Source: Hymenobacter sp. DG25A
GTDB lineage: Bacteria > Bacteroidota > Bacteroidia > Cytophagales > Hymenobacteraceae
Assembly (NCBI RefSeq): GCF_001280305.1
Contig: NZ_CP012623.1
Location: forward strand, 3,224,001 to 3,288,000
Length of the DNA: 64,000 nucleotides
Reading direction: 5' to 3'
This document shows positions 1 to 64,000 of this stretch, one piece after another. The notes beneath the pieces were generated by a model. The model saw nothing but the letters and a program-made list of their open reading frames with translations. It had not been told where the DNA came from and made no database searches. Position numbers and translations under genes: made by a program. How positions within the stretch are numbered: position 1 is the stretch's first letter; each line of letters opens with the position of its first letter.

Positions 1-384
1 TACGACAACATCATCCGCTTTCCGGAAGGCTTCGACACCAAAGTGGGTGAGCGGGGAATTACGCTTTCCGGCGGCCAGAAGCAACGCGTCAGCATTGCCC
101 GCGCCCTGGTAAAAGAGCCTGGCATCCTGATTCTCGACGACTCCCTATCCGCCGTGGACACCAACACGGAAAACGCTATTCTGGCCAGCCTGCAGCGCAT
201 TATGGCCAACCGCACCAGCCTCATCATCTCCCACCGGGTGTCCTCGGTAAAGCTGGCCGATGAGATTCTGGTACTGGATGACGGCCAGATTGTGCAGCAC
301 GGTACGCACGAGGCACTGATGCGCGACGAGCAGGGCCTGTACCGGGCGCTGTACGAGCGGCAGCTGCAAAGCGAAGAAGTGTAA
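1..384 (+). CDS. ABC exporter half-transporter, C-terminal part (MdlA/LmrA type, degenerate ATPase site); 5' end outside window
   Basis: The reading frame is open from base 1, so only the last 127 residues of the nucleotide-binding domain are present. Visible motifs are the signature LSGGQKQR, Walker B LILDDS, D-loop SAVD and H-loop SHR. The residue after the Walker B aspartate is Asp instead of the catalytic Glu. In the family this marks the degenerate half of heterodimeric multidrug or lipid exporters such as MdlA or BmrC. The product would be an inner-membrane exporter subunit. The likely partner is the canonical half at 4448-6220, whose signature is the non-classical LSVGQ. The gene ends at a long inverted repeat and converges on an oxidoreductase gene. 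The family is certain; the substrate is unknown. Confidence 0.9.
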
Positions 385-388
385 GAAT

Positions 389-492
389 GTAGCGCGAAGC
401 TCCGGCTTCGCGGACGAGCAACGCGAGTTCTGACGTATACAGCCGCGTTGGAACTCGCTGCGCTCGTCCGCGAAGCCGGAGCCTCGCGCTAC
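389..492. repeat. Long imperfect inverted repeat between convergent genes
   Basis: Arms of about 42 bp (389-430 and 451-492) match at roughly 39 positions and flank a 20-bp loop. The arms contain CTCCGGCTTCGCGGACGAGC and its complement, and each arm itself holds a smaller GCGAAGC/GCTTCGC type palindrome. It could act as a bidirectional terminator for the two convergent genes, although neither arm ends in a strong T tract. A REP- or MITE-like dispersed element is the alternative. Confidence 0.7.
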
Positions 493-502
493 TTTTTGGC
501 TA

Positions 503-1642
503 CTACCTGTTCATCATTTCGGCGGCCCGGCGCCCGCTCCCGGCGCCCATGGCTACGCCCATACCGTTGCAGCGCAAAGCCCCGAAGATTCCGGGAGCCA
601 GTGGCTGTATAATGGGCTCCAGATCAGCGCCAAACGCCATAACACCGCTCCAGCGGTAATCGATACGGGGGCGCTGCCCGGGTAGAATAACTTCATTGAG
701 CAGCTGCTCCAGCCGGTTCTGCACCAGATCGGTAAGGCCGGGCTCGGTGGTAGCTTCGGCGGCAAAGTCGAGGTTGCGGCCGCCGCCCAGCAGCAGCCGG
801 TTGCCTATCTGCCGGAAGTAATAGTAGCCTTTATCATAATGAAAGGTGCCGCGTACGGCAAGGCCAGGAATAGGCTCCGTAACCAGCACCTGCCCGCGGC
901 CGGGCTGCACATCCAGCTCCGGGAAAAACTGCGCCGTGAAGGCATTGGTGGCCAGCAGCACCTGCCCGGCCAGCATAGGACCCAGCCCCGTTTCCAGCCG
1001 TACATCAGCGGCGCGGCTTTCCAGCGCAGTAACCGGGCAGCCGTGCAGCACCGTTACGCCTTCCTGCCAGGCCAGCTGCAGCAGGCGGTGCATCATGCGG
1101 CCGCTGTCCAGACAGCCTTCTGCCGTATTCTCCAACATCATATCTACGCCGGCAAAGCCCAATTCCGGGATTTGGGCCGTAGCATCCCGAAAGATATCGG
1201 CAGTACCAATAATGGGGGCCAGCAACTGGTTGTAGTACCCCAGTTTTTCCCGGCAGGTGTGCGCCAGGGCTGCGTCTTCGGGTCGAAAAAGCTCATACCC
1301 CCCAACGCCTTCGTAGCACAGCGCCTCATCCCCGAGCAGCTCCCGCAGCAGGGCCAAACCCTGCCAGCGGGCCTGCACCACTTGCAGTAAGGCGGCGGTG
1401 CCGCTTTTCTTTTCCTGCTCGATGAGCTCCGAAATGCTGCCGAAGCAGGCAAAGCCGGCGTTTTTGGTACTGGCTCCGTTGGGCAGCAGGTCGCGCTCCA
1501 GTACGCACACGCGGGCCGTGGGCCGCAGCCGCCGGGTGAAAATGGCGGCTGTGAGTCCCACAATACCGCCTCCTACAATTACTACATCATATGCATCCAG
1601 AAACGTCTGGTGCTCCCAATAGGAGAAAAGCCGCTGCGCCAT
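503..1642 (-). CDS. FAD-dependent oxidoreductase, DAO (glycine/D-amino-acid oxidase) family
   Basis: The 379-residue protein has an N-terminal Rossmann dinucleotide motif, VVIVGGGIVGLTAAI (about residues 20-34), and an acidic strand end (VLERD) typical of FAD binding. The C-terminal half contains the DAO-type segment GVMAFGADLEPII and a final MGVAMGAGSGRRAAEMM that closes the FAD site. It is expected to be a soluble flavoenzyme oxidising an amine or amino-acid-like substrate. No signal peptide is seen. The ATG start at 1642 places the Rossmann motif at the usual distance. The gene stands alone, with terminator-like repeats on both sides. The substrate cannot be read from the sequence. Confidence 0.85.
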   Translation of the reverse strand: MAQRLFSYWEHQTFLDAYDVVIVGGGIVGLTAAIFTRRLRPTARVCVLERDLLPNGASTKNAGFACFGSISELIEQEKKSGTAALLQVVQARWQGLALLRELLGDEALCYEGVGGYELFRPEDAALAHTCREKLGYYNQLLAPIIGTADIFRDATAQIPELGFAGVDMMLENTAEGCLDSGRMMHRLLQLAWQEGVTVLHGCPVTALESRAADVRLETGLGPMLAGQVLLATNAFTAQFFPELDVQPGRGQVLVTEPIPGLAVRGTFHYDKGYYYFRQIGNRLLLGGGRNLDFAAEATTEPGLTDLVQNRLEQLLNEVILPGQRPRIDYRWSGVMAFGADLEPIIQPLAPGIFGALRCNGMGVAMGAGSGRRAAEMMNR

Positions 1643-1685
1643 AAAGCGAAGGTACGCAACTACCTTATCTGCCAGGCAAGGGCAT

Positions 1686-1722
1686 AAAAGAGCCCCGCTA
1701 ACTACATCAGCGGGGCTCTTTT
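1686..1722 (-). terminator. Rho-independent terminator
   Basis: A perfect 14-bp stem (arms 1686-1699 and 1709-1722, core AGCCCCGCT) has a 9-base loop and A/T tracts on both sides. It lies just downstream of the minus-strand gene ending at 1745. Confidence 0.85.
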
Positions 1723-1744
1723 AAATACGAGTTTTGCCGTGAAA

Positions 1745-2260
1745 CTATTGACCGAGCACTACGCGGCGCATTCCGCGCCGCTCCCCGGAGGTGCACTGCA
1801 CAATATAGCTACCGGCGGGCAGGCGGCTGACATCCAGCACCGCGGCCGCGTCGCCGGCTACAATATCCCGGGTCAGCACCGGACGACCCGCATCATCGTT
1901 CACCTCCACGCGGGTAGGACCGGTGGCATTGGTCCGCACTACCAGGCGCTTGGTAATGGGGTTACTTTCGATGCGCACCTTCAGCGCGTCGGTAGAGGCG
2001 GCGGCAGGCGCAGCGTTATCGGTATCTGAAATGAGAGCCGGGGCGGCCGGGGCTGCTGCAGCAACGGGAGCTGGCTTAGCCGGGGTTGCCTTAGCTGCGG
2101 CCGGCTTGGCCACCGAGGCCGCAGGCTTTACTGCAGGTTTTGCCGGAGCCTTAGCGGCCGGTTTGGCAGCAGGCTTAGCGGCGGGCTTCGTCTGAGCTGA
2201 AGCAGCTTGGACTCCTACCAAAAGAATGGCCAGCGCCATCAGCGAAGTAAATGTTTTCAT
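1745..2260 (-). CDS. Small secreted protein: signal peptide, KPAA-repeat linker and type IX sorting-like C-terminal domain
   Basis: The preferred start is the ATG at 2260, because MKTFTSLMALAILLVGVQAASAQ is a clean Sec signal peptide; an upstream start would add 30 unlikely residues. The 171-residue product continues with a Lys-Pro-Ala-rich linker (about residues 25-75) with repeated KPAA units. It ends in about 80 residues resembling a type IX secretion (Por) C-terminal domain: SNPITKRLVV, a DVSRLPAGSYIV turn and a basic strand end. The family role of that domain is outer-membrane translocation and surface attachment of cargo. Here no cargo domain precedes it. An independent beta-sandwich wall or adhesin function is possible. 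Confidence 0.65.
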   Translation of the reverse strand: MKTFTSLMALAILLVGVQAASAQTKPAAKPAAKPAAKAPAKPAVKPAASVAKPAAAKATPAKPAPVAAAAPAAPALISDTDNAAPAAASTDALKVRIESNPITKRLVVRTNATGPTRVEVNDDAGRPVLTRDIVAGDAAAVLDVSRLPAGSYIVQCTSGERRGMRRVVLGQ

Positions 2261-2585
2261 AAACAGCACCCGAAAAAGAGAAAGCTCCTTTTGTAAAATT
2301 AAAGAAATTCTGTTGCTACAAGGCAGAAATCGCACCAAAATGTTGCACAAAACAGATATAGCCTGCTTTTATTTTACGGCTCTGAAGCTTACTCAAGGCA
2401 GGCTGAAAGCGAAAGACAAGTGCGGCTGCCATTGTCTTTTATCGGATTTTCTTCTAAAAACACGAAGCCGATAACCTGCTTTTCATCAATATATTACCCA
2501 GAGAAAATGGCTTTGCCGGGCTCCTGTACTAAGCGCAATCAAGATTTTATAGCCGATAAAGTTGCGTTGCATCCTGTCGTTGCCT
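2261..2585. other. Gene-free spacer between the sorting-domain gene and the tRNA-Pro promoter
   Basis: About 325 bp, visibly more AT-rich than the neighbouring coding DNA. It must hold the promoter of the minus-strand gene starting at 2260, but I find no clear TAnnTTTG element on that strand. I see no convincing gene here on either strand. Confidence 0.5.
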
Positions 2586-2593
2586 TACATTTG
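2586..2593 (+). promoter_or_regulatory. Bacteroidota -7 element of the tRNA-Pro(GGG) gene
   Basis: TACATTTG matches the Bacteroidota consensus TAnnTTTG exactly and ends 14 bases before the tRNA. TTG trinucleotides at 2562-2564 and 2567-2569 are suitable -33 partners. Confidence 0.65.
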
Positions 2594-2607
2594 CAACTCG
2601 ATTCCAT

Positions 2608-2681
2608 CGGGGTGTAGCGTAGCCTGGTATCGCGCCAGCATGGGGTGCTGGAGGTCGTAGGTTCGAATCCTGCCACTCCGA
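2608..2681 (+). tRNA. tRNA-Pro (anticodon GGG)
   Basis: The 74-nt sequence folds as a cloverleaf: acceptor arms CGGGGTG and CACTCCG (one G-U pair), anticodon stem CCAGC/GCTGG around loop ATGGGGT, and T-arm with GGTTCGAATCC. The anticodon is GGG. CCA is not encoded. A promoter lies directly upstream and a UUCG-loop terminator downstream, so it is probably its own transcription unit. Confidence 0.95.
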
Positions 2682-2702
2682 CTGAATAGAGCTGCGGCTC
2701 GG

Positions 2703-2735
2703 AAAGCCTCTGAACTTCGGTTCGGAGGCTTTTTT
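2703..2735 (+). terminator. UUCG-loop terminator after tRNA-Pro(GGG)
   Basis: The stem AAAGCCTCTGAAC pairs with GTTCGGAGGCTTT around a TTCG tetraloop (one G-U pair) and is followed by a T run. Confidence 0.85.
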
Positions 2736-2784
2736 CCGGCCTAAAAATTACTAGTACCCTGGGTGCTACCGGCAGCACCCACCA

Positions 2785-2858
2785 CGGGGTGTAGCGCAGC
2801 CCGGTAGCGCGCGTCGTTCGGGACGACGAGGCCGTAGGTTCGAATCCTGCCACCCCGA
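2785..2858 (+). tRNA. tRNA-Pro (anticodon CGG)
   Basis: The acceptor arms CGGGGTG/CACCCCG are perfectly paired. The anticodon stem CGTCG/CGACG encloses TTCGGGA, giving anticodon CGG. The T-arm is GGTTCGAATCC. It shares its acceptor and T-arm sequence with the tRNA-Pro(GGG) 100 bases upstream, consistent with an old tandem duplication. A small GGGTGCT/AGCACCC hairpin (2761-2780) lies between them. CCA is not encoded. Confidence 0.95.
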
Positions 2859-2877
2859 CATATTTTCCCGCCTCTAC

Positions 2878-2914
2878 AAAAAAGCCCGCTGAACTTCGGT
2901 TCAGCGGGCTTTTG
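2878..2914 (+). terminator. UUCG-loop terminator after tRNA-Pro(CGG)
   Basis: The perfect stem AAAAGCCCGCTGAAC / GTTCAGCGGGCTTTT closes a TTCG tetraloop, with A and T tracts on either side. Confidence 0.9.
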
Positions 2915-3084
2915 CTTTAGGTACCTTTTAACAATCTGCTCTAGCAGATTTTTTACTTTTCAGTGCCTTGGACAACAACACATTGCCAAATTATTAATAG
3001 AGTCTAAAATATATTCTATAAAAGGATGTTAGTAAAGCCATTACCTTACTTTTCATTTCTTTCTCTTATCTATCTTCCTCCACA

Positions 3085-3768
3085 ATGAAAAAAGCTATTT
3101 GTAGTGTCGCTTTCCTAAGTTTAGTTGCCTGTTCAGCCCAGGCCCAAATTGCTCCGGGTACCAAGCTATTATCAGGCTCAATCAATTTTTATAGCGCGAA
3201 GACTGAAACAACAGGTTCCTCTTCTACAAACTCCTCGAATGAAAGTAAGAATATAGATTTGGGACTCTCACCTTCAATTGGATATTTTATATCTGAGAAC
3301 CTGGCTATTGGACTATCAGGCAGTCTAAATGGCAGCTGGCAGAATTCCTCCGCCTATATCAATGATTACTCCGGAGGTAGACATGTAGATTCAAAAAGCA
3401 AATCTCGCTACCTCAGTATAGGGCCGATGGTTCGCTATTATAAGTTTTTGGGTGATAAAGTGGCCTTTTATGGGCAGTTAGGTGCAGGTTACAATAACAC
3501 TTATTCTGTTTCTAAGACTGATTATCCTGGCTATAGTGACCAGACAAACCGTAAAGATGGTTACTACGCGAGTTTGTCACCTGGCTTTGTACTTTTTCCA
3601 ACTGAGAACATAGGTTTAGAGCTTTCAGTAGGAGGTATGGGATATTACCATCTTGCAGATACTAAAAAAGATAATGAAAATCGGTTCCGGACAGTGGACA
3701 CTTCTTTCAATTTCAGATTCGGTCTCAGTAGTTTACACTTAGGCGCTTCCTACTATCTAGGGCGCTAA
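3085..3768 (+). CDS. Outer-membrane beta-barrel protein, porin-like
   Basis: The 227-residue protein begins with the signal peptide MKKAICSVAFLSLVACSAQAQ. It continues with alternating polar/hydrophobic strands rich in Tyr, Gly and Ser, for example GYFISENLAIGLSGSLNGSW and GPMVRYYKFLGDKVAFYGQL. It ends in LGASYYLGR, consistent with a small 8-stranded barrel of the OMP_b-brl type in the outer membrane. The coding DNA is clearly more AT-rich than its neighbours and uses codons such as TTA and AAA freely, so recent acquisition is possible. No ligand or partner is evident. It has its own terminator and converges on the next gene. Confidence 0.8.
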   Translation: MKKAICSVAFLSLVACSAQAQIAPGTKLLSGSINFYSAKTETTGSSSTNSSNESKNIDLGLSPSIGYFISENLAIGLSGSLNGSWQNSSAYINDYSGGRHVDSKSKSRYLSIGPMVRYYKFLGDKVAFYGQLGAGYNNTYSVSKTDYPGYSDQTNRKDGYYASLSPGFVLFPTENIGLELSVGGMGYYHLADTKKDNENRFRTVDTSFNFRFGLSSLHLGASYYLGR

Positions 3769-3784
3769 CAGAGCGTAATACAAT

Positions 3785-3824
3785 GCAAAAAGGCGGCTCC
3801 GGGATTTCGAAGCCGCCTTTTTGC
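3785..3824. terminator. Bidirectional terminator between convergent genes
   Basis: Perfect 14-bp arms GCAAAAAGGCGGCT (3785-3798) and AGCCGCCTTTTTGC (3811-3824) enclose a 12-base loop. The A/T tracts would serve both strands. Confidence 0.9.
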
Positions 3825-3849
3825 TAGCTTATAACTTATATAATACTGT

Positions 3850-4374
3850 TTACTGTACTACCGCCATCACCTCTACCGGCCCTTTAGCCGGGAAGCTTTC
3901 CACATACACCTTCTGCAGCTTGAGCTTTTGCAGCTCGGCATAGCGCTTGATGCCGGCATACAATTTATCCGGAGCCACCATGTAGCTGGCATTGATGCGG
4001 GCGCGCACCACGCGCTGCCCGCCGCTGAATGTGCTGTAGCGGTAGCCGCTGGGTAGCGTTTGCGTGGTGGTATCGGGCACAATCAGGCCAATGAACGCCT
4101 TTACGGTGTCGCCGGCGGCTTCCGGGTCGTTGTAGTAGATGTTTGCCAGCTCGCCGCGCAGCTGCCCGCTTTCCTGCAGCTGGTGGGCCTGCCGGAACAG
4201 GGGCCCAAACTCTTTGCTATCGACGCGGCCGTTGAAATATTTGCCGGCCAGGTAAATGGGGCCCTGCGTGGTTACCAACTCCACTTCCGGGGAGCGGAAG
4301 CCACCCAGATAGGCATAAATACCGGCCGCCAAAGCAGCTATCAAAATCGACAGCAGAAAAAACCAACGCGTCAT
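3850..4374 (-). CDS. Membrane-anchored GyrI-like (TEX264/SOUL-type effector-binding fold) protein
   Basis: The 174-residue protein has one N-terminal transmembrane helix (about residues 3-24, FFLLSILIAALAAGIYAYLGG) and then a soluble domain. PEVELVTTQGPIYLAGKYFNG, the FGPLFRQAHQLQESGQL segment and a closing KVYVESFPAKGPVEVMAVVQ resemble the GyrI-like small-molecule-binding fold of TEX264-like proteins. The soluble domain would face the periplasm or cytoplasm, depending on topology. No catalytic residues are identifiable. The assignment rests on overall pattern and is moderate. It follows the ABC exporter gene on the same strand, 73 bases apart. Confidence 0.6.
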   Translation of the reverse strand: MTRWFFLLSILIAALAAGIYAYLGGFRSPEVELVTTQGPIYLAGKYFNGRVDSKEFGPLFRQAHQLQESGQLRGELANIYYNDPEAAGDTVKAFIGLIVPDTTTQTLPSGYRYSTFSGGQRVVRARINASYMVAPDKLYAGIKRYAELQKLKLQKVYVESFPAKGPVEVMAVVQ

Positions 4375-4447
4375 TCGTTCTTAATTAGGGGTATCAGGGG
4401 TCTGTTAGCAGGGCAGAGCGGATAATTCAGAAGGCACTCTTACACGG

Positions 4448-6220
4448 TTAGGCCAGCGCGTCTTTGTACTGCATCTGATAGAGCTGCTGGTAAAAGCCGC
4501 CGTGGCGCAACAGCTCCTCGTGGGTGCCGCTTTCTTTGATTTCGCCCCGGTCCAGCACAATAATGCGGTCCGCTTTCTGGATGGTGCTGAGGCGGTGGGC
4601 AATAACCAGCGAGGTGCGGCCCTGCATCAGCTTTTCAATGGCCTGCTGAATCAACTCCTCGGTTTCCGAATCGACAGAAGACGTGGCTTCATCCAGAATG
4701 ATGATGCGCGGCTGGTACACCATGGCGCGCACAAAGCTGATGAGCTGGCGCTGGCCCACGGAAAGCGTAGCGCCGCGCTCCATTACCTCGTACTGCAGGG
4801 CGCCGGGCAGGCGCTCAATAAAGCGCCGGGCACCCACCAAATCGGCCGCTTCCCAGATCTGGGCTTCGGTAATATCCTGGTTGCCCAGGGTGATATTGTC
4901 CTTAATAGTACCGGCAAAGAGGAACACATCCTGCAGCACCACGCCAATGTGCCGGCGCAGGTGTTTCAGGTCGAACTCGCGCAGATCGTGGCCATCGATG
5001 CGGATGGTGCCTTTGTTGATTTCGTAGAAGCGGCTGAGCAGGTTGATGATGCTGGTTTTGCCCGCACCGGTAGCGCCCACAAAGGCCACCGTCTGGCCGG
5101 CCTGAGCGGTGAAGCTGATGTCGCGCAGCACCCATTCCTCGTCGTTATAGGCAAACCAGACGTGGTCGAACTCTACGTCGCCGCGCAGGTTGGCGGGGGC
5201 GAAGGTGCCGGTATCGGCAATGAGCTCTTTGCTGTCGAGCAGCTTCAGCAGGCGCTCCGTGCTCACCAGACCCAGCTGCAGAGTATTAAACCGGTCCGCA
5301 ATCTGACGAATCGGCCTAAAAAACAACGCATTATACATGATAAAGGCGATGAGCGCGCCTTTGGAAATGGTGCCTTCAATCTGACCCTGCGCGGCATACC
5401 ATACCAGCAGCCCCACTCCTACGGCCGCCAATACTTCGGCCACTGGGAAGTAGATGCTATAATAGAGCACGGAGCGAATGTTGGCGCGGGTATGCTCCTG
5501 GTTGATCTTCTCAAACTTGCGGAATTCGCGCTCCTCGTTGTTGAAAATCTGCACCACGTTCATTCCCGTGAGGTGCTCCTGCACGAAGGAGTTCAGGGCC
5601 GCTACGGCCGTGCGCACCTCCTGGAAGGACTTCTTCACCTTCTCCTTGAACACATAAGTGCTGAAAAGCAGCGGCGGAATCACGGACAGGCTTACCAGCG
5701 TCAGGCGCCAGTCGATGTAAAACATGAAGCCCATGATGAACACCAGCTGCAGAATGTCGCCAATCATGGCGGCCAGACCCTCGCTGAAAACATCCGACAG
5801 AGTCTCCACATCGGAGATGTTGCGCGTGACGAGCTGCCCGATAGGGGTGCGGTCGAAGAACTTCAGGCGCAGATTCAGGATATGCTGGTAGAGGTCTACC
5901 CGGATGTCGCGCACGATGTACTGGCCCAGCCAGCCGCCGAAGTAGGTTTGCAGGTAGCTGACCAGGGTATGAGCCACCAGCAGGATAATGAGCAGACCGA
6001 ACATCTTGTTCACGCCCACCATGTCGCCCTGCTCAATGCTCACGTCCACCATCTGCTGAATCAGGAAGGGACGCAAAGTGCCCAGCGCAGCCGTGGCCAC
6101 GGTCAGGAATATCAGAAAGTAGAATACCCGCTGGTAAGGGCGCACGTAGGTCATCAGCCGGCGCAGCACCTGCCAGTCGAAGATATTGCCGGTTTTGGTG
6201 GCGGTAGTTGCCTGCTCCAA
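4448..6220 (-). CDS. ABC exporter half-transporter, canonical ATPase site (MdlB type)
   Basis: The 590-residue protein has an N-terminal six-helix ABC transmembrane domain (about residues 20-330) and a C-terminal ATPase domain with Walker A GATGAGKT, Q-loop VVLQDVFLF, signature LSVGQRQ, Walker B IIILDEATSSVD and H-loop AHR. The catalytic Glu is present, but the signature is LSVGQ rather than LSGGQ. That matches the MdlB-type partner in heterodimers, where this signature completes the partner's degenerate site. The truncated gene at 1-384 has the complementary features. The frame opens with a TTG codon at 6220; no ATG fits before the first helix. It is an inner-membrane exporter with unknown substrate. 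Confidence 0.92.
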   Translation of the reverse strand: MEQATTATKTGNIFDWQVLRRLMTYVRPYQRVFYFLIFLTVATAALGTLRPFLIQQMVDVSIEQGDMVGVNKMFGLLIILLVAHTLVSYLQTYFGGWLGQYIVRDIRVDLYQHILNLRLKFFDRTPIGQLVTRNISDVETLSDVFSEGLAAMIGDILQLVFIMGFMFYIDWRLTLVSLSVIPPLLFSTYVFKEKVKKSFQEVRTAVAALNSFVQEHLTGMNVVQIFNNEEREFRKFEKINQEHTRANIRSVLYYSIYFPVAEVLAAVGVGLLVWYAAQGQIEGTISKGALIAFIMYNALFFRPIRQIADRFNTLQLGLVSTERLLKLLDSKELIADTGTFAPANLRGDVEFDHVWFAYNDEEWVLRDISFTAQAGQTVAFVGATGAGKTSIINLLSRFYEINKGTIRIDGHDLREFDLKHLRRHIGVVLQDVFLFAGTIKDNITLGNQDITEAQIWEAADLVGARRFIERLPGALQYEVMERGATLSVGQRQLISFVRAMVYQPRIIILDEATSSVDSETEELIQQAIEKLMQGRTSLVIAHRLSTIQKADRIIVLDRGEIKESGTHEELLRHGGFYQQLYQMQYKDALA

Positions 6221-6242
6221 GTGGATATGTGTTTTAGAATAG

Positions 6243-6270
6243 AAGGGGTTACGAAGGTCAATAACCCCTT
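6243..6270 (-). terminator. Short hairpin between truA and the ABC exporter gene
   Basis: The arms AAGGGGTTA (6243-6251) and TAACCCCTT (6262-6270) form a 9-bp stem with a 10-base loop downstream of truA. It is weak, with no T tract, so it may attenuate rather than terminate. Confidence 0.45.
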
Positions 6271-6309
6271 ATCCTGCCCCTAAGTTGCAGTGCTGTTAAC
6301 CCCGTGGGG

Positions 6310-7101
6310 CTAACGGCTCACAAAGTACGGCATTCCGGCGGGTAGCTGTTCTACCGGCACCAGTTCGGGCGGATATTCCACCCGGGCCAGAAACAGGCCG
6401 TTGGCCGGGGCCGCGCCGCTGGCCGCCACCCGGCTCTGGTCGTCCAGAATCTGCTTGAACTCTTCGGGCGTGATCTTACCGCGGCCCACGGTGAGCAGCG
6501 TGCCCACCACCAGCCGCACCATGCCCCGCACAAAACGGTTGGCCCGGATGCGGAAAATAAGCCCGCCGGGCACTTCGCGCCAGCCGGCCTCGTAGCAAAC
6601 GCACACGTAGTGCTTCTCACCGCCTTTCACTTTGGAAAAGCTGGTGAAGTCGCGGGAGCCCAGCAGGTAACCGGCCGCCTGGTTCATGGCTGCCAGATCC
6701 GGGGCGCGGTCGAGGTAGAGGGCGTGGGCGGGCGTGAAGGGGTCGGGCACGAGGCGTACGTGGTACTCGTAGGTGCGGGCTTCGGCATCGAAGCGGGCGT
6801 TGGCTTTATCCGGCACCGGATGCACCGCATACACCCGAATATCGCGCGGCAGCGCCCGGTTAAGCCGGTACAGCAGTGTTTCGGGGTCAAGCGTGTCGGG
6901 TATTTCGGCGTCAAAATGCGCTACCTGATGGCTGGCGTGCACGCCGGAATCGGTGCGGCCGCTGCCCAGGGAGTACACCGGCTGGCGCAGCACCTGCGAC
7001 AGGCAGCGGTCCAGCTCGCGCTGCACCGTCAGCGTGTTGGGTTGTACCTGCCAGCCGTGGTACAGGCTGCCATCGTAGCCGAGATGAAGGAAGTAGCGCA
7101 A
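6310..7101 (-). CDS. truA: tRNA pseudouridine(38-40) synthase TruA
   Basis: TruA isomerises U38-U40 in the anticodon arm of many tRNAs. The 263-residue length is normal. The catalytic aspartate lies in GSGRTDSGVHA (about residues 46-56). Other family segments are the opening YFLHLGYDGSLYHGWQ, RFDAEARTYEYHV and NRFVRGMVRLVVGTLL. The start at 7101 is a TTG codon; it gives exactly the family N-terminus and no ATG or GTG fits better. It follows an acetyltransferase gene on the same strand (64-base gap) and may be cotranscribed with it. Confidence 0.95.
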   Translation of the reverse strand: MRYFLHLGYDGSLYHGWQVQPNTLTVQRELDRCLSQVLRQPVYSLGSGRTDSGVHASHQVAHFDAEIPDTLDPETLLYRLNRALPRDIRVYAVHPVPDKANARFDAEARTYEYHVRLVPDPFTPAHALYLDRAPDLAAMNQAAGYLLGSRDFTSFSKVKGGEKHYVCVCYEAGWREVPGGLIFRIRANRFVRGMVRLVVGTLLTVGRGKITPEEFKQILDDQSRVAASGAAPANGLFLARVEYPPELVPVEQLPAGMPYFVSR

Positions 7102-7164
7102 GGGCAGGGAGAAATCAGAAAGAGAAAAGGAAAAGCCAGGAGCACAGGCTTCCGGCCGGCCGGC

Positions 7165-7710
7165 TTATTCTTCCTTGATGAGAGCGTAAAGGCGGGAGTC
7201 CAGCATCTGGCCATCTTTCACAATGCTTTTGCGCAGCCGGCCTTCCAGGGCGTAACCGGCCTTTTCCAGCACACGGGCTGAAGCATAGTTGGGCTCGAAG
7301 ACCACCGCAAATAAACGGCACACATCAAAGTTGCCTAGCACGTAGTCGGAGAGTGTACGTACGGCAGCAGTAGCCAGGCCCCGGCCCCAGTAGTCCCGGG
7401 CCAGCCAGTAGCCAATTTCCGCAGAGCGGCGACGGATATCCGATTTGAAGTGCACTCCAATATTCCCGACGGCCTCCCCTCCTACTTCAATGGCCAGGTG
7501 TATGTCCCGCTGACTATCAGCTACCAGAGCCAGGAAATACTCGGCATCCTCGGTGGTATAGGGGTGCGGAAATGTGTCGCGCAGGTTCTGCCAGATAGCC
7601 CGGTCGTTGGCGTAATGGGCCAGTGCGGGCGCGTCACTCTGCCGCCAGGGCCGCAGCCGCGCCCCCGGTATGGGCAACGCAAGGGTCGGCGTCAGCAGGG
7701 AATCGGCCAT
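7165..7710 (-). CDS. GNAT-family N-acetyltransferase (RimJ/RimL type)
   Basis: The 181-residue protein has the RimJ/RimL pattern: LRPWRQSDAPALAHYAND near the start, VGNIGVHFKSDIRRRSAEIGYW in the middle, the acetyl-CoA loop RDYWGRGLATAAVRTLSDYV (about residues 110-130), and ASARVLEKAGYALEGRLRKS at the end. It should transfer acetyl from acetyl-CoA to a protein N-terminus or small amine. The substrate is not deducible. ATG start at 7710; it lies upstream of truA on the same strand. Confidence 0.85.
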   Translation of the reverse strand: MADSLLTPTLALPIPGARLRPWRQSDAPALAHYANDRAIWQNLRDTFPHPYTTEDAEYFLALVADSQRDIHLAIEVGGEAVGNIGVHFKSDIRRRSAEIGYWLARDYWGRGLATAAVRTLSDYVLGNFDVCRLFAVVFEPNYASARVLEKAGYALEGRLRKSIVKDGQMLDSRLYALIKEE

Positions 7711-7729
7711 GCGCGAAGAGTTATTTATT

Positions 7730-7793
7730 ATTCCGAGGCAGGCGGAATCTGAGTTGAGACACTGAGCCCCGCAGCTTCCGCCTGCCTCGGAAT
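7730..7793 (-). repeat. Inverted repeat downstream of the thiolase gene, possible terminator
   Basis: Perfect 18-bp arms (7730-7747 and 7776-7793, core CCGAGGCAGGCGGAA) flank a 28-base loop directly after the thiolase stop. There is no clear T tract, so it could be a terminator, an mRNA-stabilising hairpin or a small repeat element. Confidence 0.6.
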
Positions 7794-7798
7794 GACCG

Positions 7799-9001
7799 TT
7801 ACAGCTTTTCGTAAATAACCGCAGCGCCCTGCCCTACGCCTACACACATAGTAGCCAGGCCGTAGCGCACGTTTTCGCGGCGCTGCATTTCATGGATGAG
7901 GGTGGCCGTGATGCGGGCGCCGGAGCAGCCCAGCGGGTGCCCAATGGCAATAGAGCCGCCGTTCACGTTCACTTTCTCCGGATCCAGGTTCAGGTCGCGC
8001 ATGCAGGCAATGCTCTGAGCGGCAAAGGCTTCGTTCAGCTCAATCAGATCCAACTCATTGAGCGTGAGGCCGGCGCGGTGCAGCACTTTCTGGGTGGCGG
8101 GCACGGGGCCCAGACCCATGTACGCCGGATCGACGCCCGCCACGGCGGAGGCCACCACCCGGGCCAGCGGCTTCAGGTTGTATAGCTTGAGGGCCGCTTC
8201 ATTTACCATCATCACGGCGGCAGCACCATCGTTGATACCGGCGGAGTTGCCGGCCGTTACGGTACCATCCAGGGGCAGGAAAGCCGGGCGGATGCTGGCC
8301 AGCTTCTCCATGGTAGAGAGGCGCGGGGGCTCATCGTGGTCGAACAGGGCCGCGTCGCCTTTGGGGCTGGATACGAATACGGGCACAATTTCGCGGCGGA
8401 AACGGCCTTTCTCGAATGCCCGGTGGTATTTGCGCTGGGAGTTGAAGGCAAACTCATCCTGCTCCAGCCGCGTGATGCCGTATTTCCGGGCCACGTTCTC
8501 CGCCGTTTCGCCCATGGTGAAGGGGTGATGCAGCTTGGAGAGCTTGGGGTTGACGAAGCGCCAGCCCAGCGTGGTATCGTGGGCAGTAAAGTCACGGCCA
8601 AAGGCAGTTTCCGACTTCGCCATGGCAAACGGCGCGCGCGTCATGCTTTCGGCCCCGCCGGCCAGGTATATGTCGCCTTCGCCGGCTTTAATGGCACGTG
8701 CGGCATCCATAATGCTTTGCAGGCCGGAGGCGCACAGGCGGTTTACAGTGTTGCCGGGCACGGTAGTCGGCAGGCCGGCCAGCAGCGCCGCCATGCGGGC
8801 CACGTTACGGTTGTCTTCGCCGGCCTGGTTGGCGGCGCCCATAATCACGTCTTCAATGGCCGATTTATCCACCGAAGGATTGCGGCGCATCAGCTCGCGC
8901 AACACGTGTGCGGCCAGGTCGTCGGGACGTACGCTGCTGAGCGCACCGCCAAATTTGCCAATAGGGGTGCGGACGGCGTCCACGATATATGCAGTTTGCA
9001 T
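7799..9001 (-). CDS. Acetyl-CoA C-acyltransferase (thiolase; 3-oxoadipyl-CoA thiolase-like)
   Basis: The 400-residue degradative-type thiolase carries the acyl-accepting Cys in [10 protein letters not shown] (about residue 90), the His in [15 protein letters not shown] and the second Cys in TMCVGVGQG near the C-terminus. The segment [20 protein letters not shown] is shared with PcaF/PaaJ 3-oxoadipyl-CoA thiolases, but general fatty-acid thiolases also carry it. The enzyme cleaves 3-oxoacyl-CoA with CoA in the cytosol. No other beta-oxidation gene is adjacent; an acyl-CoA dehydrogenase lies at 22.5 kb and a 3HCDH-like protein at 32 kb. ATG start at 9001. Confidence 0.92.
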
Positions 9002-9037
9002 TGGTATTGAAATGCGGTTATTCCGGTCGTTGTTGGC

Positions 9038-9045
9038 TACTTTTG
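9038..9045 (+). promoter_or_regulatory. Candidate -7 promoter element for the DUF4293 gene
   Basis: TACTTTTG is an exact TAnnTTTG match, 47 bases upstream of the ATG at 9093. No strong -33 TTG is seen at ideal spacing. Confidence 0.5.
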
Positions 9046-9092
9046 CCGGCCCGCGGCATACGCGGGCCAGTCTGAACTAGCAAAACACAAAG

Positions 9093-9569
9093 ATGATACA
9101 AAGAATCCAAAGCGTGTTCCTATTGCTGCTGGCGTTGGCCATGCTAAGCGTTGTTTTCCTGCCTATCTGGAGCAAAGTGGATCCGCTCAGCGGCCAGGAG
9201 CTCCAGCTCACCGCCACCAAGCTCACCTATGCTCACGCCGACCCCGGCATGTCAGTACCCACGGCTACCTGGCCCATTGCCGCCCTGGCGCTGGCTTCGG
9301 CTGCCGTGGCGGTTTTCGAAATCTTCCAGTTCCGCAACCGCTTCCGCCAGCTCCAGCTGGGCCTGCTGAATCTGGTCCTGATTATGGGCACCATTGGCGC
9401 CAGCTGGTACTACTCCGGCGTAGGCGAGCGGATGCTGAATGTAAAGCTGGCCGGCGCTTTCGAAGCGGGCTTTTACCTGCCCACGCTGGCACTGCTACTC
9501 AACCTGCTGGCCAACCGCTTTATCCGCCGCGACGAGCAGCTGGTGCGCAGCATGGACCGCCTGCGGTAA
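9093..9569 (+). CDS. DUF4293 family integral membrane protein
   Basis: The 158-residue protein has four predicted membrane helices: VFLLLLALAMLSVVFLPIW near the start, ATWPIAALALASAAVAVFEIF, LGLLNLVLIMGTIGASWYY, and FYLPTLALLLNLLANRFI. The opening MIQRIQSVFLLLLALAML and the NRFIRRDEQLVRSMDRLR tail are typical of DUF4293, a Bacteroidota family without known function. It is divergent from the thiolase gene and ends at a strong shared terminator. Confidence 0.85.
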   Translation: MIQRIQSVFLLLLALAMLSVVFLPIWSKVDPLSGQELQLTATKLTYAHADPGMSVPTATWPIAALALASAAVAVFEIFQFRNRFRQLQLGLLNLVLIMGTIGASWYYSGVGERMLNVKLAGAFEAGFYLPTLALLLNLLANRFIRRDEQLVRSMDRLR

Positions 9570-9589
9570 ACGCTGCTCCCCAAACACCA

Positions 9590-9633
9590 AAACAGCAAAA
9601 AGGCTTCCCTTTCGGGAAGCCTTTTTGCTGTTT
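9590..9633. terminator. Bidirectional terminator between convergent genes
   Basis: Perfect 20-bp arms (9590-9609, 9614-9633; AAACAGCAAAAAGGCTTCCC and complement) enclose a 4-base loop, with A/T tracts on both sides. Confidence 0.93.
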
Positions 9634-9653
9634 CATAGCGCAGAAGAGGCAGG

Positions 9654-10802
9654 TTAGCGGCGGGGTTGCTGATTAACGTAGTCGCGCAGGGCCTCTACAT
9701 TAGAATTGAAGTTGAACAGGGCGTACACCTGCGGAAAATTCTGCGGGTCGATAACGTGGCTGTAGGCGTATTTCGCCAGCTCCAGCCGCTGATCCTCAAA
9801 GCTGAAGGCCCGCAGCATGCGCTTCAGGTCGTCGGTGCGGATGGAGGTGCGCGCCAGCCCATCCTGCAGAATAGCCAGTTTGTCTTTATCGAAGGACTTC
9901 GTGGTGGCGGCCCGCAATAACCCATCCACTTCGGCCGGCGTCATCACGGAGCGGCTGCGGTCCTCGTAACCGGGGCGGTAGTCGTCGTTCTGGCGGGCCT
10001 GGGCGCTGTATTGCTGCAACTCTTTTATGTTAGAGTCGAAGTTAAACAGCTCATATACCTGATAGAAGTTCTTCGGATCGGCCACGTGGCTGCTGGCATA
10101 TTTGGCTAGCTCCAGGCGCTGGCTCTCAAAATCGAAGCGGCGCAGCAGGCGCTTTAAGTCCTCGGACCGGATATCCGCTTGGCTAAGCGCATCCTTGGCA
10201 ATGGAGAGCTTGCCGCTATCAAACGGCTTGGCATCCACCGCCTGAATCAGGTCATCCACATCGGCGGAGCTCATCAGGGAATTAGAGCGGCGGTTGTAGC
10301 CCGAGCGGTCCTCGTAGCGGCCGTTGCGGTCATCGTCCTGGTCCAGGTGCGAGTCGTAATCGGGGCGGCGGTCCTCGTCGCGCCGGTCGTCCCGGTCATC
10401 GTAGCGGCCGTCACGGTCTTCATACCGACCATGGTGGCCATCGTCGCGGCGCGGGCCGCGGTTGTAGCGGATAGGCACTGCCGAAACCTTGCGCAGTACC
10501 GGCGCAAAGCCGCGGCGGGCAATCAGGATATAATTCGATTCGTAGCCGGCATCCAGAAACACACGGGTCCGGTATTTCACGAAGCCCCGGCCGGCCGGAA
10601 TCCGAAACTCGGCCCAGTGAAAGCCGGGCTGCACCCGGTCAATATACACCTCGCGCGAAATAGTCCGGGTTAGCGGGCGCCCATCAAACACCAGCTCAAA
10701 CGGAACGCCATGTTCCGAAACGAAATTTACGTTGGCCGGAGCGGCCACCAGCTGCGCGGCCCATAGCAGAAAGCTGCAGCAAAGGAGTAGTGCCTTGTTC
10801 AT
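9654..10802 (-). CDS. Secreted protein with two tandem DUF4476 domains and an Arg/Asp-rich linker
   Basis: The 382-residue protein has a Sec signal peptide (MNKALLLCCSFLLWAAQLVAA) and a beta-rich N-terminal segment (about residues 25-115). A low-complexity stretch of Arg, Asp and Tyr follows (about 120-170, repeated RYEDRDGRYDDRD-like units). Two DUF4476 repeats follow (about 178-272 and 290-380), each with LKRLLRRFDFESQRLELAKYA-like and DPKNFYQVYELFNF-like segments. DUF4476 is a helical Bacteroidota domain without known activity. It probably acts in the periplasm or at the cell surface; the charged linker may bind nucleic acid, metal or polysaccharide. The two domains are close copies, indicating internal duplication. 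Confidence 0.82.
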   Translation of the reverse strand: MNKALLLCCSFLLWAAQLVAAPANVNFVSEHGVPFELVFDGRPLTRTISREVYIDRVQPGFHWAEFRIPAGRGFVKYRTRVFLDAGYESNYILIARRGFAPVLRKVSAVPIRYNRGPRRDDGHHGRYEDRDGRYDDRDDRRDEDRRPDYDSHLDQDDDRNGRYEDRSGYNRRSNSLMSSADVDDLIQAVDAKPFDSGKLSIAKDALSQADIRSEDLKRLLRRFDFESQRLELAKYASSHVADPKNFYQVYELFNFDSNIKELQQYSAQARQNDDYRPGYEDRSRSVMTPAEVDGLLRAATTKSFDKDKLAILQDGLARTSIRTDDLKRMLRAFSFEDQRLELAKYAYSHVIDPQNFPQVYALFNFNSNVEALRDYVNQQPRR

Positions 10803-10930
10803 GGCAGTAGTAACTAAGCGGGCAGCGGCTCATCCGTACCCAAGCTCGCTTATGCCAAGTATTGTGCCAATCTGGAACTATATAGTATTTCTGTATGTTC
10901 CGGCCGGCTTACTCTAAAAGCTCATGCCCA

Positions 10931-10965
10931 AAAAAGCCCTTAATCATAGTGATTAAGGGCTTTTT
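10931..10965 (-). terminator. Terminator of the PorE-like gene
   Basis: Perfect 16-bp arms AAAAAGCCCTTAATCA and TGATTAAGGGCTTTTT flank a 3-base loop just past the stop of the minus-strand gene. Confidence 0.93.
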
Positions 10966-10988
10966 ATAAATATCCATTTGATCAAATA

Positions 10989-12929
10989 TTATTGATCAAT
11001 CCGGGTGACTTTGAACTCCGTGCGGCGGTTGCGCTGGTGCTCTTCCTCCTTGCGGGCATTTTTGATAACCGGACGGGTTTCGCCGTAACCGCGGGCGGTA
11101 ATGCGGCTCTTGTCAATCCCCTTGGAAATGATGTAGTCTACCGCCGACTGCGCCCGTTTCTGGGAGAGGTTCAGGTTGTAGGCGTCCTTACCCCGGGAGT
11201 CGGTATGCGAGCTGAGCTCGATGGTGATTTTGGGGTTGTCGTTCAGGGTTTCTACCAGCTTATCCAGCTCCAGGGCCGCATCGGGGCGAATATTCCACTT
11301 GTTGAAATCGTAGAAGATATTCTCCACCACAATGGCTTTGTTCACCACAATCTTGTCCAGGGTCAGCGTGACGGGCAGGCGGATATCGTTCTGCTCATTA
11401 GGCAGCTGGTCCTGCGGGGGCACTTTGCCAATGGTACTCAGGCCCTGGCGGGCCGTGAAATAGCCGGGGCGGTCGGCCACCAGCGCGTAGGTAGTGGCCG
11501 TGTCCAGCTTGAAAGTGAACTTACCATCGGGACCGGATTTCGTTTCCTGCAGGCGCTGGCCATTGCGGCCCAGCAGCACCACATCTTCTCCGGCCAGGGG
11601 CTTGGTCTGGCGGGTTTTGCTGTCCCGCTCCAGCACGGTACCATCGGCATACAGCGTCACCAGCTTCCGCGGCTTCTTGCGGAACAGGTAGAGGTCGTCG
11701 CTGCCTTTGCCGCCGCTGCGGTTAGAGGAGAACACGCCCATATCCTTGGCCGTGAAGAACGGCGCAAAGTCGTCGCCGGGGCTGTTGATGGGTGCGGCTA
11801 GGTTTTTCACCACGCCTTTGTCCACCATAAAGATATCCAGCTTGCCCAGGCCCGGATACCCATCGGAAGAGAAATACAGCGTACCATCGGGCGCTACGGC
11901 CGGGAAGTTCTCGTTGCCGGGCGTATTGATTTTATCCCCTAGGTTTTCGGGGCTGGCAAAGCGGTTGCCCTCTTCCAGGGTGGCTTTGTACAGGTCGTTG
12001 CCGCCCTGCCCGCCGGTGCGGCTGGAGGCGAAGTACAGCGTTTTGCCATCAGGGGAAAGCACCGGCGAAAAGTCATCGGCCGTGCGGCTGTTTACCCCGC
12101 GCAGCAGCTCCGGCTCGGTCCATTCCGCTCCGCGGTAGTAGGAAACAAACAGATCCACACTCTGGAAGCCTTTCTTGGCTTCCTTCTTAGTGCCGTCGTT
12201 CGAGCGGGCGAAAATCATCATTTTGCCATCGGGCGAGTACGTAGCGCTGGCCTCGTGCATGCCGGGGGCGTTGAACTTGGCCTCCAACTTACGCACGGTG
12301 CCGCCGGTCATATTCTGCTCATCGGCAAACTTAATGGCGTACAGATCATTAAACCCTTCGCCGTTGCCCAGGTACTTCTTCCCATCCCGACCCGAGGCAA
12401 ATACCAGCTCCCTGGTTGTGGGCATAAGGGTAGCACTGAAATCCGCGGACGGCGAATTTAACGAGTCCAGGGCCTGCACTTCGTTGTTGGTCTTGAGGGC
12501 CAGCAACTCCGGTATCTGCTTCAGGTTCTTGGCTTCCAGCTCGGCGCGGGTGGCCAGGGCCTGGTTGCCGCCGGTTTCTGCATAAGCGGTGAAGTACTCA
12601 GCCGCTTCGTCGTACTTACCGTTAGCTTTCAGAGCCAACCCATAGTAGAAGCGGGCATCAGCGCTTTTCACGCCCCCATTCACGGCTGCTTTGTAAAACT
12701 CCTCACCCTGCTCTATGCGGTTAGATAAGCGGTAGGATTCCGCAATGCGGTAGTTGGAATAGGCCACGCGCTTGCCACGCTTGACATCGGCTTTATAGAG
12801 CGGAATGGCCGTTTCGTATTCGCCGCGGGTAAAACGCTTATCGGCTTTGGTAGCCTGCTCCGAAGCGCTACAGCCTCCCAGCAGGGCCGTGGTGCCGGTG
12901 GCTACCCATAGAATCAGAAATTTCCGCAT
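10989..12929 (-). CDS. OmpA-family lipoprotein with TPR, beta-propeller and carboxypeptidase-regulatory-like domains (PorE-like)
   Basis: The 646-residue protein starts with a lipoprotein signal (ATGTTALLGGCSAS, acylated Cys about residue 20). It has TPR-like helices (about 28-150), a WD40/PD40 propeller with repeated FSPVLSPDGKTLYFASSRTGG-like blades (about 160-395), a carboxypeptidase-regulatory-like domain (about 405-500) and a C-terminal OmpA domain (about 530-646; SSHTDSRGKDAYNLNLSQKRA binds peptidoglycan). This exact order is described for PorE, the type IX secretion lipoprotein linking the secretion ring to peptidoglycan. Other Bacteroidota OmpA paralogues share it, so PorE identity is likely but not proven. 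It has its own terminator. Confidence 0.85.
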   Translation of the reverse strand: MRKFLILWVATGTTALLGGCSASEQATKADKRFTRGEYETAIPLYKADVKRGKRVAYSNYRIAESYRLSNRIEQGEEFYKAAVNGGVKSADARFYYGLALKANGKYDEAAEYFTAYAETGGNQALATRAELEAKNLKQIPELLALKTNNEVQALDSLNSPSADFSATLMPTTRELVFASGRDGKKYLGNGEGFNDLYAIKFADEQNMTGGTVRKLEAKFNAPGMHEASATYSPDGKMMIFARSNDGTKKEAKKGFQSVDLFVSYYRGAEWTEPELLRGVNSRTADDFSPVLSPDGKTLYFASSRTGGQGGNDLYKATLEEGNRFASPENLGDKINTPGNENFPAVAPDGTLYFSSDGYPGLGKLDIFMVDKGVVKNLAAPINSPGDDFAPFFTAKDMGVFSSNRSGGKGSDDLYLFRKKPRKLVTLYADGTVLERDSKTRQTKPLAGEDVVLLGRNGQRLQETKSGPDGKFTFKLDTATTYALVADRPGYFTARQGLSTIGKVPPQDQLPNEQNDIRLPVTLTLDKIVVNKAIVVENIFYDFNKWNIRPDAALELDKLVETLNDNPKITIELSSHTDSRGKDAYNLNLSQKRAQSAVDYIISKGIDKSRITARGYGETRPVIKNARKEEEHQRNRRTEFKVTRIDQ

Positions 12930-13001
12930 AGAAAGTAGGATGATGGTCGGAGCCGCCTATAGGGCACGGCTTCCGGATAAGGGGTAACAAGTATACTAAG
13001 T

Positions 13002-13529
13002 TTAGGCTGCATTGTATCCCTCCGGGACGCCATTGGTGGCCGGGGCCGGAAAGTAGCGTTTCAGCCAGGTAGCGGTGGCCGGGGCCGGCCAGTGCTGCTG
13101 CAGTTCCGCGTGGGTGGTGATGGTAGCGTCGAAATACGGCGTATCGGGCTGCAAACGACCATCGGCTACGGCCGCGCGCAGCTCGCGGCGGTCCAGCTGG
13201 CACACCTGCCCGCCCAGAAGAAACGCCAGGTTCGACTTTTCCAGCAGGGTGATGCCCAGCCGGGCTTCTAACTCGTGCACAAAGCGCACGGAGGCATCAA
13301 TGGAGCAGCCACTGGCATCGGCTACGTTTTCATCCAGCCCAACGACCAGAAACTGATGATAGAGAAACGCAGCCGAGGCCTGCAGGGCCCGGCCGTGGCT
13401 GGTCCAGTCGGTGGCGAACTGCCGCAGCAGGGGCTGCACGGCCGCTTCTTCCGCCGGCGTCAGGGGCCGGTTGGCCTGGTAAATCCAGATACGCGCCGTG
13501 GGTGGTAAATCCTCAAACTGAACAAACAT
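13002..13529 (-). CDS. Conserved Bacteroidota protein of unknown function, often labelled 'ABC transporter ATPase'
   Basis: The 175-residue protein shows RIWIYQANR, a WTSHGRALQASAAF helix, VVGLDENVADASGCSIDASV and VHELEARLGITLLEKSNLAFL. It has no Walker A, Walker B or ABC signature, so the label often carried by this family is unsupported. Hydropathy suggests a soluble cytosolic protein. I recall it sitting beside CCG-type and membrane 4Fe-4S genes in many Bacteroidota, as here (13692 and 14669), which hints at a shared redox pathway. ATG at 13529 is preferred over an in-frame TTG two codons earlier. Biochemical function is unknown. Confidence 0.75.
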   Translation of the reverse strand: MFVQFEDLPPTARIWIYQANRPLTPAEEAAVQPLLRQFATDWTSHGRALQASAAFLYHQFLVVGLDENVADASGCSIDASVRFVHELEARLGITLLEKSNLAFLLGGQVCQLDRRELRAAVADGRLQPDTPYFDATITTHAELQQHWPAPATATWLKRYFPAPATNGVPEGYNAA

Positions 13530-13618
13530 GAGCAATAGAAATTTCGGGAGAAAACACGGCGCAGCCGATGCGTCAGGAGCAGCTTATCAACGCAGAAGCC
13601 CGCCGTTTTGATACAAAA

Positions 13619-13656
13619 TAACTGGTCCCGGCGGGAAGTTCCGCCGGGACCAGTTA
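13619..13656 (-). terminator. Hairpin terminator downstream of the Fe-S gene pair
   Basis: Perfect 16-bp arms TAACTGGTCCCGGCGG (13619-13634) and complement (13641-13656) enclose a 6-base loop. It lies after the CCG gene and before the conserved unknown gene, so the latter may be transcribed separately. T tract is short. Confidence 0.7.
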
Positions 13657-13691
13657 AACAATGCTTACAGGCTTTATGCTGGGGTTGATGC

Positions 13692-14588
13692 TTAGGCGTT
13701 TAGTCCCTCGGCGGAGGCAATCAGCTCGGCCAGGTCAAACACCTGCACATCCTGCTCGCGCTCCTTGTTTTTCACGCCGTCGGCCATCATCGTCATACAG
13801 AACGGGCAGCCTACGGCAATGATGCTGCCGCCGTGGTTGGAGCCGGCGGGCAGGCCCGGAGCGGTGCTTTCCACGCCGGTCAGGTTGCCCAGTACTTCGG
13901 CATTGCCGTCCAGCGTGGCCAGGGCCTCCTCGGTGCGCTCAATGTTGATGTCCTTTTTACCGGGCTCGGGCTCTTTCCACATCTGCGCGCCACCAGCGCC
14001 GCAGCAGAGGCCGTTGGTTTTGCAGCGCTTCATTTCCACCAGGTCGGCGTCCAGCACTTCCAGCACGGCGCGGGGCGCCTCGTAGATGTTGTTGGCGCGG
14101 CCCAGGTAGCAGGAGTCGTGGAAGGTAATGCGGCGGCCTTTAAACGACTCGCCCCCTTCAGCCTTCACGCGGCCGTCGTTAATGAGCTGCTGCAGGAAGG
14201 TACTGTGGTGAATCACCTCGTACTGACCGCCCAGGGCCGGGTATTCGTTTTTGATGGTATTGAAGCAGTGCGGGCAGGCCGTTACCACCGTCTTGATGCC
14301 GTAGCCATTGAGGGTGGTAATGTTCTGCATGGCCTGCATCTGAAACAGGAACTCGTTGCCGGCACGCTTGGCCGGGTCGCCGGTGCAGGTTTCTTCCATG
14401 CCCAGCACGGCGTACTTCACGCCCACATGCTCCAGAATACGCACGAAAGCCCGCGTTACACGCTTATACCGGTCATCGAAGGCCCCGGCGCAGCCCACCC
14501 AGAACAGCACTTCCGGGGTTTCGCCCCGGGCGGCCAGATCGGCCATGAGTGGAACAGAAACGGGGCGCTTGGCAGTTAGATCAGCCAT
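13692..14588 (-). CDS. (Fe-S)-binding protein with two CCG (cysteine-rich) domains, HdrB/GlpC-like
   Basis: The 298-residue protein has two CCG modules. The first includes VLFWVGCAGAFDDRY and EETCTGDPAKRAGNEF (with TACPHCFNTIKNEYP); the second includes TFHDSCYLGRANNIYEAPR and the diagnostic NGLCCGAGGAQMW. CCG domains bind unusual Fe-S clusters in heterodisulfide reductase, succinate:quinone reductase E and lactate/glycerol oxidation subunits. The next gene upstream encodes a membrane 4Fe-4S protein 80 bases away on the same strand. The two probably form a membrane-associated electron-transfer module, possibly with an electron-transfer flavoprotein. The physiological donor is unknown. Confidence 0.9.
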   Translation of the reverse strand: MADLTAKRPVSVPLMADLAARGETPEVLFWVGCAGAFDDRYKRVTRAFVRILEHVGVKYAVLGMEETCTGDPAKRAGNEFLFQMQAMQNITTLNGYGIKTVVTACPHCFNTIKNEYPALGGQYEVIHHSTFLQQLINDGRVKAEGGESFKGRRITFHDSCYLGRANNIYEAPRAVLEVLDADLVEMKRCKTNGLCCGAGGAQMWKEPEPGKKDINIERTEEALATLDGNAEVLGNLTGVESTAPGLPAGSNHGGSIIAVGCPFCMTMMADGVKNKEREQDVQVFDLAELIASAEGLNA

Positions 14589-14668
14589 TATACTTGGTTG
14601 ACGAAAGTCAGATTAAGTTGAATTCAAAGGTCTTGCGGAGCAGAGCCTCCGCAGGACGTTCAGCATTT

Positions 14669-16065
14669 TTAAGCGACGGTAGTAGCCTTGTCGGCCACGT
14701 ACAAATCATCAGCCCAGTTAAAGCGGTCTGACGGCGAGAAGGCCCAGGGAGCCCCGTTGTTCTCAATGTTGGAGAACATAACGTTGAGCGAGTTGGGGGC
14801 CGCCGACTCTTCCAGCACCAGAAAGCGGCGCATTTCCACAATGCTTTCCAGGGGGTTGATGTTCACGGGGCAGGCTTCCACACAGGCATTGCAGGTGGTG
14901 CAGGCCCAGAGTTCCTCGGGGTCACGTAGCCGCGCAGCAGGGTGTGGTTTTCTTTGTCGAGCTGCTCCTGCGGGTCGTGCTTGGCTTCTTTGCCGTAGAG
15001 GGCCGGGTCGAAAATCAGCGGGGCGTTGTACTTCTCCTCCATCCGGTCGCGCGTGTCCATGATGATTTTGCGCGGCGAGAGCAGCTTACCCGTCAGGTTG
15101 GCCGGGCATACGGAGGTGCAGCGGCCACACTCCGTGCAGGAGTAGGCATTGAGCAGGTTGGTCCAGGCCAGGTCGTTCACATCCTTGGCGCCAAACGGCG
15201 TGGGCGCTACCGCCGAGCCATCAGGGTTGGTGGCCGGAGCCGGCACCTGGTAGGTGGGGTCCATCATGGCCTTCACCTCGTGAGTGATGCTGTCCACGTT
15301 CGAGAACTGCCCCTGCGGCACCAGCCGGGAGAAGTACACGTTCGGGAAAGCCATGATGATGTGGAAGTGCTTGGACGAAGGCAGGTAGTTCAGGAACAGC
15401 AGAATACCCACAATGTGGGCCCACCAGCCCACGCGCTCTAGCACCACCAGGCTGCCCAAGCTGTCGGGCAGCAAGCCCGTGAGGAACTGGCTGATGGGGA
15501 AGGCACCGGCCAGATCTTTGCCTTCCAGCTGGTGGGCTTTCAGGTCGGCGGAGTTCATCAGGAACAGCGCCACCATCAGCACCACTTCAATGTAGAGAAT
15601 CACGTTGGCATCCAGGCGGGGCCAGGCACGCATTTCCGGACCGGAAAAGCGGCGCACACCCTGCACGTTGCGGCGCCACCAGAAGGCTGCCACGGCCAGC
15701 ACTACCAGCGCCCCCAGCACCTCATTGGTACCCGTGAGAGCGGAGTAGAGCGGCCCCATAAAGCCCAGCACCCGGTGCGTACCGAAAATGCCGTCAATCA
15801 GAATCTCAATGACTTCAATGTTAATAACGATGAAGCCGATGTAGACAATCAGGTGCAGAAAGGCCGGCGTGAGGCGTTTAAACATCTTCTGCTGCCCGAA
15901 GGCCACCAGCAGCGTTTTCCACAGCCGCTCGTTTACGTGGCCGCTCATATCCCGGTCGCGCCCGACGAGGATGTTGGCCCGTATCTTCCGTGCCTGCCAG
16001 GCAAACAGGCCAAAGCCCGCCACCGCTACCAGCAGGAAGAGAATGTTTTGGATAGAAAAATGCAC
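14669..16065 (-). pseudogene. Membrane 4Fe-4S (HdrC/NarI-like) protein with an apparent -1 frameshift
   Basis: The main frame (14863-16065, GTG start) encodes about five membrane helices, then the first cluster motif CTECGRCTSVCP (about residue 295), and continues to GYVTP before running into an unrelated tail and stop. Shifting by one base at the C/G run near 14918-14921 restores EELWACTTCNACVEACP, the second [4Fe-4S] motif, and about 70 further residues to 14669. The intact product would be about 465 residues: a quinone-linked electron-transfer subunit working with the CCG protein downstream. One base appears missing from a short homopolymer. Because both cluster motifs are otherwise perfect, I suspect a recent mutation or a sequencing error. 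Confidence 0.85.
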
Positions 16066-16186
16066 AGGAAAAATGGGTAGGTTTGGGGTTTAAGCCGAAA
16101 TATAGTCGTTATGCATAACAAACTATATCTTTTGGCCGCCGGAAAGATTTTTTTACGATACGCCTTGCAGGTTGGATTGGGTTTAC

Positions 16187-16194
16187 TACTTTTG
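16187..16194 (+). promoter_or_regulatory. Promoter -7 element of the tRNA-Phe gene
   Basis: TACTTTTG matches TAnnTTTG exactly. A TTG at 16165-16167, 19 bases upstream, is a good -33 element. The tRNA begins 34 bases after the -7 box. Confidence 0.6.
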
Positions 16195-16228
16195 TGCTCC
16201 CCAATGGCTATACGGCCTACGAGGAGAT

Positions 16229-16301
<73 letters not shown>

Positions 16302-16307
16302 CAGATT

Positions 16308-16342
16308 AAAAGCCCTGTCGGCACTTCGCCGGCAGGGCTTTT
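16308..16342 (+). terminator. Terminator after tRNA-Phe
   Basis: A 15-bp stem (AAAAGCCCTGTCGGC with GCCGGCAGGGCTTTT, one G-U pair) has a 5-base loop and a T tract. Confidence 0.88.
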
Positions 16343-16479
16343 TCGTTTACTACCTTTCCGAAGCGCCACTGGCGGAGCTTGGTCATCCGCTTAACCTGCT
16401 GGCTCTTATCCAGGCTTTCTGGCAAATTAACCTTGGCCCAGGTGGGCCGTAAGCACAGGAGAACTATTCTACTCCCGCT

Positions 16480-18033
16480 ATGCCCACCCGTGTTTCTGGC
16501 GCCCATACTTCAGGGGCCACTCAATCCGTCTGGTTTCCTACCGCCGACGCGCTACCCACCTTCTCGCCCCTTAAAAAACCGATTTCGGCGGATGTAGTCA
16601 TCGTGGGAGCCGGTATTGCGGGGCTGACTACCGCCTACCTTCTATGCAAAGAAGGCAAGCAAGTGGTGGTGCTGGAAGACGGTGAAATAGCCAGCGGCGA
16701 AAGTGGCCGCACCACTGCCCACCTCTCTAATGCGCTGGATGATGGGTACACCACCCTGGAAAACCTCTTTGGCAAGGAAGGTGCCCAGCTAGCCGCCGAA
16801 AGCCACGGGGCCGCTATTGATGAGATAGAGCGAATCGTGCTAACCGAGAAGATTGATTGTGATTTCTCACGCCTGGAAGGCTACCTGTTCCTGCCCGCGA
16901 ATGGCAAGCCCCAGGAGCTGGCCGATGAGCTACAGGCCGCCCACCGCGCCGGGCTGAAGAAAGTAGAGCAGTTAGCCGATGCTGGGGTGAAAGGCTTCAA
17001 AACCGGCGAATGCCTAAGGTTTCCTAACCAGGGCCAGTTTCACATTCTCAAATACCTCCACGGCCTGACGGATGCCATTACGGCGCTGGGCGGGCAGATT
17101 TTTACGAACTCGCACGTAGAAACCGTGGAAGGCGGCGCCCAGGCCCGGGTAGTTACCGCTAGTGGCGTGGAAGTAACGGCCCAGGCCATTGTTATTGCTA
17201 CCAACACGCCGTTCAACGACCGGGTAGTGATGCACACCAAACAGGCGCCCTACCGCACCTACGTGCTCACGGCGCGCGTGCCCAAGGGCTCGGTTACCAA
17301 AGCCCTGTACTGGGATACCGCCGACCCTTACCACTACATCCGCCTGCAGGAAGCCCCCGAAACGGGCTACGACCTGCTGATTGTGGGTGGCGAAGATCAT
17401 AAAACCGGGCAGGAAGAAAACCCCCAAGAGCGGCTGCGCTGCCTGGAAGATTGGGCGCGCGAGCATTTCCCTCAGATTACGGGCATCGACTACCAGTGGT
17501 CGGGGCAGGTGATGGAGCCGGTAGACTGCCTGGGCTTTGCGGGCCGCAATCCGCTGGATAACGACAACGTGTACCTCATAACCGGCGACTCCGGCCACGG
17601 CATGACGCACAGCACCCTGGGCGCCATGCTGATCCGGGACCTGGTTATGGGCCGCTCCAATCCCTGGGAAAAGCTCTACGAGCCGGGCCGCGTAACCCTC
17701 AAGCCGGAATCCATTAAGGAGTTTGTGCGCGAAAACGTGAATGTGGCCACCGAGTATACCGAGTTGCTAACCGGAGGCGACGTCTCCAAACCCGAGGATA
17801 TTCCCGCTGGCTCGGGGGCTGTGCTGCGCCGTGGCATCACCAAAGTGGCCGTGTACAAAGCCACCAACGGCAAGGTACATGAGTGCTCGGCCATTTGCCC
17901 GCACCTGGGCTGCGTGGTCCACTGGAATGGCCTGGAAAACAGCTGGGACTGCCCCTGCCACGGCTCCCGCTTCGATGCCTACGGCAAGCTGCTGATGGGC
18001 CCCGCCAATACGGGACTTGCCCCGGCGGAATAA
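16480..18033 (+). CDS. FAD-dependent oxidoreductase fused to a C-terminal Rieske [2Fe-2S] domain
   Basis: The 517-residue protein has an FAD Rossmann motif VVIVGAGIAGLTTAYLL (about residues 38-54) followed by a DAO-type body. The last ~90 residues form a Rieske domain with cluster ligands in CPHLGC and CPCHGS and a closing GPANTGLAPAE loop. This architecture (YhfW-like) couples flavin oxidation of a DAO-type substrate to a one-electron Fe-S carrier. The substrate is unknown. No signal peptide or Tat motif is seen, so it should be cytosolic. ATG at 16480 follows the tRNA-Phe unit, and a strong shared terminator follows. Confidence 0.9.
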   Translation: MPTRVSGAHTSGATQSVWFPTADALPTFSPLKKPISADVVIVGAGIAGLTTAYLLCKEGKQVVVLEDGEIASGESGRTTAHLSNALDDGYTTLENLFGKEGAQLAAESHGAAIDEIERIVLTEKIDCDFSRLEGYLFLPANGKPQELADELQAAHRAGLKKVEQLADAGVKGFKTGECLRFPNQGQFHILKYLHGLTDAITALGGQIFTNSHVETVEGGAQARVVTASGVEVTAQAIVIATNTPFNDRVVMHTKQAPYRTYVLTARVPKGSVTKALYWDTADPYHYIRLQEAPETGYDLLIVGGEDHKTGQEENPQERLRCLEDWAREHFPQITGIDYQWSGQVMEPVDCLGFAGRNPLDNDNVYLITGDSGHGMTHSTLGAMLIRDLVMGRSNPWEKLYEPGRVTLKPESIKEFVRENVNVATEYTELLTGGDVSKPEDIPAGSGAVLRRGITKVAVYKATNGKVHECSAICPHLGCVVHWNGLENSWDCPCHGSRFDAYGKLLMGPANTGLAPAE

Positions 18034-18049
18034 GCTGAGCAGACAACCA

Positions 18050-18089
18050 AAACAGACGAGCCCGGTACCTATACCGGGCTCGTCTGTTT
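18050..18089. terminator. Bidirectional terminator between convergent genes
   Basis: Perfect 18-bp arms AAACAGACGAGCCCGGTA (18050-18067) and complement (18072-18089) flank a 4-base loop. Confidence 0.92.
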
Positions 18090-18143
18090 ATGCATTAGCT
18101 GGAATGAAAATCCTTTTTTCGCGGCAGACACCGTGCTTGTCGC

Positions 18144-19289
18144 TTATTGGCAGCCGCTTTTCAGGCGGGCTTCCTCGGCGTAGCTATAGCCCAGCAGCAC
18201 AGCCCGGGCATAAAACTCGCAGGCCGCTACGGGCTTGCCTTGCTCCTGCGCCAGCCGGCCCAGCAGGAAATGAATCTGTCCGTTTTGCGGGTTGTTCAGC
18301 AACACCTGCTGGTAGTCTTCCCGGGCGGCATCATACTCGCCCAGTTTAAACCAGGCCAGCCCCCGATACGTCTGGTAGCGCACCGAGGGGCTCTGCCCCT
18401 GGGCCGCCCGCTGCCGCAGGCCCACAGATAAATCCCGGATGGCGGCCCGGAACTGCCGCTCCTCAAACATGCGCAGTTCACCCCTTCCCAACCAGGGGCC
18501 GGCCAGAGTAGAGTCCAGCCGGATGGCCTGGTTGTAGCTGCGCAAGGCCTTATCCATGCGACCCTGCTCGGTCTGGCACTGGCCCACGCGCCACCATAGT
18601 TCGGCGGCCTGCCGTACCGAGGCAGGCTCCCGCAAGGCCACCTGATAGTCCGTCAGCGCATTGGCATAATCGTGAAACACCAGCTGCTCTATCTCGCCAC
18701 GCCGCCGCCGGGCGGCACTAAACTCCGGCTTGAAATGCACGGCCTCGGAGAAATAGGCATGCGCCACGCTCCACCGTCGCTGCCCGTACGCCTGCAGGCC
18801 ATCATCGTAGTTGGAAAGGGCCGTGAGGTGGTCCATGGTAACCTTCACCGACAGCCCAAACAGGATAAACAAGCCGGCCAACACCAGCATCAACCAATAG
18901 TCGCGGCGGGTAAAGCGGGTGCGGCGTTTGGGAATGGGCCGGTAATGGCGCTCCGCCGAAGAAGCTGGGCGGCGTGTGCGCAGTGGCTGAGCCGCGGGCA
19001 TAGGTACACCGTACACACGCTGGCCCTGGGCCCGAAACTGCTGCTGGCGGCGGGCGGCATCGGCCCGCAGCGCATCCTGGCGCAAACCGTGGTCGTAGGA
19101 AGCCCGGCGGGCGGGGTCGGATAAGATGCCGTAGGCAACGCTGACCTGTTTAAACTGCTCCTCAAAGCGGGTATCGCCCCGGTGGCGGTCGGGGTGGTAG
19201 CGGAGGGCCAGCCGCTTATACGCCTGCTTAATCTCCAGCGCCGAAGCCGTAGTTGTTACTCCCAGGATGTGGTAATGGTTCGGGCTCAA
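18144..19289 (-). CDS. Membrane-anchored J-domain protein with TPR repeats
   Basis: The 381-residue protein starts with a J-domain (about residues 4-68) carrying the HPD motif in RLALRYHPDRHRGD, so it should stimulate a DnaK-type ATPase. A basic linker leads to one transmembrane helix (about 132-152, YWLMLVLAGLFILFGLSVKV). About seven TPR-like helical pairs follow (about 155-381). The J-domain is therefore likely cytosolic and the TPR part on the other side of the inner membrane. The start is a TTG at 19289; no ATG precedes the J-domain. It is not DnaJ itself, since it lacks the Gly/Phe and zinc regions. Client proteins are unknown. Confidence 0.85.
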   Translation of the reverse strand: MSPNHYHILGVTTTASALEIKQAYKRLALRYHPDRHRGDTRFEEQFKQVSVAYGILSDPARRASYDHGLRQDALRADAARRQQQFRAQGQRVYGVPMPAAQPLRTRRPASSAERHYRPIPKRRTRFTRRDYWLMLVLAGLFILFGLSVKVTMDHLTALSNYDDGLQAYGQRRWSVAHAYFSEAVHFKPEFSAARRRRGEIEQLVFHDYANALTDYQVALREPASVRQAAELWWRVGQCQTEQGRMDKALRSYNQAIRLDSTLAGPWLGRGELRMFEERQFRAAIRDLSVGLRQRAAQGQSPSVRYQTYRGLAWFKLGEYDAAREDYQQVLLNNPQNGQIHFLLGRLAQEQGKPVAACEFYARAVLLGYSYAEEARLKSGCQ

Positions 19290-19450
19290 AATACAGCGGT
19301 AAGCAGGGCAAGAACGGGACTTTTACGGTAGGAATTTAGACGATGAACAGGCTTTTCCGTATGAAGTTCCATTAGCATTGCACCATTCTTTGTGTTTTTT
19401 CCGTACCCCAGATCTTAAACGCATTTATCTCCCTAAAATCCTTCTGCCGC

Positions 19451-19828
19451 ATGGCTAACGACGACGACGCTACCAAAACGCCCCGCAATGACAGTTTGAT
19501 CGGGAACCTGATGGGTTATCTCGATACGCGTATTGACTTGGTACGCCTCGAAACCCAGGAAAAAGTTAAAAATGCCTTTATTGGTACTGCCCATGGCCTG
19601 ACCATGGCCATCATTGGACTGCTTTTTCTGGTTTTCCTGAGCATTTTTGCCGGCTTGGCGCTGAACGCCGCCTTTGATAGCTCCTATTGGGGCTTTGGAA
19701 TTGTAGCTGCTATTTACCTGCTGCTGCTGATTGTATTTATCGTGGGAGTGGATAAAAAGCTGTTCCAAGGGCTGGCTGACAAGATGCTGAGCAATACCAT
19801 TTATAAATCTGATAAACGCCAAGCCTAA
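19451..19828 (+). CDS. YqjE-like phage-holin-family membrane protein
   Basis: The 125-residue protein has a polar, acidic N-terminus, an amphipathic helix YLDTRIDLVRLETQEKVKNAF and two membrane helices (GLTMAIIGLLFLVFLSIFAGLAL and YWGFGIVAAIYLLLLIVFIVGV). This is the Phage_holin_3_6/YqjE pattern; most chromosomal members are stress-related inner-membrane proteins rather than phage lysis genes. It heads a plus-strand set with the membrane protein at 19838 (9-base gap) and the GGGP synthase. No phage genes lie nearby. Confidence 0.8.
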   Translation: MANDDDATKTPRNDSLIGNLMGYLDTRIDLVRLETQEKVKNAFIGTAHGLTMAIIGLLFLVFLSIFAGLALNAAFDSSYWGFGIVAAIYLLLLIVFIVGVDKKLFQGLADKMLSNTIYKSDKRQA

Positions 19829-19837
19829 CCCTCTCCC

Positions 19838-20593
19838 ATGGCCGATTTGCACAACCCTCTTTTTGAAGATGAAAAAGAGTTTCTGGAGCGCCAGAAGCTG
19901 GAATATGAGCGCGCTTTGCTGGGCGATGTAGAAGACATCAAAGAGCAAACCCAGCGCATTGGTAAGTACGCCCTGATTGGCGCCGGCGTAGCGGGCAGCA
20001 TCTGGCTGCTGGCCCGTGCCTTCCGCTCGCGCCCTGCTGAGGAAGGCGAGTTCGAAGACGAGGAACACTTGGACTATCATCCCAGCAAATCCCTGCACAG
20101 CCGTCACCGCCAGCCGGCTTACAACCCCGCAGACACCGCCGAGGCGGATGATCTGGGCTTTGGTGCCGGCCCGCATCAGTACGACCGTGGCAGCCAGGCG
20201 CCCGGCCGCCACGAGCGCGCCGACTTGGCCCCCGACGTGTACCACACGGACTCCGAAGACCCGTTCCCTCCGCTCGACAGCCCCATCAGCCAGTATACCA
20301 CCCGCTCTGCCCGGCCTACCACGCCGGCTTTACGGCCACAGCAGCCCGCTGCCAGCGCTTCTTCCATTATGGCCGATGCCTTCAACGTGTTCCTGAAGTC
20401 AGATACCGGCAAGATGCTGATTGCCCAGGTTTCGGCGGTGCTGATGGCTTATGTAGCCAAAAAAGTGGGAGAATATTTGCCTGTAGACAAAAATAACGAC
20501 CTTGCAACAGCGCCCGCCGCTCAACCGGCCACGCAGGACATAGACTTTACGTATCACCACGACGACGCGAATGCGCCTCAACAGTCTCTATGA
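19838..20593 (+). CDS. Uncharacterised membrane protein with a long disordered middle
   Basis: I do not recognise this 251-residue protein. It has an acidic coiled-coil-like N-terminus (EDEKEFLERQKLEYERALLG, then DVEDIKEQTQRIGKY) and one membrane helix (about residues 43-60, YALIGAGVAGSIWLLARAF). A Pro/His/Asp-rich disordered region follows (about 65-175), then a second hydrophobic helix (GKMLIAQVSAVLMAYVAKKV, about 193-212). Genes of this layout often follow YqjE-like genes, suggesting a shared envelope role. Its last 23 bases overlap the start of the GGGP synthase gene in another frame, which implies translational coupling. Confidence 0.7.
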   Translation: MADLHNPLFEDEKEFLERQKLEYERALLGDVEDIKEQTQRIGKYALIGAGVAGSIWLLARAFRSRPAEEGEFEDEEHLDYHPSKSLHSRHRQPAYNPADTAEADDLGFGAGPHQYDRGSQAPGRHERADLAPDVYHTDSEDPFPPLDSPISQYTTRSARPTTPALRPQQPAASASSIMADAFNVFLKSDTGKMLIAQVSAVLMAYVAKKVGEYLPVDKNNDLATAPAAQPATQDIDFTYHHDDANAPQQSL

Positions 20594-21344
20594 AGGCCTT
20601 AGCAAACGCCGCGCCCGCGGCCAGAAGTCGCTGGCCGTACTGCTCGACCCCGACCAGCTGGACGAGGCGGGCTGCCGGCATTTGCTGGAGCTAAGCGAGA
20701 CCCATCCGGTCGATTACTTTTTTGTTGGGGGTAGCCTGGTACTGAATTCGTACCAGGCTACCCTTATTCAGTTGCTCAAAAGCCACTCTTCGGTGCCGGT
20801 GCTGCTGTTTCCCAGCCACAGCCTGCACCTGGACGGGCAGGCCGACGGCATTTTGCTGCTCTCGCTGATTTCCGGGCGCAACCCGGAATTTCTGATTGGG
20901 CAGCATGTTATTGCGGCCCCTCTACTGCGCCAGAGCAAGCTTCAGATTCTGCCCACCGGCTATATGCTGGTGGATACCGGCCGCCAGACCACGGCCAGCT
21001 ACGTAAGCGGCACCACGCCCCTCCCCTATGATAAGCCCGGCATTGCGGCCTGTACGGCTATGGCCGGCGAGCAGCTGGGTCTGCGCCTCATGTACCTAGA
21101 TGGTGGCAGTGGCGCTATGTATCCGGTATCCCCAGCCATGATTAAGGCCGTACGCCAGGCGGTAGAGGCACCCCTCATTGTAGGCGGCGGTATCAATACC
21201 ACTGAAAAAGCGCAGGATGCCCTGGAGGCCGGGGCCGATGTGATTGTTATTGGCAATCAGATTGAAAAAGAGCCGGGCTTTCTGCCGGAGGTAGCGGCGG
21301 TAGTCCAGTCCTTTAACACCGTAGCCAGCACGGCCCTTAACTAA
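20571..21344 (+). CDS. Geranylgeranylglyceryl phosphate synthase (GGGPS/PcrB family, group II)
   Basis: The 257-residue TIM-barrel protein has LAVLLDPDQLDE near the start, VDYFFVGGSLVLN, the substrate segment LMYLDGGSGAMYPVS (about residues 163-177) and the phosphate-binding ends PLIVGGGINTTEKA and ADVIVIGNQIEKEP. The family joins sn-glycerol-1-phosphate to a polyprenyl diphosphate through an ether bond, an archaeal-type lipid step that Bacteroidota also encode. Product chain length is not readable from sequence. It overlaps the preceding membrane-protein gene by 23 bases and ends at a strong terminator. Confidence 0.92.
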   Translation: MRLNSLYEGLSKRRARGQKSLAVLLDPDQLDEAGCRHLLELSETHPVDYFFVGGSLVLNSYQATLIQLLKSHSSVPVLLFPSHSLHLDGQADGILLLSLISGRNPEFLIGQHVIAAPLLRQSKLQILPTGYMLVDTGRQTTASYVSGTTPLPYDKPGIAACTAMAGEQLGLRLMYLDGGSGAMYPVSPAMIKAVRQAVEAPLIVGGGINTTEKAQDALEAGADVIVIGNQIEKEPGFLPEVAAVVQSFNTVASTALN

Positions 21345-21369
21345 GTAGCCGCATTGGCGCTTAACGCGC

Positions 21370-21410
21370 ATAAAAAAAGGCCCTGGTATTATGCCAGGGC
21401 CTTTTTTTAT
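21370..21410. terminator. Bidirectional terminator between convergent genes
   Basis: Perfect 17-bp arms (21370-21386 and 21394-21410; core GGCCCTGG) have long A/T tracts and a 7-base loop. Confidence 0.93.
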
Positions 21411-21427
21411 TAGCAACTGAAGCTGAA

Positions 21428-22354
21428 TTAGATGTTCATGGCGGACTCACGACGGCGCATTTTGCCGGCCGGGATACCAAACATCATCTTAAAGCGACGG
21501 CAGAAATAAGCGGTGTCTTTATACCCCACTTCTTTACCAATGTCGCGGATGCTCTTCTTGGTGGTGCGCAGCAGGAATACGGCCCGCTCCATGCGCTGGT
21601 ATTCGATGTAGTCCTGGGGGTTGATGCCGGTCAGCATCTTGAAATACTGGCCTACATAGTCTTCTGACACGTTGGCTACGCCGCTGAGTACCTTGTTCGA
21701 CAGGTCGCCGCCCAGGTTCTCTTTGATGTAGTTAAACAGGTCAATGAGGCGCGGATCCTTGAAGTAGGTGCTGTTGGTGGCCAGCTGCTCCACAAACATC
21801 TTGTTTTTCAAGATGTAGCGCACAATTTCCACCACAATGTTCTCGGTGTAAATTGTGATGAGACGCTCCCGGCCGGGCAGTTCCTGCAGACTTTCTTCTA
21901 CTACCTTAATCACCAGGTTAGCCAGCTTGGAATTGCCGGTAATCAGGAAAGCAGGTACATCAAGGGAAGCAAAGAAGTTAACCGAGTCAAATACCTTGGC
22001 CTCAAAGCTTACAAAGCTGTGGCTTTCTTCAGCGTCGCCGATGAGGTCGAGGTCCGAGTTGGAGTGGAAAAACTTGTCTTTGTTGCTGATCAGGTCATCG
22101 TTGGTGATGACCTTACCGCCGCCTTCGCCGTAGGCCACGCGCGTGGCCCGACCGCCGGGAATAAAGAGCATTTCGCCCTCTTCTACCGTGGTCTGCTCAT
22201 CATCGCCAAAGGAAATATGCCCTTTGTGCAGGAGAATCAGATTATTGCCAACGTCGTACGAATTGCGCACCGTGAAAGGCTGCTGCAAGACGAGGTTCTT
22301 CGCTTTGATGTAGCGGACGCCGAGCGACTCTATCACTTTATTGTAATCTTCCAT
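21428..22354 (-). CDS. AraC-family transcriptional regulator
   Basis: The 308-residue protein has a cupin-like N-terminal half (GHISFGDDEQTTVEEGEMLFIPGG, about residues 48-72) and a C-terminal double helix-turn-helix (about 205-300). Recognition segments are SGVANVSEDYVGQYFKMLTG and RDIGKEVGYKDTAYFCRRFKMMFGI, followed by the usual P-x-x-xR end. It should bind a small ligand and activate or repress genes elsewhere. The closest neighbour on the same strand is the acyl-CoA dehydrogenase upstream, which has its own terminator, so there is no evident adjacent target. Confidence 0.9.
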   Translation of the reverse strand: MEDYNKVIESLGVRYIKAKNLVLQQPFTVRNSYDVGNNLILLHKGHISFGDDEQTTVEEGEMLFIPGGRATRVAYGEGGGKVITNDDLISNKDKFFHSNSDLDLIGDAEESHSFVSFEAKVFDSVNFFASLDVPAFLITGNSKLANLVIKVVEESLQELPGRERLITIYTENIVVEIVRYILKNKMFVEQLATNSTYFKDPRLIDLFNYIKENLGGDLSNKVLSGVANVSEDYVGQYFKMLTGINPQDYIEYQRMERAVFLLRTTKKSIRDIGKEVGYKDTAYFCRRFKMMFGIPAGKMRRRESAMNI

Positions 22355-22449
22355 AAACCGCTTAGGTGTGGGGGAGCTGAGTGGAAAACGGGCGCTACTT
22401 GCCCGAGTTTATACAATGCAAAATAAGATATAAAAATTCACAAAAACTA

Positions 22450-22477
22450 AAACCCAGTCAAAAAATTGACTGGGTTT
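22450..22477 (-). terminator. Terminator of the acyl-CoA dehydrogenase gene
   Basis: The 11-bp arms AAACCCAGTCA and TGACTGGGTTT are separated by 6 bases, 36 bases past the stop of the minus-strand gene. Confidence 0.8.
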
Positions 22478-22512
22478 AGTGCAATGAATCTGACTTTTAG
22501 GCAATTCGCCTT

Positions 22513-23652
22513 TTACTTGAGGATTTCCCGCGAGATTACAATTTTCTGAATCTCCGAAGTACCCTCATAAATCTGGGTGATTTTGGCGTCGCGCATCATG
22601 CGCTCCACGTGGAATTCTTTCACAAAACCATAGCCACCATGCACCTGCACGGCTTCTACAGCCGTGTCCATGGCCACTTTGGAGGCGAACAGCTTGGCCA
22701 TAGCGCCGGATTTGGCGTAGTCCTGGTGCGCATCCTTATCATGGGCGGCCTGCAGGCACAGGAGGCGGGCAGCGTCGATGTTGGTGGCCATATCGGCCAG
22801 CTTAAACTGAATGGCCTGGTGCTGGGAAATCGGCACGCCAAACGACTTGCGCTCCTTCGAGTATTTCAACGACAGTTCGTAAGCACCGGAGGCAATGCCC
22901 AGGGCCTGCGCCGCAATACCGATACGGCCGCCGGCCAGCACCTGCATGGCGAACTTAAAGCCGAAGCCATCCTCGCCGATGCGGTTTTCCTTGGGCACCT
23001 TCACGTCCGTGAACATCAGGGAGTGGGTGTCGGAGCCGCGGATGCCCAGCTTGTTCTCTTTCAGACCTACCACGAAACCGGGAGTGTCTTTGTCTACGAT
23101 GAGGGCATTGATACCGCGGTGCTTCAACTCCGGGTTGGTCTGGGCAATAACCAGGTACACCGAGGCGGAGGAGCCGTTGGTAATCCAGTTTTTGGTGCCG
23201 TTCAGCAGGTAATGGTCGCCCATGTCCTCGGCGGTGGTGCGCTGCATGGTGGCATCGGAGCCGGCTTCGGGCTCCGAGAGGCAGAAAGCGCCAATGATTT
23301 CGCCGGACGTGAGGCGGGGCAGGTATTTCTGCTTTTGCTCCTCAGTACCGTACTTCTCTAGGCCCCAGCACACCAGCGAGTTGTTCACCGACATGATAAC
23401 GGAACAGGAGGCATCGACCTTGGAAATTTCTTCCATGGCCAGCACGTAGGAAACCGTGTCCATGCCACCGCCACCGTACTCGGGGCTTACCATCATACCC
23501 ATGAAGCCCAGCTCGCCCATCTTTTTGATTTGCTCGGCGGGGAATTTTTGGTGCTCGTCGCGCTCAATTACGCCGGCCCAGAGTTCATTTTGGGCAAAGT
23601 CGCGGGCGGCAGCCTGAACGGCAAGTTGTTCTTCGGTGAGCTGGAAATCCAT
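22513..23652 (-). CDS. Acyl-CoA dehydrogenase (short/medium-chain, butyryl-CoA type)
   Basis: The 379-residue flavoprotein has the acyl-CoA dehydrogenase signatures GAFCLSEPEAGSDA (about residues 121-134) and QVHGGYGFVKEFHVERMMRD. The catalytic base Glu lies in ITQIYEGTSEIQK (about residue 363). It oxidises short acyl-CoA to enoyl-CoA in the cytosol and passes electrons to electron-transfer flavoprotein. A thiolase is encoded at 7.8 kb and a 3HCDH-like protein at 32 kb, but they are not in one operon. ATG start at 23652. Confidence 0.95.
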   Translation of the reverse strand: MDFQLTEEQLAVQAAARDFAQNELWAGVIERDEHQKFPAEQIKKMGELGFMGMMVSPEYGGGGMDTVSYVLAMEEISKVDASCSVIMSVNNSLVCWGLEKYGTEEQKQKYLPRLTSGEIIGAFCLSEPEAGSDATMQRTTAEDMGDHYLLNGTKNWITNGSSASVYLVIAQTNPELKHRGINALIVDKDTPGFVVGLKENKLGIRGSDTHSLMFTDVKVPKENRIGEDGFGFKFAMQVLAGGRIGIAAQALGIASGAYELSLKYSKERKSFGVPISQHQAIQFKLADMATNIDAARLLCLQAAHDKDAHQDYAKSGAMAKLFASKVAMDTAVEAVQVHGGYGFVKEFHVERMMRDAKITQIYEGTSEIQKIVISREILK

Positions 23653-23826
23653 GCGGTAAGACTTGGGTGAGGAAGGTGGAGCTGCTTGGGGCAGCGGGTG
23701 GGAATTGTGGTCAAAATTAAGCTACTCAACCGGCAGTTACAGCAGCAGGCCCGTATTTTTCTGTCGGGCCAGCTTTAGCCGCCCGCATTACTGCGGAGCT
23801 TACGGAATTTGCAGCCTGAGCAGCGA

Positions 23827-23871
23827 AACAGCAACGGGCCTCTCCGGCTGGCGAAGAGGCCCGTTGCTGTT
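23827..23871 (-). terminator. Terminator of the panC to zinc-peptidase transcription unit
   Basis: Perfect 17-bp arms AACAGCAACGGGCCTCT and complement (23827-23843, 23855-23871) have an 11-base loop. It lies 22 bases past the zinc-peptidase stop. Confidence 0.9.
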
Positions 23872-23892
23872 AACAAAGAAGCGGCCGGCAGG

Positions 23893-24588
23893 TTAGCGCC
23901 GGTCGCGGCTGCCCATAAAAATGCTTACGTAGTAAAGCAGAGTGGCCAGGGAGCTGATAGCGGCTACCACATACGTCATGGCCGCCCACCAGAGGGCATC
24001 TTTCGCCATGGCGTGCTCCTGGGAGGTTACAATACCGCGCTTGTCAATCCAAGCCAGGGCCCGGCGGGAAGCATCAAACTCCACGGGCAGGGTAACAAAG
24101 GAGAACAGCGTGGTCAGCGAGAACAGTGCTATGCCCACGCCCAGCGGAATCAGCGTGGTACGCAGCATCAACACCCCCGCCAGGAGAATGAAGGGCATAA
24201 AGCGGGACACCGCGCTCAGGGCTGGCACCATGGCCGAGCGGAACTGCAGCATGCTGTAGGCCGTGGCGTGCTGCACGGCGTGGCCGCATTCGTGCGCCGC
24301 TACGGCAGCAGCGGCGGCACTGCGCTCCGCGTACACCGACTCGGAGAGGTTAACGGTCTTATCGGCGGGGTTGTAATGGTCGGAAAGGCGACCTTCCGTG
24401 CTGATGACTTTGACGTCGGTAATGCCGTGGTCGGCCAGCATGAGCTCGGCAATCTGCCGGCCCGTGAGGCCTGATTTCAGACCAATCTGGGCATACTTGG
24501 CAAACTTGCTGCGCAGGCGCCACTGGATCAGCCAGCTAACGATCATGGCCCCGATAACGACCAGGTATATTGGGCTTGTAGAGTACAT
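23893..24588 (-). CDS. Zinc metallopeptidase, YugP family, membrane-embedded
   Basis: The 231-residue protein begins with a helix (IYLVVIGAMIVSWLIQWRL) and holds the zinc motif HECGH in AAAVAAHECGHAVQHA (about residues 112-127). Two or three further membrane helices follow (LSAVSRFMPFILLAGVLML, LIPLGVGIALFSLTTLFSFV, ALWWAAMTYVVAAISSLATLLYYVSIF). The family is a membrane-bound putative peptidase of unknown substrate. It is the last gene of a minus-strand run, starting 11 bases after the rfaE2 stop. Confidence 0.88.
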   Translation of the reverse strand: MYSTSPIYLVVIGAMIVSWLIQWRLRSKFAKYAQIGLKSGLTGRQIAELMLADHGITDVKVISTEGRLSDHYNPADKTVNLSESVYAERSAAAAAVAAHECGHAVQHATAYSMLQFRSAMVPALSAVSRFMPFILLAGVLMLRTTLIPLGVGIALFSLTTLFSFVTLPVEFDASRRALAWIDKRGIVTSQEHAMAKDALWWAAMTYVVAAISSLATLLYYVSIFMGSRDRR

Positions 24589-24599
24589 AGGGGAAGCGC

Positions 24600-25085
24600 T
24601 TAGGGAGTAAGATGTTGGCGGATGCGCTCTACAATACGCGTGGTGCTGTAGCCAGCTACCAGCGGTACGGTGAGCACCTGTCCGCCTCTTTGTAACACTT
24701 CCTCATGGCCTACAATTCCACTGATGGCGTAGTCATCCCCCTTTACCAGGATATCAGGCTGCACCCATTGAATGAGTTCCAGCGGCGTAGGCTCATCGAA
24801 GAGTATTACCGCATCCACAAACAAAAGGGAAGCCAGAATGCGGGCCCGTGACATTTCGTCCTGCAACGGCCGGCCTGGCTTCAGCCGGCTCACGGAGGCA
24901 TCGGTGTTTAACCCCACCACCAGGGCATCGCCCAGGTGCCGCGCTTTCTCCAGGTAATCGACGTGGCCGAGGTGCAACAGGTCGAAGCAGCCGTTGGTAA
25001 ATACCACGCGGCGGCCCTGCTGGCGCCACTGTTCCAGCACGGGCCGCAGGGCCTCGCGGCTGAAGATTTTTTCTTTACTCCACAT
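24600..25085 (-). CDS. rfaE2: D-glycero-beta-D-manno-heptose 1-phosphate adenylyltransferase (RfaE2)
   Basis: The 161-residue nucleotidyltransferase has the HxGH motif in FTNGCFDLLHLGHVDYLEKA (about residues 29-48), the phosphate segment RPLQDEMSRARILASLLFVD and the closing GYSTTRIVERI, the usual RfaE2 pattern. It activates heptose 1-phosphate with ATP for LPS core or surface-glycan synthesis in the cytosol. The kinase half is not in the window. I chose the ATG at 25085 (MWSKEKIF), which matches the family start; an ATG at 25103 would add a Pro run encoded by overlap with the upstream gene. Confidence 0.93.
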   Translation of the reverse strand: MWSKEKIFSREALRPVLEQWRQQGRRVVFTNGCFDLLHLGHVDYLEKARHLGDALVVGLNTDASVSRLKPGRPLQDEMSRARILASLLFVDAVILFDEPTPLELIQWVQPDILVKGDDYAISGIVGHEEVLQRGGQVLTVPLVAGYSTTRIVERIRQHLTP

Positions 25086-26175
25086 AGGCGGGGGTGGCGG
25101 CATCGGGCACTGCCGCCGCTATGGCGCGTTTTGCCCTACCCGACTTGATCATGCTGACTACAAAGCTGATACCACCCATGAGCACTACCAGCAGCGTTTG
25201 GGTGCCATGCACTACCAGCGCATACGCAATACCGGCTTCCTTCGACACGCCATAAACCAGCAGGGTGCTTTGCACCATCAGGTGAAAGGCCCCAATGCCG
25301 CCCTGCACCGGCGTGGCCATGCCAAACGCCCCAAACGTGAGGACTGCCAGACCGGCAGCCATACTCAGGTTATGGGTTTCCGGAAAGGCGAAAAATGCCA
25401 GATAGTCCATGAGATAATAGACCAGCCAGGTAAAGGCCGTATGCAGCAGGAACAGGCCTTTGCTATCCAGTTTGCGGATGCTGAATACGCCCTCCATAAG
25501 CCCGCGCACGAAGCCTTCCAGCTTGTTAAACAAGGCCAGTTGCCGCAGCCGCTCCACATTCCGGTACAGCAGATAACCGCCAATGAGCACCAGCACCCCG
25601 ACAATACTAACCGCCGCAATAATGATATCCCGGCTTTGAGCCAGCGTATTATACTTATCCGAGAACAAGCTCAGTACAAAGGCCCAGAATTTATTGAAAT
25701 CCAGCAGAAGCGTAGCGCCCAACAAGGAAAACAGCACCAGCACATCAATTACCCGCTCGGTAATCACGGCGCCCAGGGCCACCTGCACCGGAATGCCGCC
25801 GGTACGCCGCAGGATGGAGCACCGCACTACCTCGCCCATACGCGGCAGCACCAGGTTGGCCAGGTAGCCCACCATCATGGCGTGGTATACATCCCAATAG
25901 CCGGGCTTGTGCTTAGTGGCATCCAGCTGCATTTTCCAGCGGTAGGCGCGGCTGAAGTAGCCCAGCGCCGAGAGCAGGACCGTGATGCCCATCCAGAAGT
26001 AATTGGCCTCGCGCATGTAACGCCCTACCTTGCTCAGGTCCTGGTCGCGCACGGCGTACCGCATCAGCAGGGCGGAGAAAGCCAGCAGCAGCACATACTT
26101 CAGAATATTGAGCAGTTTTTTCACGAAAATATGGAGCCGGTTAAAAGGAGCCGGTAGCGCAGTGCCCGCTACCAT
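25075..26175 (-). CDS. Lysylphosphatidylglycerol synthase TM-region/UPF0104-like integral membrane protein (flippase-like)
   Basis: The 366-residue protein has about seven or eight helices and the family segments GYFSRAYRWKMQLDATK, YLANLVLPRMGEVVRCSILRR and FGMATPVQGGIGAFHLMVQ, typical of AglD/YbhN-type UPF0104 proteins. Members are thought to flip or transfer lipids and lack the aminoacyl-transferase domain of MprF. It overlaps rfaE2 by about 11 bases and lies 49 bases after panD. A GTG at 26124 (KKLLNILKYVLLL) is an alternative start closer to the usual N-terminus. Confidence 0.85.
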   Translation of the reverse strand: MVAGTALPAPFNRLHIFVKKLLNILKYVLLLAFSALLMRYAVRDQDLSKVGRYMREANYFWMGITVLLSALGYFSRAYRWKMQLDATKHKPGYWDVYHAMMVGYLANLVLPRMGEVVRCSILRRTGGIPVQVALGAVITERVIDVLVLFSLLGATLLLDFNKFWAFVLSLFSDKYNTLAQSRDIIIAAVSIVGVLVLIGGYLLYRNVERLRQLALFNKLEGFVRGLMEGVFSIRKLDSKGLFLLHTAFTWLVYYLMDYLAFFAFPETHNLSMAAGLAVLTFGAFGMATPVQGGIGAFHLMVQSTLLVYGVSKEAGIAYALVVHGTQTLLVVLMGGISFVVSMIKSGRAKRAIAAAVPDAATPAYVE

Positions 26176-26224
26176 TATCTGGCAAACAGACTGGCACCGG
26201 GCACTTTAGAAGAAGCAACGATAA

Positions 26225-26572
26225 TTATACCAGCCGGTTATGCTGGTCCGGAAACACCAGCGTGGGCTGATGCTGGCGGGCAATGGCAAAATCAATGAGG
26301 CAGTAGGAGAAGATAATCACGATGTCGCCCACGGCGACACGGCGGGCAGCCGGGCCGTTCAGGCAAATCATGCCGGAGCCCCGCTCGCCACGGATAGTGT
26401 AGGTTTCAAACCGCTCCCCATTGTTCACGTTCACAATGGTCACTTTCTCGTTTTCCACCATGTTGGCGGCATCCAGCAGGTCCTCATCAATCGTAACGCT
26501 GCCTACGTAGTGTAGCTCAGCCTGCGTGACTTTGGCCCGGTGAATTTTGGACTTGAGAACCTCGATTTGCAT
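26225..26572 (-). CDS. panD: Aspartate 1-decarboxylase, PanD precursor
   Basis: The 115-residue proenzyme starts at the ATG at 26572 ([16 protein letters not shown]). Self-cleavage would occur at Gly-Ser in [12 protein letters not shown] (about residues 24-25), making the pyruvoyl group. Other conserved parts are [19 protein letters not shown] and [20 protein letters not shown]. It makes beta-alanine for pantothenate synthesis. panC lies directly upstream on the same strand and a -7 box sits 28 bases before the start. An upstream ATG would add ten residues absent from the family. Confidence 0.95.
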
Positions 26573-26599
26573 GTGTGAAAGCGGGTGAATGAAAGGCCG

Positions 26600-26607
26600 C
26601 AAAGATA
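26600..26607 (-). promoter_or_regulatory. Candidate -7 element for panD
   Basis: On the minus strand this reads TATCTTTG, an exact TAnnTTTG match 27 bases before the panD ATG. It suggests panD can be transcribed apart from panC. Confidence 0.5.
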
Positions 26608-26635
26608 GTTAAATCCCGTGGCACCGGAGGATGGC

Positions 26636-27490
26636 TTACGCCAGGTTCACTACCACGTTATCAATCAGCCGCACGCCGCCCAGCCATGCCGCCAGGCACA
26701 AAGCCACCTGGCCGGCCGGCGCGGTGCCGTCTTCCAGCGGTTGCAGGGTGCGAGCGTTGCTGATATCAAAGTACTCCAGCTCAATTTCCGGGTGCTGCTG
26801 CAGAAAAGCCTTTACCTGTTGCTGCACCTCGGCCACCGTGGCCTGCTGCTGCAGCAAGCGGCTGGCCAGCTCCAGGGCTTGGTACAGGCGCGGAGCCACC
26901 GCCCGGGCCTCCGGCGAAAGGCGCCGGTTGCGGGAGGACATGGCCAGCCCATCAGCTTCACGCACGGTGGGGAAGGCAACCGGCTCCAGATCAAAGCTCA
27001 GATCGGCCACCATCTGGCGGATAACGGCTACCTGCTGCAAATCTTTCTGCCCAAAATAGGCACGGTGCGGCCGGCTCAGGTGAAACAGCTTGCTCACTAC
27101 AGTGGCCACCCCGTTGAAGTGCCCCGGGCGGTGGGCACCTTCCATCACCTGCTCTAGGGCGCCAAAGTCAAAGCGCATGACGGTGGGCTGAGGATACATT
27201 TCCTCCACGGAGGGCGCGAACAGCACGGTGCAGCCGGTATCCTGCAGCAGGGTTGCATCAGCTTCAGGCAGGCGCGGGTACAGCCGGAAGTCTTCCGGGT
27301 TGTTGAACTGGGTGGGGTTGACAAAAATGCTGACCACGACGACATCATTCTCCCGGGCGGCCGCTCTAACCAGTTGCAGGTGGCCTTCGTGCAGCGCGCC
27401 CATCGTGGGCACCAGCCCAATGCGCTGCCCGTTCTGGCGCCACCCTTCGGTGCGCGCTTGCAACCCGGCAGCGGTTTGCAGAATCTCCAT
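26636..27490 (-). CDS. panC: Pantothenate synthetase (pantoate-beta-alanine ligase)
   Basis: The 284-residue enzyme has the HxGH motif in LVPTMGALHEGHLQLVRAA (about residues 24-42), FVNPTQFNNPEDF, the RPHRAYFGQKDLQQVAVIRQM segment and MSSRNRRLSPEAR. It condenses pantoate with beta-alanine using ATP. panD next door supplies beta-alanine and coaX at 52 kb uses the product, so three pantothenate/CoA genes lie in the window. Start ATG at 27490 (MEILQTAAGLQ). The gene is divergent from the starch-synthase-like gene. Confidence 0.96.
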   Translation of the reverse strand: MEILQTAAGLQARTEGWRQNGQRIGLVPTMGALHEGHLQLVRAAARENDVVVVSIFVNPTQFNNPEDFRLYPRLPEADATLLQDTGCTVLFAPSVEEMYPQPTVMRFDFGALEQVMEGAHRPGHFNGVATVVSKLFHLSRPHRAYFGQKDLQQVAVIRQMVADLSFDLEPVAFPTVREADGLAMSSRNRRLSPEARAVAPRLYQALELASRLLQQQATVAEVQQQVKAFLQQHPEIELEYFDISNARTLQPLEDGTAPAGQVALCLAAWLGGVRLIDNVVVNLA

Positions 27491-27564
27491 ATACACACAG
27501 GGGCCTTCCGACGCCATACAGGCACCTACGGGCGGGTTTCGTTGAATTTTCGCCTAAAAATGTT

Positions 27565-27572
27565 TAATTTTG
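27565..27572 (+). promoter_or_regulatory. Promoter -7 element for the GT5-like/DUF4270 unit
   Basis: TAATTTTG is an exact TAnnTTTG match 45 bases before the ATG at 27618. A TTG at 27542-27544 lies 20 bases upstream as a -33 element. Confidence 0.65.
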
Positions 27573-27617
27573 TGCATCCCAAAGTGTGCCCTCCCAATTT
27601 TAACCACAGAACCCTGT

Positions 27618-28430
27618 ATGTCTAAGCTGAGAATACTCTATGCTGCCACGGAGATTAATCCGTTTTTGCAGACGACCAAGGTAGCGGAGTTTCTGCGGAT
27701 GTTGCCCCAGGGAATGCAGGAAATGGGGATGGAAATCCGAATTTTCGTTCCTCGTTTCGGTATTATCAACGAGCGGAAGAATCGTCTGCACGAAGTTGTA
27801 CGTCTGTCCGGCATCAACATTGCCGTGGGTGAGGAGGAAAAGCCCCTGATTATCAAGGTGGCGTCGATTCCGAATGCCAAGTTGCAGGTTTATTTTATCG
27901 ACAACGAAGATTATTTTCACCGCAAGTCAGTACTGGTCGATAAAAACAACCAGTTCCACCCGGATAATGATGAGCGCGCCATCTTCTTTTGCAAGGGTGT
28001 GCTGGAAACCGTGAAGAAACTGGGCTGGGCGCCGGATATCGTTCATTGCAACGACTGGATGACGGGCCTGATTCCGATGTACCTGAAAACGACCTACAAG
28101 AAGGATCCGATTTTCAAGGACTCCAAGTCGATTTTCACGGTCTACAACAATGAATTCGCCCACAAATTTGAAGGCGACATTATTGAGAAGGCCAAGATGT
28201 TGGACATTGATGATGAGATGCTTACGCATCTGAAGTCTGCTGATTTCGGCGGTTTCATCAAAATCGGCATGGAGTATGCTGACTCGGTCATCAAATCGGA
28301 CGAAGACTTCAGCGATAATCTGAATGCACTTTTCAACGAGTATTCCCAGAAGCGCAGCATTGGCCAAGTAGCGGCCGATGATAATCTGCTTACCTCTTAC
28401 TACGCTCTTTATAATGAATTGGCCAGCTAG
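27618..28430 (+). CDS. Starch/glycogen-synthase N-terminal (GT5) domain protein
   Basis: The 270-residue protein covers only the N-terminal half of a glycogen/starch synthase: LRILYAATEINPFLQTTKVAEFL, GMEIRIFVPRFGIINERKN, DIVHCNDWMTGLIPMYL. The ADP-glucose-binding C-terminal domain is missing, and the usual KTGGL loop is replaced by LQTTKVAEF. It may be regulatory or bind sugar without full synthase activity. Many Bacteroidota carry this short form beside panC and a DUF4270 gene, as here, so it is a conserved form rather than a truncation. It overlaps the next gene by 17 bases. Confidence 0.85.
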   Translation: MSKLRILYAATEINPFLQTTKVAEFLRMLPQGMQEMGMEIRIFVPRFGIINERKNRLHEVVRLSGINIAVGEEEKPLIIKVASIPNAKLQVYFIDNEDYFHRKSVLVDKNNQFHPDNDERAIFFCKGVLETVKKLGWAPDIVHCNDWMTGLIPMYLKTTYKKDPIFKDSKSIFTVYNNEFAHKFEGDIIEKAKMLDIDDEMLTHLKSADFGGFIKIGMEYADSVIKSDEDFSDNLNALFNEYSQKRSIGQVAADDNLLTSYYALYNELAS

Positions 28431-29904
28431 CGCCTTCCGACGGGCGTCGGCATTTTTTCTTTCGGCTTCCCTCCTGCTTACTGCTTGCGAAGACCCCAAT
28501 GAGCTAGGCCTGGACCTTCCCGGCACTACGCCTATCAGCACCGAATTCAAGGATTTTTCCGTCACGGCCTCCACCGTAAAGCTGGATTCGCTCGGCACGC
28601 TGGGGCGTAACCAGTATCTGGTGGGCCGCCTGCAGGATGCCAATCTGGGCGTCATTACGGCGCGGACGTTTTTTGAAACCAAGGTTTCTACCGATTCGCT
28701 TCCTTCTCTCTACCCCAATGCCCGCCTCGATTCGGTGGTGCTGCGGCTAGGTTTTGAGAAGGTATATGGTACCGATTTCAAGCCCGTTCGTTTCGACCTT
28801 TTTCGCCTGACCCAGCCACTGGAAGAGCGGGTAACGTACACTTCCGCCAGCTCGCTGCCCGTACAAACGCCAGCCTTGCTGACGAATGTGAGCGAGCGGT
28901 TTAACCGTACTGTTACGGTGCGGCAGTTGAAGAACCCAACCTCAGCCGACGATACAACTACTGTAGCAGTATCTGTTCCGGTCCGGGTAGGGCGGTTGCC
29001 GCTGGTGAAAGCCGGTCAGTCTATGACCTATACTACGCAACTGTTTGAGGCGCTGAATACGCCAGGTTTCAACCAGACTACCCTTTCTGCTTTATTACCT
29101 GGCCTGGCCCTGGCGCCCACAGCCGGTTTTTCGGGTTCTATGGTTCAGTTTAGTCGTTCTAATAGCACCCGCCTGGTGGTCTATTTCCACGTAGATAAAC
29201 GAAAAACTCAAACCAGGACCTACAGCATCGATCTGGGTGATCCTAACGCTTCTGGGGCCAACCCAAATGCGCCTCGTTTCTTTACCCAAATCAGTACGGA
29301 TTTGACCGAGGCGGGAGCTTTTGCGGATTTGCGCACCCGTCAGGATTCTGTTTCGGCAGACAAAACAGATGGGCTAACCTATCTTCAGGAGGGCACTGGC
29401 TTAAGTACCAAGCTGTTTATTCCGGGCCTAACCGAGTTGCGTAAACAGCCGAGCCTTATCATCAACCGGGCAGAACTCATTATCCCGGTAAAGCCCTTTG
29501 CCAATTTGCAGTTCCCAAATCCTTCGTTTGCTTTTCTGTACGAAGTGAACCGCAACAACCAGGTATTGACCCGGAACATCAATGGGGTTATACAGGACCG
29601 GCTGGTGCAAAGTGATATTTCGCCGGCACAGGGTGCGGGTAGTGCTGCCGTAGTAACGTACTACGATTTGGGCCCTACCAACAAGTACTACAGCGTGTTA
29701 TTAACCAGCTATGTGCAGGCTTATGTAGCGGGCAAGTTGGATGCTGAATTACCGGAGGGCTTTTTGCTGACGCCCTCTGCGCGTAGCATTAACAATTTGA
29801 CGACGGACGCTGGAGTTGGCCCCCTACTTTCTAACCTCACCCTGAATCGCGCCGTACTCGACGCCAATAATATCAGGTTGCGCGTATACACCTCCAGCCT
29901 GTAG
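28414..29904 (+). CDS. DUF4270 family lipoprotein
   Basis: The 496-residue protein begins at the ATG at 28414 and has a lipoprotein signal (FFLSASLLLTACEDPNELG; acylated Cys about residue 26). The opening CEDPNELGLDLPG is typical of DUF4270, a Bacteroidota outer-membrane lipoprotein family without assigned function. The rest is beta-rich, with no catalytic motif. Its start overlaps the 3' end of the GT5-like gene, so the two are translationally coupled; glmS follows 108 bases later. Confidence 0.9.
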   Translation: MNWPASAFRRASAFFLSASLLLTACEDPNELGLDLPGTTPISTEFKDFSVTASTVKLDSLGTLGRNQYLVGRLQDANLGVITARTFFETKVSTDSLPSLYPNARLDSVVLRLGFEKVYGTDFKPVRFDLFRLTQPLEERVTYTSASSLPVQTPALLTNVSERFNRTVTVRQLKNPTSADDTTTVAVSVPVRVGRLPLVKAGQSMTYTTQLFEALNTPGFNQTTLSALLPGLALAPTAGFSGSMVQFSRSNSTRLVVYFHVDKRKTQTRTYSIDLGDPNASGANPNAPRFFTQISTDLTEAGAFADLRTRQDSVSADKTDGLTYLQEGTGLSTKLFIPGLTELRKQPSLIINRAELIIPVKPFANLQFPNPSFAFLYEVNRNNQVLTRNINGVIQDRLVQSDISPAQGAGSAAVVTYYDLGPTNKYYSVLLTSYVQAYVAGKLDAELPEGFLLTPSARSINNLTTDAGVGPLLSNLTLNRAVLDANNIRLRVYTSSL

Positions 29905-30012
29905 AAATACCTTGTTTTAGCATTTTTGTCGGCTGGTTTCCCTGGAGAGCATCTGCTCCGGTGGTTCTAGCCGGCCTTTTTTCTGCCTGTTTCCCTTTTT
30001 CACTGAACTATT

Positions 30013-31848
30013 ATGTGCGGCATTGTAGCATACATTGGGCACCGTGAGGCTTGCCCCATCATTCTGAAAGGCCTGCGTCGTTTGGAATACCGCGGATACG
30101 ATTCCGCCGGCGTAGCCTTGTTGAACGGCGACTTGAACGTTTACAAAAAGAAAGGCAAAGTAGCTGACTTGGAGGCATTCATTGCCGATAAAGATCTGCA
30201 TGCCCACACCGGCATGGGGCACACCCGTTGGGCCACCCACGGCGAGCCCAATGACTCCAACGCCCACCCCCACTATTCTACCTCCGAGCGGATTGCCATT
30301 ATTCACAACGGCATTATTGAGAACTACGCCGCGCTGAAAACGCACTTGCAACTGCAGGGCCACGTGTTCCACTCCGATACGGATACAGAGGTATTCGTAA
30401 ATCTGATTGAGGAGATTCAGAAGCAAAACAACTGCTCCCTGGAAGAAGCTGTGCGCCTCGCTCTGCACGAGGTAGTGGGTGCTTATGCCATCGTGGTACT
30501 GAGCCGGGATGAGCCGAATCAACTGATTGCGGCCCGCAAAGGCTCTCCTATGGTAATCGGCATCGGGGAAGGCGAGTTCTTCTTGGCTTCTGATGCTACG
30601 CCCATCATTGAGTACACCAATGAAGTGGTGTACGTGAATGACTATGAGATTGTAGTTATTCGGGATGGCAAAATGGAGATTCGTAGCAAAGAAGATGTAA
30701 AGCAGACGCCATACATCCAGAAGCTGGAAATGGCCCTCGAGAGCATCGAAAAAGGCGGTTACGAGCACTTCATGCTGAAGGAGATTTTTGAGCAGCCCCG
30801 CTCGATCCTCGACTCCATGCGCGGCCGTTTAGAGTTGGAAGCCAGCCACCTGAATATGGGCGGCGTACGCGCCTACGAACAGAAATTCGTGAATGCCCAG
30901 CGCATCATTATTGTCGCCTGTGGTACCTCCTGGCACGCAGGCCTAGTAGCCGAGTATCTGATTGAGGACCTGGCGCGCATCCCGGTAGAAGTAGAATATG
31001 CTTCGGAGTTCCGCTACCGGAACCCCATCATCACGGAGCGAGACATTGTTATTGCTATTTCCCAGTCTGGCGAAACGGCTGATACGCTTGCGGCTATTGA
31101 ACTGGCCAAGAGCAAAGGCGCTACTATCTTCGGCGTATGCAACGTAGTGGGTAGCAGCATTGCCCGTGCTACTGATGCAGGGGCCTACACCCACGCGGGC
31201 CCTGAAATCGGGGTAGCTTCTACCAAAGCCTTTACGGCGCAGGTAACGGTGCTTACGCTGCTGGCTATGATTGTAGGCAGCAAGCGCGGTACCCTCTCCG
31301 ACCTGAAGCTGCGGGAGTTGATGGTGGAGCTGGAAAACATTCCCGCGAAAGTGGAGAAGGCACTGCTGCTGAACACGGAAATCAAGCAGATTGCGGAAAT
31401 TTTCAAGGACGTTCCCAACTTCCTGTACCTGGGCCGGGGCTATAACTTCCCGGTAGCCCTGGAAGGCGCTTTGAAGCTGAAGGAAATCAGCTACATCCAC
31501 GCCGAAGGCTATCCAGCGGCGGAAATGAAGCACGGTCCTATTGCCCTGATTGATGAGAACATGCCGGTAGTGGTTATTGCTACCAAGGACAGCTCATACG
31601 AGAAGGTAGTATCTAATATTCAGGAAGTAAAAGCCCGCAAAGGCCGCATTATTGCCGTGGTAACCGAAGGAGACACCACGATTCCGGCTATGGCTGAGTT
31701 CGTCATTGAGGTGCCGGCAACGAGCGAAGTACTGATGCCACTGGTATCGGTAGTGCCGCTGCAGTTGCTGTCGTACCACATTGCGGTACTGCGCGGCTGC
31801 AACGTAGACCAGCCCCGTAACCTGGCTAAATCCGTGACGGTGGAATAA
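30013..31848 (+). CDS. glmS: Glutamine-fructose-6-phosphate aminotransferase (isomerising)
   Basis: The 611-residue enzyme begins MCGIVAYIGHR, the N-terminal Cys being the glutaminase nucleophile after Met removal. The glutaminase domain includes RRLEYRGYDSAGVAL, GHTRWATHG and HNGIIENY. Two SIS domains follow (about residues 295-605) with ISQSGETADTLAA, STKAFTAQVTVL and the C-terminal PRNLAKSVTVE that completes the active site. It makes glucosamine 6-phosphate for peptidoglycan and LPS. It is probably the last gene of a GT5-like/DUF4270/glmS run; a strong terminator follows. No glmS ribozyme is seen upstream. Confidence 0.97.
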   Translation: MCGIVAYIGHREACPIILKGLRRLEYRGYDSAGVALLNGDLNVYKKKGKVADLEAFIADKDLHAHTGMGHTRWATHGEPNDSNAHPHYSTSERIAIIHNGIIENYAALKTHLQLQGHVFHSDTDTEVFVNLIEEIQKQNNCSLEEAVRLALHEVVGAYAIVVLSRDEPNQLIAARKGSPMVIGIGEGEFFLASDATPIIEYTNEVVYVNDYEIVVIRDGKMEIRSKEDVKQTPYIQKLEMALESIEKGGYEHFMLKEIFEQPRSILDSMRGRLELEASHLNMGGVRAYEQKFVNAQRIIIVACGTSWHAGLVAEYLIEDLARIPVEVEYASEFRYRNPIITERDIVIAISQSGETADTLAAIELAKSKGATIFGVCNVVGSSIARATDAGAYTHAGPEIGVASTKAFTAQVTVLTLLAMIVGSKRGTLSDLKLRELMVELENIPAKVEKALLLNTEIKQIAEIFKDVPNFLYLGRGYNFPVALEGALKLKEISYIHAEGYPAAEMKHGPIALIDENMPVVVIATKDSSYEKVVSNIQEVKARKGRIIAVVTEGDTTIPAMAEFVIEVPATSEVLMPLVSVVPLQLLSYHIAVLRGCNVDQPRNLAKSVTVE

Positions 31849-31867
31849 CCTCTGCCTCCTAAAGCCT

Positions 31868-31901
31868 AAAAAGGGAAGTGCCAATTGGCACTTCCCTTTT
31901 T
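31868..31901. terminator. Bidirectional terminator after glmS
   Basis: Perfect 17-bp arms AAAAAGGGAAGTGCCAA and complement meet without a spacer, so a few central bases form the loop. A long T tract follows on the plus strand. Confidence 0.93.
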
Positions 31902-31970
31902 TTATTGTCCTGCCAACCAAAGTTTGCAACACGTGCTTTTCATTAATGTGACCAGTATAAAGCGTCTATC

Positions 31971-32642
31971 TTAAACCGCCACTTCAAAGGATTCACTACG
32001 CAAAGCCATATGCTTTAGCAACGGACAGGCTTTGTAGCGTTCCTCGTGCGTGTCCTGATAGAGGGCTTCCAAAATATCATACACGCGCGCTACTCCAATA
32101 GCATTGGCCCACTCAAAAGGGCCGTGCGGATAGTTGGTACCCAGCTTCATCCCCAGGTCGATGTCCTGCACCGAAGCGGTACCTTCCTGCAGGGTGTAGC
32201 AAGCCTCGTTGATAATCATCGTGACGATGCGCGGCGTGACCAGCCCTACCCGCTCGGCTACTACCCGGTATTCGGTTCCTAATTCAGCGCATACGTTGGC
32301 CAGCGCCGGGGCATCCGTAGCATTGTATAAGCTCACCTCCAGCAGGCGGCGGTCCAGCAGGGTAGGCACAGCACACAGGCCAAATACGGGGCCTAAAGGG
32401 GCTTCTTCGTGATGAAATAGCTGCGCCAGGGAGTGGCGGGTGGTATCGTAAAACAGGGGCTGGCGGGGGCGCTCATAATGCAGCTCCGGCCAGGGGCGCA
32501 GGTCGAAGGCCACATCGGCCGCTCCCAGGCGCGTGAGCAGGTCGAAGGAAGTACCCGGGCAAAAGTCGTAGGTATGTTCCGGACCGAATTTGCGGCGCAA
32601 CTCCTCTTCCAGATGGCTGCCTTCGACGATAAACAGATGCAT
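31971..32642 (-). CDS. 3-hydroxyacyl-CoA dehydrogenase C-terminal-domain protein with a non-canonical short N-terminus
   Basis: The last ~110 residues match the 3HCDH C-terminal domain: ERVGLVTPRIVTMIINEACY, GTASVQDIDLGMKLGTNYPHGPFEWA and VYDILEALYQ. The N-terminal ~110 residues are too short for a full Rossmann domain and lack a GxGxxG motif, although LFIVEGSHLEEELRRKFG may be a relic. At 223 residues it is shorter than the usual ~280-300. NAD binding is therefore doubtful and the protein may be non-catalytic. ATG at 32642 is preceded by a divergent RidA gene. Confidence 0.8.
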   Translation of the reverse strand: MHLFIVEGSHLEEELRRKFGPEHTYDFCPGTSFDLLTRLGAADVAFDLRPWPELHYERPRQPLFYDTTRHSLAQLFHHEEAPLGPVFGLCAVPTLLDRRLLEVSLYNATDAPALANVCAELGTEYRVVAERVGLVTPRIVTMIINEACYTLQEGTASVQDIDLGMKLGTNYPHGPFEWANAIGVARVYDILEALYQDTHEERYKACPLLKHMALRSESFEVAV

Positions 32643-32699
32643 AGTTGTTTACTTTGGGGGCTTAAAGATAGACTTCCACCCTTCAATTCCTCATTGCTC

Positions 32700-33089
32700 A
32701 TGGCGCATACCATCCTGTACTCTCCCGCTGCCCCCGCTCCCATTGGCCCTTATAGCCAGGCTATTCAGGCGGGCAATACCGTCTATGTATCAGGCCAGAT
32801 AGCCCTGGATGCCGCTACCGGGCAACTGACCGGCAATGGCGACGTGGTGGTGGAAACCCATCAGGTGATGCGCAACCTGCAGGCCGTATTGGCCGCGGCT
32901 GGCCTTACCCTGCGCGATGTAGTAAAAACCAGCATCTTCGTGATTGATCTGGGCAACTTTGCGCTGATCAATGAAATCTACGGCAGCTATTTCACCGAGG
33001 ACTATGCGCCGGCCCGGGAAACCGTGCAGGTAAGCCGCCTACCCAAAGATGTGCAGGTAGAAATATCCTGTATTGCCGTCAAAGCATAG
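32700..33089 (+). CDS. RidA-family reactive enamine/imine deaminase
   Basis: The 129-residue protein has PAPIGPYSQAIQAGNTVYVSGQ near the start, VMRNLQAVLAAAGLTLRDVVKTSIFV, and the Arg-containing APARETVQVSRLPKDVQVEI at the end, with the family's catalytic Arg in PARETV. It hydrolyses reactive 2-aminoacrylate-type enamines produced by PLP enzymes, in the cytosol. It starts at the ATG at 32700, divergent from the 3HCDH-like gene 57 bases away. Confidence 0.93.
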   Translation: MAHTILYSPAAPAPIGPYSQAIQAGNTVYVSGQIALDAATGQLTGNGDVVVETHQVMRNLQAVLAAAGLTLRDVVKTSIFVIDLGNFALINEIYGSYFTEDYAPARETVQVSRLPKDVQVEISCIAVKA

Positions 33090-33181
33090 TAGAAAATTTG
33101 CTCCTGAAGGCTTAGCTTGCCCTTATCAGGACTACTATGGTACTTCCTGATGGTACATATCCTCTATTTTTATCTGCGTGT

Positions 33182-33367
33182 ATGAAAGAGCTTGGTCTGG
33201 GACTGCTCATTATCGGGTTGGTATCGCTACTGCTGCCTTTGCTGGGCATGAAATTCATGTTCCTGACCTGGATTGACCAGTGGGGCAACACCGTTTCCTG
33301 GGCTATTCGCGGGGGCATTACTGCACTTGGTCTGCTCTTGTTCATGGTCTATCGAAACCGGGACTGA
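33182..33367 (+). CDS. Small two-helix membrane protein, uncharacterised
   Basis: The 61-residue protein (MKELGLGLLIIGLVSLLL...) has two hydrophobic helices (LGLLIIGLVSLLLPLLGM and IRGGITALGLLLFMVY) joined by FLTWIDQWGNTVSW, and a basic C-terminal RNRD. I do not recognise the family. An ATG at 33137 in the same frame would add 15 residues without a match to a signal peptide. The stop overlaps the next start (TGATG), so it is coupled to the pentapeptide-repeat gene. Confidence 0.65.
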   Translation: MKELGLGLLIIGLVSLLLPLLGMKFMFLTWIDQWGNTVSWAIRGGITALGLLLFMVYRNRD

Positions 33368-33978
33368 TGCGGCCGCCTGCTTCGCGTAAGCCTCCCAAGC
33401 CGTTGCGCAAACCCACTTACTTTCCGGCCGAGCACGTGCTGACCCGCACGCTGCCGCCGGAGCTGGCCGGCCAGCGTGAGTTTGAGGAGTATCACTTCAT
33501 CGGCTTCGATTTCAGCCAGACCAACCTGAGCGGCTGGCGCTTTAGTGAGTGCCTGTTGGAGAACTGCAATCTGGCAGGGGCCAGCATTGCTAACACGGCG
33601 TTTCAGAATGTAGCCTTTGCCGGCTGCAAGCTCATCGGTTTGCAATTCCAGGTATGCCGGGACATGCTGTTTGGCGTGCATTTCGACCACTGCCAGCTGG
33701 ACTATGCTTCCTTTCTGGGCCGGGCCCTGCCCAATACCCGGTTTGTGGGTTGCTCTCTGCAGGAAGCCGACTTCACGCAGGCCGATCTGACCAACGCGGT
33801 ATTTCAGGACTGTCAACTACAAAGAGCCGTGTTCCAGCAAACCCGCCTCCTGGGGGCCGATTTCCGTACGGCCCAGGATGTGGTGCTGGACCCGGCTCAG
33901 AATGAAGTCAAGCACGCCCGGTTTTCCCTGCAAAGCCTGCCGGGCCTGCTCACGCAGTTTGACCTGGTTATCAGCTAA
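33367..33978 (+). CDS. Pentapeptide-repeat protein
   Basis: The 203-residue protein is built of A(D/N)LXX-type pentapeptides, for example FSQTNLSGWRFSECLLENCN, ANTAFQNVAFAGCKLIGL and QEADFTQADLTNAVFQDCQL. These form a right-handed quadrilateral beta-helix. Some members (Qnr/MfpA) mimic DNA and protect gyrase, but most have unknown roles, so no resistance function is claimed. A basic, Pro-rich N-terminus precedes the repeats. It is translationally coupled to the small membrane protein upstream and is followed closely by gltX. Confidence 0.88.
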   Translation: MRPPASRKPPKPLRKPTYFPAEHVLTRTLPPELAGQREFEEYHFIGFDFSQTNLSGWRFSECLLENCNLAGASIANTAFQNVAFAGCKLIGLQFQVCRDMLFGVHFDHCQLDYASFLGRALPNTRFVGCSLQEADFTQADLTNAVFQDCQLQRAVFQQTRLLGADFRTAQDVVLDPAQNEVKHARFSLQSLPGLLTQFDLVIS

Positions 33979-34044
33979 TGCCTCCGGGCGTTGGCCGCTT
34001 ATGTATTCCTGCCGGAAGGCCTAGTGCCTCCCCGGCTAATTACC

Positions 34045-34052
34045 TACCTTTG
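34045..34052 (+). promoter_or_regulatory. Promoter -7 element for gltX
   Basis: TACCTTTG matches TAnnTTTG, 43 bases before the gltX ATG at 34096, so gltX need not depend on the pentapeptide-gene transcript. Confidence 0.55.
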
Positions 34053-34095
34053 CGCCGCGTTTTCCCACCCGAAAGCGCGGCGAACCGACTGTATT

Positions 34096-35655
34096 ATGGA
34101 AAGAGAAGTACGGGTGCGTTTCGCGCCCAGCCCCACCGGACCGCTGCACATTGGCGGCGTGCGCACTGCGCTCTACAACTACCTGCTGGCCCGCAAGCTG
34201 GGCGGCAAAATGCTGCTGCGCATTGAAGATACCGACCAGAACCGCTTTGTGCCCGGCGCCGAAGACTACATCCGGCAGAGCCTGGAGTGGTGCGGCATCA
34301 CGCTGGACGAAAGCCCCTGGACCGAAACACCCGGCCCGCATGCCCCCTACCGGCAGAGCGAGCGGAAGCCCATGTACTTGCAGTATGCCCAGCAGCTGTT
34401 GGATAGCGGCCATGCCTACTATGCTTTTGATACGCCGGAGGAGCTGGACGCCATGCGCGCCCGCCTCACGGCCGCCAAGGTGCCCAACCCACAGTACAAC
34501 AGCATTACGCGGGCGCAGATGCGCAACTCGCTCACACTGCCCGAGGATGAGGTAAAACAGCTGCTCGACAACAACACGCCCTACGTTATCCGCCTGAAAG
34601 TACCCCGTAAGGAGGAAATCCGCTTCAACGACCTGATCCGCGGCTGGGTGGTAGTCCACTCCTCCAGCGTGGACGATAAGGTGCTGATGAAGTCCGACGG
34701 CATGCCGACGTACCATCTGGCCAATATCGTGGATGACCATTTGATGGAAATCACCCACGTGATTCGAGGTGAAGAGTGGCTGCCCTCGGCGCCGCTGCAC
34801 GTGCTGCTGTACCGCTATTTTGGCTGGGAAAGCACCATGCCGCAGTTTGCCCACCTGCCCCTGCTGCTGAAGCCTGACGGCACCGGCAAGCTCAGCAAGC
34901 GCGACGGCGACCGGCTGGGCTTCCCGGTATTCCCCCTGGAATGGCACGGCAAAGACGCTGAAACCGGCGAGCCTACCGTGAGCAGCGGCTACCGCGAATC
35001 GGGCTATCTGCCCGAAGCCTTCATCAACTTCCTGGCCTTCCTGGGCTGGAACCCCGGCACGCAGCAGGAGCTGTTTACCATGGACGAGCTGATTGAGACG
35101 TTCACGATTGAGCGCGTCAGCAAGTCTCCCGCCCGCTTTGACCAAAACAAAGTGCGCTGGTACAACGAGCAATACCTGCGCGCCAAACCCGACAGTGAGC
35201 TGGCACAGTACCTGCTGGACGCCTTGAAAACCCAGGGCGTGGACGTGCCCGCCGCGAAAGCCGAGCAGATTGCGGCGCTGGTGAAAGAGCGCGCCACCTT
35301 CCCGGCTGATCTGGCCAAAGAGGCACAGCTTTTCTTCCACCGGCCCACCAGCTACGATGAGCAGGTGATCAGCAAAAAATGGAATGCCCAGGTAGCCGGC
35401 GCCCTCGCTGAGTTTGCCCAGCAGCTACCTGCAGCCGCCGACACGACGGCTGATGGCATTAAGGCCCTGCTCACGCAGGTATTGGAGCGCCAGGGCATCA
35501 AAATAGGCCAGGTACTGCAGGCCCTGCGCGTGGCCGTAACCGGCGCCGCCGCTGGCCCCGATCTAATGGCCATTATGAGCATTCTGGGCGCGGAAGAAAC
35601 CGCGCAGCGGCTGGAAACGGCCATTAGCAACCTAGCCGCTCACGCTTCAGCTTAG
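34096..35655 (+). CDS. gltX: Glutamyl-tRNA synthetase
   Basis: The 519-residue class I synthetase has the HIGH-type motif in FAPSPTGPLHIGGVRTALYN (about residues 8-27) and the KMSKS-type motif KLSKRDGDR (about residues 265-273), with MLLRIEDTDQNRF and YHLANIVDDHLMEITHVIRGEEW between. The C-terminal anticodon-binding helical domain starts about residue 330. It charges tRNA-Glu with glutamate. The start is the ATG at 34096 (MEREVRVRFAPSPTG); a longer upstream frame would add residues foreign to the family. A clear hairpin follows. Confidence 0.97.
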   Translation: MEREVRVRFAPSPTGPLHIGGVRTALYNYLLARKLGGKMLLRIEDTDQNRFVPGAEDYIRQSLEWCGITLDESPWTETPGPHAPYRQSERKPMYLQYAQQLLDSGHAYYAFDTPEELDAMRARLTAAKVPNPQYNSITRAQMRNSLTLPEDEVKQLLDNNTPYVIRLKVPRKEEIRFNDLIRGWVVVHSSSVDDKVLMKSDGMPTYHLANIVDDHLMEITHVIRGEEWLPSAPLHVLLYRYFGWESTMPQFAHLPLLLKPDGTGKLSKRDGDRLGFPVFPLEWHGKDAETGEPTVSSGYRESGYLPEAFINFLAFLGWNPGTQQELFTMDELIETFTIERVSKSPARFDQNKVRWYNEQYLRAKPDSELAQYLLDALKTQGVDVPAAKAEQIAALVKERATFPADLAKEAQLFFHRPTSYDEQVISKKWNAQVAGALAEFAQQLPAAADTTADGIKALLTQVLERQGIKIGQVLQALRVAVTGAAAGPDLMAIMSILGAEETAQRLETAISNLAAHASA

Positions 35656-35688
35656 GCAGCATTTCTGAATTAAGGCATCCGCCACCGG

Positions 35689-35721
35689 GGCCGCTCCGTA
35701 CAGCATTGCTGCGGAGCGGCC
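35689..35721 (+). terminator. Hairpin terminator after gltX
   Basis: The 10-bp arms GGCCGCTCCG (35689-35698) and CGGAGCGGCC (35712-35721) have a 13-base loop. The T tract is weak. Confidence 0.6.
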
Positions 35722-35775
35722 TTCGTGCTTATAGGGCTGCACCTGCTTTTCTCTTCACGAATCACGCAGGATATC

Positions 35776-36138
35776 ATGGCTAAGAAACCCGTCAATAAGA
35801 AGAAAACTGTCGACCCCGAGAAAAAGGCCAAAGTGCATAAAGATCTGGAGGGATTCGAAATCAAGGTAAATCCGCTGGGCGAAATCACCTCCAACTATTC
35901 TATTGAGGAAATCAACACCTTCCTGAACCGCCACGTGCGCGACAAAAAGCTGGTGAACCGCGACGGGCAGTTTGGCGAGAAAGACGAAGAAGAATTCCCG
36001 GTTGAGGACTCCGCCGCGCAGGAACCCGAGGAATCAGAAGAGGATTTTATGCGCCGCACTAGTCGGGAGGCCAAGAAAAAGGCCAGCAAAACCGATGACG
36101 TTTCCGATACCGCCATGGATACGGTGGAGGATGAATAG
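35776..36138 (+). CDS. Small basic/acidic uncharacterised protein
   Basis: I do not recognise this 120-residue protein. It has a Lys-rich N-terminus (MAKKPVNKKKTVDPEKKAKVHK) and a possibly structured centre (LEGFEIKVNPLGEITSNYSIEEINTFLNRHVRDKKL). An acidic, Glu-rich C-terminal region (EKDEEEFPVEDSAAQEPEE) ends in RREAKKKASK and TAMDTVEDE. It is probably cytosolic and largely disordered, possibly a nucleic-acid or protein chaperone-like factor. Its own hairpin follows. Confidence 0.7.
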   Translation: MAKKPVNKKKTVDPEKKAKVHKDLEGFEIKVNPLGEITSNYSIEEINTFLNRHVRDKKLVNRDGQFGEKDEEEFPVEDSAAQEPEESEEDFMRRTSREAKKKASKTDDVSDTAMDTVEDE

Positions 36139-36164
36139 TCCTTCATCCCATACTATGAAATACT

Positions 36165-36203
36165 CCAAAGCCCGACTCTGCAGCCAGCAGGACCGGGCTT
36201 TGG
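36165..36203 (+). terminator. Hairpin downstream of the small Lys/Glu-rich protein gene
   Basis: The arms CCAAAGCCCG (36165-36174) and CGGGCTTTGG (36194-36203) are separated by 19 bases and followed by TCTTATAAT. Confidence 0.55.
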
Positions 36204-36280
36204 TCTTATAATACTTCGCCTGATAAGCTGTATTTATCGGCAGTTTGCTATACTTGGGCCCGAAACCTCACAACCCCGCT

Positions 36281-37063
36281 ATGCAAGCGCACGACATTGA
36301 CTACCGTATTCTTGGCTCTGATATTCAGGTACTGGAAATCGAGCTGGATCCTCAGGAAACCGTCATTGCCGAAGCCGGCGCCATGGTGTACATGGAAGAG
36401 GCCATTGCCTTTGAAACCAAAATGGGCGACGGCTCCGAGCCCGACCAGGGCCTGATGGGCAAGCTGTTTTCGGCGGGCTCGCGCCTGATTACGGGCGAGT
36501 CGTTGTTTATGACGCACTTCACGCACCGGGGCGGCTATGGCAAGAGCCGCGTAGCCTTCTCGGCGCCTTACCCGGGCACCATCCTTCCTATTGATTTGCG
36601 CCTGCTGCCACAGGGCCTGATTGTGCAGAAAGATGGATTTCTGGCGGCCGCCCGGGGCACTAAAATTGCCATTCACTTCAACAAGCGGCTGGGCGCTGGC
36701 TTCTTCGGCGGTGAGGGCTTTATTCTACAGAAGCTTACCGGCGACGGCAAAGCCTTTATTCATGCCGGCGGCACCATTATCGAGAAGCATCTCAATAACG
36801 AGCTTCTCCGCGTAGACACCGGCTGCGTGGTAGCCTTTGAGCCCGGCATCGACTTTGACATAACCCGGGCCGGGGGCCTGAAATCAATGATTTTCGGGGG
36901 CGAGGGGCTGTTACTGGCCACCTTGCGCGGCACTGGCCGCGTATGGCTGCAATCTATGCCCGTAAAGAAGCTCATTCAGGCCCTGATGCCCAACGGCACC
37001 AATGCCGGTAAAGAAAGCGGCGGCGTACTGGGCAAGCTGGTGGGAGGCATTCTGGACGAATAG
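36281..37063 (+). CDS. AIM24/TIGR00266 family protein
   Basis: The 260-residue protein has the TIGR00266 pattern: [45 protein letters not shown]-like segments within [16 protein letters not shown] and [20 protein letters not shown], and a repeated Gly-rich [20 protein letters not shown]. It is a beta-rich prism-like fold found in bacteria, archaea and mitochondria (Aim24) with no settled function. It has no signal peptide. ATG at 36281. A GTAACCA/TGGTTAC palindrome (37063-37078) lies at the stop. Confidence 0.9.
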
Positions 37064-37090
37064 TAACCAACTGGTTACCTAGCTTCTTCC

Positions 37091-37369
37091 TCAGCCCATC
37101 CGGCTTCCCAAGGCCGAAACCGACCGCAATGCCGCGCTGAGCCCTGGCTCGTGCTCGGCTGACATAGAGGCTTTTACCGCAATAACGATTAAGCTAACCA
37201 GCAAAGCCAGCAGCAAAAAGCCCAGAAAACCTAGGACTATTTTATTGGTGAGGGCCTTTTTGGTTTTCTGCCGGCTGGAATAGTAGCGCCGGCTCCGGCC
37301 AGATGACCGAGTTGGGGAGTGGGATGCAACAGTGGACACAGGGCGGAATTTAGGGGGGAACCTTGTCAC
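37091..37369 (-). CDS. Putative small single-helix membrane protein
   Basis: The 92-residue frame opens with a GTG at 37369. It has a basic, Ser/Arg-rich N-terminus (RSSGRSRRYYSSRQKTKKAL), one strong membrane helix (IVLGFLGFLLLALLVSLIVIAV, about residues 44-66) and a short tail. The charge pattern fits an N-in single-pass protein. I do not recognise it. It converges with the AIM24 gene and lacks a clear promoter. The bases from 37370 to 37490 are very AT-rich and hold nothing I can identify. Confidence 0.5.
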   Translation of the reverse strand: MTRFPPKFRPVSTVASHSPTRSSGRSRRYYSSRQKTKKALTNKIVLGFLGFLLLALLVSLIVIAVKASMSAEHEPGLSAALRSVSALGSRMG

Positions 37370-37490
37370 TAATATAGAACTTATTCTATAAGAATTATAC
37401 TTATCCAGATTATTATCTAAGATAAATTATATTACTCTTATATAGCTGATCCTACGGTTTTTAGCATAATAGCGGTTTGCCTGTGTTAGT

Positions 37491-38015
37491 TCATTTTCCC
37501 ATTTTTATTATTGCTTTCCGGTTGCGGAGCTTGCCTAAAACATACTCTTCCTCCTGAATTAGCTCTCCCGTCGGACTATATATATGCCAGATGCCCGTCC
37601 AATAAAAATGAATACCATCGGGCTCAGATACTATCCGGGCTCGCCCACGCTTGGAAATATCACCACCTGGGTGAAAATAGATGAGCGTTAGGGTACCTGG
37701 CTGCAACCAATGATAACGCTCCACGCGCTCTAAGCCCGTGTTGGGGCCATAATAGCGCCAGCGGCCTACCGGCCGGCCATGCTGATACCGTCCCCGCGAA
37801 GCCGGTTGAGTATTATGCGCGTCAAAATATTCCTGCCACCTTCCCTGCCTTTCCCCTTTTATATCAAAGCGGTTAGAGGCGGGTTTAAGCGTAACCTGCT
37901 GATGGCCGGCAAGTAAAGCACAGCTTTCCAGCAGCCCTATGCCCACGCACAAAGCGTAAATGCAGCCGTAGTGCCGGCCGAAAAACCCGAGGGAATGGTG
38001 AGAAGCACACAACAT
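37491..38015 (-). CDS. Uncharacterised protein with MORN-like WRYY/GRW repeats, probably exported
   Basis: The 174-residue protein starts at the ATG at 38015, preferred over a TTG seven codons upstream. An early hydrophobic stretch (YGCIYALCVGIGLLESCALL) may be a signal peptide or lipobox. The rest has MORN-type GERQGRWQEYFDAH, GRPVGRWRYYG and FYWTGIWHIYSPTGELIQEEEYVLG segments, as in YwqK-like antitoxin-annotated proteins. No partner toxin is adjacent. It is probably in the periplasm or outer membrane. Confidence 0.65.
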   Translation of the reverse strand: MLCASHHSLGFFGRHYGCIYALCVGIGLLESCALLAGHQQVTLKPASNRFDIKGERQGRWQEYFDAHNTQPASRGRYQHGRPVGRWRYYGPNTGLERVERYHWLQPGTLTLIYFHPGGDISKRGRARIVSEPDGIHFYWTGIWHIYSPTGELIQEEEYVLGKLRNRKAIIKMGK

Positions 38016-38056
38016 AGGGGATGTCAGAGACAACAATAACCTCCCCTAATTTATAA

Positions 38057-39580
38057 CTAATCTTTTAGTTGCAATAGAATCTCATCTACGACTTCGCGTG
38101 AGTTGCTTAGGCGCGGCACTTTATGCTGCCCGCCGAGCTTGCCTTTTTTAGCCAGCCATTGCTCAAACGTGCGGGCTGGCACAGCGGTGACTTCGGGGGC
38201 TATCAGGGCCAAGTCGCGGTGGCGCTTGGCGTCATAATCGGAGTTTAAACTGCGTAGCGTCTGGTCCAGCACCTGGGCGAATTGCTCGGAACTGGTGGGC
38301 GGCTGGGTAAACTCTATCAGCCACTGATGGCCCCCGCGGGAGGTGTTGCTGCCGTTTTCAAAGTAGATGGGCGCAGCCGTAAAGTCCCGCACCAGCGCCC
38401 CCGTAGCCTGACAAGCAGCGGCCAGCGCGGCCTCAGCATTTTCTATAACTACCTCTTCTCCAAACGCATTCATAAAATGCTTGGTGCGGCCGGTGATGCG
38501 GATGCGGTAGGGAGCCAGGCAGGTAAAGCGCACGGTATCCCCAATTTTATAGCGCCACAGGCCGGCATTGGTGCTGATGATAAGTGCGTAGCTTATGCCC
38601 AGCTCTACTGCCTCCAGCAAAACCGTTTGCGGGTTTTCGGCCTCAAACTGATCCGGGGGCAGAAACTCGTAATACACACCGTGGTCCAGGAGCAGCAGCA
38701 TGTCTTCGGAATCGGGCTGATCCTGAAATGCGAAGTAGCCTTCCGAGGCATTGTATATCTCCAGGTAGCGCATCTGCCCGCCGGGGATAAGCTGGCGGAA
38801 AAGCTCCCGGTAGGGGCCAAAGGCCACCGCACCGTGCAGAAACAGGCGAAGATTGGGCCATACTTCGCTGATATCAGCGGCCCCGGAAAGCTCTACTACG
38901 CGGCGAAGCAGCACAATCATCCAGGTGGGTACGCCGGCCAGGGTGGTAACGTCTACGTGCTGTACGTGGCGGGCAATGCGCTCTATCTTCTCCTCCCATT
39001 CATCCAGCAGGGCCAGCTCCAGCGGCGGGGTACGCAGGAACTCGGCCCACACCGGCAGGTTCTGCATCACTACCGCCGAGACATCTCCCACGCGCGAGTC
39101 GGTACCCGGACGGAAAGGGTTGCTGGCGTGCGTTCCGCCCAGGGAAAGGGTTTTGCCGGCCAGCACATCGGCCTCCGGATACAGGCTGGTGGCCATGGCC
39201 ACCATGTCGCGGCCGGCGCGGTAGTGGCATTCATGCAAAGACTGCGGAGACACGGGAATGTACTTGCTGCGGGCATTGGTAGTCCCGCTGGATTTGGCGA
39301 ACCACTCTACCTCACCAGGCCACAATACATCGGAGGCGCCGTGCAGCATGCGCTCCAAGTATGGGTATAGCTGCTCGTAGCTGCTTACGGGCACCCGCTG
39401 GGCAAACTCCTGCCGCGAGGGCGCATCGGCGTAGCCGTATTGCCGGCCCCATTCCGTGCCTTGGGCCTGCCGCAGCAAACCGGCATATACCTGCTCCTGC
39501 ACTTCCAGCGGGTGGTCCCGGAAATGGTTGATGCTGGTCAGGCGCCGCTGCATGGCCCACGTCAGAATACTGCTAATCAC
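38057..39580 (-). CDS. GH3 family acyl-acid-amido synthetase-like protein
   Basis: The 507-residue protein has GH3 family features: YPYLERMLHGASDVLWPGEV, the ATP-binding SSGTTNARSKYIPV (about residues 95-108), IYNASEGYFAFQ (about 278-289), NAGLWRYKIGDTVRF and TKHFMNAFGEEVVIENAEAAL. GH3 enzymes adenylate carboxylic acids and conjugate them to amino acids or similar; bacterial members have largely unknown substrates. The start is a GTG at 39580 (MISSILTWAMQRR); an ATG at 39553 is the alternative. It follows lptB on the same strand. Confidence 0.92.
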   Translation of the reverse strand: MISSILTWAMQRRLTSINHFRDHPLEVQEQVYAGLLRQAQGTEWGRQYGYADAPSRQEFAQRVPVSSYEQLYPYLERMLHGASDVLWPGEVEWFAKSSGTTNARSKYIPVSPQSLHECHYRAGRDMVAMATSLYPEADVLAGKTLSLGGTHASNPFRPGTDSRVGDVSAVVMQNLPVWAEFLRTPPLELALLDEWEEKIERIARHVQHVDVTTLAGVPTWMIVLLRRVVELSGAADISEVWPNLRLFLHGAVAFGPYRELFRQLIPGGQMRYLEIYNASEGYFAFQDQPDSEDMLLLLDHGVYYEFLPPDQFEAENPQTVLLEAVELGISYALIISTNAGLWRYKIGDTVRFTCLAPYRIRITGRTKHFMNAFGEEVVIENAEAALAAACQATGALVRDFTAAPIYFENGSNTSRGGHQWLIEFTQPPTSSEQFAQVLDQTLRSLNSDYDAKRHRDLALIAPEVTAVPARTFEQWLAKKGKLGGQHKVPRLSNSREVVDEILLQLKD

Positions 39581-39724
39581 CGAATCAGGAATAAAAGGAA
39601 GGGCGCTAACGCCCGTTTGGTGGCCGTTTTACCCACATCACGGCCTGAAAGTTACCGTTTCGGTTGGAAACAGCCGCTTTTCCGCCCCACTCCCACCTTC
39701 TGGCTCCTGTGGCAGCCCAGGTGG

Positions 39725-40456
39725 TTAAATTTTGCGCTTATATTCGAAGTGCTTGCCCAAGTACACGCGGCGCACGGTTTCATCGGCGGCCAACTCCTCA
39801 GCGGTGCCGGCCTTCAGCAGCTTGCCCTCAAACAGCAGGTACGCCCGGTCCACGATGCTAAGTGTTTCATTCACGTTGTGGTCGGTGATGAGGATGCCGA
39901 TGTTCTTGTGTTTGAGCTTGGCCACAATGCCCTGGATTTCTTCCACGGCAATGGGGTCTACGCCGGCAAAGGGCTCATCCAGCAGTACAAATTTGGGGTT
40001 TACGGCCAGGGCCCGGGCAATTTCCGTGCGGCGCCGCTCGCCCCCGCTCAGCACCCGGCCCAGGTTTTTGCGCACGTGCGTGAGGCTGAACTCGTGCAGC
40101 AGCTCTTCTACTTTATCCAGCTGCTCCTGGCGGGAAAGCTTGGTCATTTCCAGCACGGAGAGGATATTTTCCTCCACGGTCAGGTCGCGGAACACGGAGG
40201 CTTCCTGGGCCAGGTAGCCTACGCCCCGCCGTGCCCGCTGAAACATGGGCAGATTGGTAATTTCTTCGTCGTCGAGGTAGATGTGGCCTTCGTTGGGCTT
40301 CACCATGCCCACAATCATGTAAAAGCAGGTGGTTTTACCGGCGCCGTTGGGCCCCAGCAGCCCGACGATTTCGCCCTGGCCCACCGTCACGCTCATGTCG
40401 TTAACAACCGTGCGCGACTTGTATTTCTTGATCAGGTGTTCAGCTTTCAGAATCAT
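39725..40456 (-). CDS. lptB: LPS export ABC transporter ATP-binding protein LptB
   Basis: The 243-residue ATPase has Walker [10 protein letters not shown] (about residues 38-46), Q-loop [18 protein letters not shown], signature [15 protein letters not shown], Walker [14 protein letters not shown] and H-loop [13 protein letters not shown] and DPIAVEEIQ are typical of LptB. It energises LPS extraction from the inner membrane with LptFG and LptC (candidate lptC at 50.2 kb). ATG at 40456 begins [16 protein letters not shown] -7 box lies only 7 bases upstream, implying a near-leaderless mRNA. Confidence 0.95.
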
Positions 40457-40462
40457 GGATGG

Positions 40463-40470
40463 CAAAGGTA
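40463..40470 (-). promoter_or_regulatory. Candidate -7 element immediately upstream of lptB
   Basis: On the minus strand it reads TACCTTTG (exact TAnnTTTG) and ends just 6 bases before the lptB ATG, so the transcript would start at or near the start codon. Confidence 0.45.
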
Positions 40471-40931
40471 GCAAAGCCGAACGGGTAGCCGTAGCAGCCC
40501 GCGGGTGAAAGCAGGACGTAGATCCGCCCGTCGGGGTTATCAGCCCTTTCCCGGGTCAGCCTAATATTGATTTTTATCATTCTCCCGCGTGATAGTGGTC
40601 AATTCCCCCTGACAGCCTGGAGCGTATATTAACTAAGTAATTAGCAGTCATTTACATTATAATAATAGATACCTGGGTTGCCGAAAGACCCTGCATGGCG
40701 GGGTGTTTCGGAATAAAAACTACTCCAATGTAAAATCTATCATTCGGCCAATACCCGGTTTCTACGCTGCTTTAGCCGGGGTATCGGAAGCAGCAAACCC
40801 ACAAAGAAACCAGCCTTTCCTTTTACACCTACCCGCACGCTTTCATAGCCCCGGCCTGATTTTTCTGCTTTCTCTGCCCACCCGTAGCGCAGGATTTCTA
40901 TTGCTGTATCAAGCCCCTTTATAAACGGTAT
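40471..40931. other. Gene-free divergent intergenic region between lptB and a beta-barrel gene
   Basis: About 460 bp with an AT-rich centre (about 40,600-40,680). A hairpin CCGAAA-ACCC / GGGT-TTTCGG lies at 40681-40711 and could sit in the 5' leader of the beta-barrel mRNA. I find no exact -7 box for the plus-strand gene and no convincing coding frame. Confidence 0.5.
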
Positions 40932-41645
40932 ATGAAAAAGATCTTAACCTTTCTGCTTGTGCTGGGCGCGGCCACGGCGCAGGCCCAAGATCCGGCAGGT
41001 ATGCGCCTGGGCGTGAAAGCCGGGGCCACTTACGCGAAGCTGGCCGGCAATGACGTGGAGCAGATAGCCGGCCCCAACTACAATACCAGCCAGGACCAAC
41101 GCAAGCTGGGCTTTAACGCGGGATTGTTCCTTCAGATTCCGGTTTCGAGCGATGGGTTCTTCTCCGTGCAGCCCGAAGTGCTGCTCAACCGCCGCGGCTA
41201 TCAGCTGGAAACGGAGCAGAAATCGGGCCTCGCCGAGGGCGTAGACAAATACTCCTTCGAGCAAACCCGGGTGCTGACTTATATTGACGTGCTGGTGCTG
41301 GGCAAGATCAACACCGGCGGCCTGTTCTTTGAGTTGGGGCCCCAGTTTGGTTACCTGGCCCGCTCCAGCTCCGATACAGAAATCACGACCAAGTATACCA
41401 ACGGCCAGAAAGACCGGGTGGAGAAGAATACCGGCGACAGTAAATCGGACCTGGCCAGTGCCGACCTGGGCGCGGTGGCCGGCCTGGGCTACCAAACCGA
41501 AAGCGGCCTCAGCATTGGCCTGCGCTACAACCGCGGCTTTAACTCCCTGATTGACACCAAAGATATCGACAACGAGCCCAAGGCCTTCAACGACGCCTTT
41601 ATGCTGCAGGTGGGCTACCTGCTACCCCTGAGTCTGGGCAAATAG
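40932..41645 (+). CDS. Outer-membrane beta-barrel protein (PorT/OMP_b-brl_2-like)
   Basis: The 237-residue protein has a Sec signal peptide (MKKILTFLLVLGAATAQAQ). Barrel strands follow: RLGVKAGATYAKLAGND, GFNAGLFLQIPVSSDGFFSV, VQPEVLLNRRGYQL, YIDVLVLGKI, FFELGPQFGYL. Then comes the closing FMLQVGYLLPLSLGK. The 'VKAGATYAKL ... QPEVLL...RG' pattern is that of Bacteroidota porin-like OMP_b-brl_2 proteins, including PorT. PorT identity cannot be fixed from sequence alone. The gene converges on the M61 peptidase gene. Confidence 0.82.
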   Translation: MKKILTFLLVLGAATAQAQDPAGMRLGVKAGATYAKLAGNDVEQIAGPNYNTSQDQRKLGFNAGLFLQIPVSSDGFFSVQPEVLLNRRGYQLETEQKSGLAEGVDKYSFEQTRVLTYIDVLVLGKINTGGLFFELGPQFGYLARSSSDTEITTKYTNGQKDRVEKNTGDSKSDLASADLGAVAGLGYQTESGLSIGLRYNRGFNSLIDTKDIDNEPKAFNDAFMLQVGYLLPLSLGK

Positions 41646-41657
41646 GCGGCGCGCTGG

Positions 41658-41692
41658 CCTAGCTGCCTTTATATCCCGCCCCGGCAGCTAGG
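41658..41692. terminator. Hairpin between convergent barrel and peptidase genes
   Basis: The 10-bp arms CCTAGCTGCC (41658-41667) and GGCAGCTAGG (41683-41692) have a 15-base loop. The right arm overlaps the last codons of the minus-strand peptidase gene. Confidence 0.6.
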
Positions 41693-43529
41693 CGCGGGGG
41701 CGCAGTACCTGGTCGTGCAGGGCCCGCTGCGCCGGCGTTGGGGTGGATAGGGGCTCTACGAGGTTCTTCATCTCGGCTTCCAGCTCCTGCGGGGCAGCTT
41801 CTACCTGTTGCTGCGTACTGCCGCGGCGGTAGGTAATGCGCACTTTGCCGTCGGTGGCAGGCTCCACCAACGGCCGGAGGAGCTTCTCGGCATTCTCCAT
41901 GGAAAGGGGCGTGCCATTCACCTGCAGAATCACGTCGTCGTTCTGCAGACCGAAGCCGTTGCGCTCGGCGCGGGTCTGGGCCACAATAAACTCCTGCTTG
42001 TCCTGGTCATACTTAAAGCCCAGCTCGCCGAAGGCCTTTACCAGCACGCGGGCTTTGGGGGCGTAGCGCCAGCCTATTTTTTCGAAGTACTCGCTGAGCG
42101 GCAGGGGCTGGCTGCCCTGCACGTAATCGGTGAAGAACTGGCGTACGTCGGGGTGCGTGAGGGCCACTATTTCGCCAATCAGCTGGTCGTCTTCAAAGGG
42201 GCGCTCGGGGCCGTACTTCTTTGCCAGCTGCAGCAGCACGTCGCGCAGCGTGAGGCGGCCCTGGGTGAGCTCCTGAATGCGGATATCGAGCAGAAAACCA
42301 ATGAGCGTGCCTTTCTTGTAGACGTTCTCATACATGTCTTTGTAGGTGTTTTCCAGAATCTGGCGGCTCATTACGGTAAACGAAACGTCGCCGTACTTCT
42401 GGGCCTGCTCAATCTTGCTCTTCATTTCCTTGCGAAAATCCTCTTCCTGCGTGAGGCCGCCCTGCAGCTGCACCAGGTGCGCGAAGTACTCCGTTACGCC
42501 CTCGTACAGCCACAAATGCTGCGACATTTGGGGGTTGCGGAAATCGAACTCCCCTATCTCCCGGCTGTGCATGTTCAGCGGGGTCAGAATGTGCAGAAAC
42601 TCGTGGGAGGCAACTTCCCGGATCATGGAGCGGGTGCGCTCGGCATCGGCAATTTCGGGCAGGAAATACACCGAAGAGTACGAGTGCTCCATGGCCCCAA
42701 ACCCACCCTGCTTATTCACGACCGGCGAGGAAAACGCCGGGAAGTACATGATAAAGTGGTAAGCAGGTACGGGCATGCGGCCAAAGAATTTGGCCAGAGC
42801 CTCAGCCATGGGCTGCATGGCCTGCCGTACTTCCGCGGCTTTTACCAGGCCCGTTTCAGAGAAGACGGATACTGAAATGCGGGCGCCCCCGGTCATGAAA
42901 CTGGCCGTATCGGGGCGGCTGTACATAATGGGCGCATCGGCCAGGCTCACGTAGCTGCTGGCCGTAAATACATCCTGGGTGGGCGAGGCGGGCTGCCGGG
43001 TAAGGGAGGTGGCGCCGTACAGCTCGGCGGGCTTTTCTATGGTTACCTGATAGGGCAGCATTTTGTAGCCTTCCAGATAGCCATACAGGCCGTAATGGTT
43101 GAGCACGAAGTTGCGGCCGGCATCAATGTTGGTGCCGCCGGGCTGGAAAATGAAGTTGCTATTGTCTTTCGAGTCCCAGGTGTCATCTACCAGGTACTCG
43201 ATGCGGTCTAGGGTGCGGGCTTTGTCGATGATGTAGACGTTGTTGCCGTCGCGGCTGCTTTTCAGCTTACGGCCTTTGGCATCATAGGCCTGAAAACCCG
43301 TGATAAAACGGCCGTAGTCCTTCTTGGAGTAGGAGCCGGGCACCACACTGGGCATCACGTAGGTGGCTTTGCCCTCGCGCACAGGCGGAGTTTTCACCAC
43401 AATCTTTATCCGGTCGTTTTCTACCTGTTGCAGGTTCACCCCAATCTGGTAGCCCGCCGGGGCTTGCTGGGCCTCTACCACCCCACTCAGGCTAAGCCCG
43501 AGGGCCAGCAATACGCATCCTTTTCTCAT
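41688..43529 (-). CDS. M61-family (glycyl aminopeptidase-like) metallopeptidase with PDZ domain
   Basis: The 613-residue exported protein has a signal peptide (MRKGCVLLALGLSLSGVVEAQ) and an N-terminal beta domain. The zinc motif is HEFLH in VASHEFLHILTPLNMHSREI (about residues 320-339), with the third ligand Glu in LWLYEGVTEYFAHL. A C-terminal PDZ domain (about 520-600; NGFGLQNDDVILQVNGTPL) follows. M61 enzymes cleave N-terminal Gly or Ala from peptides, and this one is expected in the periplasm. ATG at 43529 gives the signal peptide directly after the initiator; a longer frame is less likely. Confidence 0.92.
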   Translation of the reverse strand: MRKGCVLLALGLSLSGVVEAQQAPAGYQIGVNLQQVENDRIKIVVKTPPVREGKATYVMPSVVPGSYSKKDYGRFITGFQAYDAKGRKLKSSRDGNNVYIIDKARTLDRIEYLVDDTWDSKDNSNFIFQPGGTNIDAGRNFVLNHYGLYGYLEGYKMLPYQVTIEKPAELYGATSLTRQPASPTQDVFTASSYVSLADAPIMYSRPDTASFMTGGARISVSVFSETGLVKAAEVRQAMQPMAEALAKFFGRMPVPAYHFIMYFPAFSSPVVNKQGGFGAMEHSYSSVYFLPEIADAERTRSMIREVASHEFLHILTPLNMHSREIGEFDFRNPQMSQHLWLYEGVTEYFAHLVQLQGGLTQEEDFRKEMKSKIEQAQKYGDVSFTVMSRQILENTYKDMYENVYKKGTLIGFLLDIRIQELTQGRLTLRDVLLQLAKKYGPERPFEDDQLIGEIVALTHPDVRQFFTDYVQGSQPLPLSEYFEKIGWRYAPKARVLVKAFGELGFKYDQDKQEFIVAQTRAERNGFGLQNDDVILQVNGTPLSMENAEKLLRPLVEPATDGKVRITYRRGSTQQQVEAAPQELEAEMKNLVEPLSTPTPAQRALHDQVLRPRA

Positions 43530-43640
43530 AGCAGCTAAACCAGTAAGCAAGCGCAGCTGAAGTGGCTGCACGGCCCGAAGTCATAGAAATATAACAGGAA
43601 AGACAGGAAGTCGATAGTTGGGTTGCCCGGCAGGAAGAGG

Positions 43641-45365
43641 CTATTCTTCCCAGCGCAAATCTTTCAGGCGCAGCTGCAGAGTTTTTACGCCGCGGTACTC
43701 GTTCAGCTCCACCGTATAGCACACGCTGAACGGGCGGCCCTGCTGGATCTGGGGCAGGAAGTCGCCCAGGCCAAAGCCAATGGCATCCACGCTGTGGTGG
43801 CCATCCTGCGTGAGCACAATTTTCAAATGCGAGGTCCCCACAATCCGCGCAGAGTCAGGCTGGGCGTGTACGCCGTGCGACACAAAGGTGGGATTGGCAT
43901 TGCCGGGGCCGAAGGGCTCCATCTGGCAGAGCAGCTTGTAGAAGCTCATGGTGATGTCGCTCAGGTCCAGCTCACCATCAATTTCCACCGCCGGAATCAG
44001 CTGCTCATCCGTAATGCGCGCCGACACGACTTCCTCAAAGCGCCGCTGGAAAGCAGGCACGTTTTCTACCGGCAGCGTGAGGCCGGCCGCGTACATGTGC
44101 CCGCCAAACTGGTCCAGCAAATCGGCGCATTCCAGAATGGCCTGGTGCACATCAAACCCCATTACGGAGCGGGCCGAGCCGGTGGCTTTACCGTTGCTTT
44201 CGGTGAGGATGATGGTAGGCCGGTAATATTTATCGAGGCAGCGGGAAGCCACAATTCCGATGACGCCCTTGTGCCAGGTTTCGTTGTAGAGCACTGTGGA
44301 GCGGGCGTCGCGCATGCTGGCGTCGGCCTCAATCATGTCCAGAGCTTCCTTGGTGATGCGCGTATCGAAGCCGCGGCGGTCCTGGTTGGTTTTGTCTACC
44401 ACGCTGGCCTTCTCAAAGGCGTCTTCCTTGCTCTGGGCCAGCAGCATAGAAACCGCGCGCTTGGCGTCGCCCATGCGGCCGGCCGCGTTAATGCGGGGCG
44501 AGAAGCCAAAGACCAGGCTGCTGATGTTGAGCTTGCTTTCCCGCAGCCCGGCCAGGTCCCGCAGAGCATCGAGGCCCGGGCGCTGGGGGTGCGCGGCGTC
44601 GTTGAGCAGGCGCAGGCCGTGGTAAGCCAGTGTGCGGTTCTCGCCGGTAATGGGCACGATATCCGCCGCAATACTCACCGACAATAAATCCAGCAGCTCG
44701 TGCAGCGGAGCTTCCTCCTGGCCCAGATGCTGACAGAAAGCCTGCATCAGCTTAAAGCCCACGCCACAGCCGGAAAGCTCCTTAAACGGATACGGGCAGT
44801 CGGCGCGCTTGGGGTCCAGCACGGCTATGGCCGCCGGCAGCTCATCACCGGGCAAGTGGTGGTCGCAAATGATGAAGTCGACGCCCTTGGTGTTGGCGTA
44901 GGCTATTTTATCCACGGCCTTCACGCCGCAGTCCAGCGCAATAATCAGGGCGTAGCCGTTGTCAGCGGCAAAGTCGATGCCGGCGTCCGAAATGCCGTAG
45001 CCTTCTTTGTAGCGGTCCGGAATGTAGTAGTCGATGCGCTCCGACCCGAAAAAGGCGTGCAAATAGGCATACACCACGGCCACGGAGGTAGTCCCGTCCA
45101 CGTCGTAGTCGCCGAAAACCAGCACTTTCTCCCCGGCGTGCAGAGCGTGCTGCAGGCGGGTTACGGCGCGGTCCATGTCGCGCATCAGCAAGGGGTCTGG
45201 CAGCTCCTCCAGGGAGGGACGGAAATACGCGCGGGCTTCCTCAAAGGTGCATACGTCGCGCTGGCACAGCAGGGCCACAATGGAAGGATTGACGCGCAAG
45301 GCGTCGGCCAGGTGCCGGACCTTTTCAGGGTCGGGCGCAGGCTTCCGGATCCATCGTTTTTGCAT
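43641..45365 (-). CDS. recJ: Single-stranded-DNA-specific exonuclease RecJ
   Basis: The 574-residue enzyme has the DHH phosphoesterase motifs LVFGDYDVDGTTSVAV (about residues 78-93) and DFIICDHHLPGDELP (about residues 165-180), the DHHA1 segments FSPRINAAGRMGDA and GGHMYAAGLTLP, and a C-terminal OB-like domain. It degrades 5' single-stranded DNA in repair and recombination. Start is the ATG at 45365 (MQKRWIRKPAPDPEKV). The gene is divergent from the 37-residue peptide gene and lies near recF (58 kb), although not in one operon. Confidence 0.95.
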   Translation of the reverse strand: MQKRWIRKPAPDPEKVRHLADALRVNPSIVALLCQRDVCTFEEARAYFRPSLEELPDPLLMRDMDRAVTRLQHALHAGEKVLVFGDYDVDGTTSVAVVYAYLHAFFGSERIDYYIPDRYKEGYGISDAGIDFAADNGYALIIALDCGVKAVDKIAYANTKGVDFIICDHHLPGDELPAAIAVLDPKRADCPYPFKELSGCGVGFKLMQAFCQHLGQEEAPLHELLDLLSVSIAADIVPITGENRTLAYHGLRLLNDAAHPQRPGLDALRDLAGLRESKLNISSLVFGFSPRINAAGRMGDAKRAVSMLLAQSKEDAFEKASVVDKTNQDRRGFDTRITKEALDMIEADASMRDARSTVLYNETWHKGVIGIVASRCLDKYYRPTIILTESNGKATGSARSVMGFDVHQAILECADLLDQFGGHMYAAGLTLPVENVPAFQRRFEEVVSARITDEQLIPAVEIDGELDLSDITMSFYKLLCQMEPFGPGNANPTFVSHGVHAQPDSARIVGTSHLKIVLTQDGHHSVDAIGFGLGDFLPQIQQGRPFSVCYTVELNEYRGVKTLQLRLKDLRWEE

Positions 45366-45465
45366 AACTGGGGAGATGCTGCCCAACGGGCGCGCTATCT
45401 TCAAAAGTAAGAAGAAAACCGCAGCCCGCCGCCACGCCTAACCTAGCTAACGGCTCATTATTGCG

Positions 45466-45473
45466 TATTTTTG
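45466..45473 (+). promoter_or_regulatory. Promoter -7 element for the 37-residue membrane peptide
   Basis: TATTTTTG is an exact TAnnTTTG match, 27 bases before the ATG at 45501. No ideal -33 TTG is visible. Confidence 0.5.
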
Positions 45474-45500
45474 CGCTCCTTCTGCCTTGCTTTCAGCCAC

Positions 45501-45614
45501 ATGAAAAGACTGCGCACTTTTTACCAAAAGTATCGCCAATACATTCTCTCCGATGGGCTGATGTACCTGGGCTTCCTGCTGTCTCTGGCGCTGATGTTCC
45601 TGTTCTTCCGCTAA
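45501..45614 (+). CDS. 37-residue single-helix membrane protein
   Basis: The ATG at 45501 opens MKRLRTFYQKYRQYILSDGL..., 37 residues ending at TAA. It has a strongly basic N-terminus and one hydrophobic helix (MYLGFLLSLALMFLFFR). The gene has its own -7 box and is squeezed between divergent recJ and the convergent TPR gene. The charge pattern predicts N-in topology. Short peptides of this shape occur next to recJ-like or envelope genes in relatives as far as I recall, but no function is known. Coding status is inferred from pattern and promoter. Confidence 0.5.
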   Translation: MKRLRTFYQKYRQYILSDGLMYLGFLLSLALMFLFFR

Positions 45615-45623
45615 GCGAAGGGC

Positions 45624-47465
45624 CTACAAACTGTCGCCGCGCAGCTTGCGGAAGCGCTTGCGGGCCTCGGCGGTGTAAATGCTGCCCGGGTATTTGGCCA
45701 ACACTTGGTTATACAGCTCCTGGGCTTTCTCCTTGTCGTTCAGGTTCTCTTCCTGAATGGTGGCCGCCAGAAACAGCGCGTCGTCGCTGAGCACGTCGTA
45801 CTTGGGGTTGGCGGTGATGCGCGTGAGGGTTGTGATGGCCCCGGCGTAGTCGCCGGTGCGGCGCTGCAGCTGGGCTTTCAGGTACCAGGCTTCATCGGTG
45901 AGGGCGTGGCCGGGGTACTTCTGCACCAGCGCATCCAGGCTGCGCAGGGCTTCGGGTATTTTATTCTGGAACACCAGCAGCTCGGTGGCGGCGTATTCGC
46001 GCAGGGCTACCCCGGCGGTATCCATGGCGGTATTATCGGAGATGAGCAGGCTGAGCTGCATGGCATCGTTGGCAATTTCGCGGCTGGTGGCTTCCTTCAG
46101 AATATCCAGGTGGCTCTGGGCCAGCTTAAAGTCGCCGGCGAAATAGCTCAGGCGGGCGTTGCGCAGCTTGGCATCGTAGCCCAGCGGGGAGTCTTTGTGT
46201 GACTTCTCTACCTGAGAATACAACAGGGTGGCTTCCCAGGGCTCGCCGCGCAGCAGGTACAAATCGGCCAGGGTTATTTTGGCCTGGTCAATGGTTTCGG
46301 CGGTGGCGCGGGGCGAGGCAATGGCTTCTTCCAGCAGGGCCGCGGCTTTGGCTTTATCATCGAGCTGAAAAGCATACAGCTCGGCCATATTGCGCAGCAC
46401 CTCGCCCCTATCGGGCGAGCCGGGGCCCAGCTCCGTCAGTAGCTGCTGGTACTCCGTGAGCAAGGCTTTGATTTTGGTGACATCAACGGGAAACGTATTG
46501 CGCACCTGGTCTTCGCGGGCCTGCAGCAGGCGCTGGCGGGCCGCCGTGTAGAGCGGGCCGTTGCGGTACTCGCGAATGATGTACTGGTAGCCCTCAATGG
46601 CCGTTTCGTAATCTTTGTTTTGCTGGGCAATATCGGCCAGGTCCATCACGCGGCTGCCTTCGCTGCGGGCCAGCCGGTCGAGGGCGCGGGCCTGCACCAG
46701 CGCGCCGGTAAAGTCTTTGCGCTGCACGAACAGCCAGAGCAGCAGCTCGCTGTACACGCTTTGCTCGGGGTGCTGCTGCACGTTGGTCAGCAGGATCTTC
46801 TGCAGGGCATCGAAGTCCTTTTCCTCGCGCAGGCTGTTCTGCAGCATGTTGCGCACAAAGGGCAGCTGGCGCTCATTCTGCTGCAGCAGGTGCAGGGTTT
46901 CGGCCAGCATCTGCTCGGTGCGCGGCAGCCGGGTATACAGCTGAATCAGCTGGGGCGCATACTCGGTATCGTTCTGGGCCAACTCCCGGCCGCGCAGGTA
47001 TGTTTTCTCGGCCCACTCCAGCTGGTTGCGCTCCTGAAAATTGTAGGCCACGGCCAATACCTGCTCGGGCTTAAGCGACGCTATTACCCGCTCGTACTGT
47101 TTGGTGGCTTCCGCGGTGTTGCCGCTGGTTTCATACACCCGCCCGAGCATCAGGCCTACCAAGGGGTCGTTGGGGCGCTTTCGCTGGGCTTTTTTGGCCA
47201 GTTTCTCGGCTTCCTTAAACTGCTTCAGCTCCTGCAGGGTGCGCAGGTATTCGGGAAGAATATTGGGAGATACCTGCGCATCAGCGGACAGCTGACTGAA
47301 CAGCACCTCGGCCTTGGCAAAGTCGCCCTTGCGCACGTATTCGCGCGCCAAAGCGGCCTCCCCTACTACCTCCTGGGCCAGCGCCGGCGCCGTAGCCAGC
47401 CCCCCGCAAACCACTGCCAACGCCAGCATCCGGCGCCAGCCGCTATGGATAAACCTGTTACGCAT
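45624..47465 (-). CDS. Exported tetratricopeptide-repeat protein
   Basis: The 613-residue protein starts at the ATG at 47465 with a basic segment and signal sequence (MLALAVVCGGLATAPALAQE). It consists almost wholly of about 14 TPR-like helical pairs, such as YEEALDKAP-type units YETAIEGYQYIIREYRNGPLY and YAGAITTLTRITANPKYD. It is expected in the periplasm, perhaps tethered, as an assembly scaffold. Several Bacteroidota envelope complexes use such proteins; no specific partner is shown here. It shares an upstream gap with the PpiD-like gene's terminator. Confidence 0.8.
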   Translation of the reverse strand: MRNRFIHSGWRRMLALAVVCGGLATAPALAQEVVGEAALAREYVRKGDFAKAEVLFSQLSADAQVSPNILPEYLRTLQELKQFKEAEKLAKKAQRKRPNDPLVGLMLGRVYETSGNTAEATKQYERVIASLKPEQVLAVAYNFQERNQLEWAEKTYLRGRELAQNDTEYAPQLIQLYTRLPRTEQMLAETLHLLQQNERQLPFVRNMLQNSLREEKDFDALQKILLTNVQQHPEQSVYSELLLWLFVQRKDFTGALVQARALDRLARSEGSRVMDLADIAQQNKDYETAIEGYQYIIREYRNGPLYTAARQRLLQAREDQVRNTFPVDVTKIKALLTEYQQLLTELGPGSPDRGEVLRNMAELYAFQLDDKAKAAALLEEAIASPRATAETIDQAKITLADLYLLRGEPWEATLLYSQVEKSHKDSPLGYDAKLRNARLSYFAGDFKLAQSHLDILKEATSREIANDAMQLSLLISDNTAMDTAGVALREYAATELLVFQNKIPEALRSLDALVQKYPGHALTDEAWYLKAQLQRRTGDYAGAITTLTRITANPKYDVLSDDALFLAATIQEENLNDKEKAQELYNQVLAKYPGSIYTAEARKRFRKLRGDSL

Positions 47466-47571
47466 ATAGCAAAGACGAAAAGGAGCCGAACCGGCTGCCA
47501 CAAAGCACAAACCACCGTCAGGCAATTTTCATTGCATAAGGAGCATAAACTACCGGCTAATACGGACACAA

Positions 47572-47603
47572 AAAAGGGCCGCACCTCAAGGTACGGCCCT
47601 TTT
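47572..47603 (-). terminator. Terminator of the PpiD-like gene
   Basis: AAAAGGGCCG (47572-47581) and CGGCCCTTTT (47594-47603) form the outer stem; an inner ACCT/AGGT pair extends it. It lies 26 bases past the stop at 47629. Confidence 0.85.
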
Positions 47604-47628
47604 GCTCGGGAAAGCAACGCGGCGCGGC

Positions 47629-49755
47629 TTAGAAGAAGCGCGGGCGGTTGTCTTTGATATCCGCTTTGTTTTTGATGGCTTCGTAGATGGCACCATCCAT
47701 CCGCGAGGTACGCTGCACCAACAGCTGACGCTTAATGGCGTTGATATCGGCGGGGGTATTGGCGCGGTCCATTTTGTTGAGCTGCACAATCAGCACGCCC
47801 TGCTCACCCTGAATGGGAGCCGACTTCTGACCGGGGTTCAGACCGAAGGCCGTGCCAACGGCTACGGGCTCATTACCGATGCCGGGAATCATGCCGGCGC
47901 CCATGGCAATGTTATCGGCTTTGTTTACCTGAGCACCGGAGCCATACGCGGCCGCAATCTGCTCCAGCGAACCGGATTTACCCTGCAGCTTAGCGATGAT
48001 CTGCTTTGCTTTCTCCTCGTTGCGCACCAGAGCCGTCAGCTCGGGCTTTACGCTGGCCAGGTCAACGGTGCCTTTTTCACGGGTGCCGGTGAGTACTGCT
48101 ACTACGTACTGGTCACCGATTTCGAAAACGTCAGACACGTCCCCGATTTCGGTTTGCTTGCCGTCGTTGTAATAAGCCCAGCGCACCAGTTCGCGGGCGC
48201 CCTGCAGGTTGTTCACCGCTTGGGCACCTTTGTCGAGGCCTTTGGCTTCCTGCTTCTGCAGGGTCTTGTCGGCGGCTACGGCCGCGCGGAAAGATTCCAG
48301 GTCCGTGGCTTTGCCTTTCAGCTCTTGGGCGCGGGCATACGCTGCTTCGCGGGTAGCATCGGAAGGCGTAATGGTTTTTTGCACGGCCGCCACCTGATAG
48401 GTTTGCGTGGTTTTAGGAGCCGTTACTTTAATGATGTGGTAGCCGAAGGAGGTTTCTACAGGGTTGGGCAGCAAGCCCGCCGAAGAAGCCGCGAATACGG
48501 CGTTTTCGAACTCGGGCACCATACGACCCTTCGTGAACCAGCCCAGGTCGCCGCCGGTAGCGGTGGTACCGTCTGTACCGTACTGACGAGCCATGGCCGC
48601 GAAATCAGCCCCGCCTTTGATTTTAGCGAGTATTTCCTTGGCTTTGGCCAGCGCAGCCGCTTTAGCAGCCGGAGTAGCGTCAGCGGGCTTGATGAGGATG
48701 TGGCTGGCGCGGGCGGCAGGCTGTGCACCGGCTTTCGTGCCGGTTACTTTGAACAGGCTGTACGTGCCGTTCTCCGCGTAAGGGCCATACACTTTACCGG
48801 GCGTGAGCGGCAGGTTCTGACGCAGCTTCTCGGGCAGATCAGCCGGCGACAGGTAAGCACCGTTGTAAGGGTACTCGGGGTCGGTATTCAGCTTCACGAA
48901 CAGCGAGTCGTTGGGGGCAGTAGCAAACTGCTGGGCCAGCTGGTCGATGGTGGTTTTAATGGAAGTGCTGTCTTCCGTAGAAGCCGAAACCGGAATGGTC
49001 ACGTACTCAATGGAGCGGCTTTCTTCCGATTTGTACTGGCTCTTGTGCTTGTCCAGGTACGCCTGCAGCTGGTCATCGGTCACTTTCACGGCCGAGTCGG
49101 AGATGGAGAAGTAGGGTACCAGCAGGTAGCTGATGCTGGCGCGGGCGTTGTTGTCCTCGGCAAAGCGCTTGGCCTCCGCCGACGTGACGTAGGTAGAGAG
49201 CTTAATGAGGTTGTTGTATTTGTTGCCCAGGCGCTCAGGTCCCAGGTTGGCTTCGAAGTTATACCAGGCATCCTGCGCCTGGGGGGGCAGCTTGTCCAGG
49301 TTGCGCAGGTAGCTCAGCACCCGGTTGCGGTCAAACTGGCCGGTCTTAGGATCGGTGAAAGCCTGCTTGATGCTGGGGTGAATGTTCTTGCCCTGCACCA
49401 TGTCGGTCAGCTCTTCGTCTGAAACCTTCAGGCCAAGGGCGTCGAACTCCTTCTGGAAGGCCAGACGGTAGAGAATCTTGTTCCAGGCCTGCTCCCGCAG
49501 GTAGCCCATCGTGTTTTCGTCGGGCTGCCGCTGGTTCTGGGCAATAAAGGCCTGTTTGGTGTCCTCCAGTACGCGCTGGTACTCATCATATTCCACTTTC
49601 TCGCCCGCAATTTCGCCTACGACGTTTTCATTACGGTTGAAAAGACGGTTTTTGCCCCCAATAAGGTCGCCACCGACAATAAAGAGCAGCATCCCGATGG
49701 CAACGGTGCCGACTGCCCAGCCCGATTTTTCCCGAATCGTTTTAATTAATGCCAT
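47629..49755 (-). CDS. PpiD/SurA-like peptidyl-prolyl isomerase, membrane-anchored
   Basis: The 708-residue protein has one N-terminal membrane helix (SGWAVGTVAIGMLLFIVGGDLIG), a SurA-N-like helical region (about residues 40-280) and a parvulin rotamase domain (about 340-440: ASHILIKPADATPAAK, ADFAAMARQYGTDGTTATGGDLGWF, SFGYHIIKV). A further helical and second rotamase-like part follows. Its opening MALIKTIREKSGWAVG is typical of the Bacteroidota family. The bulk lies in the periplasm, where it folds outer-membrane proteins. It has a good minus-strand promoter and heads a block of envelope genes. ATG at 49755. Confidence 0.92.
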   Translation of the reverse strand: MALIKTIREKSGWAVGTVAIGMLLFIVGGDLIGGKNRLFNRNENVVGEIAGEKVEYDEYQRVLEDTKQAFIAQNQRQPDENTMGYLREQAWNKILYRLAFQKEFDALGLKVSDEELTDMVQGKNIHPSIKQAFTDPKTGQFDRNRVLSYLRNLDKLPPQAQDAWYNFEANLGPERLGNKYNNLIKLSTYVTSAEAKRFAEDNNARASISYLLVPYFSISDSAVKVTDDQLQAYLDKHKSQYKSEESRSIEYVTIPVSASTEDSTSIKTTIDQLAQQFATAPNDSLFVKLNTDPEYPYNGAYLSPADLPEKLRQNLPLTPGKVYGPYAENGTYSLFKVTGTKAGAQPAARASHILIKPADATPAAKAAALAKAKEILAKIKGGADFAAMARQYGTDGTTATGGDLGWFTKGRMVPEFENAVFAASSAGLLPNPVETSFGYHIIKVTAPKTTQTYQVAAVQKTITPSDATREAAYARAQELKGKATDLESFRAAVAADKTLQKQEAKGLDKGAQAVNNLQGARELVRWAYYNDGKQTEIGDVSDVFEIGDQYVVAVLTGTREKGTVDLASVKPELTALVRNEEKAKQIIAKLQGKSGSLEQIAAAYGSGAQVNKADNIAMGAGMIPGIGNEPVAVGTAFGLNPGQKSAPIQGEQGVLIVQLNKMDRANTPADINAIKRQLLVQRTSRMDGAIYEAIKNKADIKDNRPRFF

Positions 49756-49822
49756 TTAGTTGAAAAAAGCGCGGTAAGAAAAGTAGAATGAGGCGCAAAA
49801 TAACCAGAATCCCCCGGACATT

Positions 49823-49830
49823 CAAAGCTA
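49823..49830 (-). promoter_or_regulatory. Promoter -7 element for the PpiD-like gene
   Basis: On the minus strand it reads TAGCTTTG. TTTG at 49848-49851 is a matching -33 element with a 17-base spacer, giving TTTG-N17-TAnnTTTG, the full Bacteroidota promoter. It lies about 67 bases upstream of the ATG. Confidence 0.68.
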
Positions 49831-49890
49831 ATACTCAGGCCCCCAGACAAAGTGCGGGTGCCGCAGCGTGTAGCGGTTGCTATGGGAGGG

Positions 49891-50160
49891 TTATTTACGA
49901 GCCCGCGGACGTGCCGCCGGAGTTTTGCGGGCCTTTTTTGCGGGCGTTTCCGGGGTAGCAGGAGGCACCGGCTTGGACTTCATACCTAGCAAGCGGTAGA
50001 GTAGCAGGCAGCCAAAGGAGAGCATAAACAGCTCGTAATTATCCTTTATGGCGTCTTTATCGTTCTGCTCGATGGTTTGATAGGTGGCAATAACGAACAT
50101 CACCAGTGCTACTGAAAAGAGCACGGTACGGAACAAGGACTTATCGAAGCGGAATTCCAT
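49891..50160 (-). CDS. Small two-helix membrane protein with Pro/Lys-rich tail
   Basis: I do not recognise this 89-residue protein. It starts MEFRFDKSLFRTVLFSVALVMFVIATYQ, a probable first helix. It then has a second helix, YELFMLSFGCLLLYRLLGM, and ends in a basic, Pro-rich tail (KSKPVPPATPETPAKKARK). It is 3 bases downstream of lptC and 135 bases upstream of the PpiD gene's start on the same strand. A role near the Lpt/OM assembly genes is inferred from position only. Confidence 0.7.
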   Translation of the reverse strand: MEFRFDKSLFRTVLFSVALVMFVIATYQTIEQNDKDAIKDNYELFMLSFGCLLLYRLLGMKSKPVPPATPETPAKKARKTPAARPRARK

Positions 50161-50163
50161 GGT

Positions 50164-50718
50164 TTATTCAGCCGCCGGGGGCTCTACAGTGAAAATACCG
50201 GCGGGCTTCAGGATTTTATAGCGCGAAAACTCCTGATTAGCGGTCAGGCCGGTGCCGGTGAGGATTTCAGTCAGGGTTTCTACCCGCACAAACTTGTCGG
50301 TGTAAATCGTTCCCTTCTGCTTGTTATAGAACAACTCTTCGGTGCTCAGCTTTTGATGCTTCTCGGCGTTGTTCACCCGCACATTGCCGCGCACGATATA
50401 CAGGTTGCTGTTGCGGTCGAACTTGCCATAGTTACCACTGAGCGTGTTCACTACCTGCTTATCCTTCCCAAAAAACACGACCTGCATGCCCTTGGGGAAT
50501 ACCTGGTCGCCGTTTTCGAACTGCTGTTGCACGGGGGCCGTGAGCTTAATCTGCAGCTTGGCAGAGTCGCTGAACAGGATGGTGACGTGCTGGCTTTCCA
50601 GCAACGGTCCCTTATAAACCACCGGCTTCACACTAACCGTCGATTTTGACTCGCAGGCGGTGCCCAGCGCTGCCAGCAGCAACCCACTCCAAAGCCAATG
50701 CCTGCCGTGGCTGCTCAT
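50164..50718 (-). CDS. lptC: LPS export periplasmic protein LptC
   Basis: The 184-residue protein begins with a lipoprotein-type signal (LWSGLLLAALGTACESK, acylated Cys about residue 22). It has the LptC/OstA beta-jellyroll pattern: QVFPKGMQVVFFGKDKQVVNT, GNYGKFDRNSNLYIVRGNVRV, and TEELFYNKQKGTIYTDKFVRV. It relays LPS from the LptBFG complex to LptA. Bacteroidota LptC is typically a lipoprotein, whereas Proteobacteria anchor it by a helix. Position between a FadL-like barrel gene and PpiD fits an envelope-assembly cluster; lptB lies at 39.7 kb. Confidence 0.88.
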   Translation of the reverse strand: MSSHGRHWLWSGLLLAALGTACESKSTVSVKPVVYKGPLLESQHVTILFSDSAKLQIKLTAPVQQQFENGDQVFPKGMQVVFFGKDKQVVNTLSGNYGKFDRNSNLYIVRGNVRVNNAEKHQKLSTEELFYNKQKGTIYTDKFVRVETLTEILTGTGLTANQEFSRYKILKPAGIFTVEPPAAE

Positions 50719-50740
50719 GCTGTCAGAATAGAGTGGCCGG

Positions 50741-52069
50741 TTATTCTACGCGGCGCTTGATAAACCAACGGTTATTGAGCGTAAAGCCCAGCTGAGCGCG
50801 CACATAGTCTTCCTGAATGTTGCCTTTGGGGAAAGCCGTGCTTACGTCGGTATTGCCGCGCATGCCGTAGGTGAAGGAGAGATTTACAGCCGCAGCGTCC
50901 AGGGCCGTGGCCGAAGGCACCGGCAGGGTAAAGCCCCAGCTGACGGACCGGTCGTAGAGGGTTTGCCCGGCTGGCCGGTATGGCATGGAGGCCACGCTCA
51001 GGCCCACCCGGTAGGTTACCCGCTTAAAGTAGCTGTCGACGGATGTTGGATCAGGAGTCAGCTCGCCACCGGCCGCTACCCGGAAGGTATTATCCAGGGG
51101 GGTAGTATTAGTACCCCGGAAGCCACGGTAGTCCGACCACTTGGTCTGGCTGGCATCAGCCGCCACGGTCCAGTTCTTGTTATTATCGAAGGAGATTCCG
51201 CCCTGAATGGTAGAGGGAAGCGTAGCCGCCCCCGTCTGATCATTCTGCACCGGCGTCCGCTCCAACAGGGTGCCATCTATCCGCTCGCGGTCCAGCACCA
51301 CTGAGTTAGTACCATCCAGCTTAGAGCCGAAGGTGTAGGTACCACCCACATTCAGATTCAGGTTGCTGTTGAGCGCCGTCCGATAATGAGAGCCTACCCG
51401 GAAGTTGAAGTCCGAATAATACGTGTGCTCCCCTACCACGGCAGTAGTGGTAGACGCGCTGATAGACGAGGTATCCGTAAGCAGGGTGGCTTTGGTTTTC
51501 TGGTCAATGGCCCCGAAGATATAGGATGCCGTAACTCCTACCGTAAGGCCCTTTGCCACTTTCACGCCCTGCGCAATGTAGGCCTGGCTCAGGCTGCCCG
51601 TGCCCTCATACTGCTTCAGCGAGCGGGCATTAGGGTCTCCCTCAACCTTATCAATGGTTTTTGCCTCGAAGTCAACTACGCTATACGGCCGAAGACCCAG
51701 TGAAGCCGCCCACCGGCTAGACAGCGGCACGGCCAATACCATATAGCCCAGCGTTGCACTCCCGTCTTTCTGCGAGGCCACGTTGTTCTTCACCGTTTTG
51801 TACTGACCATTCAGACCCAGCTCAAAGGTGGTGCGCGTGGTATAGAACAGCATAGCGGGGTTCTGGTCGTTCACGTGGGACCCATTAGGAGCAGCCAGGC
51901 CGGCGCCTCCCATGCCCTGCTGACGAATGCCGCCGGTATTGGGCACTTCATCGCCCAGCCCCAAACGGGAATAGGGAGAGTTACCGAGACCTTGTCCCTG
52001 GCTGCGTGGAGCGGCCAGCGCACTGAGTACTACCAAGCCAACGAAGCCGGCGAATTTCTTACTTGACAT
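50741..52069 (-). CDS. Outer-membrane FadL/OmpP1-like barrel protein
   Basis: The 442-residue protein starts at the ATG at 52069 with a signal peptide (FAGFVGLVVLSALAAPRSQG). It has the opening LGNSPYSRLGLGDEVPNTGG and GMGGAGLAAPNGSHVNDQNPAM typical of Bacteroidota OmpP1/FadL-related proteins, then many amphipathic strands and the closing AQLGFTLNNRWFIKRRVE. It is likely an outer-membrane channel. Its start overlaps the coaX stop by 11 bases, and lptC follows, so coaX, this gene and lptC are probably one operon. Confidence 0.85.
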   Translation of the reverse strand: MSSKKFAGFVGLVVLSALAAPRSQGQGLGNSPYSRLGLGDEVPNTGGIRQQGMGGAGLAAPNGSHVNDQNPAMLFYTTRTTFELGLNGQYKTVKNNVASQKDGSATLGYMVLAVPLSSRWAASLGLRPYSVVDFEAKTIDKVEGDPNARSLKQYEGTGSLSQAYIAQGVKVAKGLTVGVTASYIFGAIDQKTKATLLTDTSSISASTTTAVVGEHTYYSDFNFRVGSHYRTALNSNLNLNVGGTYTFGSKLDGTNSVVLDRERIDGTLLERTPVQNDQTGAATLPSTIQGGISFDNNKNWTVAADASQTKWSDYRGFRGTNTTPLDNTFRVAAGGELTPDPTSVDSYFKRVTYRVGLSVASMPYRPAGQTLYDRSVSWGFTLPVPSATALDAAAVNLSFTYGMRGNTDVSTAFPKGNIQEDYVRAQLGFTLNNRWFIKRRVE

Positions 52070-52799
52070 TATGCACCAGAATTCGGTGAAGCCCGAGCAG
52101 AACCAACTCGGGAATTGCAAAGATGCGTCCTTTCAGCCGCGGTTCAAAGAAAGGCCCGTCGCCACCGGTCAGAACGGCCGCCAGATGCGGGCTTTGATGC
52201 CGGTACGCGGCCAGTATTCCATTTATTTCGGCCACCATGCCATTCACCACGCCACTGCGAATGGCCGACTGCGTATCGGTGCCGGTAAGCGGCACCGCTT
52301 CTGCCAGCGAGGGTGCCGTTACCAACGGCAGCCGTCCCGTGAAAGTATGCAGGGCCTGAAACCGCAGCTGCAGCCCCGGCGCAATACTCCCCCCCCGAAA
52401 CGTGTGGCCGCCTTCCACCCAATCCGCTTTCAGCGCTGTTCCCGCATCGAGAATAAGCGCGTCCTGCCGGGGGAAAAGGGTGGCGGCTCCCACGGCCGCG
52501 GCTAAACGGTCAGCCCCCAGCGTGTGGGGCGTGGCGTAAGCATTTTGGAGAGGGATGGGAGTAGCGGCGGGAGCAAAAGGCAGCACCGTTCCACGAACGT
52601 AGGGCTTCAGTTCCTTCACCCACTCCTCTACCGGGCGAGCCGAAACCGTGGCAATAATAGCATGATCCGGACGCAGGCGGGAAACCATTTCCACTACCTG
52701 TTCCGGGAGCAGCCCGGCCTCCTGTTGCACCAACTCACCCTCCACAAAATAGCCCAGCTTTGCCGCTGTGTTACCAATGTCGAGGGTGAGTAAGTGCAT
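52059..52799 (-). CDS. coaX: Type III pantothenate kinase
   Basis: The 246-residue ASKHA-fold kinase has DIGNTAAKLGYF near the start (phosphate-binding DxGNT), LGADRLAAAVGA and ALILDAGTALKADWVEGGHTFRGGSIAPG in the middle, and AVLTGGDGPFF at the end. It phosphorylates pantothenate in the first committed step of CoA synthesis; panC and panD (26-27 kb) supply the substrate. Its last codons overlap the start of the FadL-like gene. ATG at 52799. Confidence 0.95.
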   Translation of the reverse strand: MHLLTLDIGNTAAKLGYFVEGELVQQEAGLLPEQVVEMVSRLRPDHAIIATVSARPVEEWVKELKPYVRGTVLPFAPAATPIPLQNAYATPHTLGADRLAAAVGAATLFPRQDALILDAGTALKADWVEGGHTFRGGSIAPGLQLRFQALHTFTGRLPLVTAPSLAEAVPLTGTDTQSAIRSGVVNGMVAEINGILAAYRHQSPHLAAVLTGGDGPFFEPRLKGRIFAIPELVLLGLHRILVHNVK

Positions 52800-52853
52800 A
52801 GAAGGCAGAAGATGTTGCCAAGAGGAGTCGGCAACCCGGTACAGGGTTGCTTT

Positions 52854-54718
52854 CTACATGAAATATTTCAGGCGGATAACCTCTTTCTCCGACAGGAAAC
52901 GCCACTTGCCGCGGGGCAGGTCCTTCTTCGTCAGGCCAGCGTACTGCACGCGGTCCAGGGTTACCACATCATACCCCAGGTGTTCGAAAATGCGGCGCAC
53001 AATTCGGTTACGACCAATGTGAATCTCAACCCCCACAAAATGCGGGTTGCCCGCCACTACGGCCACGTCATCCACCTCGGCCTTGCCGTCTTCCAGCTCC
53101 ACCCCGGCCGTAATCAGCTTCAGGTGCTCCTCCGTCAGGGGCTTATCCAGCTCTACCTGATAGATTTTCTTGTTTTTGTGCGAGGGGTGCGAGAGTTTCT
53201 GCGCCACTTCGCCATCGTTGGTGAATAGCAGCAGGCCCGTGGTATTGCGGTCCAGGCGGCCTACCGGGAAAATACGCTCTTTCGAGGCGCTGGCCACCAG
53301 CTCCATTACCGTCCGGCGACCTTCGGGGTCTTCCGTGGTAGTGATGAAGTCCTTGGGCTTATTCAGCAGCACATACACCAGCTTTTCCCGGTTCAGATTG
53401 GTTTTGCCGTACTGTACCGTATCGGTGGGTTTCACCTTGTAGCCCAGTTCGGTAATTACCTCACCGTTTACCTTAATTTCGCCCGCTACAATCAGCGAGT
53501 CGGCCTCGCGGCGGGAGCAGATACCGGCGTTGGCGATGTAGCGGTTCAGGCGGATTTCGTCGGAGTTGACTTCCTCTTCCTCGCGGCGGCGCTTGTTGCC
53601 CCGGTTTTTATCGTCTTCGTAAAACTTGAGGTTCTTGTACTCTGGGGCTTCGCCAGCAACTTCGCCGTACTTCAGCTTGCCCGCGCGGTTAGAAGGAACA
53701 TCCCGGCCGGCGCGCTTATCAGCTCCGGCTGGGCGTGCGTCGCGCTTTTCGAAAGGCCGCTCGCTTCTTTCGCCATACGGGCGTGCTTCGCGCTTGTCGC
53801 CGTACGAAGGACGGTCTTTGCCGGCATCACCGTATGGGCGCGCCTCACGCTTGTCCCCGTAAGGCCGGACTTCCCGCTTGTCGCCATATGGGCGCGCCTG
53901 CGGCCGGTCGCCGTAAGCCGGGCGGCTGCCACTCTCATTTCGGTCGCCATAAGGGCGGCTTCCGCTGTCTTTGCGGTCTGAGGATGGACGGCTGCCAAAG
54001 GCGGGCCGCTCCCCAAAGCTGCGGGGGCCGGCACCACCTTCGCGGCGGTCAGGCGCACTACGAGGCCGCTCCCGCTCAAACGTGCCTTCATCCGGACGAC
54101 CCCGAAAATCAAAGGGACGGGCAGGACGGATTTCACGGTCCGGACCCAGGTCCGCGCCACGCTCCGGAGCCCGATATTCGTCGTTATCGAAAGCCTTTTG
54201 TGGGGCCGCAGCCGGTGCCGGGTTGGGGCCTACTTTATTGAATTTGCGGTTCCGCTCGCCCCGGTCGCCGCGGGGAACGGCGGGCTTATCCTCGTGCCGG
54301 TATGGCTGGCCGGCCCAGGTACCTTTAGGCTCAAAGGGTTTCACCGGGCGCTCATCCCGATAGCCGGAATTGGTTTCGCGGCGGTCATCATAGGAACGGC
54401 GCGGGGCATCCCGGTCGAAGTCGCGCTTGGGCGCAAACTTCTTGTCGCCGTAGCCACCAGCACCACCAAATTTCTTGGGGCCACCGTAGCTGCCCTGCCC
54501 ACCCTGGGGCGGACGGCCAAAGGCCGGGCGGGAGCTGAAGTCACCGCCCCGGGGGCTGAGTTGCCACCAAAGCGGCGCTCATTACCAGCGCCGCCTTCTG
54601 AGCGGCGGGGGGAGGAGAAGTTGCGGGAGTTGTCGGAGCCTCTGGAAGGACCGGAAGGGCGGCTGCCCGTGCGGCCCCGGCTGCCGGGAGTGTCGTCGGA
54701 GAAATGTTTCTTGCCCAT
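52854..54718 (-). CDS. RluB/RsuA-type rRNA pseudouridine synthase with long RPYGDK-repeat N-terminus; apparent frameshift near 54,547
   Basis: The catalytic part (about 52854-53580) has an S4 domain (RLNRYIANAGICSRREADSL) and the pseudouridine synthase motif GRLDRNTTGLLLFTNDGE with catalytic Asp. It isomerises rRNA uridines. Before it lies a long, basic, disordered region with repeated RPYGDKRE-like units. The family start, MGKKHFSDDTPGSRG at 54718, is in another frame; dropping to the catalytic frame needs one extra base at the C/G run 54547-54555, after which GDFSSRPAFGRPPQGGQ continues in register. The intact product would be about 621 residues; as read, an internal ATG at 54344 still gives 496 residues with the whole catalytic domain. 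Confidence 0.83.
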
Positions 54719-54888
54719 AAGTGCAGGCTTGCGTGCCGTATCGCTACGGTACCGATTCAAAAAGGGTACTAAAAAAATCAGGTTTTCGAAGAAACGAAAA
54801 CTCGGAGAAAACAGTGCCCGGACCAGCGGCGCAGCCCCAAGTGGGCAGCCGGCCGATAGTCCGGGCAAGTAAGTATGAGCGGCAGAAA

Positions 54889-55272
54889 TTAGTCGCGCCG
54901 AGCCATTTTGGCTTCAATGGAATGCTGGGTGTGCGGTACGGCCCGCAAGCGCTCCTTGGGAATGAGCTTGCCCGTGCCGATGCACACGCCATAAGTGCCG
55001 TTTTTGATGCGCACCAGCGCATTTTCCAACTGCTGGATGAATTTCATCTGCCGGGCGCCCAACTGGTTCAGGCTTTCCTTTTCAGCGGTATCAGCACCAT
55101 CTTCCAACACTTTGGAGGAAGAAGCGGTGTTGTCCGTACCCGAATCGTTCTTGCGGCTCAGTGTTTCTTTGATGAAAGCTACTTCCTTGCGGGCAGCGGT
55201 GAGTTTGTCTTGAATAATCGCCTCAAACTCGGCCAGTTCTTCCCTGGAATAGCGTAGGGTTTCTTCACTCAT
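54889..55272 (-). CDS. TraR/DksA-family protein lacking most zinc ligands
   Basis: The 127-residue protein has a long N-terminal coiled coil (SREELAEFEAIIQDKLTAAR) and a C-terminal DksA-like segment (VRIKNGTYGVCIGTGKLIPKERLRAVPHTQHS). The usual four-Cys zinc finger is reduced to a single Cys (GVCIGTGK), as is common in Bacteroidota homologues. It is expected to bind the RNA polymerase secondary channel and tune transcription, possibly with ppGpp. A -7 box lies at 55433-55440, about 160 bases upstream. ATG at 55272. Confidence 0.88.
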   Translation of the reverse strand: MSEETLRYSREELAEFEAIIQDKLTAARKEVAFIKETLSRKNDSGTDNTASSSKVLEDGADTAEKESLNQLGARQMKFIQQLENALVRIKNGTYGVCIGTGKLIPKERLRAVPHTQHSIEAKMARRD

Positions 55273-55432
55273 GGGAACAGGGAATTGATTATAAGTGGGT
55301 TAGCAAAATACCGGATAGTCTGACTAGAGCTAGATATGACTTAACAGCAGGCGTTTCAATTTAGTTTGAAGTTGAAGCGTATGCAAGCGTCATCTCGGCC
55401 TTTCTTAACCGACCCCGGTTTTAATACGGCCG

Positions 55433-55440
55433 CAAAGCTA
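55433..55440 (-). promoter_or_regulatory. Candidate -7 element for the DksA-like gene
   Basis: On the minus strand it reads TAGCTTTG (exact TAnnTTTG), 160 bases upstream of the ATG at 55272, implying a long 5' leader. No ideal -33 partner is seen. Confidence 0.45.
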
Positions 55441-55504
55441 CGCTTTTGTTGGGAACAGCCAGCTTTTTGCCCTGGCTTTGGCTTCGCTTTCCCTGCTTAA
55501 CTGC

Positions 55505-55981
55505 TTAGAAGCCTAGCATATGAATGGCGGCCACGGCACCTTCCACTCCTTTGTTGCCGTGCTTGCCGCCCGCCCGGTCCCAGGCCTGCTCCAGAGTATT
55601 GGTGGTCACCAGACCAAAAATGACGGGCTTGTTGAACTTCAGCCCTACCAGAGTGATGCCCTGGGCAACGGCATTATTGATATAGTCGTCGTGCTTGGTT
55701 TCGCCCTGAATAACCACACCCAGACATATAACGGCATCAATCTCCTCGTGCTGGGCCAGCAACTGGGCACCCAAGGTCAGCTCGAAGCTTCCGGGTACGG
55801 TGTTGCGGTAGATATTCTCCGCTTTGGCACCATGCTTCAAAAGGGTATCGTAAGCGCCCTGGCTGAGCACGTCGGTTATCTCGCGGTTCCACTCGGCTAC
55901 TACCAGCCCAAATTTCTTCTCGCTGATGTCAATAAAGTGGTCGGAAGTATAGTCGCTGAGGTTTTTGAGGGAAGTGGCCAT
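55505..55981 (-). CDS. ribH: 6,7-dimethyl-8-ribityllumazine synthase
   Basis: The 158-residue enzyme has GLVVAEWNREITDVL, NTVPGSFELTLGAQLL and the catalytic-His segment VVIQGETKHDDYINNA, with GLVTTNTLEQAWDRAG near the end. It joins the ribityl pyrimidine and butanone phosphate in riboflavin synthesis and forms large icosahedral or pentameric assemblies. It lies downstream of a TPR-protein gene on the same strand (87-base gap). ATG at 55981. Confidence 0.96.
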   Translation of the reverse strand: MATSLKNLSDYTSDHFIDISEKKFGLVVAEWNREITDVLSQGAYDTLLKHGAKAENIYRNTVPGSFELTLGAQLLAQHEEIDAVICLGVVIQGETKHDDYINNAVAQGITLVGLKFNKPVIFGLVTTNTLEQAWDRAGGKHGNKGVEGAVAAIHMLGF

Positions 55982-56068
55982 GCGGGCTTGTTCGTCTGGT
56001 CTGAATCGTAAACTAAAACTGCGCCCCTCCTCACGGAAGAGCGCAGCTTCTAATGCCTTTTTTGGGGC

Positions 56069-56848
56069 TTATTTGCCGCCGGCCAGGCCCTGGGCGCGGG
56101 CTTTGTACTGTTTGGCCTCGTTGGCTTCGGCAGCGGCCGGATAATCGGTCAGAATCTTATCATATACCGCTACGGCTCCGGCATAGTCCTTTGCCAGCTC
56201 CAGGGCGGCAGCCTCTTTCAGCAGATAGCTCGGCGAGAAGTATTCGTTGGCTTTGTAGTCGGCCGCCTTCTCATACAGGTCAGCGGCTTCCTTGGTTTTG
56301 CCCAGCTCCAGGTTAGCGTCACCCTGCAATGCATAGGCGCGGGCTTGCACCAGCTCGTCATCGGAGCTGAAGTCCTGCAGATAATCAATAGCCTGCTGGA
56401 ATTTGCCTTCTTTCAAAGAGGCGGCGCCGGCGTAAAAGTTTGCCAGGTTGCCGGCTTTGGTGCTGCCGTACTCGGAAGCTACTGCTTCCAGACCTTCGTA
56501 CTGACCGTCGCCTTTCATGGCTTTCTTCACGGAATCAGCTTCCCAGTAATTAACAGCCTGAAAAAGAGCAGCTTGCGCTTTCTCATCCTGCTTATTACGC
56601 CAAGTATACCAGCCAAAAGCCCCTACTACTGCCAGAATCACCACGGTTAGAATGCCGAGCAGGAGATTCTTGTTGCTGCGCACGAAATCTTCCGAGCCTG
56701 CCAGGCGGGCAGCCAGGGCATCCGGATCTTCAAACAGCGGGTGCTCCGGATTGAGGGCTTCCGGATTAGGCTGCGTGGGGTCTGCAGGCTCCTGGTTTAC
56801 CTGGCTGCGGTTCAGCGGACTGTTCCGCGTGTAGGGAATCTTTGACAT
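56069..56848 (-). CDS. Membrane-anchored tetratricopeptide-repeat protein (YfgM-like)
   Basis: The 259-residue protein has a cytosolic Pro-rich N-terminus, one membrane helix (LLLGILTVVILAVVGAFGWYTW, about residues 62-83) and periplasmic TPR-like helices (about 95-255, with repeated LARAYALQGDANLELGKTKEA-like units). The layout resembles YfgM, which works with SecYEG and PpiD-type chaperones; a PpiD-like gene lies at 48 kb. It is adjacent to pdhA and ribH but unrelated in function. ATG at 56848. Confidence 0.85.
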   Translation of the reverse strand: MSKIPYTRNSPLNRSQVNQEPADPTQPNPEALNPEHPLFEDPDALAARLAGSEDFVRSNKNLLLGILTVVILAVVGAFGWYTWRNKQDEKAQAALFQAVNYWEADSVKKAMKGDGQYEGLEAVASEYGSTKAGNLANFYAGAASLKEGKFQQAIDYLQDFSSDDELVQARAYALQGDANLELGKTKEAADLYEKAADYKANEYFSPSYLLKEAAALELAKDYAGAVAVYDKILTDYPAAAEANEAKQYKARAQGLAGGK

Positions 56849-56900
56849 TACTTGATTTCAGAAAAGCGGCCGTGAAGCCGGTTAGTACTCCGCTCGGTAA

Positions 56901-58070
56901 TTAGTCGCGGATATAAGGATAGTCCTGCTGTACATACACGTCCTTGAACAGCTCATCGGCGGTGGGGTACGGGGAGTTCTCAGCAAACTCTACCGACTCC
57001 TGAACCTGCGCTTTGATCTTTTCATCAATAGCGGCCAGTTCTTCTTCGGTCGCCATGTTGTTGGTAAGGATGGTGTGGCGTACCGACTCGATGGTGTCGC
57101 GGGAGCGGTAGTCCTCCAGCTCTTCCTTGGTGCGGTACTTGGCGGGGTCACTCATGGAGTGGCCCTTGTAGCGGTAGGTTTTGAACTCCAGGAACGTGGG
57201 GCCTTCGCCGGCACGGGCGCGCTCCGCGGCGCGGGCCACGGCGTTGTGCACGTCTTCCACGCTCATGGCATTCACCGGCTCCGAAGGCATGTCGTAGGCT
57301 TCGCCTATGGTATACAGCTCCGTGACGTTAGAAGTACGCTGCACGGATGTACCCATGGCGTAGCCGTTGTTCTCTACTACAAAGATAACCGGCAGCTTCC
57401 ACAGCATGGCCATGTTAAAGGCTTCGTGCAGGGCACCCTGGCGCACGGCACCATCACCCATGTAGCAGATGCAGAGGTTGCCGGTCTTGTTGTATTTCTC
57501 AGCGAAGCCAATGCCGGCACCCATCGGAACCTGCGCGCCTACAATGCCGTGGCCGCCCACAAAATTCACGTTCTTATCGAACATGTGCATAGAGCCGCCT
57601 TTGCCTTTGGAGCAACCGGTAGCTTTCGCAAACAGCTCGGCCATGATGGCATTAGGCGAGGTGCCCAGCGCCAGGGGATGCGCGTGGTCACGGTAAGCCG
57701 TAATCCACTTATCACCCTTGGTCAGGGCTGATACCGCCCCGGCAACGCACGCTTCCTGACCAATGTAGAGGTGGCAGAAGCCCTTTATCTTTTGCTGGCC
57801 GTATAGCTGGCCAGCTTTCTCTTCAAACTTGCGCATGAGCATCATTTGCTCATACCACTGCATATAAGTCTCCTTCGGAAACTGTGGCTTGTCCGTAGTG
57901 GTAGCTCTCGGAGCCGCAGCATGCGGATCACCAGCCGGTGGCATAACCGGATCAGGTTGTTTTACCGTATCCGGGGTTACCTTCTTGTCTTTACCTGCAG
58001 CTTTCGGAGCCGACGATTTTTTCGCCGAATTGGAAGCCTTTGGGGTAGCCTTTACTTTCGTCTCCGCCAT
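56901..58070 (-). CDS. pdhA: Pyruvate dehydrogenase E1 component, alpha subunit
   Basis: The 389-residue protein begins at the ATG at 58070 with a ~60-residue Lys/Ala/Pro-rich extension. The TPP-dependent core follows: MRKFEEKAGQLYGQQKIKGFCHLYIGQEA, the TPP motif GDGAVRQGALHEAFNMAMLW to VENNGYAMGT (about residues 205-235), and YRYKGHSMSDPAKYRT, the regulated loop. It decarboxylates pyruvate in the PDH complex. The beta subunit and E2 are not in the window. A region of 64 bp separates it from divergent recF. Confidence 0.95.
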   Translation of the reverse strand: MAETKVKATPKASNSAKKSSAPKAAGKDKKVTPDTVKQPDPVMPPAGDPHAAAPRATTTDKPQFPKETYMQWYEQMMLMRKFEEKAGQLYGQQKIKGFCHLYIGQEACVAGAVSALTKGDKWITAYRDHAHPLALGTSPNAIMAELFAKATGCSKGKGGSMHMFDKNVNFVGGHGIVGAQVPMGAGIGFAEKYNKTGNLCICYMGDGAVRQGALHEAFNMAMLWKLPVIFVVENNGYAMGTSVQRTSNVTELYTIGEAYDMPSEPVNAMSVEDVHNAVARAAERARAGEGPTFLEFKTYRYKGHSMSDPAKYRTKEELEDYRSRDTIESVRHTILTNNMATEEELAAIDEKIKAQVQESVEFAENSPYPTADELFKDVYVQQDYPYIRD

Positions 58071-58134
58071 CTTGCTTTCGGTTGTTCGCGTTTGGGATGC
58101 GAAAGTACGTAAAAGGATTGCAATTCCGAACCGA

Positions 58135-59247
58135 ATGATACTGGATAGTCTATACCTATTATTCTTCAAAAACTACGATGAAGCCTCGCTCCGGCTGTCT
58201 CCGCATATCAACTGTTTCGTGGGAGACAATGGTAGTGGCAAGACTAATCTGCTGGATGCTATCCATTATCTGTGTTTGACGAAAAGTGCCTTTACCTCCT
58301 CCGATGCCCAGAGCATTAAGCAGGGAGAGGAGTTCTTTGTAGTGAAGGGGCGGTTTCGCACCCCTCCTGCGGATACCTTGGAAACCATACAATGCAGTTT
58401 GCGCGCCGGCCAGAAGAAAGCCCTGACGCACGACAAGCAACCCTACGAACGGATATCAGACCACATAGGAAAATACCCGGTGGTCCTGATTTCTCCTTAC
58501 GACACGGACTTGATTCGGCAGGGTAGTGAGGAGCGACGCAAGTTTTTCGACAGCTTTATTTCGCAGCTGGACCACGCTTATCTGGAGTTGCTGATCCGCT
58601 ACTCCCACTTGCTCAAGCAACGTAACTCTTTGCTCAAACTGGCCGCCGAGCGCCAGAGCGGTTATGACCGGGACTACCTGCTGGTGCTGGACGAACAGCT
58701 GGCCCCCCTTGGCGAGCAACTTACTCAGCAACGACTACAGTTCCTGGCGGAGTTCACCCCTATTTTTCAGCGGCACTACGAGCAACTGGCCGATGGCCGG
58801 GAGCAAGTGACCCTGGAATATAAAAGCCAGCTCAGCGACGCTGACTTTGGTAAGCTCCTTCGCTTAAATGAGCGCAAGGACCTGATCCTCCAGCGCACCA
58901 CCATCGGCCCTCACAAGGACGACTTTGTCTTTCTGATGGATGGTATGCCCGTGAAGAGCTACGGCTCCCAGGGTCAGCAAAAGTCTTACGCCATTGCATT
59001 AAAGCTGGCCCAGTTTGAAATGGCTGCGGCCCGCAAAGGCCACAAACCCCTGCTGCTGTTGGATGATATTTTTGACCGCCTGGATGAGCGGCGCATTACC
59101 CGACTATTGCAGCTGGTAGCTGACCACACCTTCGGCCAGGTTTTCTTGACCGATACTCACCTGGAGCGCACCGACCGGATTCTGGCTTCGCTCTCGGAAC
59201 AGGTGAGTCGGTTTTTGGTGGAGCGTGGTACTGTCCGTGCTTTATAA
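58135..59247 (+). CDS. recF: DNA replication/repair protein RecF
   Basis: The 370-residue SMC-like ATPase has Walker A FVGDNGSGKTNLLDA (about residues 30-44), the signature-region SYGSQGQQKSYAIAL, and Walker B PLLLLDDIFDRLDERR (about residues 305-320). It loads RecA at gapped DNA with RecOR. ATG at 58135 starts MILDSLYLLFFKNYDEAS, right for the family. It is divergent from pdhA and followed 80 bases later by a DUF721 gene, a common recF neighbour. Confidence 0.95.
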   Translation: MILDSLYLLFFKNYDEASLRLSPHINCFVGDNGSGKTNLLDAIHYLCLTKSAFTSSDAQSIKQGEEFFVVKGRFRTPPADTLETIQCSLRAGQKKALTHDKQPYERISDHIGKYPVVLISPYDTDLIRQGSEERRKFFDSFISQLDHAYLELLIRYSHLLKQRNSLLKLAAERQSGYDRDYLLVLDEQLAPLGEQLTQQRLQFLAEFTPIFQRHYEQLADGREQVTLEYKSQLSDADFGKLLRLNERKDLILQRTTIGPHKDDFVFLMDGMPVKSYGSQGQQKSYAIALKLAQFEMAAARKGHKPLLLLDDIFDRLDERRITRLLQLVADHTFGQVFLTDTHLERTDRILASLSEQVSRFLVERGTVRAL

Positions 59248-59271
59248 AGTTAGAAGGCCTTCATTCTCCCC

Positions 59272-59279
59272 TATCTTTG
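59272..59279 (+). promoter_or_regulatory. Candidate -7 element for the DUF721 gene
   Basis: TATCTTTG is an exact TAnnTTTG match 48 bases before the TTG start at 59328, so DUF721 may have its own promoter besides recF read-through. Confidence 0.5.
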
Positions 59280-59327
59280 CTGTTCAGCTTCTCAGCGTAA
59301 TTCCGCGCGTTAAAATACCACTTCACT

Positions 59328-59645
59328 TTGAAAAAGCATAATTCGAACCCAAATTCTCGTCAGGGGGATATTGTGCCTTTGAAGGACGGTATTACGGCAT
59401 TGCTTAAGGCTTACCGGTTGCAGGGCAAATTGAATGAGGTAACCGTAGTAGCCAGTTGGGAGCGGGTAATGGGCAAGGCGGTGGCTATGAAAACCCAACA
59501 GGTATATGTGAGCAACGGCAAACTGTTTGTGCGCCTGAGCTCGGCCCCTCTCAAGCATGAGCTGGTGATGGCTAAGACCCGGGTGCTGGATATTATCAAT
59601 GCCGAAGTGGGTGAGCAGGTTATTTCAGAAGTCATCTTCTTATAG
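59328..59645 (+). CDS. DUF721 (DciA-like) protein
   Basis: The 105-residue protein has the DUF721 core: ASWERVMGKAVAMKTQQVYVSNGKLFVRL and APLKHELVMAKTRVLDIIN. DciA-type members are thought to help load the replicative helicase, which fits the recF neighbour. The start at 59328 is a TTG; no ATG fits at the family N-terminus. A terminator follows at once, and then the gene-free region. Confidence 0.85.
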   Translation: MKKHNSNPNSRQGDIVPLKDGITALLKAYRLQGKLNEVTVVASWERVMGKAVAMKTQQVYVSNGKLFVRLSSAPLKHELVMAKTRVLDIINAEVGEQVISEVIFL

Positions 59646-59669
59646 CCGTTTCGGCTACCCGGCTTTTTT
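59644..59669 (+). terminator. Terminator after DUF721
   Basis: An AGCCG/CGGCT stem (59644-59648 with 59660-59664) runs straight into a T tract; an inner TAGCCG/CGGCTA hairpin competes with it. Confidence 0.65.
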
Positions 59670-60319
59670 CTACTTTATTCAGCAGCCCACTGCCGCAGTG
59701 CTCATATAGCCTGGTCTTCCCAGGTTTGTCTTATCCTGCATTGATCTACTCTCCCTTTGCCCACTTAGAGCGAGGGGTTGTTTTTCTATTATAGGCAGTT
59801 CACTACTCGCCTTTAGGCTGCTACCTGGCCTTCCTATTCCTCCCTCCTTTTATTCAAGGCAGACGCGGCTCCACCCCGCTTTTTACGACCTCATCTGGTT
59901 GTGCTGTTTTCTTCGGGCCTCACCCAAGACAGGCTTCTCTGCAGAGTAGATTAACTCCCCCTTCCGGCTTGTTGCCTCATCCCATATTACCGCCTTTATC
60001 CTGGGTAGTCTAGCCCTTCTATTGGCTTTATACTACCCCACTTTCTCCCTTTCCTTTGGCAGCTACTGTGCCTAGTGTGGATCGGTTTGACTATCCCTTT
60101 TTTCGGATTTTAGCAGAAGCTTCCTGGTGCCTTTTGGCCGTTAACCTGTCCCTCCAGCTTAGGCAAAACTTCTATACACTGCTTTCGATATCCTCGCTCT
60201 TCTCCCCCTACCAGCTCTTATCCTAGTCATATCCGCCCTCCTTTACCTGATTACTTATCTCCCTATTTCCCCCCCTTCAATTACCAGCCTGCTATTACGC
60301 TGTCCGCTACTGCAGTTGT
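59670..60319. other. Gene-free, pyrimidine-rich plus-strand region (~650 bp)
   Basis: By eye, about two thirds of plus-strand bases are C or T, with many CTTCC, CCTCC, CCCTTT-type runs and few purine runs. No reading frame of useful length exists on either strand. A CCTGG/CCAGG hairpin lies at 59710-59724. Together with the parS site that follows, this is a notable stretch without genes; its origin is unknown. Confidence 0.6.
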
Positions 60320-60349
60320 ACAAAAATGTTTCACGTGGAACATTTTTGT
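60320..60349. promoter_or_regulatory. ParB-type parS centromere site in a 30-bp palindrome
   Basis: The core at 60327-60342, TGTTTCACGTGGAACA, is one base from the B. subtilis parS form TGTTCCACGTGGAACA and fits the general tgttNCACGTGNAACA consensus. It sits in a longer inverted repeat, ACAAAAATGTT...AACATTTTTGT (60320-60349), that is palindromic apart from one base pair. It touches the stop codon of the HTH gene. ParB binding is inferred from the motif only. Confidence 0.8.
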
Positions 60350-60747
60350 TAGCGTGGACCATACACTTTAAGCAGCAACTCATTGTAAGCCTCTAACAGT
60401 GCTATGTACTTGTTTTGGAGGACCATTAGCTGCTTGGCATAGTCCTGATCAGTTAATGATACAGAAGAAGGTGTAACGGAATGCCGATTTGTAATAGGTG
60501 TAACAGGTGTAACATTATAACCGGATGTTACAAATGGCAAAGATGCTTGTTGCGGTAATGTAAAGTCGTTCGAAAAGTCATGCGAAATTATATCACCGAT
60601 ACGTTTTACAAAAGCGTAATCAAGTGTTTCATCTTTGAATTTACGATAGATAGTAGGGCGTGTAATACCCAGTTCTTCCACTATACGTGTAATGGAAATA
60701 CCGCTGTTTTTAATGGCTTCCTGCAGGATTTCGCCCTGATGTGGCAT
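60349..60747 (-). CDS. Small helix-turn-helix DNA-binding protein next to the parS palindrome
   Basis: The 132-residue protein has an N-terminal HTH (about residues 5-50: EAIKNSGISITRIVEELG, ITRPTIYRKFKDETLDYA) of a general transcriptional-regulator type. A flexible middle carries repeated V-T-P units (NVTPVTPITNRHSVTPSS), then a C-terminal coiled-coil-like helix (YAKQLMVLQNKYIALLEAYN). The DNA encoding V-T-P is itself part of the TGTAAC motif cluster. I do not recognise a specific family. The upstream AT-rich motif field suggests autoregulation or multi-site binding. The stop overlaps the parS palindrome. ATG at 60747. Confidence 0.75.
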   Translation of the reverse strand: MPHQGEILQEAIKNSGISITRIVEELGITRPTIYRKFKDETLDYAFVKRIGDIISHDFSNDFTLPQQASLPFVTSGYNVTPVTPITNRHSVTPSSVSLTDQDYAKQLMVLQNKYIALLEAYNELLLKVYGPR

Positions 60748-61110
60748 ATAAGGAGGGTGTATTACTGGGGAAATGTAAATATGTAAAAAACGAACAAGCT
60801 ATACAAACATGATACGTAAATCGCATTACAATTACACGGTGTAACAATTACACATTTACAGTATCAGATACAATTTACAGAATACGAAATTACATGATAC
60901 ACGTTACATATCATTGATACATTTTACAAATAACATTGTATGTAACGTTACAAAACTCGTAACTCACCCGTATAAAGCCCTTTAAGAAGTCAACTTCCAT
61001 CAACTGAGTTACCACAAACTTCTCCTTGGTATAAGCCGGGATGACAAGGGCGTGCTTACGCAGTGTAATGCTGAGAGCACACGCGCAAAAGCCAGAGCTA
61101 TTAACCTGAA
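60748..61110. repeat. AT-rich region with clustered TGTAA/TTACA and GATAC motifs upstream of the HTH gene
   Basis: Between the HTH gene start and the GDPD gene stop lie about thirteen TGTAA or TTACA pentamers (60774, 60782, 60826, 60832, 60840, 60848, 60856, 60875, 60890, 60904, 60924, 60941, 60948) and GATAC/GTATC motifs at 60811, 60861, 60867, 60896 and 60916, including the palindrome GTATCAGATAC at 60861-60871. Another five TGTAAC-like motifs lie inside the HTH gene (60472-60532). The field is much more AT-rich than the flanks. It looks like a multi-site operator or iteron array. From 60,960 to 61,110 I see nothing further. Confidence 0.7.
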
Positions 61111-61950
61111 TCAGGAGGTTAGCAGCGCTAGACGGTCAGGATAATCCGTGGTAAGCCCATCTACGTGCATAGACAGTAGAGCTTTCATAGCATCGGGTTC
61201 ATTCACTGTCCAGGGGATAATCCGCATACCCAGCACGTGAACAGCCGCTACCAGTTCGGCCGTAACCAGGGAGAAGCGCGGGCCATAGACAGCGGGTATA
61301 AACCCCAGCTTTTGAAGATGAGTTGACAGAGGGATTTCATCCTCCACCAACAGGCACAAAGGCACCGTGGGATACTGCGTATGGGCTACCTGCAGGATGC
61401 GAGGATCAAAGCTGAGCAGGGTAGTGCGGTCCTGAAATTCGGAGGCCAGCACAACCTCCATAACGAGCTGCACGAAGCGCGCCGGCGCAGGATGAAAAAC
61501 ACCATCACCGCCTGGCTCACTCTTAATCTCAATACTGAAACGGGGCAGCGCACGACCCATCGTTTGGGCAGCCGCCGATACCTGCGTGAGAACGTCGCGT
61601 AGCAAGGGCTTGACGGCCGCTACTGGTTGTTGAAAAGGAAAACCCGGATGCGGCGTCAGGCCACAGTCATACTGCTTAATAGCACTATAGGGGAGCTGGT
61701 AAAGATTGTGCTCCTGCTCGGAACCAGAGGGAATAGGCAGCCCTGATGGCAAGCGGCAGATAGCCGAGGAAAACCACGGCTCGTGCGACACCACTACTTG
61801 GTTATCGGCAGAGATAACTACATCCAGCTCCAACACGTCTACGCCCAGGGAAAGGGCGTGTAAGAATCCGGGCATGGTATTTTCTGGACGCAGGCCCCGG
61901 CATCCACGATGTCCATGGACTTCTGGGCGGGAGGCAATAGTATGTGGCAT
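61111..61950 (-). CDS. Glycerophosphodiester phosphodiesterase (GDPD), cytosolic
   Basis: The 279-residue TIM-barrel protein has the catalytic HGHRGCRGLRPENTMPGF (about residues 12-29), acid residues in VDVLELDVVISADNQVVVSHE, IEIKSEP in the middle and IPWTVNEPDAMKALLSMHVDGLTTDYP at the end. It hydrolyses glycerophosphodiesters to glycerol 3-phosphate and an alcohol. No signal peptide is seen, so it is likely cytosolic, UgpQ-like. ATG at 61950. Confidence 0.92.
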   Translation of the reverse strand: MPHTIASRPEVHGHRGCRGLRPENTMPGFLHALSLGVDVLELDVVISADNQVVVSHEPWFSSAICRLPSGLPIPSGSEQEHNLYQLPYSAIKQYDCGLTPHPGFPFQQPVAAVKPLLRDVLTQVSAAAQTMGRALPRFSIEIKSEPGGDGVFHPAPARFVQLVMEVVLASEFQDRTTLLSFDPRILQVAHTQYPTVPLCLLVEDEIPLSTHLQKLGFIPAVYGPRFSLVTAELVAAVHVLGMRIIPWTVNEPDAMKALLSMHVDGLTTDYPDRLALLTS

Positions 61951-62033
61951 AGAACGTATCTACGCACGCACACCCGGCAGGGTACTAAAAGGCATGCCTG
62001 CACGCCGTATAATCAGCATAACACCGAAAAAGA

Positions 62034-62642
62034 ATGAAGAAATTATTGATCATAGCCGTGCTGGCTGCATTGGGCATAGGTGGCTACCTGTATTATAAGC
62101 GACTGACAGGCGGGCCGGAGTATGCGTTGATACAGGCGGTGAAAGCAGCGAAAATGCACGACGTAGCCACGTTTGAGCACTACGTAGACCTGCACACGCT
62201 GACAGATAACCTGGTGGAGCAAATGACTGACCAGCGCGTGATGGAAGCCATTCCGGGTGGGAGCAGCATGCTGATGCAGGGCGCGCTTCGCTTGCTTAAA
62301 CCGCAGCTGGGCCAGGTAGCCCGGCAGGAGATAGTGCGCTACATTGAAGCCAACCCGGACCAGGCCGCAGCCCGGCCGGCATTGCCCGTGAAGGTGCTGG
62401 GGATGGCCGGATCCATTATCAGCCCCGATAGCCGCTTTAAGGGTATCAAATACAATCAGCGCCAGGGAGACGAAGCTCTGGTAGGTCTGGAGTTCACCCA
62501 GCCCCGCTATGATACGACTCTGGTACTGGAGGTGAAGCTGCAGAACCAGGGTGACCACTGGCAGGTAAAGCAGATAACCAATGGAGGACAGCTGGCCCGG
62601 CATGTAGCCCGGCTGGAGAAGGAGCGCAACCAAAGTCGATAA
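62034..62642 (+). CDS. DUF2939 domain protein with N-terminal membrane anchor
   Basis: The 202-residue protein has an N-terminal helix (MKKLLIIAVLAALGIGGYLYYKR) and a DUF2939-type domain with YALIQAVKAAKMHDVATFEHYVDLHTLTDNL and a beta-rich C-terminal half (DEALVGLEFTQPRYDTTLVLEVKLQNQGDHWQVKQI). Periplasmic or envelope location is likely. No activity is known for the family. It converges with the PLDc_N gene over a shared terminator. Confidence 0.82.
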   Translation: MKKLLIIAVLAALGIGGYLYYKRLTGGPEYALIQAVKAAKMHDVATFEHYVDLHTLTDNLVEQMTDQRVMEAIPGGSSMLMQGALRLLKPQLGQVARQEIVRYIEANPDQAAARPALPVKVLGMAGSIISPDSRFKGIKYNQRQGDEALVGLEFTQPRYDTTLVLEVKLQNQGDHWQVKQITNGGQLARHVARLEKERNQSR

Positions 62643-62669
62643 CCCTCTCCTCTCAACAGCTATAAAAAG

Positions 62670-62704
62670 CAACGGCCCACCGCAGAATCTGCAGTGGGCC
62701 GTTG
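62670..62704. terminator. Bidirectional terminator
   Basis: Stem CAACGGCCCAC (62670-62680) pairs with GTGGGCCGTTG (62694-62704), extended by an inner GCAG/CTGC pair. It serves both convergent genes. Confidence 0.85.
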
Positions 62705-62722
62705 TTGTGAAAAGCGGAATGC

Positions 62723-62998
62723 TTAGGCTTTGCCGCGACCGGCAAAAAGGTAATAGATGATAAGACCACCCAGGGGGAAGAAGAAGATGATGGCTGCCCA
62801 CAGGAGCTTCTTGCCAATAGACCAGGGCTGACGGAATACATCAATCATGGCCAGGATATCCAGAGCCAGCAACACGTAGCCCCAGGTAGCCAGACCACCA
62901 TTCGCATTGTAGCGGCTGCACGAAGACATAACCAAGAGCAGGGCCAGCATAGGCAGAGCCACAGCTACACGGTTCAGATAGGGAGCAAGCTTATTCAT
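62723..62998 (-). CDS. PLDc_N (phospholipase D-nuclease N-terminal-type) small membrane protein
   Basis: The 91-residue protein has a signal-like segment (VALPMLALLLVMSSCS, with a possible lipid-modified Cys). PLDc_N helices WGYVLLALDILAMIDVFRQPWSIGKKLLWAAIIFFFPLGGLIIYYLFAGR follow in pieces: YVLLALDILAMIDVFR, and KKLLWAAIIFFFPLGGLIIY. PLDc_N is a two-helix module also found on cardiolipin synthases, but here no catalytic domain follows. Function is unknown. ATG at 62998. Confidence 0.82.
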   Translation of the reverse strand: MNKLAPYLNRVAVALPMLALLLVMSSCSRYNANGGLATWGYVLLALDILAMIDVFRQPWSIGKKLLWAAIIFFFPLGGLIIYYLFAGRGKA

Positions 62999-63112
62999 AA
63001 CAGGGAGAGTTATAGGAATGGAAGGAAGAGATTTGCCACTTCTTACGCACTATCCCCGGATTGGATATAAATATGCAAATAAAATTACGTTATTATATTG
63101 ATTATCAGATAT

Positions 63113-63745
63113 TTATGAAATATACTCCAGGATCTTACCAAGGAAATATGGGCCTACTTCCGGAATAAGCGCCAGGGTGAGCACCACCCCATACAAAGCC
63201 CCATAGAAGTGGGCATCGTGGTTGATATTATCGCCCCGCTTCCGGCCCATGTAGTAGGAGTAACCCAGGTACAGGAAGCCGAAGATGAAGCCGGGAATAT
63301 CAAAGGGCAGCGGGAAGATGCGGATGCCGGCAGTGGGTTGAAACAACACGCTGGCGAAGATGACGGATGCGACCCCGCCCGAGGCGCCTAGGCTGCGGTA
63401 GTCACGGTCGTCGCGGTGCCGCACGTAGGTGGGAATATCCGAGAGGATGATGCCGCCCAGATAAAGCAGCAGGAAAGCCAGCAAGCCCCAGGTTGTGCCA
63501 AACTGGTCCACAAACACACCTTCCACGATGGGGCTGAAGGAGTAAAAGGCCAGCATGTTAAAAATGAGGTGCATCCAGTCGGCGTGCAGGAAGCCGGAGG
63601 TGAGGAAGCGGTACCACTCATGTTGGCGCTTCACCTTGTAGGGGCTCAGGATCCAGCTTTCCAAAAGCTGCTGGTTAGACCAGGCATACACCGAAATGGC
63701 AGCCGTCAGGAGAGTTAAAACGAGGGTGGGGCTCAGATTGAGCAT
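63113..63745 (-). CDS. Rhomboid-family intramembrane serine protease
   Basis: The 210-residue protein has about six helices, the WMHLIFNMLAFYSFSPIVE helix (conserved H and N), the catalytic Ser in SLGASGGVASVIFASV (GxSG, about residues 120-135) and the catalytic His in NHDAHFYGALYGVVL. It cleaves transmembrane segments of other proteins. The preferred start is the ATG at 63745 (MLNLSPTLVLTLL), which begins the first helix; a start 21 codons upstream would add a further hydrophobic stretch. Confidence 0.9.
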   Translation of the reverse strand: MLNLSPTLVLTLLTAAISVYAWSNQQLLESWILSPYKVKRQHEWYRFLTSGFLHADWMHLIFNMLAFYSFSPIVEGVFVDQFGTTWGLLAFLLLYLGGIILSDIPTYVRHRDDRDYRSLGASGGVASVIFASVLFQPTAGIRIFPLPFDIPGFIFGFLYLGYSYYMGRKRGDNINHDAHFYGALYGVVLTLALIPEVGPYFLGKILEYIS

Positions 63746-63865
63746 GAGGAACAGGAAAACGTGAAAAAGGAGCCCATATAGCGCTCCAAAAGAGTAAAAC
63801 AGCGCCAAGTAGCTGCTAGCAAATAAGTGGCTGCCAGAAGCCGGAAAAACGCCTTAAAAGCGAGC

Positions 63866-64000
63866 CTAGCTTTCCCGCTCCATGAGCTGCAGTGCCAACA
63901 GACGGAGCGGCTCTTTGCGGTCAGCGGGAGCCGCCACCCGCTCCAGGTGGTGCAGGGCATCCTGAAAGTACGTGTTGATGAGTGCCTCCGTCTGGGCGCG
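63866..64000 (-). CDS. Polyprenyl synthetase-like protein, C-terminal end; 5' part outside window
   Basis: The frame is open from 64000 down to the TAG at 63866-63868, 44 residues: RAQTEALINTYFQDALHHLE..., ending in LQLMERES. The pattern INTYFQDALHHLERV, then RKEPLRLLALQLMERES, is like the last helices of trans-isoprenyl diphosphate synthases (IspA/IspB-type). The diagnostic DDxxD motifs lie outside the window, so the call is tentative. A small helical unrelated protein remains possible. Confidence 0.5.
   Translation of the reverse strand, partial: RAQTEALINTYFQDALHHLERVAAPADRKEPLRLLALQLMERES

Follow-up and report, generated by a model that had tools for sequence, protein, structure and literature searches.

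ParR/parC and TubR/tubC are examples of operator-centromere arrays. In another one, on plasmid pSM19035, the small protein omega (ParB-pSM) binds short repeats over its own promoter, which constitute both the operator and the plasmid centromere (PMC9499535). The locus described here lies in a 64-kb window (the whole stretch of DNA analyzed) of a Hymenobacter chromosome and comprises a gene for a putative DNA-binding protein with a helix-turn-helix (HTH), a dense array of TGTAA/TTACA words and a parS site. It resembles omega/parS of pSM19035, as described in PMC9499535, in combining a small DNA-binding protein with a short, non-palindromic word (7 bp in pSM19035) that is present in both orientations. 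Moreover, the array overlaps the promoter region of the gene for the putative binder itself, an arrangement that in pSM19035 serves as operator and centromere (PMC9499535). In contrast, omega has an RHH fold and binds contiguous heptads on a plasmid that also carries a ParA gene (PMC9499535), whereas the Hymenobacter locus encodes an HTH protein, has irregularly spaced words (median 17 bp), is located on the chromosome and adjoins a separate, ParB-type parS, and no gene for an ATPase partner was seen in its neighborhood. Thus, it shares with the operator-centromere class the position of the sites over the gene's own promoter region, but not the regular spacing or the gene for a partner NTPase.

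A second comparison is with RocS of Streptococcus pneumoniae and pSK1 Par. According to PMC11500499, these proteins have an N-terminal DNA-binding domain and a C-terminal helical segment and lack an NTPase, as is also the case here, and RocS was reported to interact with ParB (PMC13042908). RocS is a membrane-binding protein (PMC11500499); in the HTH protein, a helix is predicted at residues 100-129. The description of RocS in PMC11500499 that was considered here does not refer to operator sites within the coding sequence of the binder. The likeness is one of described architecture, and no Pfam match to DUF536, a segment of RocS and pSK1 Par, was found in the HTH protein at E values up to 0.001. 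The locus was therefore assigned to neither class: its fold, its spacing and the lack of a motor gene among the neighbors seen separate it from pSM19035, and the lack of a DUF536 match separates it from RocS.

The binding sites of Noc, SlmA and MatP are scattered along the chromosome, whereas the Hymenobacter sites are confined to one locus of ~0.5 kb. Like these proteins, of which Noc binds the NBS (PMC4331003), the HTH protein would be a site-specific DNA-binding protein that could organize chromosome regions. A repeat array adjoining a partition function, as found here, is also known from the secondary replicons of Deinococcus radiodurans, where it is located upstream of parAB and the repeats interact with ParB2/ParB3 and with DnaA (PMC7671480); the Hymenobacter array, however, is on the main chromosome, is associated with the HTH gene and contains no DnaA boxes. 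As in chromosomal ParABS systems, the parS is canonical, and a single parS per chromosome is known in Xanthomonas campestris (PMC7333895). In contrast to what is described for such systems there, the Hymenobacter parS is locked to a gene for a non-ParB DNA-binding protein with a dense site array of its own. Among the matches listed from the open-access literature, there was no paper on the Hymenobacter parS, HTH gene or array, nor one on the combination of a canonical chromosomal parS with a codon-embedded array.

The HTH gene, the array, which extends from approximately -210 to +300 relative to the start codon, and the parS, 6-9 bp after the stop codon, form one conserved unit in 69 of 69 loci, i.e., the window and 68 named loci; one locus with a truncated gene (L097) was left out of all counts on this set. 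The gene (60349..60747, - strand) is an ORF of 132 codons for amino acids with a Pfam HTH_7 match, and it has a match in all 61 genomes of the genus, including the genome studied. An AlphaFold2 model (m49c105b1cc17) and fold comparison are consistent with an N-terminal HTH (helices at residues 4-54) and a C-terminal helix (100-129), connected by a disordered linker rich in V, T, S and P (residues ~63-104); the V-T-P repeat of the original prediction is indeed present in the translation. Searches of NCBIfam, PHROGs and PADLOC with the protein gave weak HTH matches only, and a PDB sequence search gave nothing significant. The only Rfam match was below the threshold and located in dciA. The parS (GTTTCACGTGGAAC, 60328..60341), which was rightly claimed to adjoin the array, lies 7 bp past the HTH stop codon and is the sole exact GTTYCACGTGRAAC in the 3.78-Mb genome; with one mismatch, GTTYCACGTGRAAC occurs at three more places, which is no more than in the control. 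The slightly longer TGTTTCACGTGGAACA (60327-60342) fits the 14-16 bp parS palindrome TGTTTCACGTGAAACA with one difference. Of the 69 loci, 59 have parS 7 bp from the stop codon, while 10 have a distance of 6, 8 or 9 bp. A 15-base parS pattern was found in 195 of 200 genomes of the family, nearly always once per genome.

The segment 60472-60952 contains 22 TGTAA/TTACA words, against a mean of 3.4 and a maximum of 9 in 500 dinucleotide shuffles. As had been estimated, 13 of them are upstream of the gene (60774..60952), on both strands and accompanied by five GATAC/GTATC words; dinucleotide shuffles of this part yielded a mean of 2.3 and a maximum of 6. The accompanying estimate that about one word would be expected by chance agrees with mononucleotide shuffles (0.8), a laxer null, but not with the dinucleotide shuffles. 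The coding sequence contains ten words (mean 1.9 and maximum 8 in dinucleotide shuffles), nine of which, at 60472..60692, are embedded in codons of the linker and the HTH, whilst the tenth is at 60384. Words are thus in excess in the gene as well, although four rather than five TGTAAC/GTTACA were counted there. GATAC/GTATC, also thought to occur five times, is enriched as claimed, with a count of six in 60472-60952 (mean 1.1, maximum 4 in shuffles). The second-densest 200 bp anywhere in the window contain three TGTAA/TTACA words, and, since the window as a whole has fewer words than expected (59 vs. 79), the cluster is a local one. Across the genome, a pair pattern of two TGTWACA separated by 0-30 bases had two matches, both at the HTH locus, and one match in the backward control. 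The AT content is 0.66-0.67 over the 200 bp 5' of the gene, compared with 0.39-0.51 farther upstream. A 23-nt repeat (GATAC....TTTTACAAA) is present, with 87% identity, both in the coding sequence (60590-60612) and in the upstream array (60908-60930).

The original prediction depended on conservation of the motifs in relatives, and they were found to be dense in all 68 relatives compared, with signs of selection at the codon level (see below). In the 69 loci, there are 7.5 ± 1.9 words (range 3-13) in the 220 bp upstream of the gene and 7.0 ± 1.3 (range 4-10) in its first 400 bp, and the site profile drops sharply at both edges. The median number of 10-mers common to the upstream regions of two species is one (67 non-redundant upstream regions; two of the 69 were removed as near-duplicates from this and the spacing and phasing analyses). 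These regions barely align yet have stable counts, which means that individual sites come and go at a maintained overall number. The sequence logo shows TGTAA, preceded by a weak preference for G/T and followed by C in preference to A or T, with G almost never present, and then mostly by A/G. Thus, the site is asymmetric, and a strictly palindromic reading as TGTWACA was dropped. TGTATC and CGTAAC are enriched approximately tenfold in the upstream regions, and GATAC/GTATC may partly represent variants of the TGTAA word. The spacing of adjacent sites, which occur on both strands, is irregular and broad (median 17 bp), and regular iterons, in the sense of strict direct repeats, were rejected for this reason. 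With respect to phase, the sites on the same strand are weakly phased at 10.5 bp in the 67 upstream regions (R 0.148 vs. 0.051 ± 0.025 in the null, a value reached in 0 of 500 placements), whereas those on opposite strands show no helical phasing. The pair pattern was present at the HTH locus in each of 18 further genomes, 15 from the genus and three from the sister genus; 41 of its 56 matches were at this locus, and the 15 elsewhere are close to the total of 14 in the backward control (tallied by hand). A nucleoid system with scattered sites was rejected because the pair pattern is found only at the HTH locus in the genome studied, with which the 18 genomes agree.

The words within the gene are under selection at the DNA level, through the choice of codons. 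When synonymous codons were drawn from the usage of each locus, 22 ± 4 words were expected in the HTH-coding part and 17 ± 4 in the linker-coding part, against 149 and 270 observed, respectively. The C-terminal part (the last 28 codons) serves as an internal negative control, without excess (12 words vs. 11 ± 3). A more conservative shuffle of synonymous codons within the gene gave 81 ± 7 for the HTH, 110 ± 8 for the linker and 25 ± 5 for the C terminus. The latter test is independent of the background codon set, which consisted of all stop-to-stop frames of at least 250 codons and may include non-coding frames, and which was used in the usage null and the V-T test. Control words of the same letters were less frequent than TGTAA, with 87 for TTGAA and 69 for TAATG in the HTH part and a maximum of 31 in the linker. 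ACA accounts for 398 of 724 threonine codons in the HTH gene, compared with 1161 of 21888 in the background, and 205 of the 216 V-T dipeptides of the linker contain a word in their DNA, compared with 50 of 1181 background V-T pairs. Thus, the disordered linker is rich in V and T largely because its DNA belongs to the array.

A putative core promoter of the HTH gene (60774..60807, - strand) has a TTTG at 60804-60807 and a -7-like element that overlaps the words at 60774 and 60782. It was placed by eye with what we take to be the Bacteroidetes promoter consensus, because a strict form of this pattern matched in only six of the 69 loci. In 53 of the 69 loci, at least one word is present between positions -45 and -10 relative to the start codon and hence at the apparent core promoter, which makes autorepression the likely ancestral function. 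Judged from sequence patterns, the HTH protein is the probable binder of the TGTAA words and probably represses its own gene. The interpretation of the array as the operator of this protein appears well supported, if indirectly, by its conservation, its extension over the promoter, the codon selection and the recurrence of the word at orthologs in another genus; this half of the suggested "operator or iteron array" stands, while a strict iteron is at variance with the irregular spacing.

The same locus is present in all six genomes of the sister genus, where genes for glycerophosphodiester phosphodiesterase (GDPD), the HTH protein, DciA and RecF were all matched by tblastn and parS is located 8-9 bp after the HTH stop codon. 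There are 6-10 words in the upstream 220 bp; the linker has 3-5, and the C-terminal part is free of them. In four other genera, parS directly precedes mnmG in 20 of 20 genomes, and three more genomes of one genus are alike; the gene on the other side is, presumably, ybeY-like in 18 of the 20. No word cluster was found at these 20 mnmG-linked parS loci, with at most five words per 400 bp. The mnmG gene of the Hymenobacter genome studied is ~25 kb away from parS, and no relic of a parS, with up to four mismatches, was found in the 4.8 kb around it. The most parsimonious interpretation is a relocation of parS inside this region in the common lineage of Hymenobacter and its sister genus, and the move would have been from mnmG to the HTH gene.

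Outside these two genera, an HTH-alignment match was found in 13 of 30 genomes of the family and none in the other 17. Twelve matches were strong, and 11 of these, all from one genus, were readable; one (L273) was not located, and two weak ones (L275 and L276) were left out. In ten of the 11 orthologs, 2-4 words are present within 220 bp upstream, and in one there are none, which amounts to 28 words, compared with 7.4 in shuffles. Other words, e.g., GCAGC and CCACA, are equally enriched in these regions, and the counts are not independent, since the promoters are related and can be aligned. The 12 ortholog loci (~3.4 kb each) are without parS and gave no match to dciA, recF, GDPD or mnmG. A second, weaker relative of the HTH protein (29-47% identical) is found in 10 of 61 genomes of the genus (L250-L259), with one split-gene genome not counted.

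We consider it somewhat better than an even chance that the HTH protein is an autorepressing, TGTAA-binding protein whose array forms a nucleoprotein patch acting as a partner of the ParB complex beside parS. The protein would bind the asymmetric words of a dense, irregular array that spans the promoter region and the initial 300 bp of its gene. Once bound, it would repress this gene and create a patch of ~500 bp adjoining the only exact parS. From parS, ParB moves by sliding, and tightly bound proteins can block its path. By oligomerization or as a tether to a partner, the C-terminal helix might enable the patch to compact the ParB partition complex, fix its position or limit its extent, so that the patch could be a one-sided barrier, a condenser or a tether. 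The ancestral protein may have been an ordinary autoregulator with few operator sites, away from parS, whose operator was amplified into the coding sequence in the lineage of Hymenobacter and the sister genus, with parS now beside the array. A bolder proposal, to which we tentatively give a little less than even chances, is that of a composite chromosomal centromere in Hymenobacter and its sister genus, in which the single ParB-type parS has merged with another array that is bound independently and lies partly inside the coding sequence of its binder. Gene, operator and segregation site would then be one object, the second complex would condition the loading of ParB, its spreading (e.g., by acting as a barrier on one side) or the tethering of the origin, and the whole would have originated by operator amplification and the arrival of parS. 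It is solely the invariant adjacency to the single exact parS that suggests a DNA-organizing or segregation role of the array; the latter is likely, albeit on circumstantial grounds.

Alternatively, the array could be just an overgrown operator for very tight control of the amount of HTH protein, with the adjacency of parS being historical or reflecting a favorable, lowly transcribed site. The words near the start codon in 53 of 69 loci and the 2-4 upstream words of orthologs at loci without parS (10 of 11) are in line with such pure autoregulation. However, ~15 sites per locus, which continue through the first 300 bp of coding sequence and are selected at the codon level, exceed what repression usually needs, and the nearly fixed distance between stop codon and parS (7 bp in 59 of 69) and the arrangement common to two genera also argue against it, so that we consider it rather unlikely. 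Still much less probable, in our view, is that another protein, e.g., a nucleoid-associated protein or ParB itself, binds the words and that the HTH gene merely lies underneath. It is true that Hymenobacter paralogs of the HTH protein lack arrays: there are 0-2 words within 300 bp upstream in the five of 10 that were located (the pattern used did not find L252 and L256-L259, which were dropped), yet these paralogs are 41-46% identical over the HTH and have a very similar recognition helix. Hence, recognition helix and array are not tightly coupled. On the other side, the word recurs upstream of the HTH orthologs of another genus at a different place, and the array is essentially unique in each genome, unlike the sites of global proteins.

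It is just as improbable that an AT-rich oriC is located here, with the HTH protein acting as its iteron-like initiator or as a factor that restrains initiation. In favor of this view, the array is AT-rich, dciA and recF are neighbors in 69 of 69 loci, and parS is usually situated near the origin (PMC7333895). With the E. coli consensus (TTATCCACA, at most one mismatch), however, no DnaA box was found in 14 kb of the window, and the boxes are not enriched in the 69 loci (0.11 vs. 0.09 per kb). Nor was a switch in replication GC skew detected in 20 stretches each of this genome (G000) and two others (G012 and G052), including at third codon positions by gene strand, and the word is found upstream of orthologs outside the parS neighborhood as well. 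While dciA, recF and mnmG are near parS, dnaA is ~1 Mb away.

To return to the reading of a patch beside the ParB complex, the array and the HTH gene point to an undescribed part of the chromosome segregation machinery. The locus offers a natural case, genus-wide, of one exact chromosomal parS that is tied to a second, putative DNA-binding protein, as well as an evolutionary before and after, i.e., parS at mnmG and an ortholog with few upstream sites in other genera vs. the combined locus in Hymenobacter. Through it, the limits and shape of ParB spreading beside parS and the way in which bacterial centromeres move can be tested. With 205 of 216 linker V-T pairs in the form of DNA that makes a site, it also clearly exemplifies a coding sequence that is preserved as an array of putative protein-binding sites.

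On the parS side, the neighboring gene is dciA (59328..59645, + strand; Pfam DciA), with a tblastn match in all 69 loci. It is separated from parS by 140-1339 bp in 65 loci (four of the 69 gave no gap by the rule used). In the window, these ~670 bp (59646-60319) look pyrimidine-rich on the + strand and contain no listed ORF of at least 60 aa; 28 of the 65 gaps in relatives contain an ORF of at least 100 aa. Beyond dciA is an ORF (57889..59247, + strand) that we named recF-like from its sequence, with a probable true start near 58138 and a tblastn match in 69 of 69 loci. The neighbor on the array side (61111..61950, - strand; Pfam GDPD) encodes a glycerophosphodiester phosphodiesterase and was matched by tblastn in 61 of 69 loci. 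Pfam matches in five neighbors were DciA, GDPD, DUF2939, PLDc_N and Rhomboid, and the further neighbors are, as we take it, the recF-like gene and metabolic genes. No gene for a ParA- or ParB-like protein or a partner motor NTPase was seen among these neighbors; parB is present elsewhere in the genome, as one TIGR00180 match at 674635 (E 6.7e-55), more than 1 Mb from parS.

The parS is the center of an extended inverted repeat (60320..60349) with two arms of 15 nt that are 93% complementary. In the Hymenobacter loci, pairs 1-8 of its flanks are complementary in 75-97% and covary, whereas the outer flanks of parS are mostly non-complementary in the other genera sampled. As RNA, the repeat folds with a z score of -2.5, and it may therefore have a second role as the terminator of the HTH gene; a terminator hairpin and an extended ParB site are both possible. 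A one-mismatch parS, GTTCCACGGGAAAC (G000:C1:3292913-3292926), is located 8.6 kb from parS in an ORF resembling an ABC transporter gene, and is either a weak second parS or a coding coincidence. In the sister genus, a comparable site is found 9.0-9.9 kb from its parS in six of six genomes.
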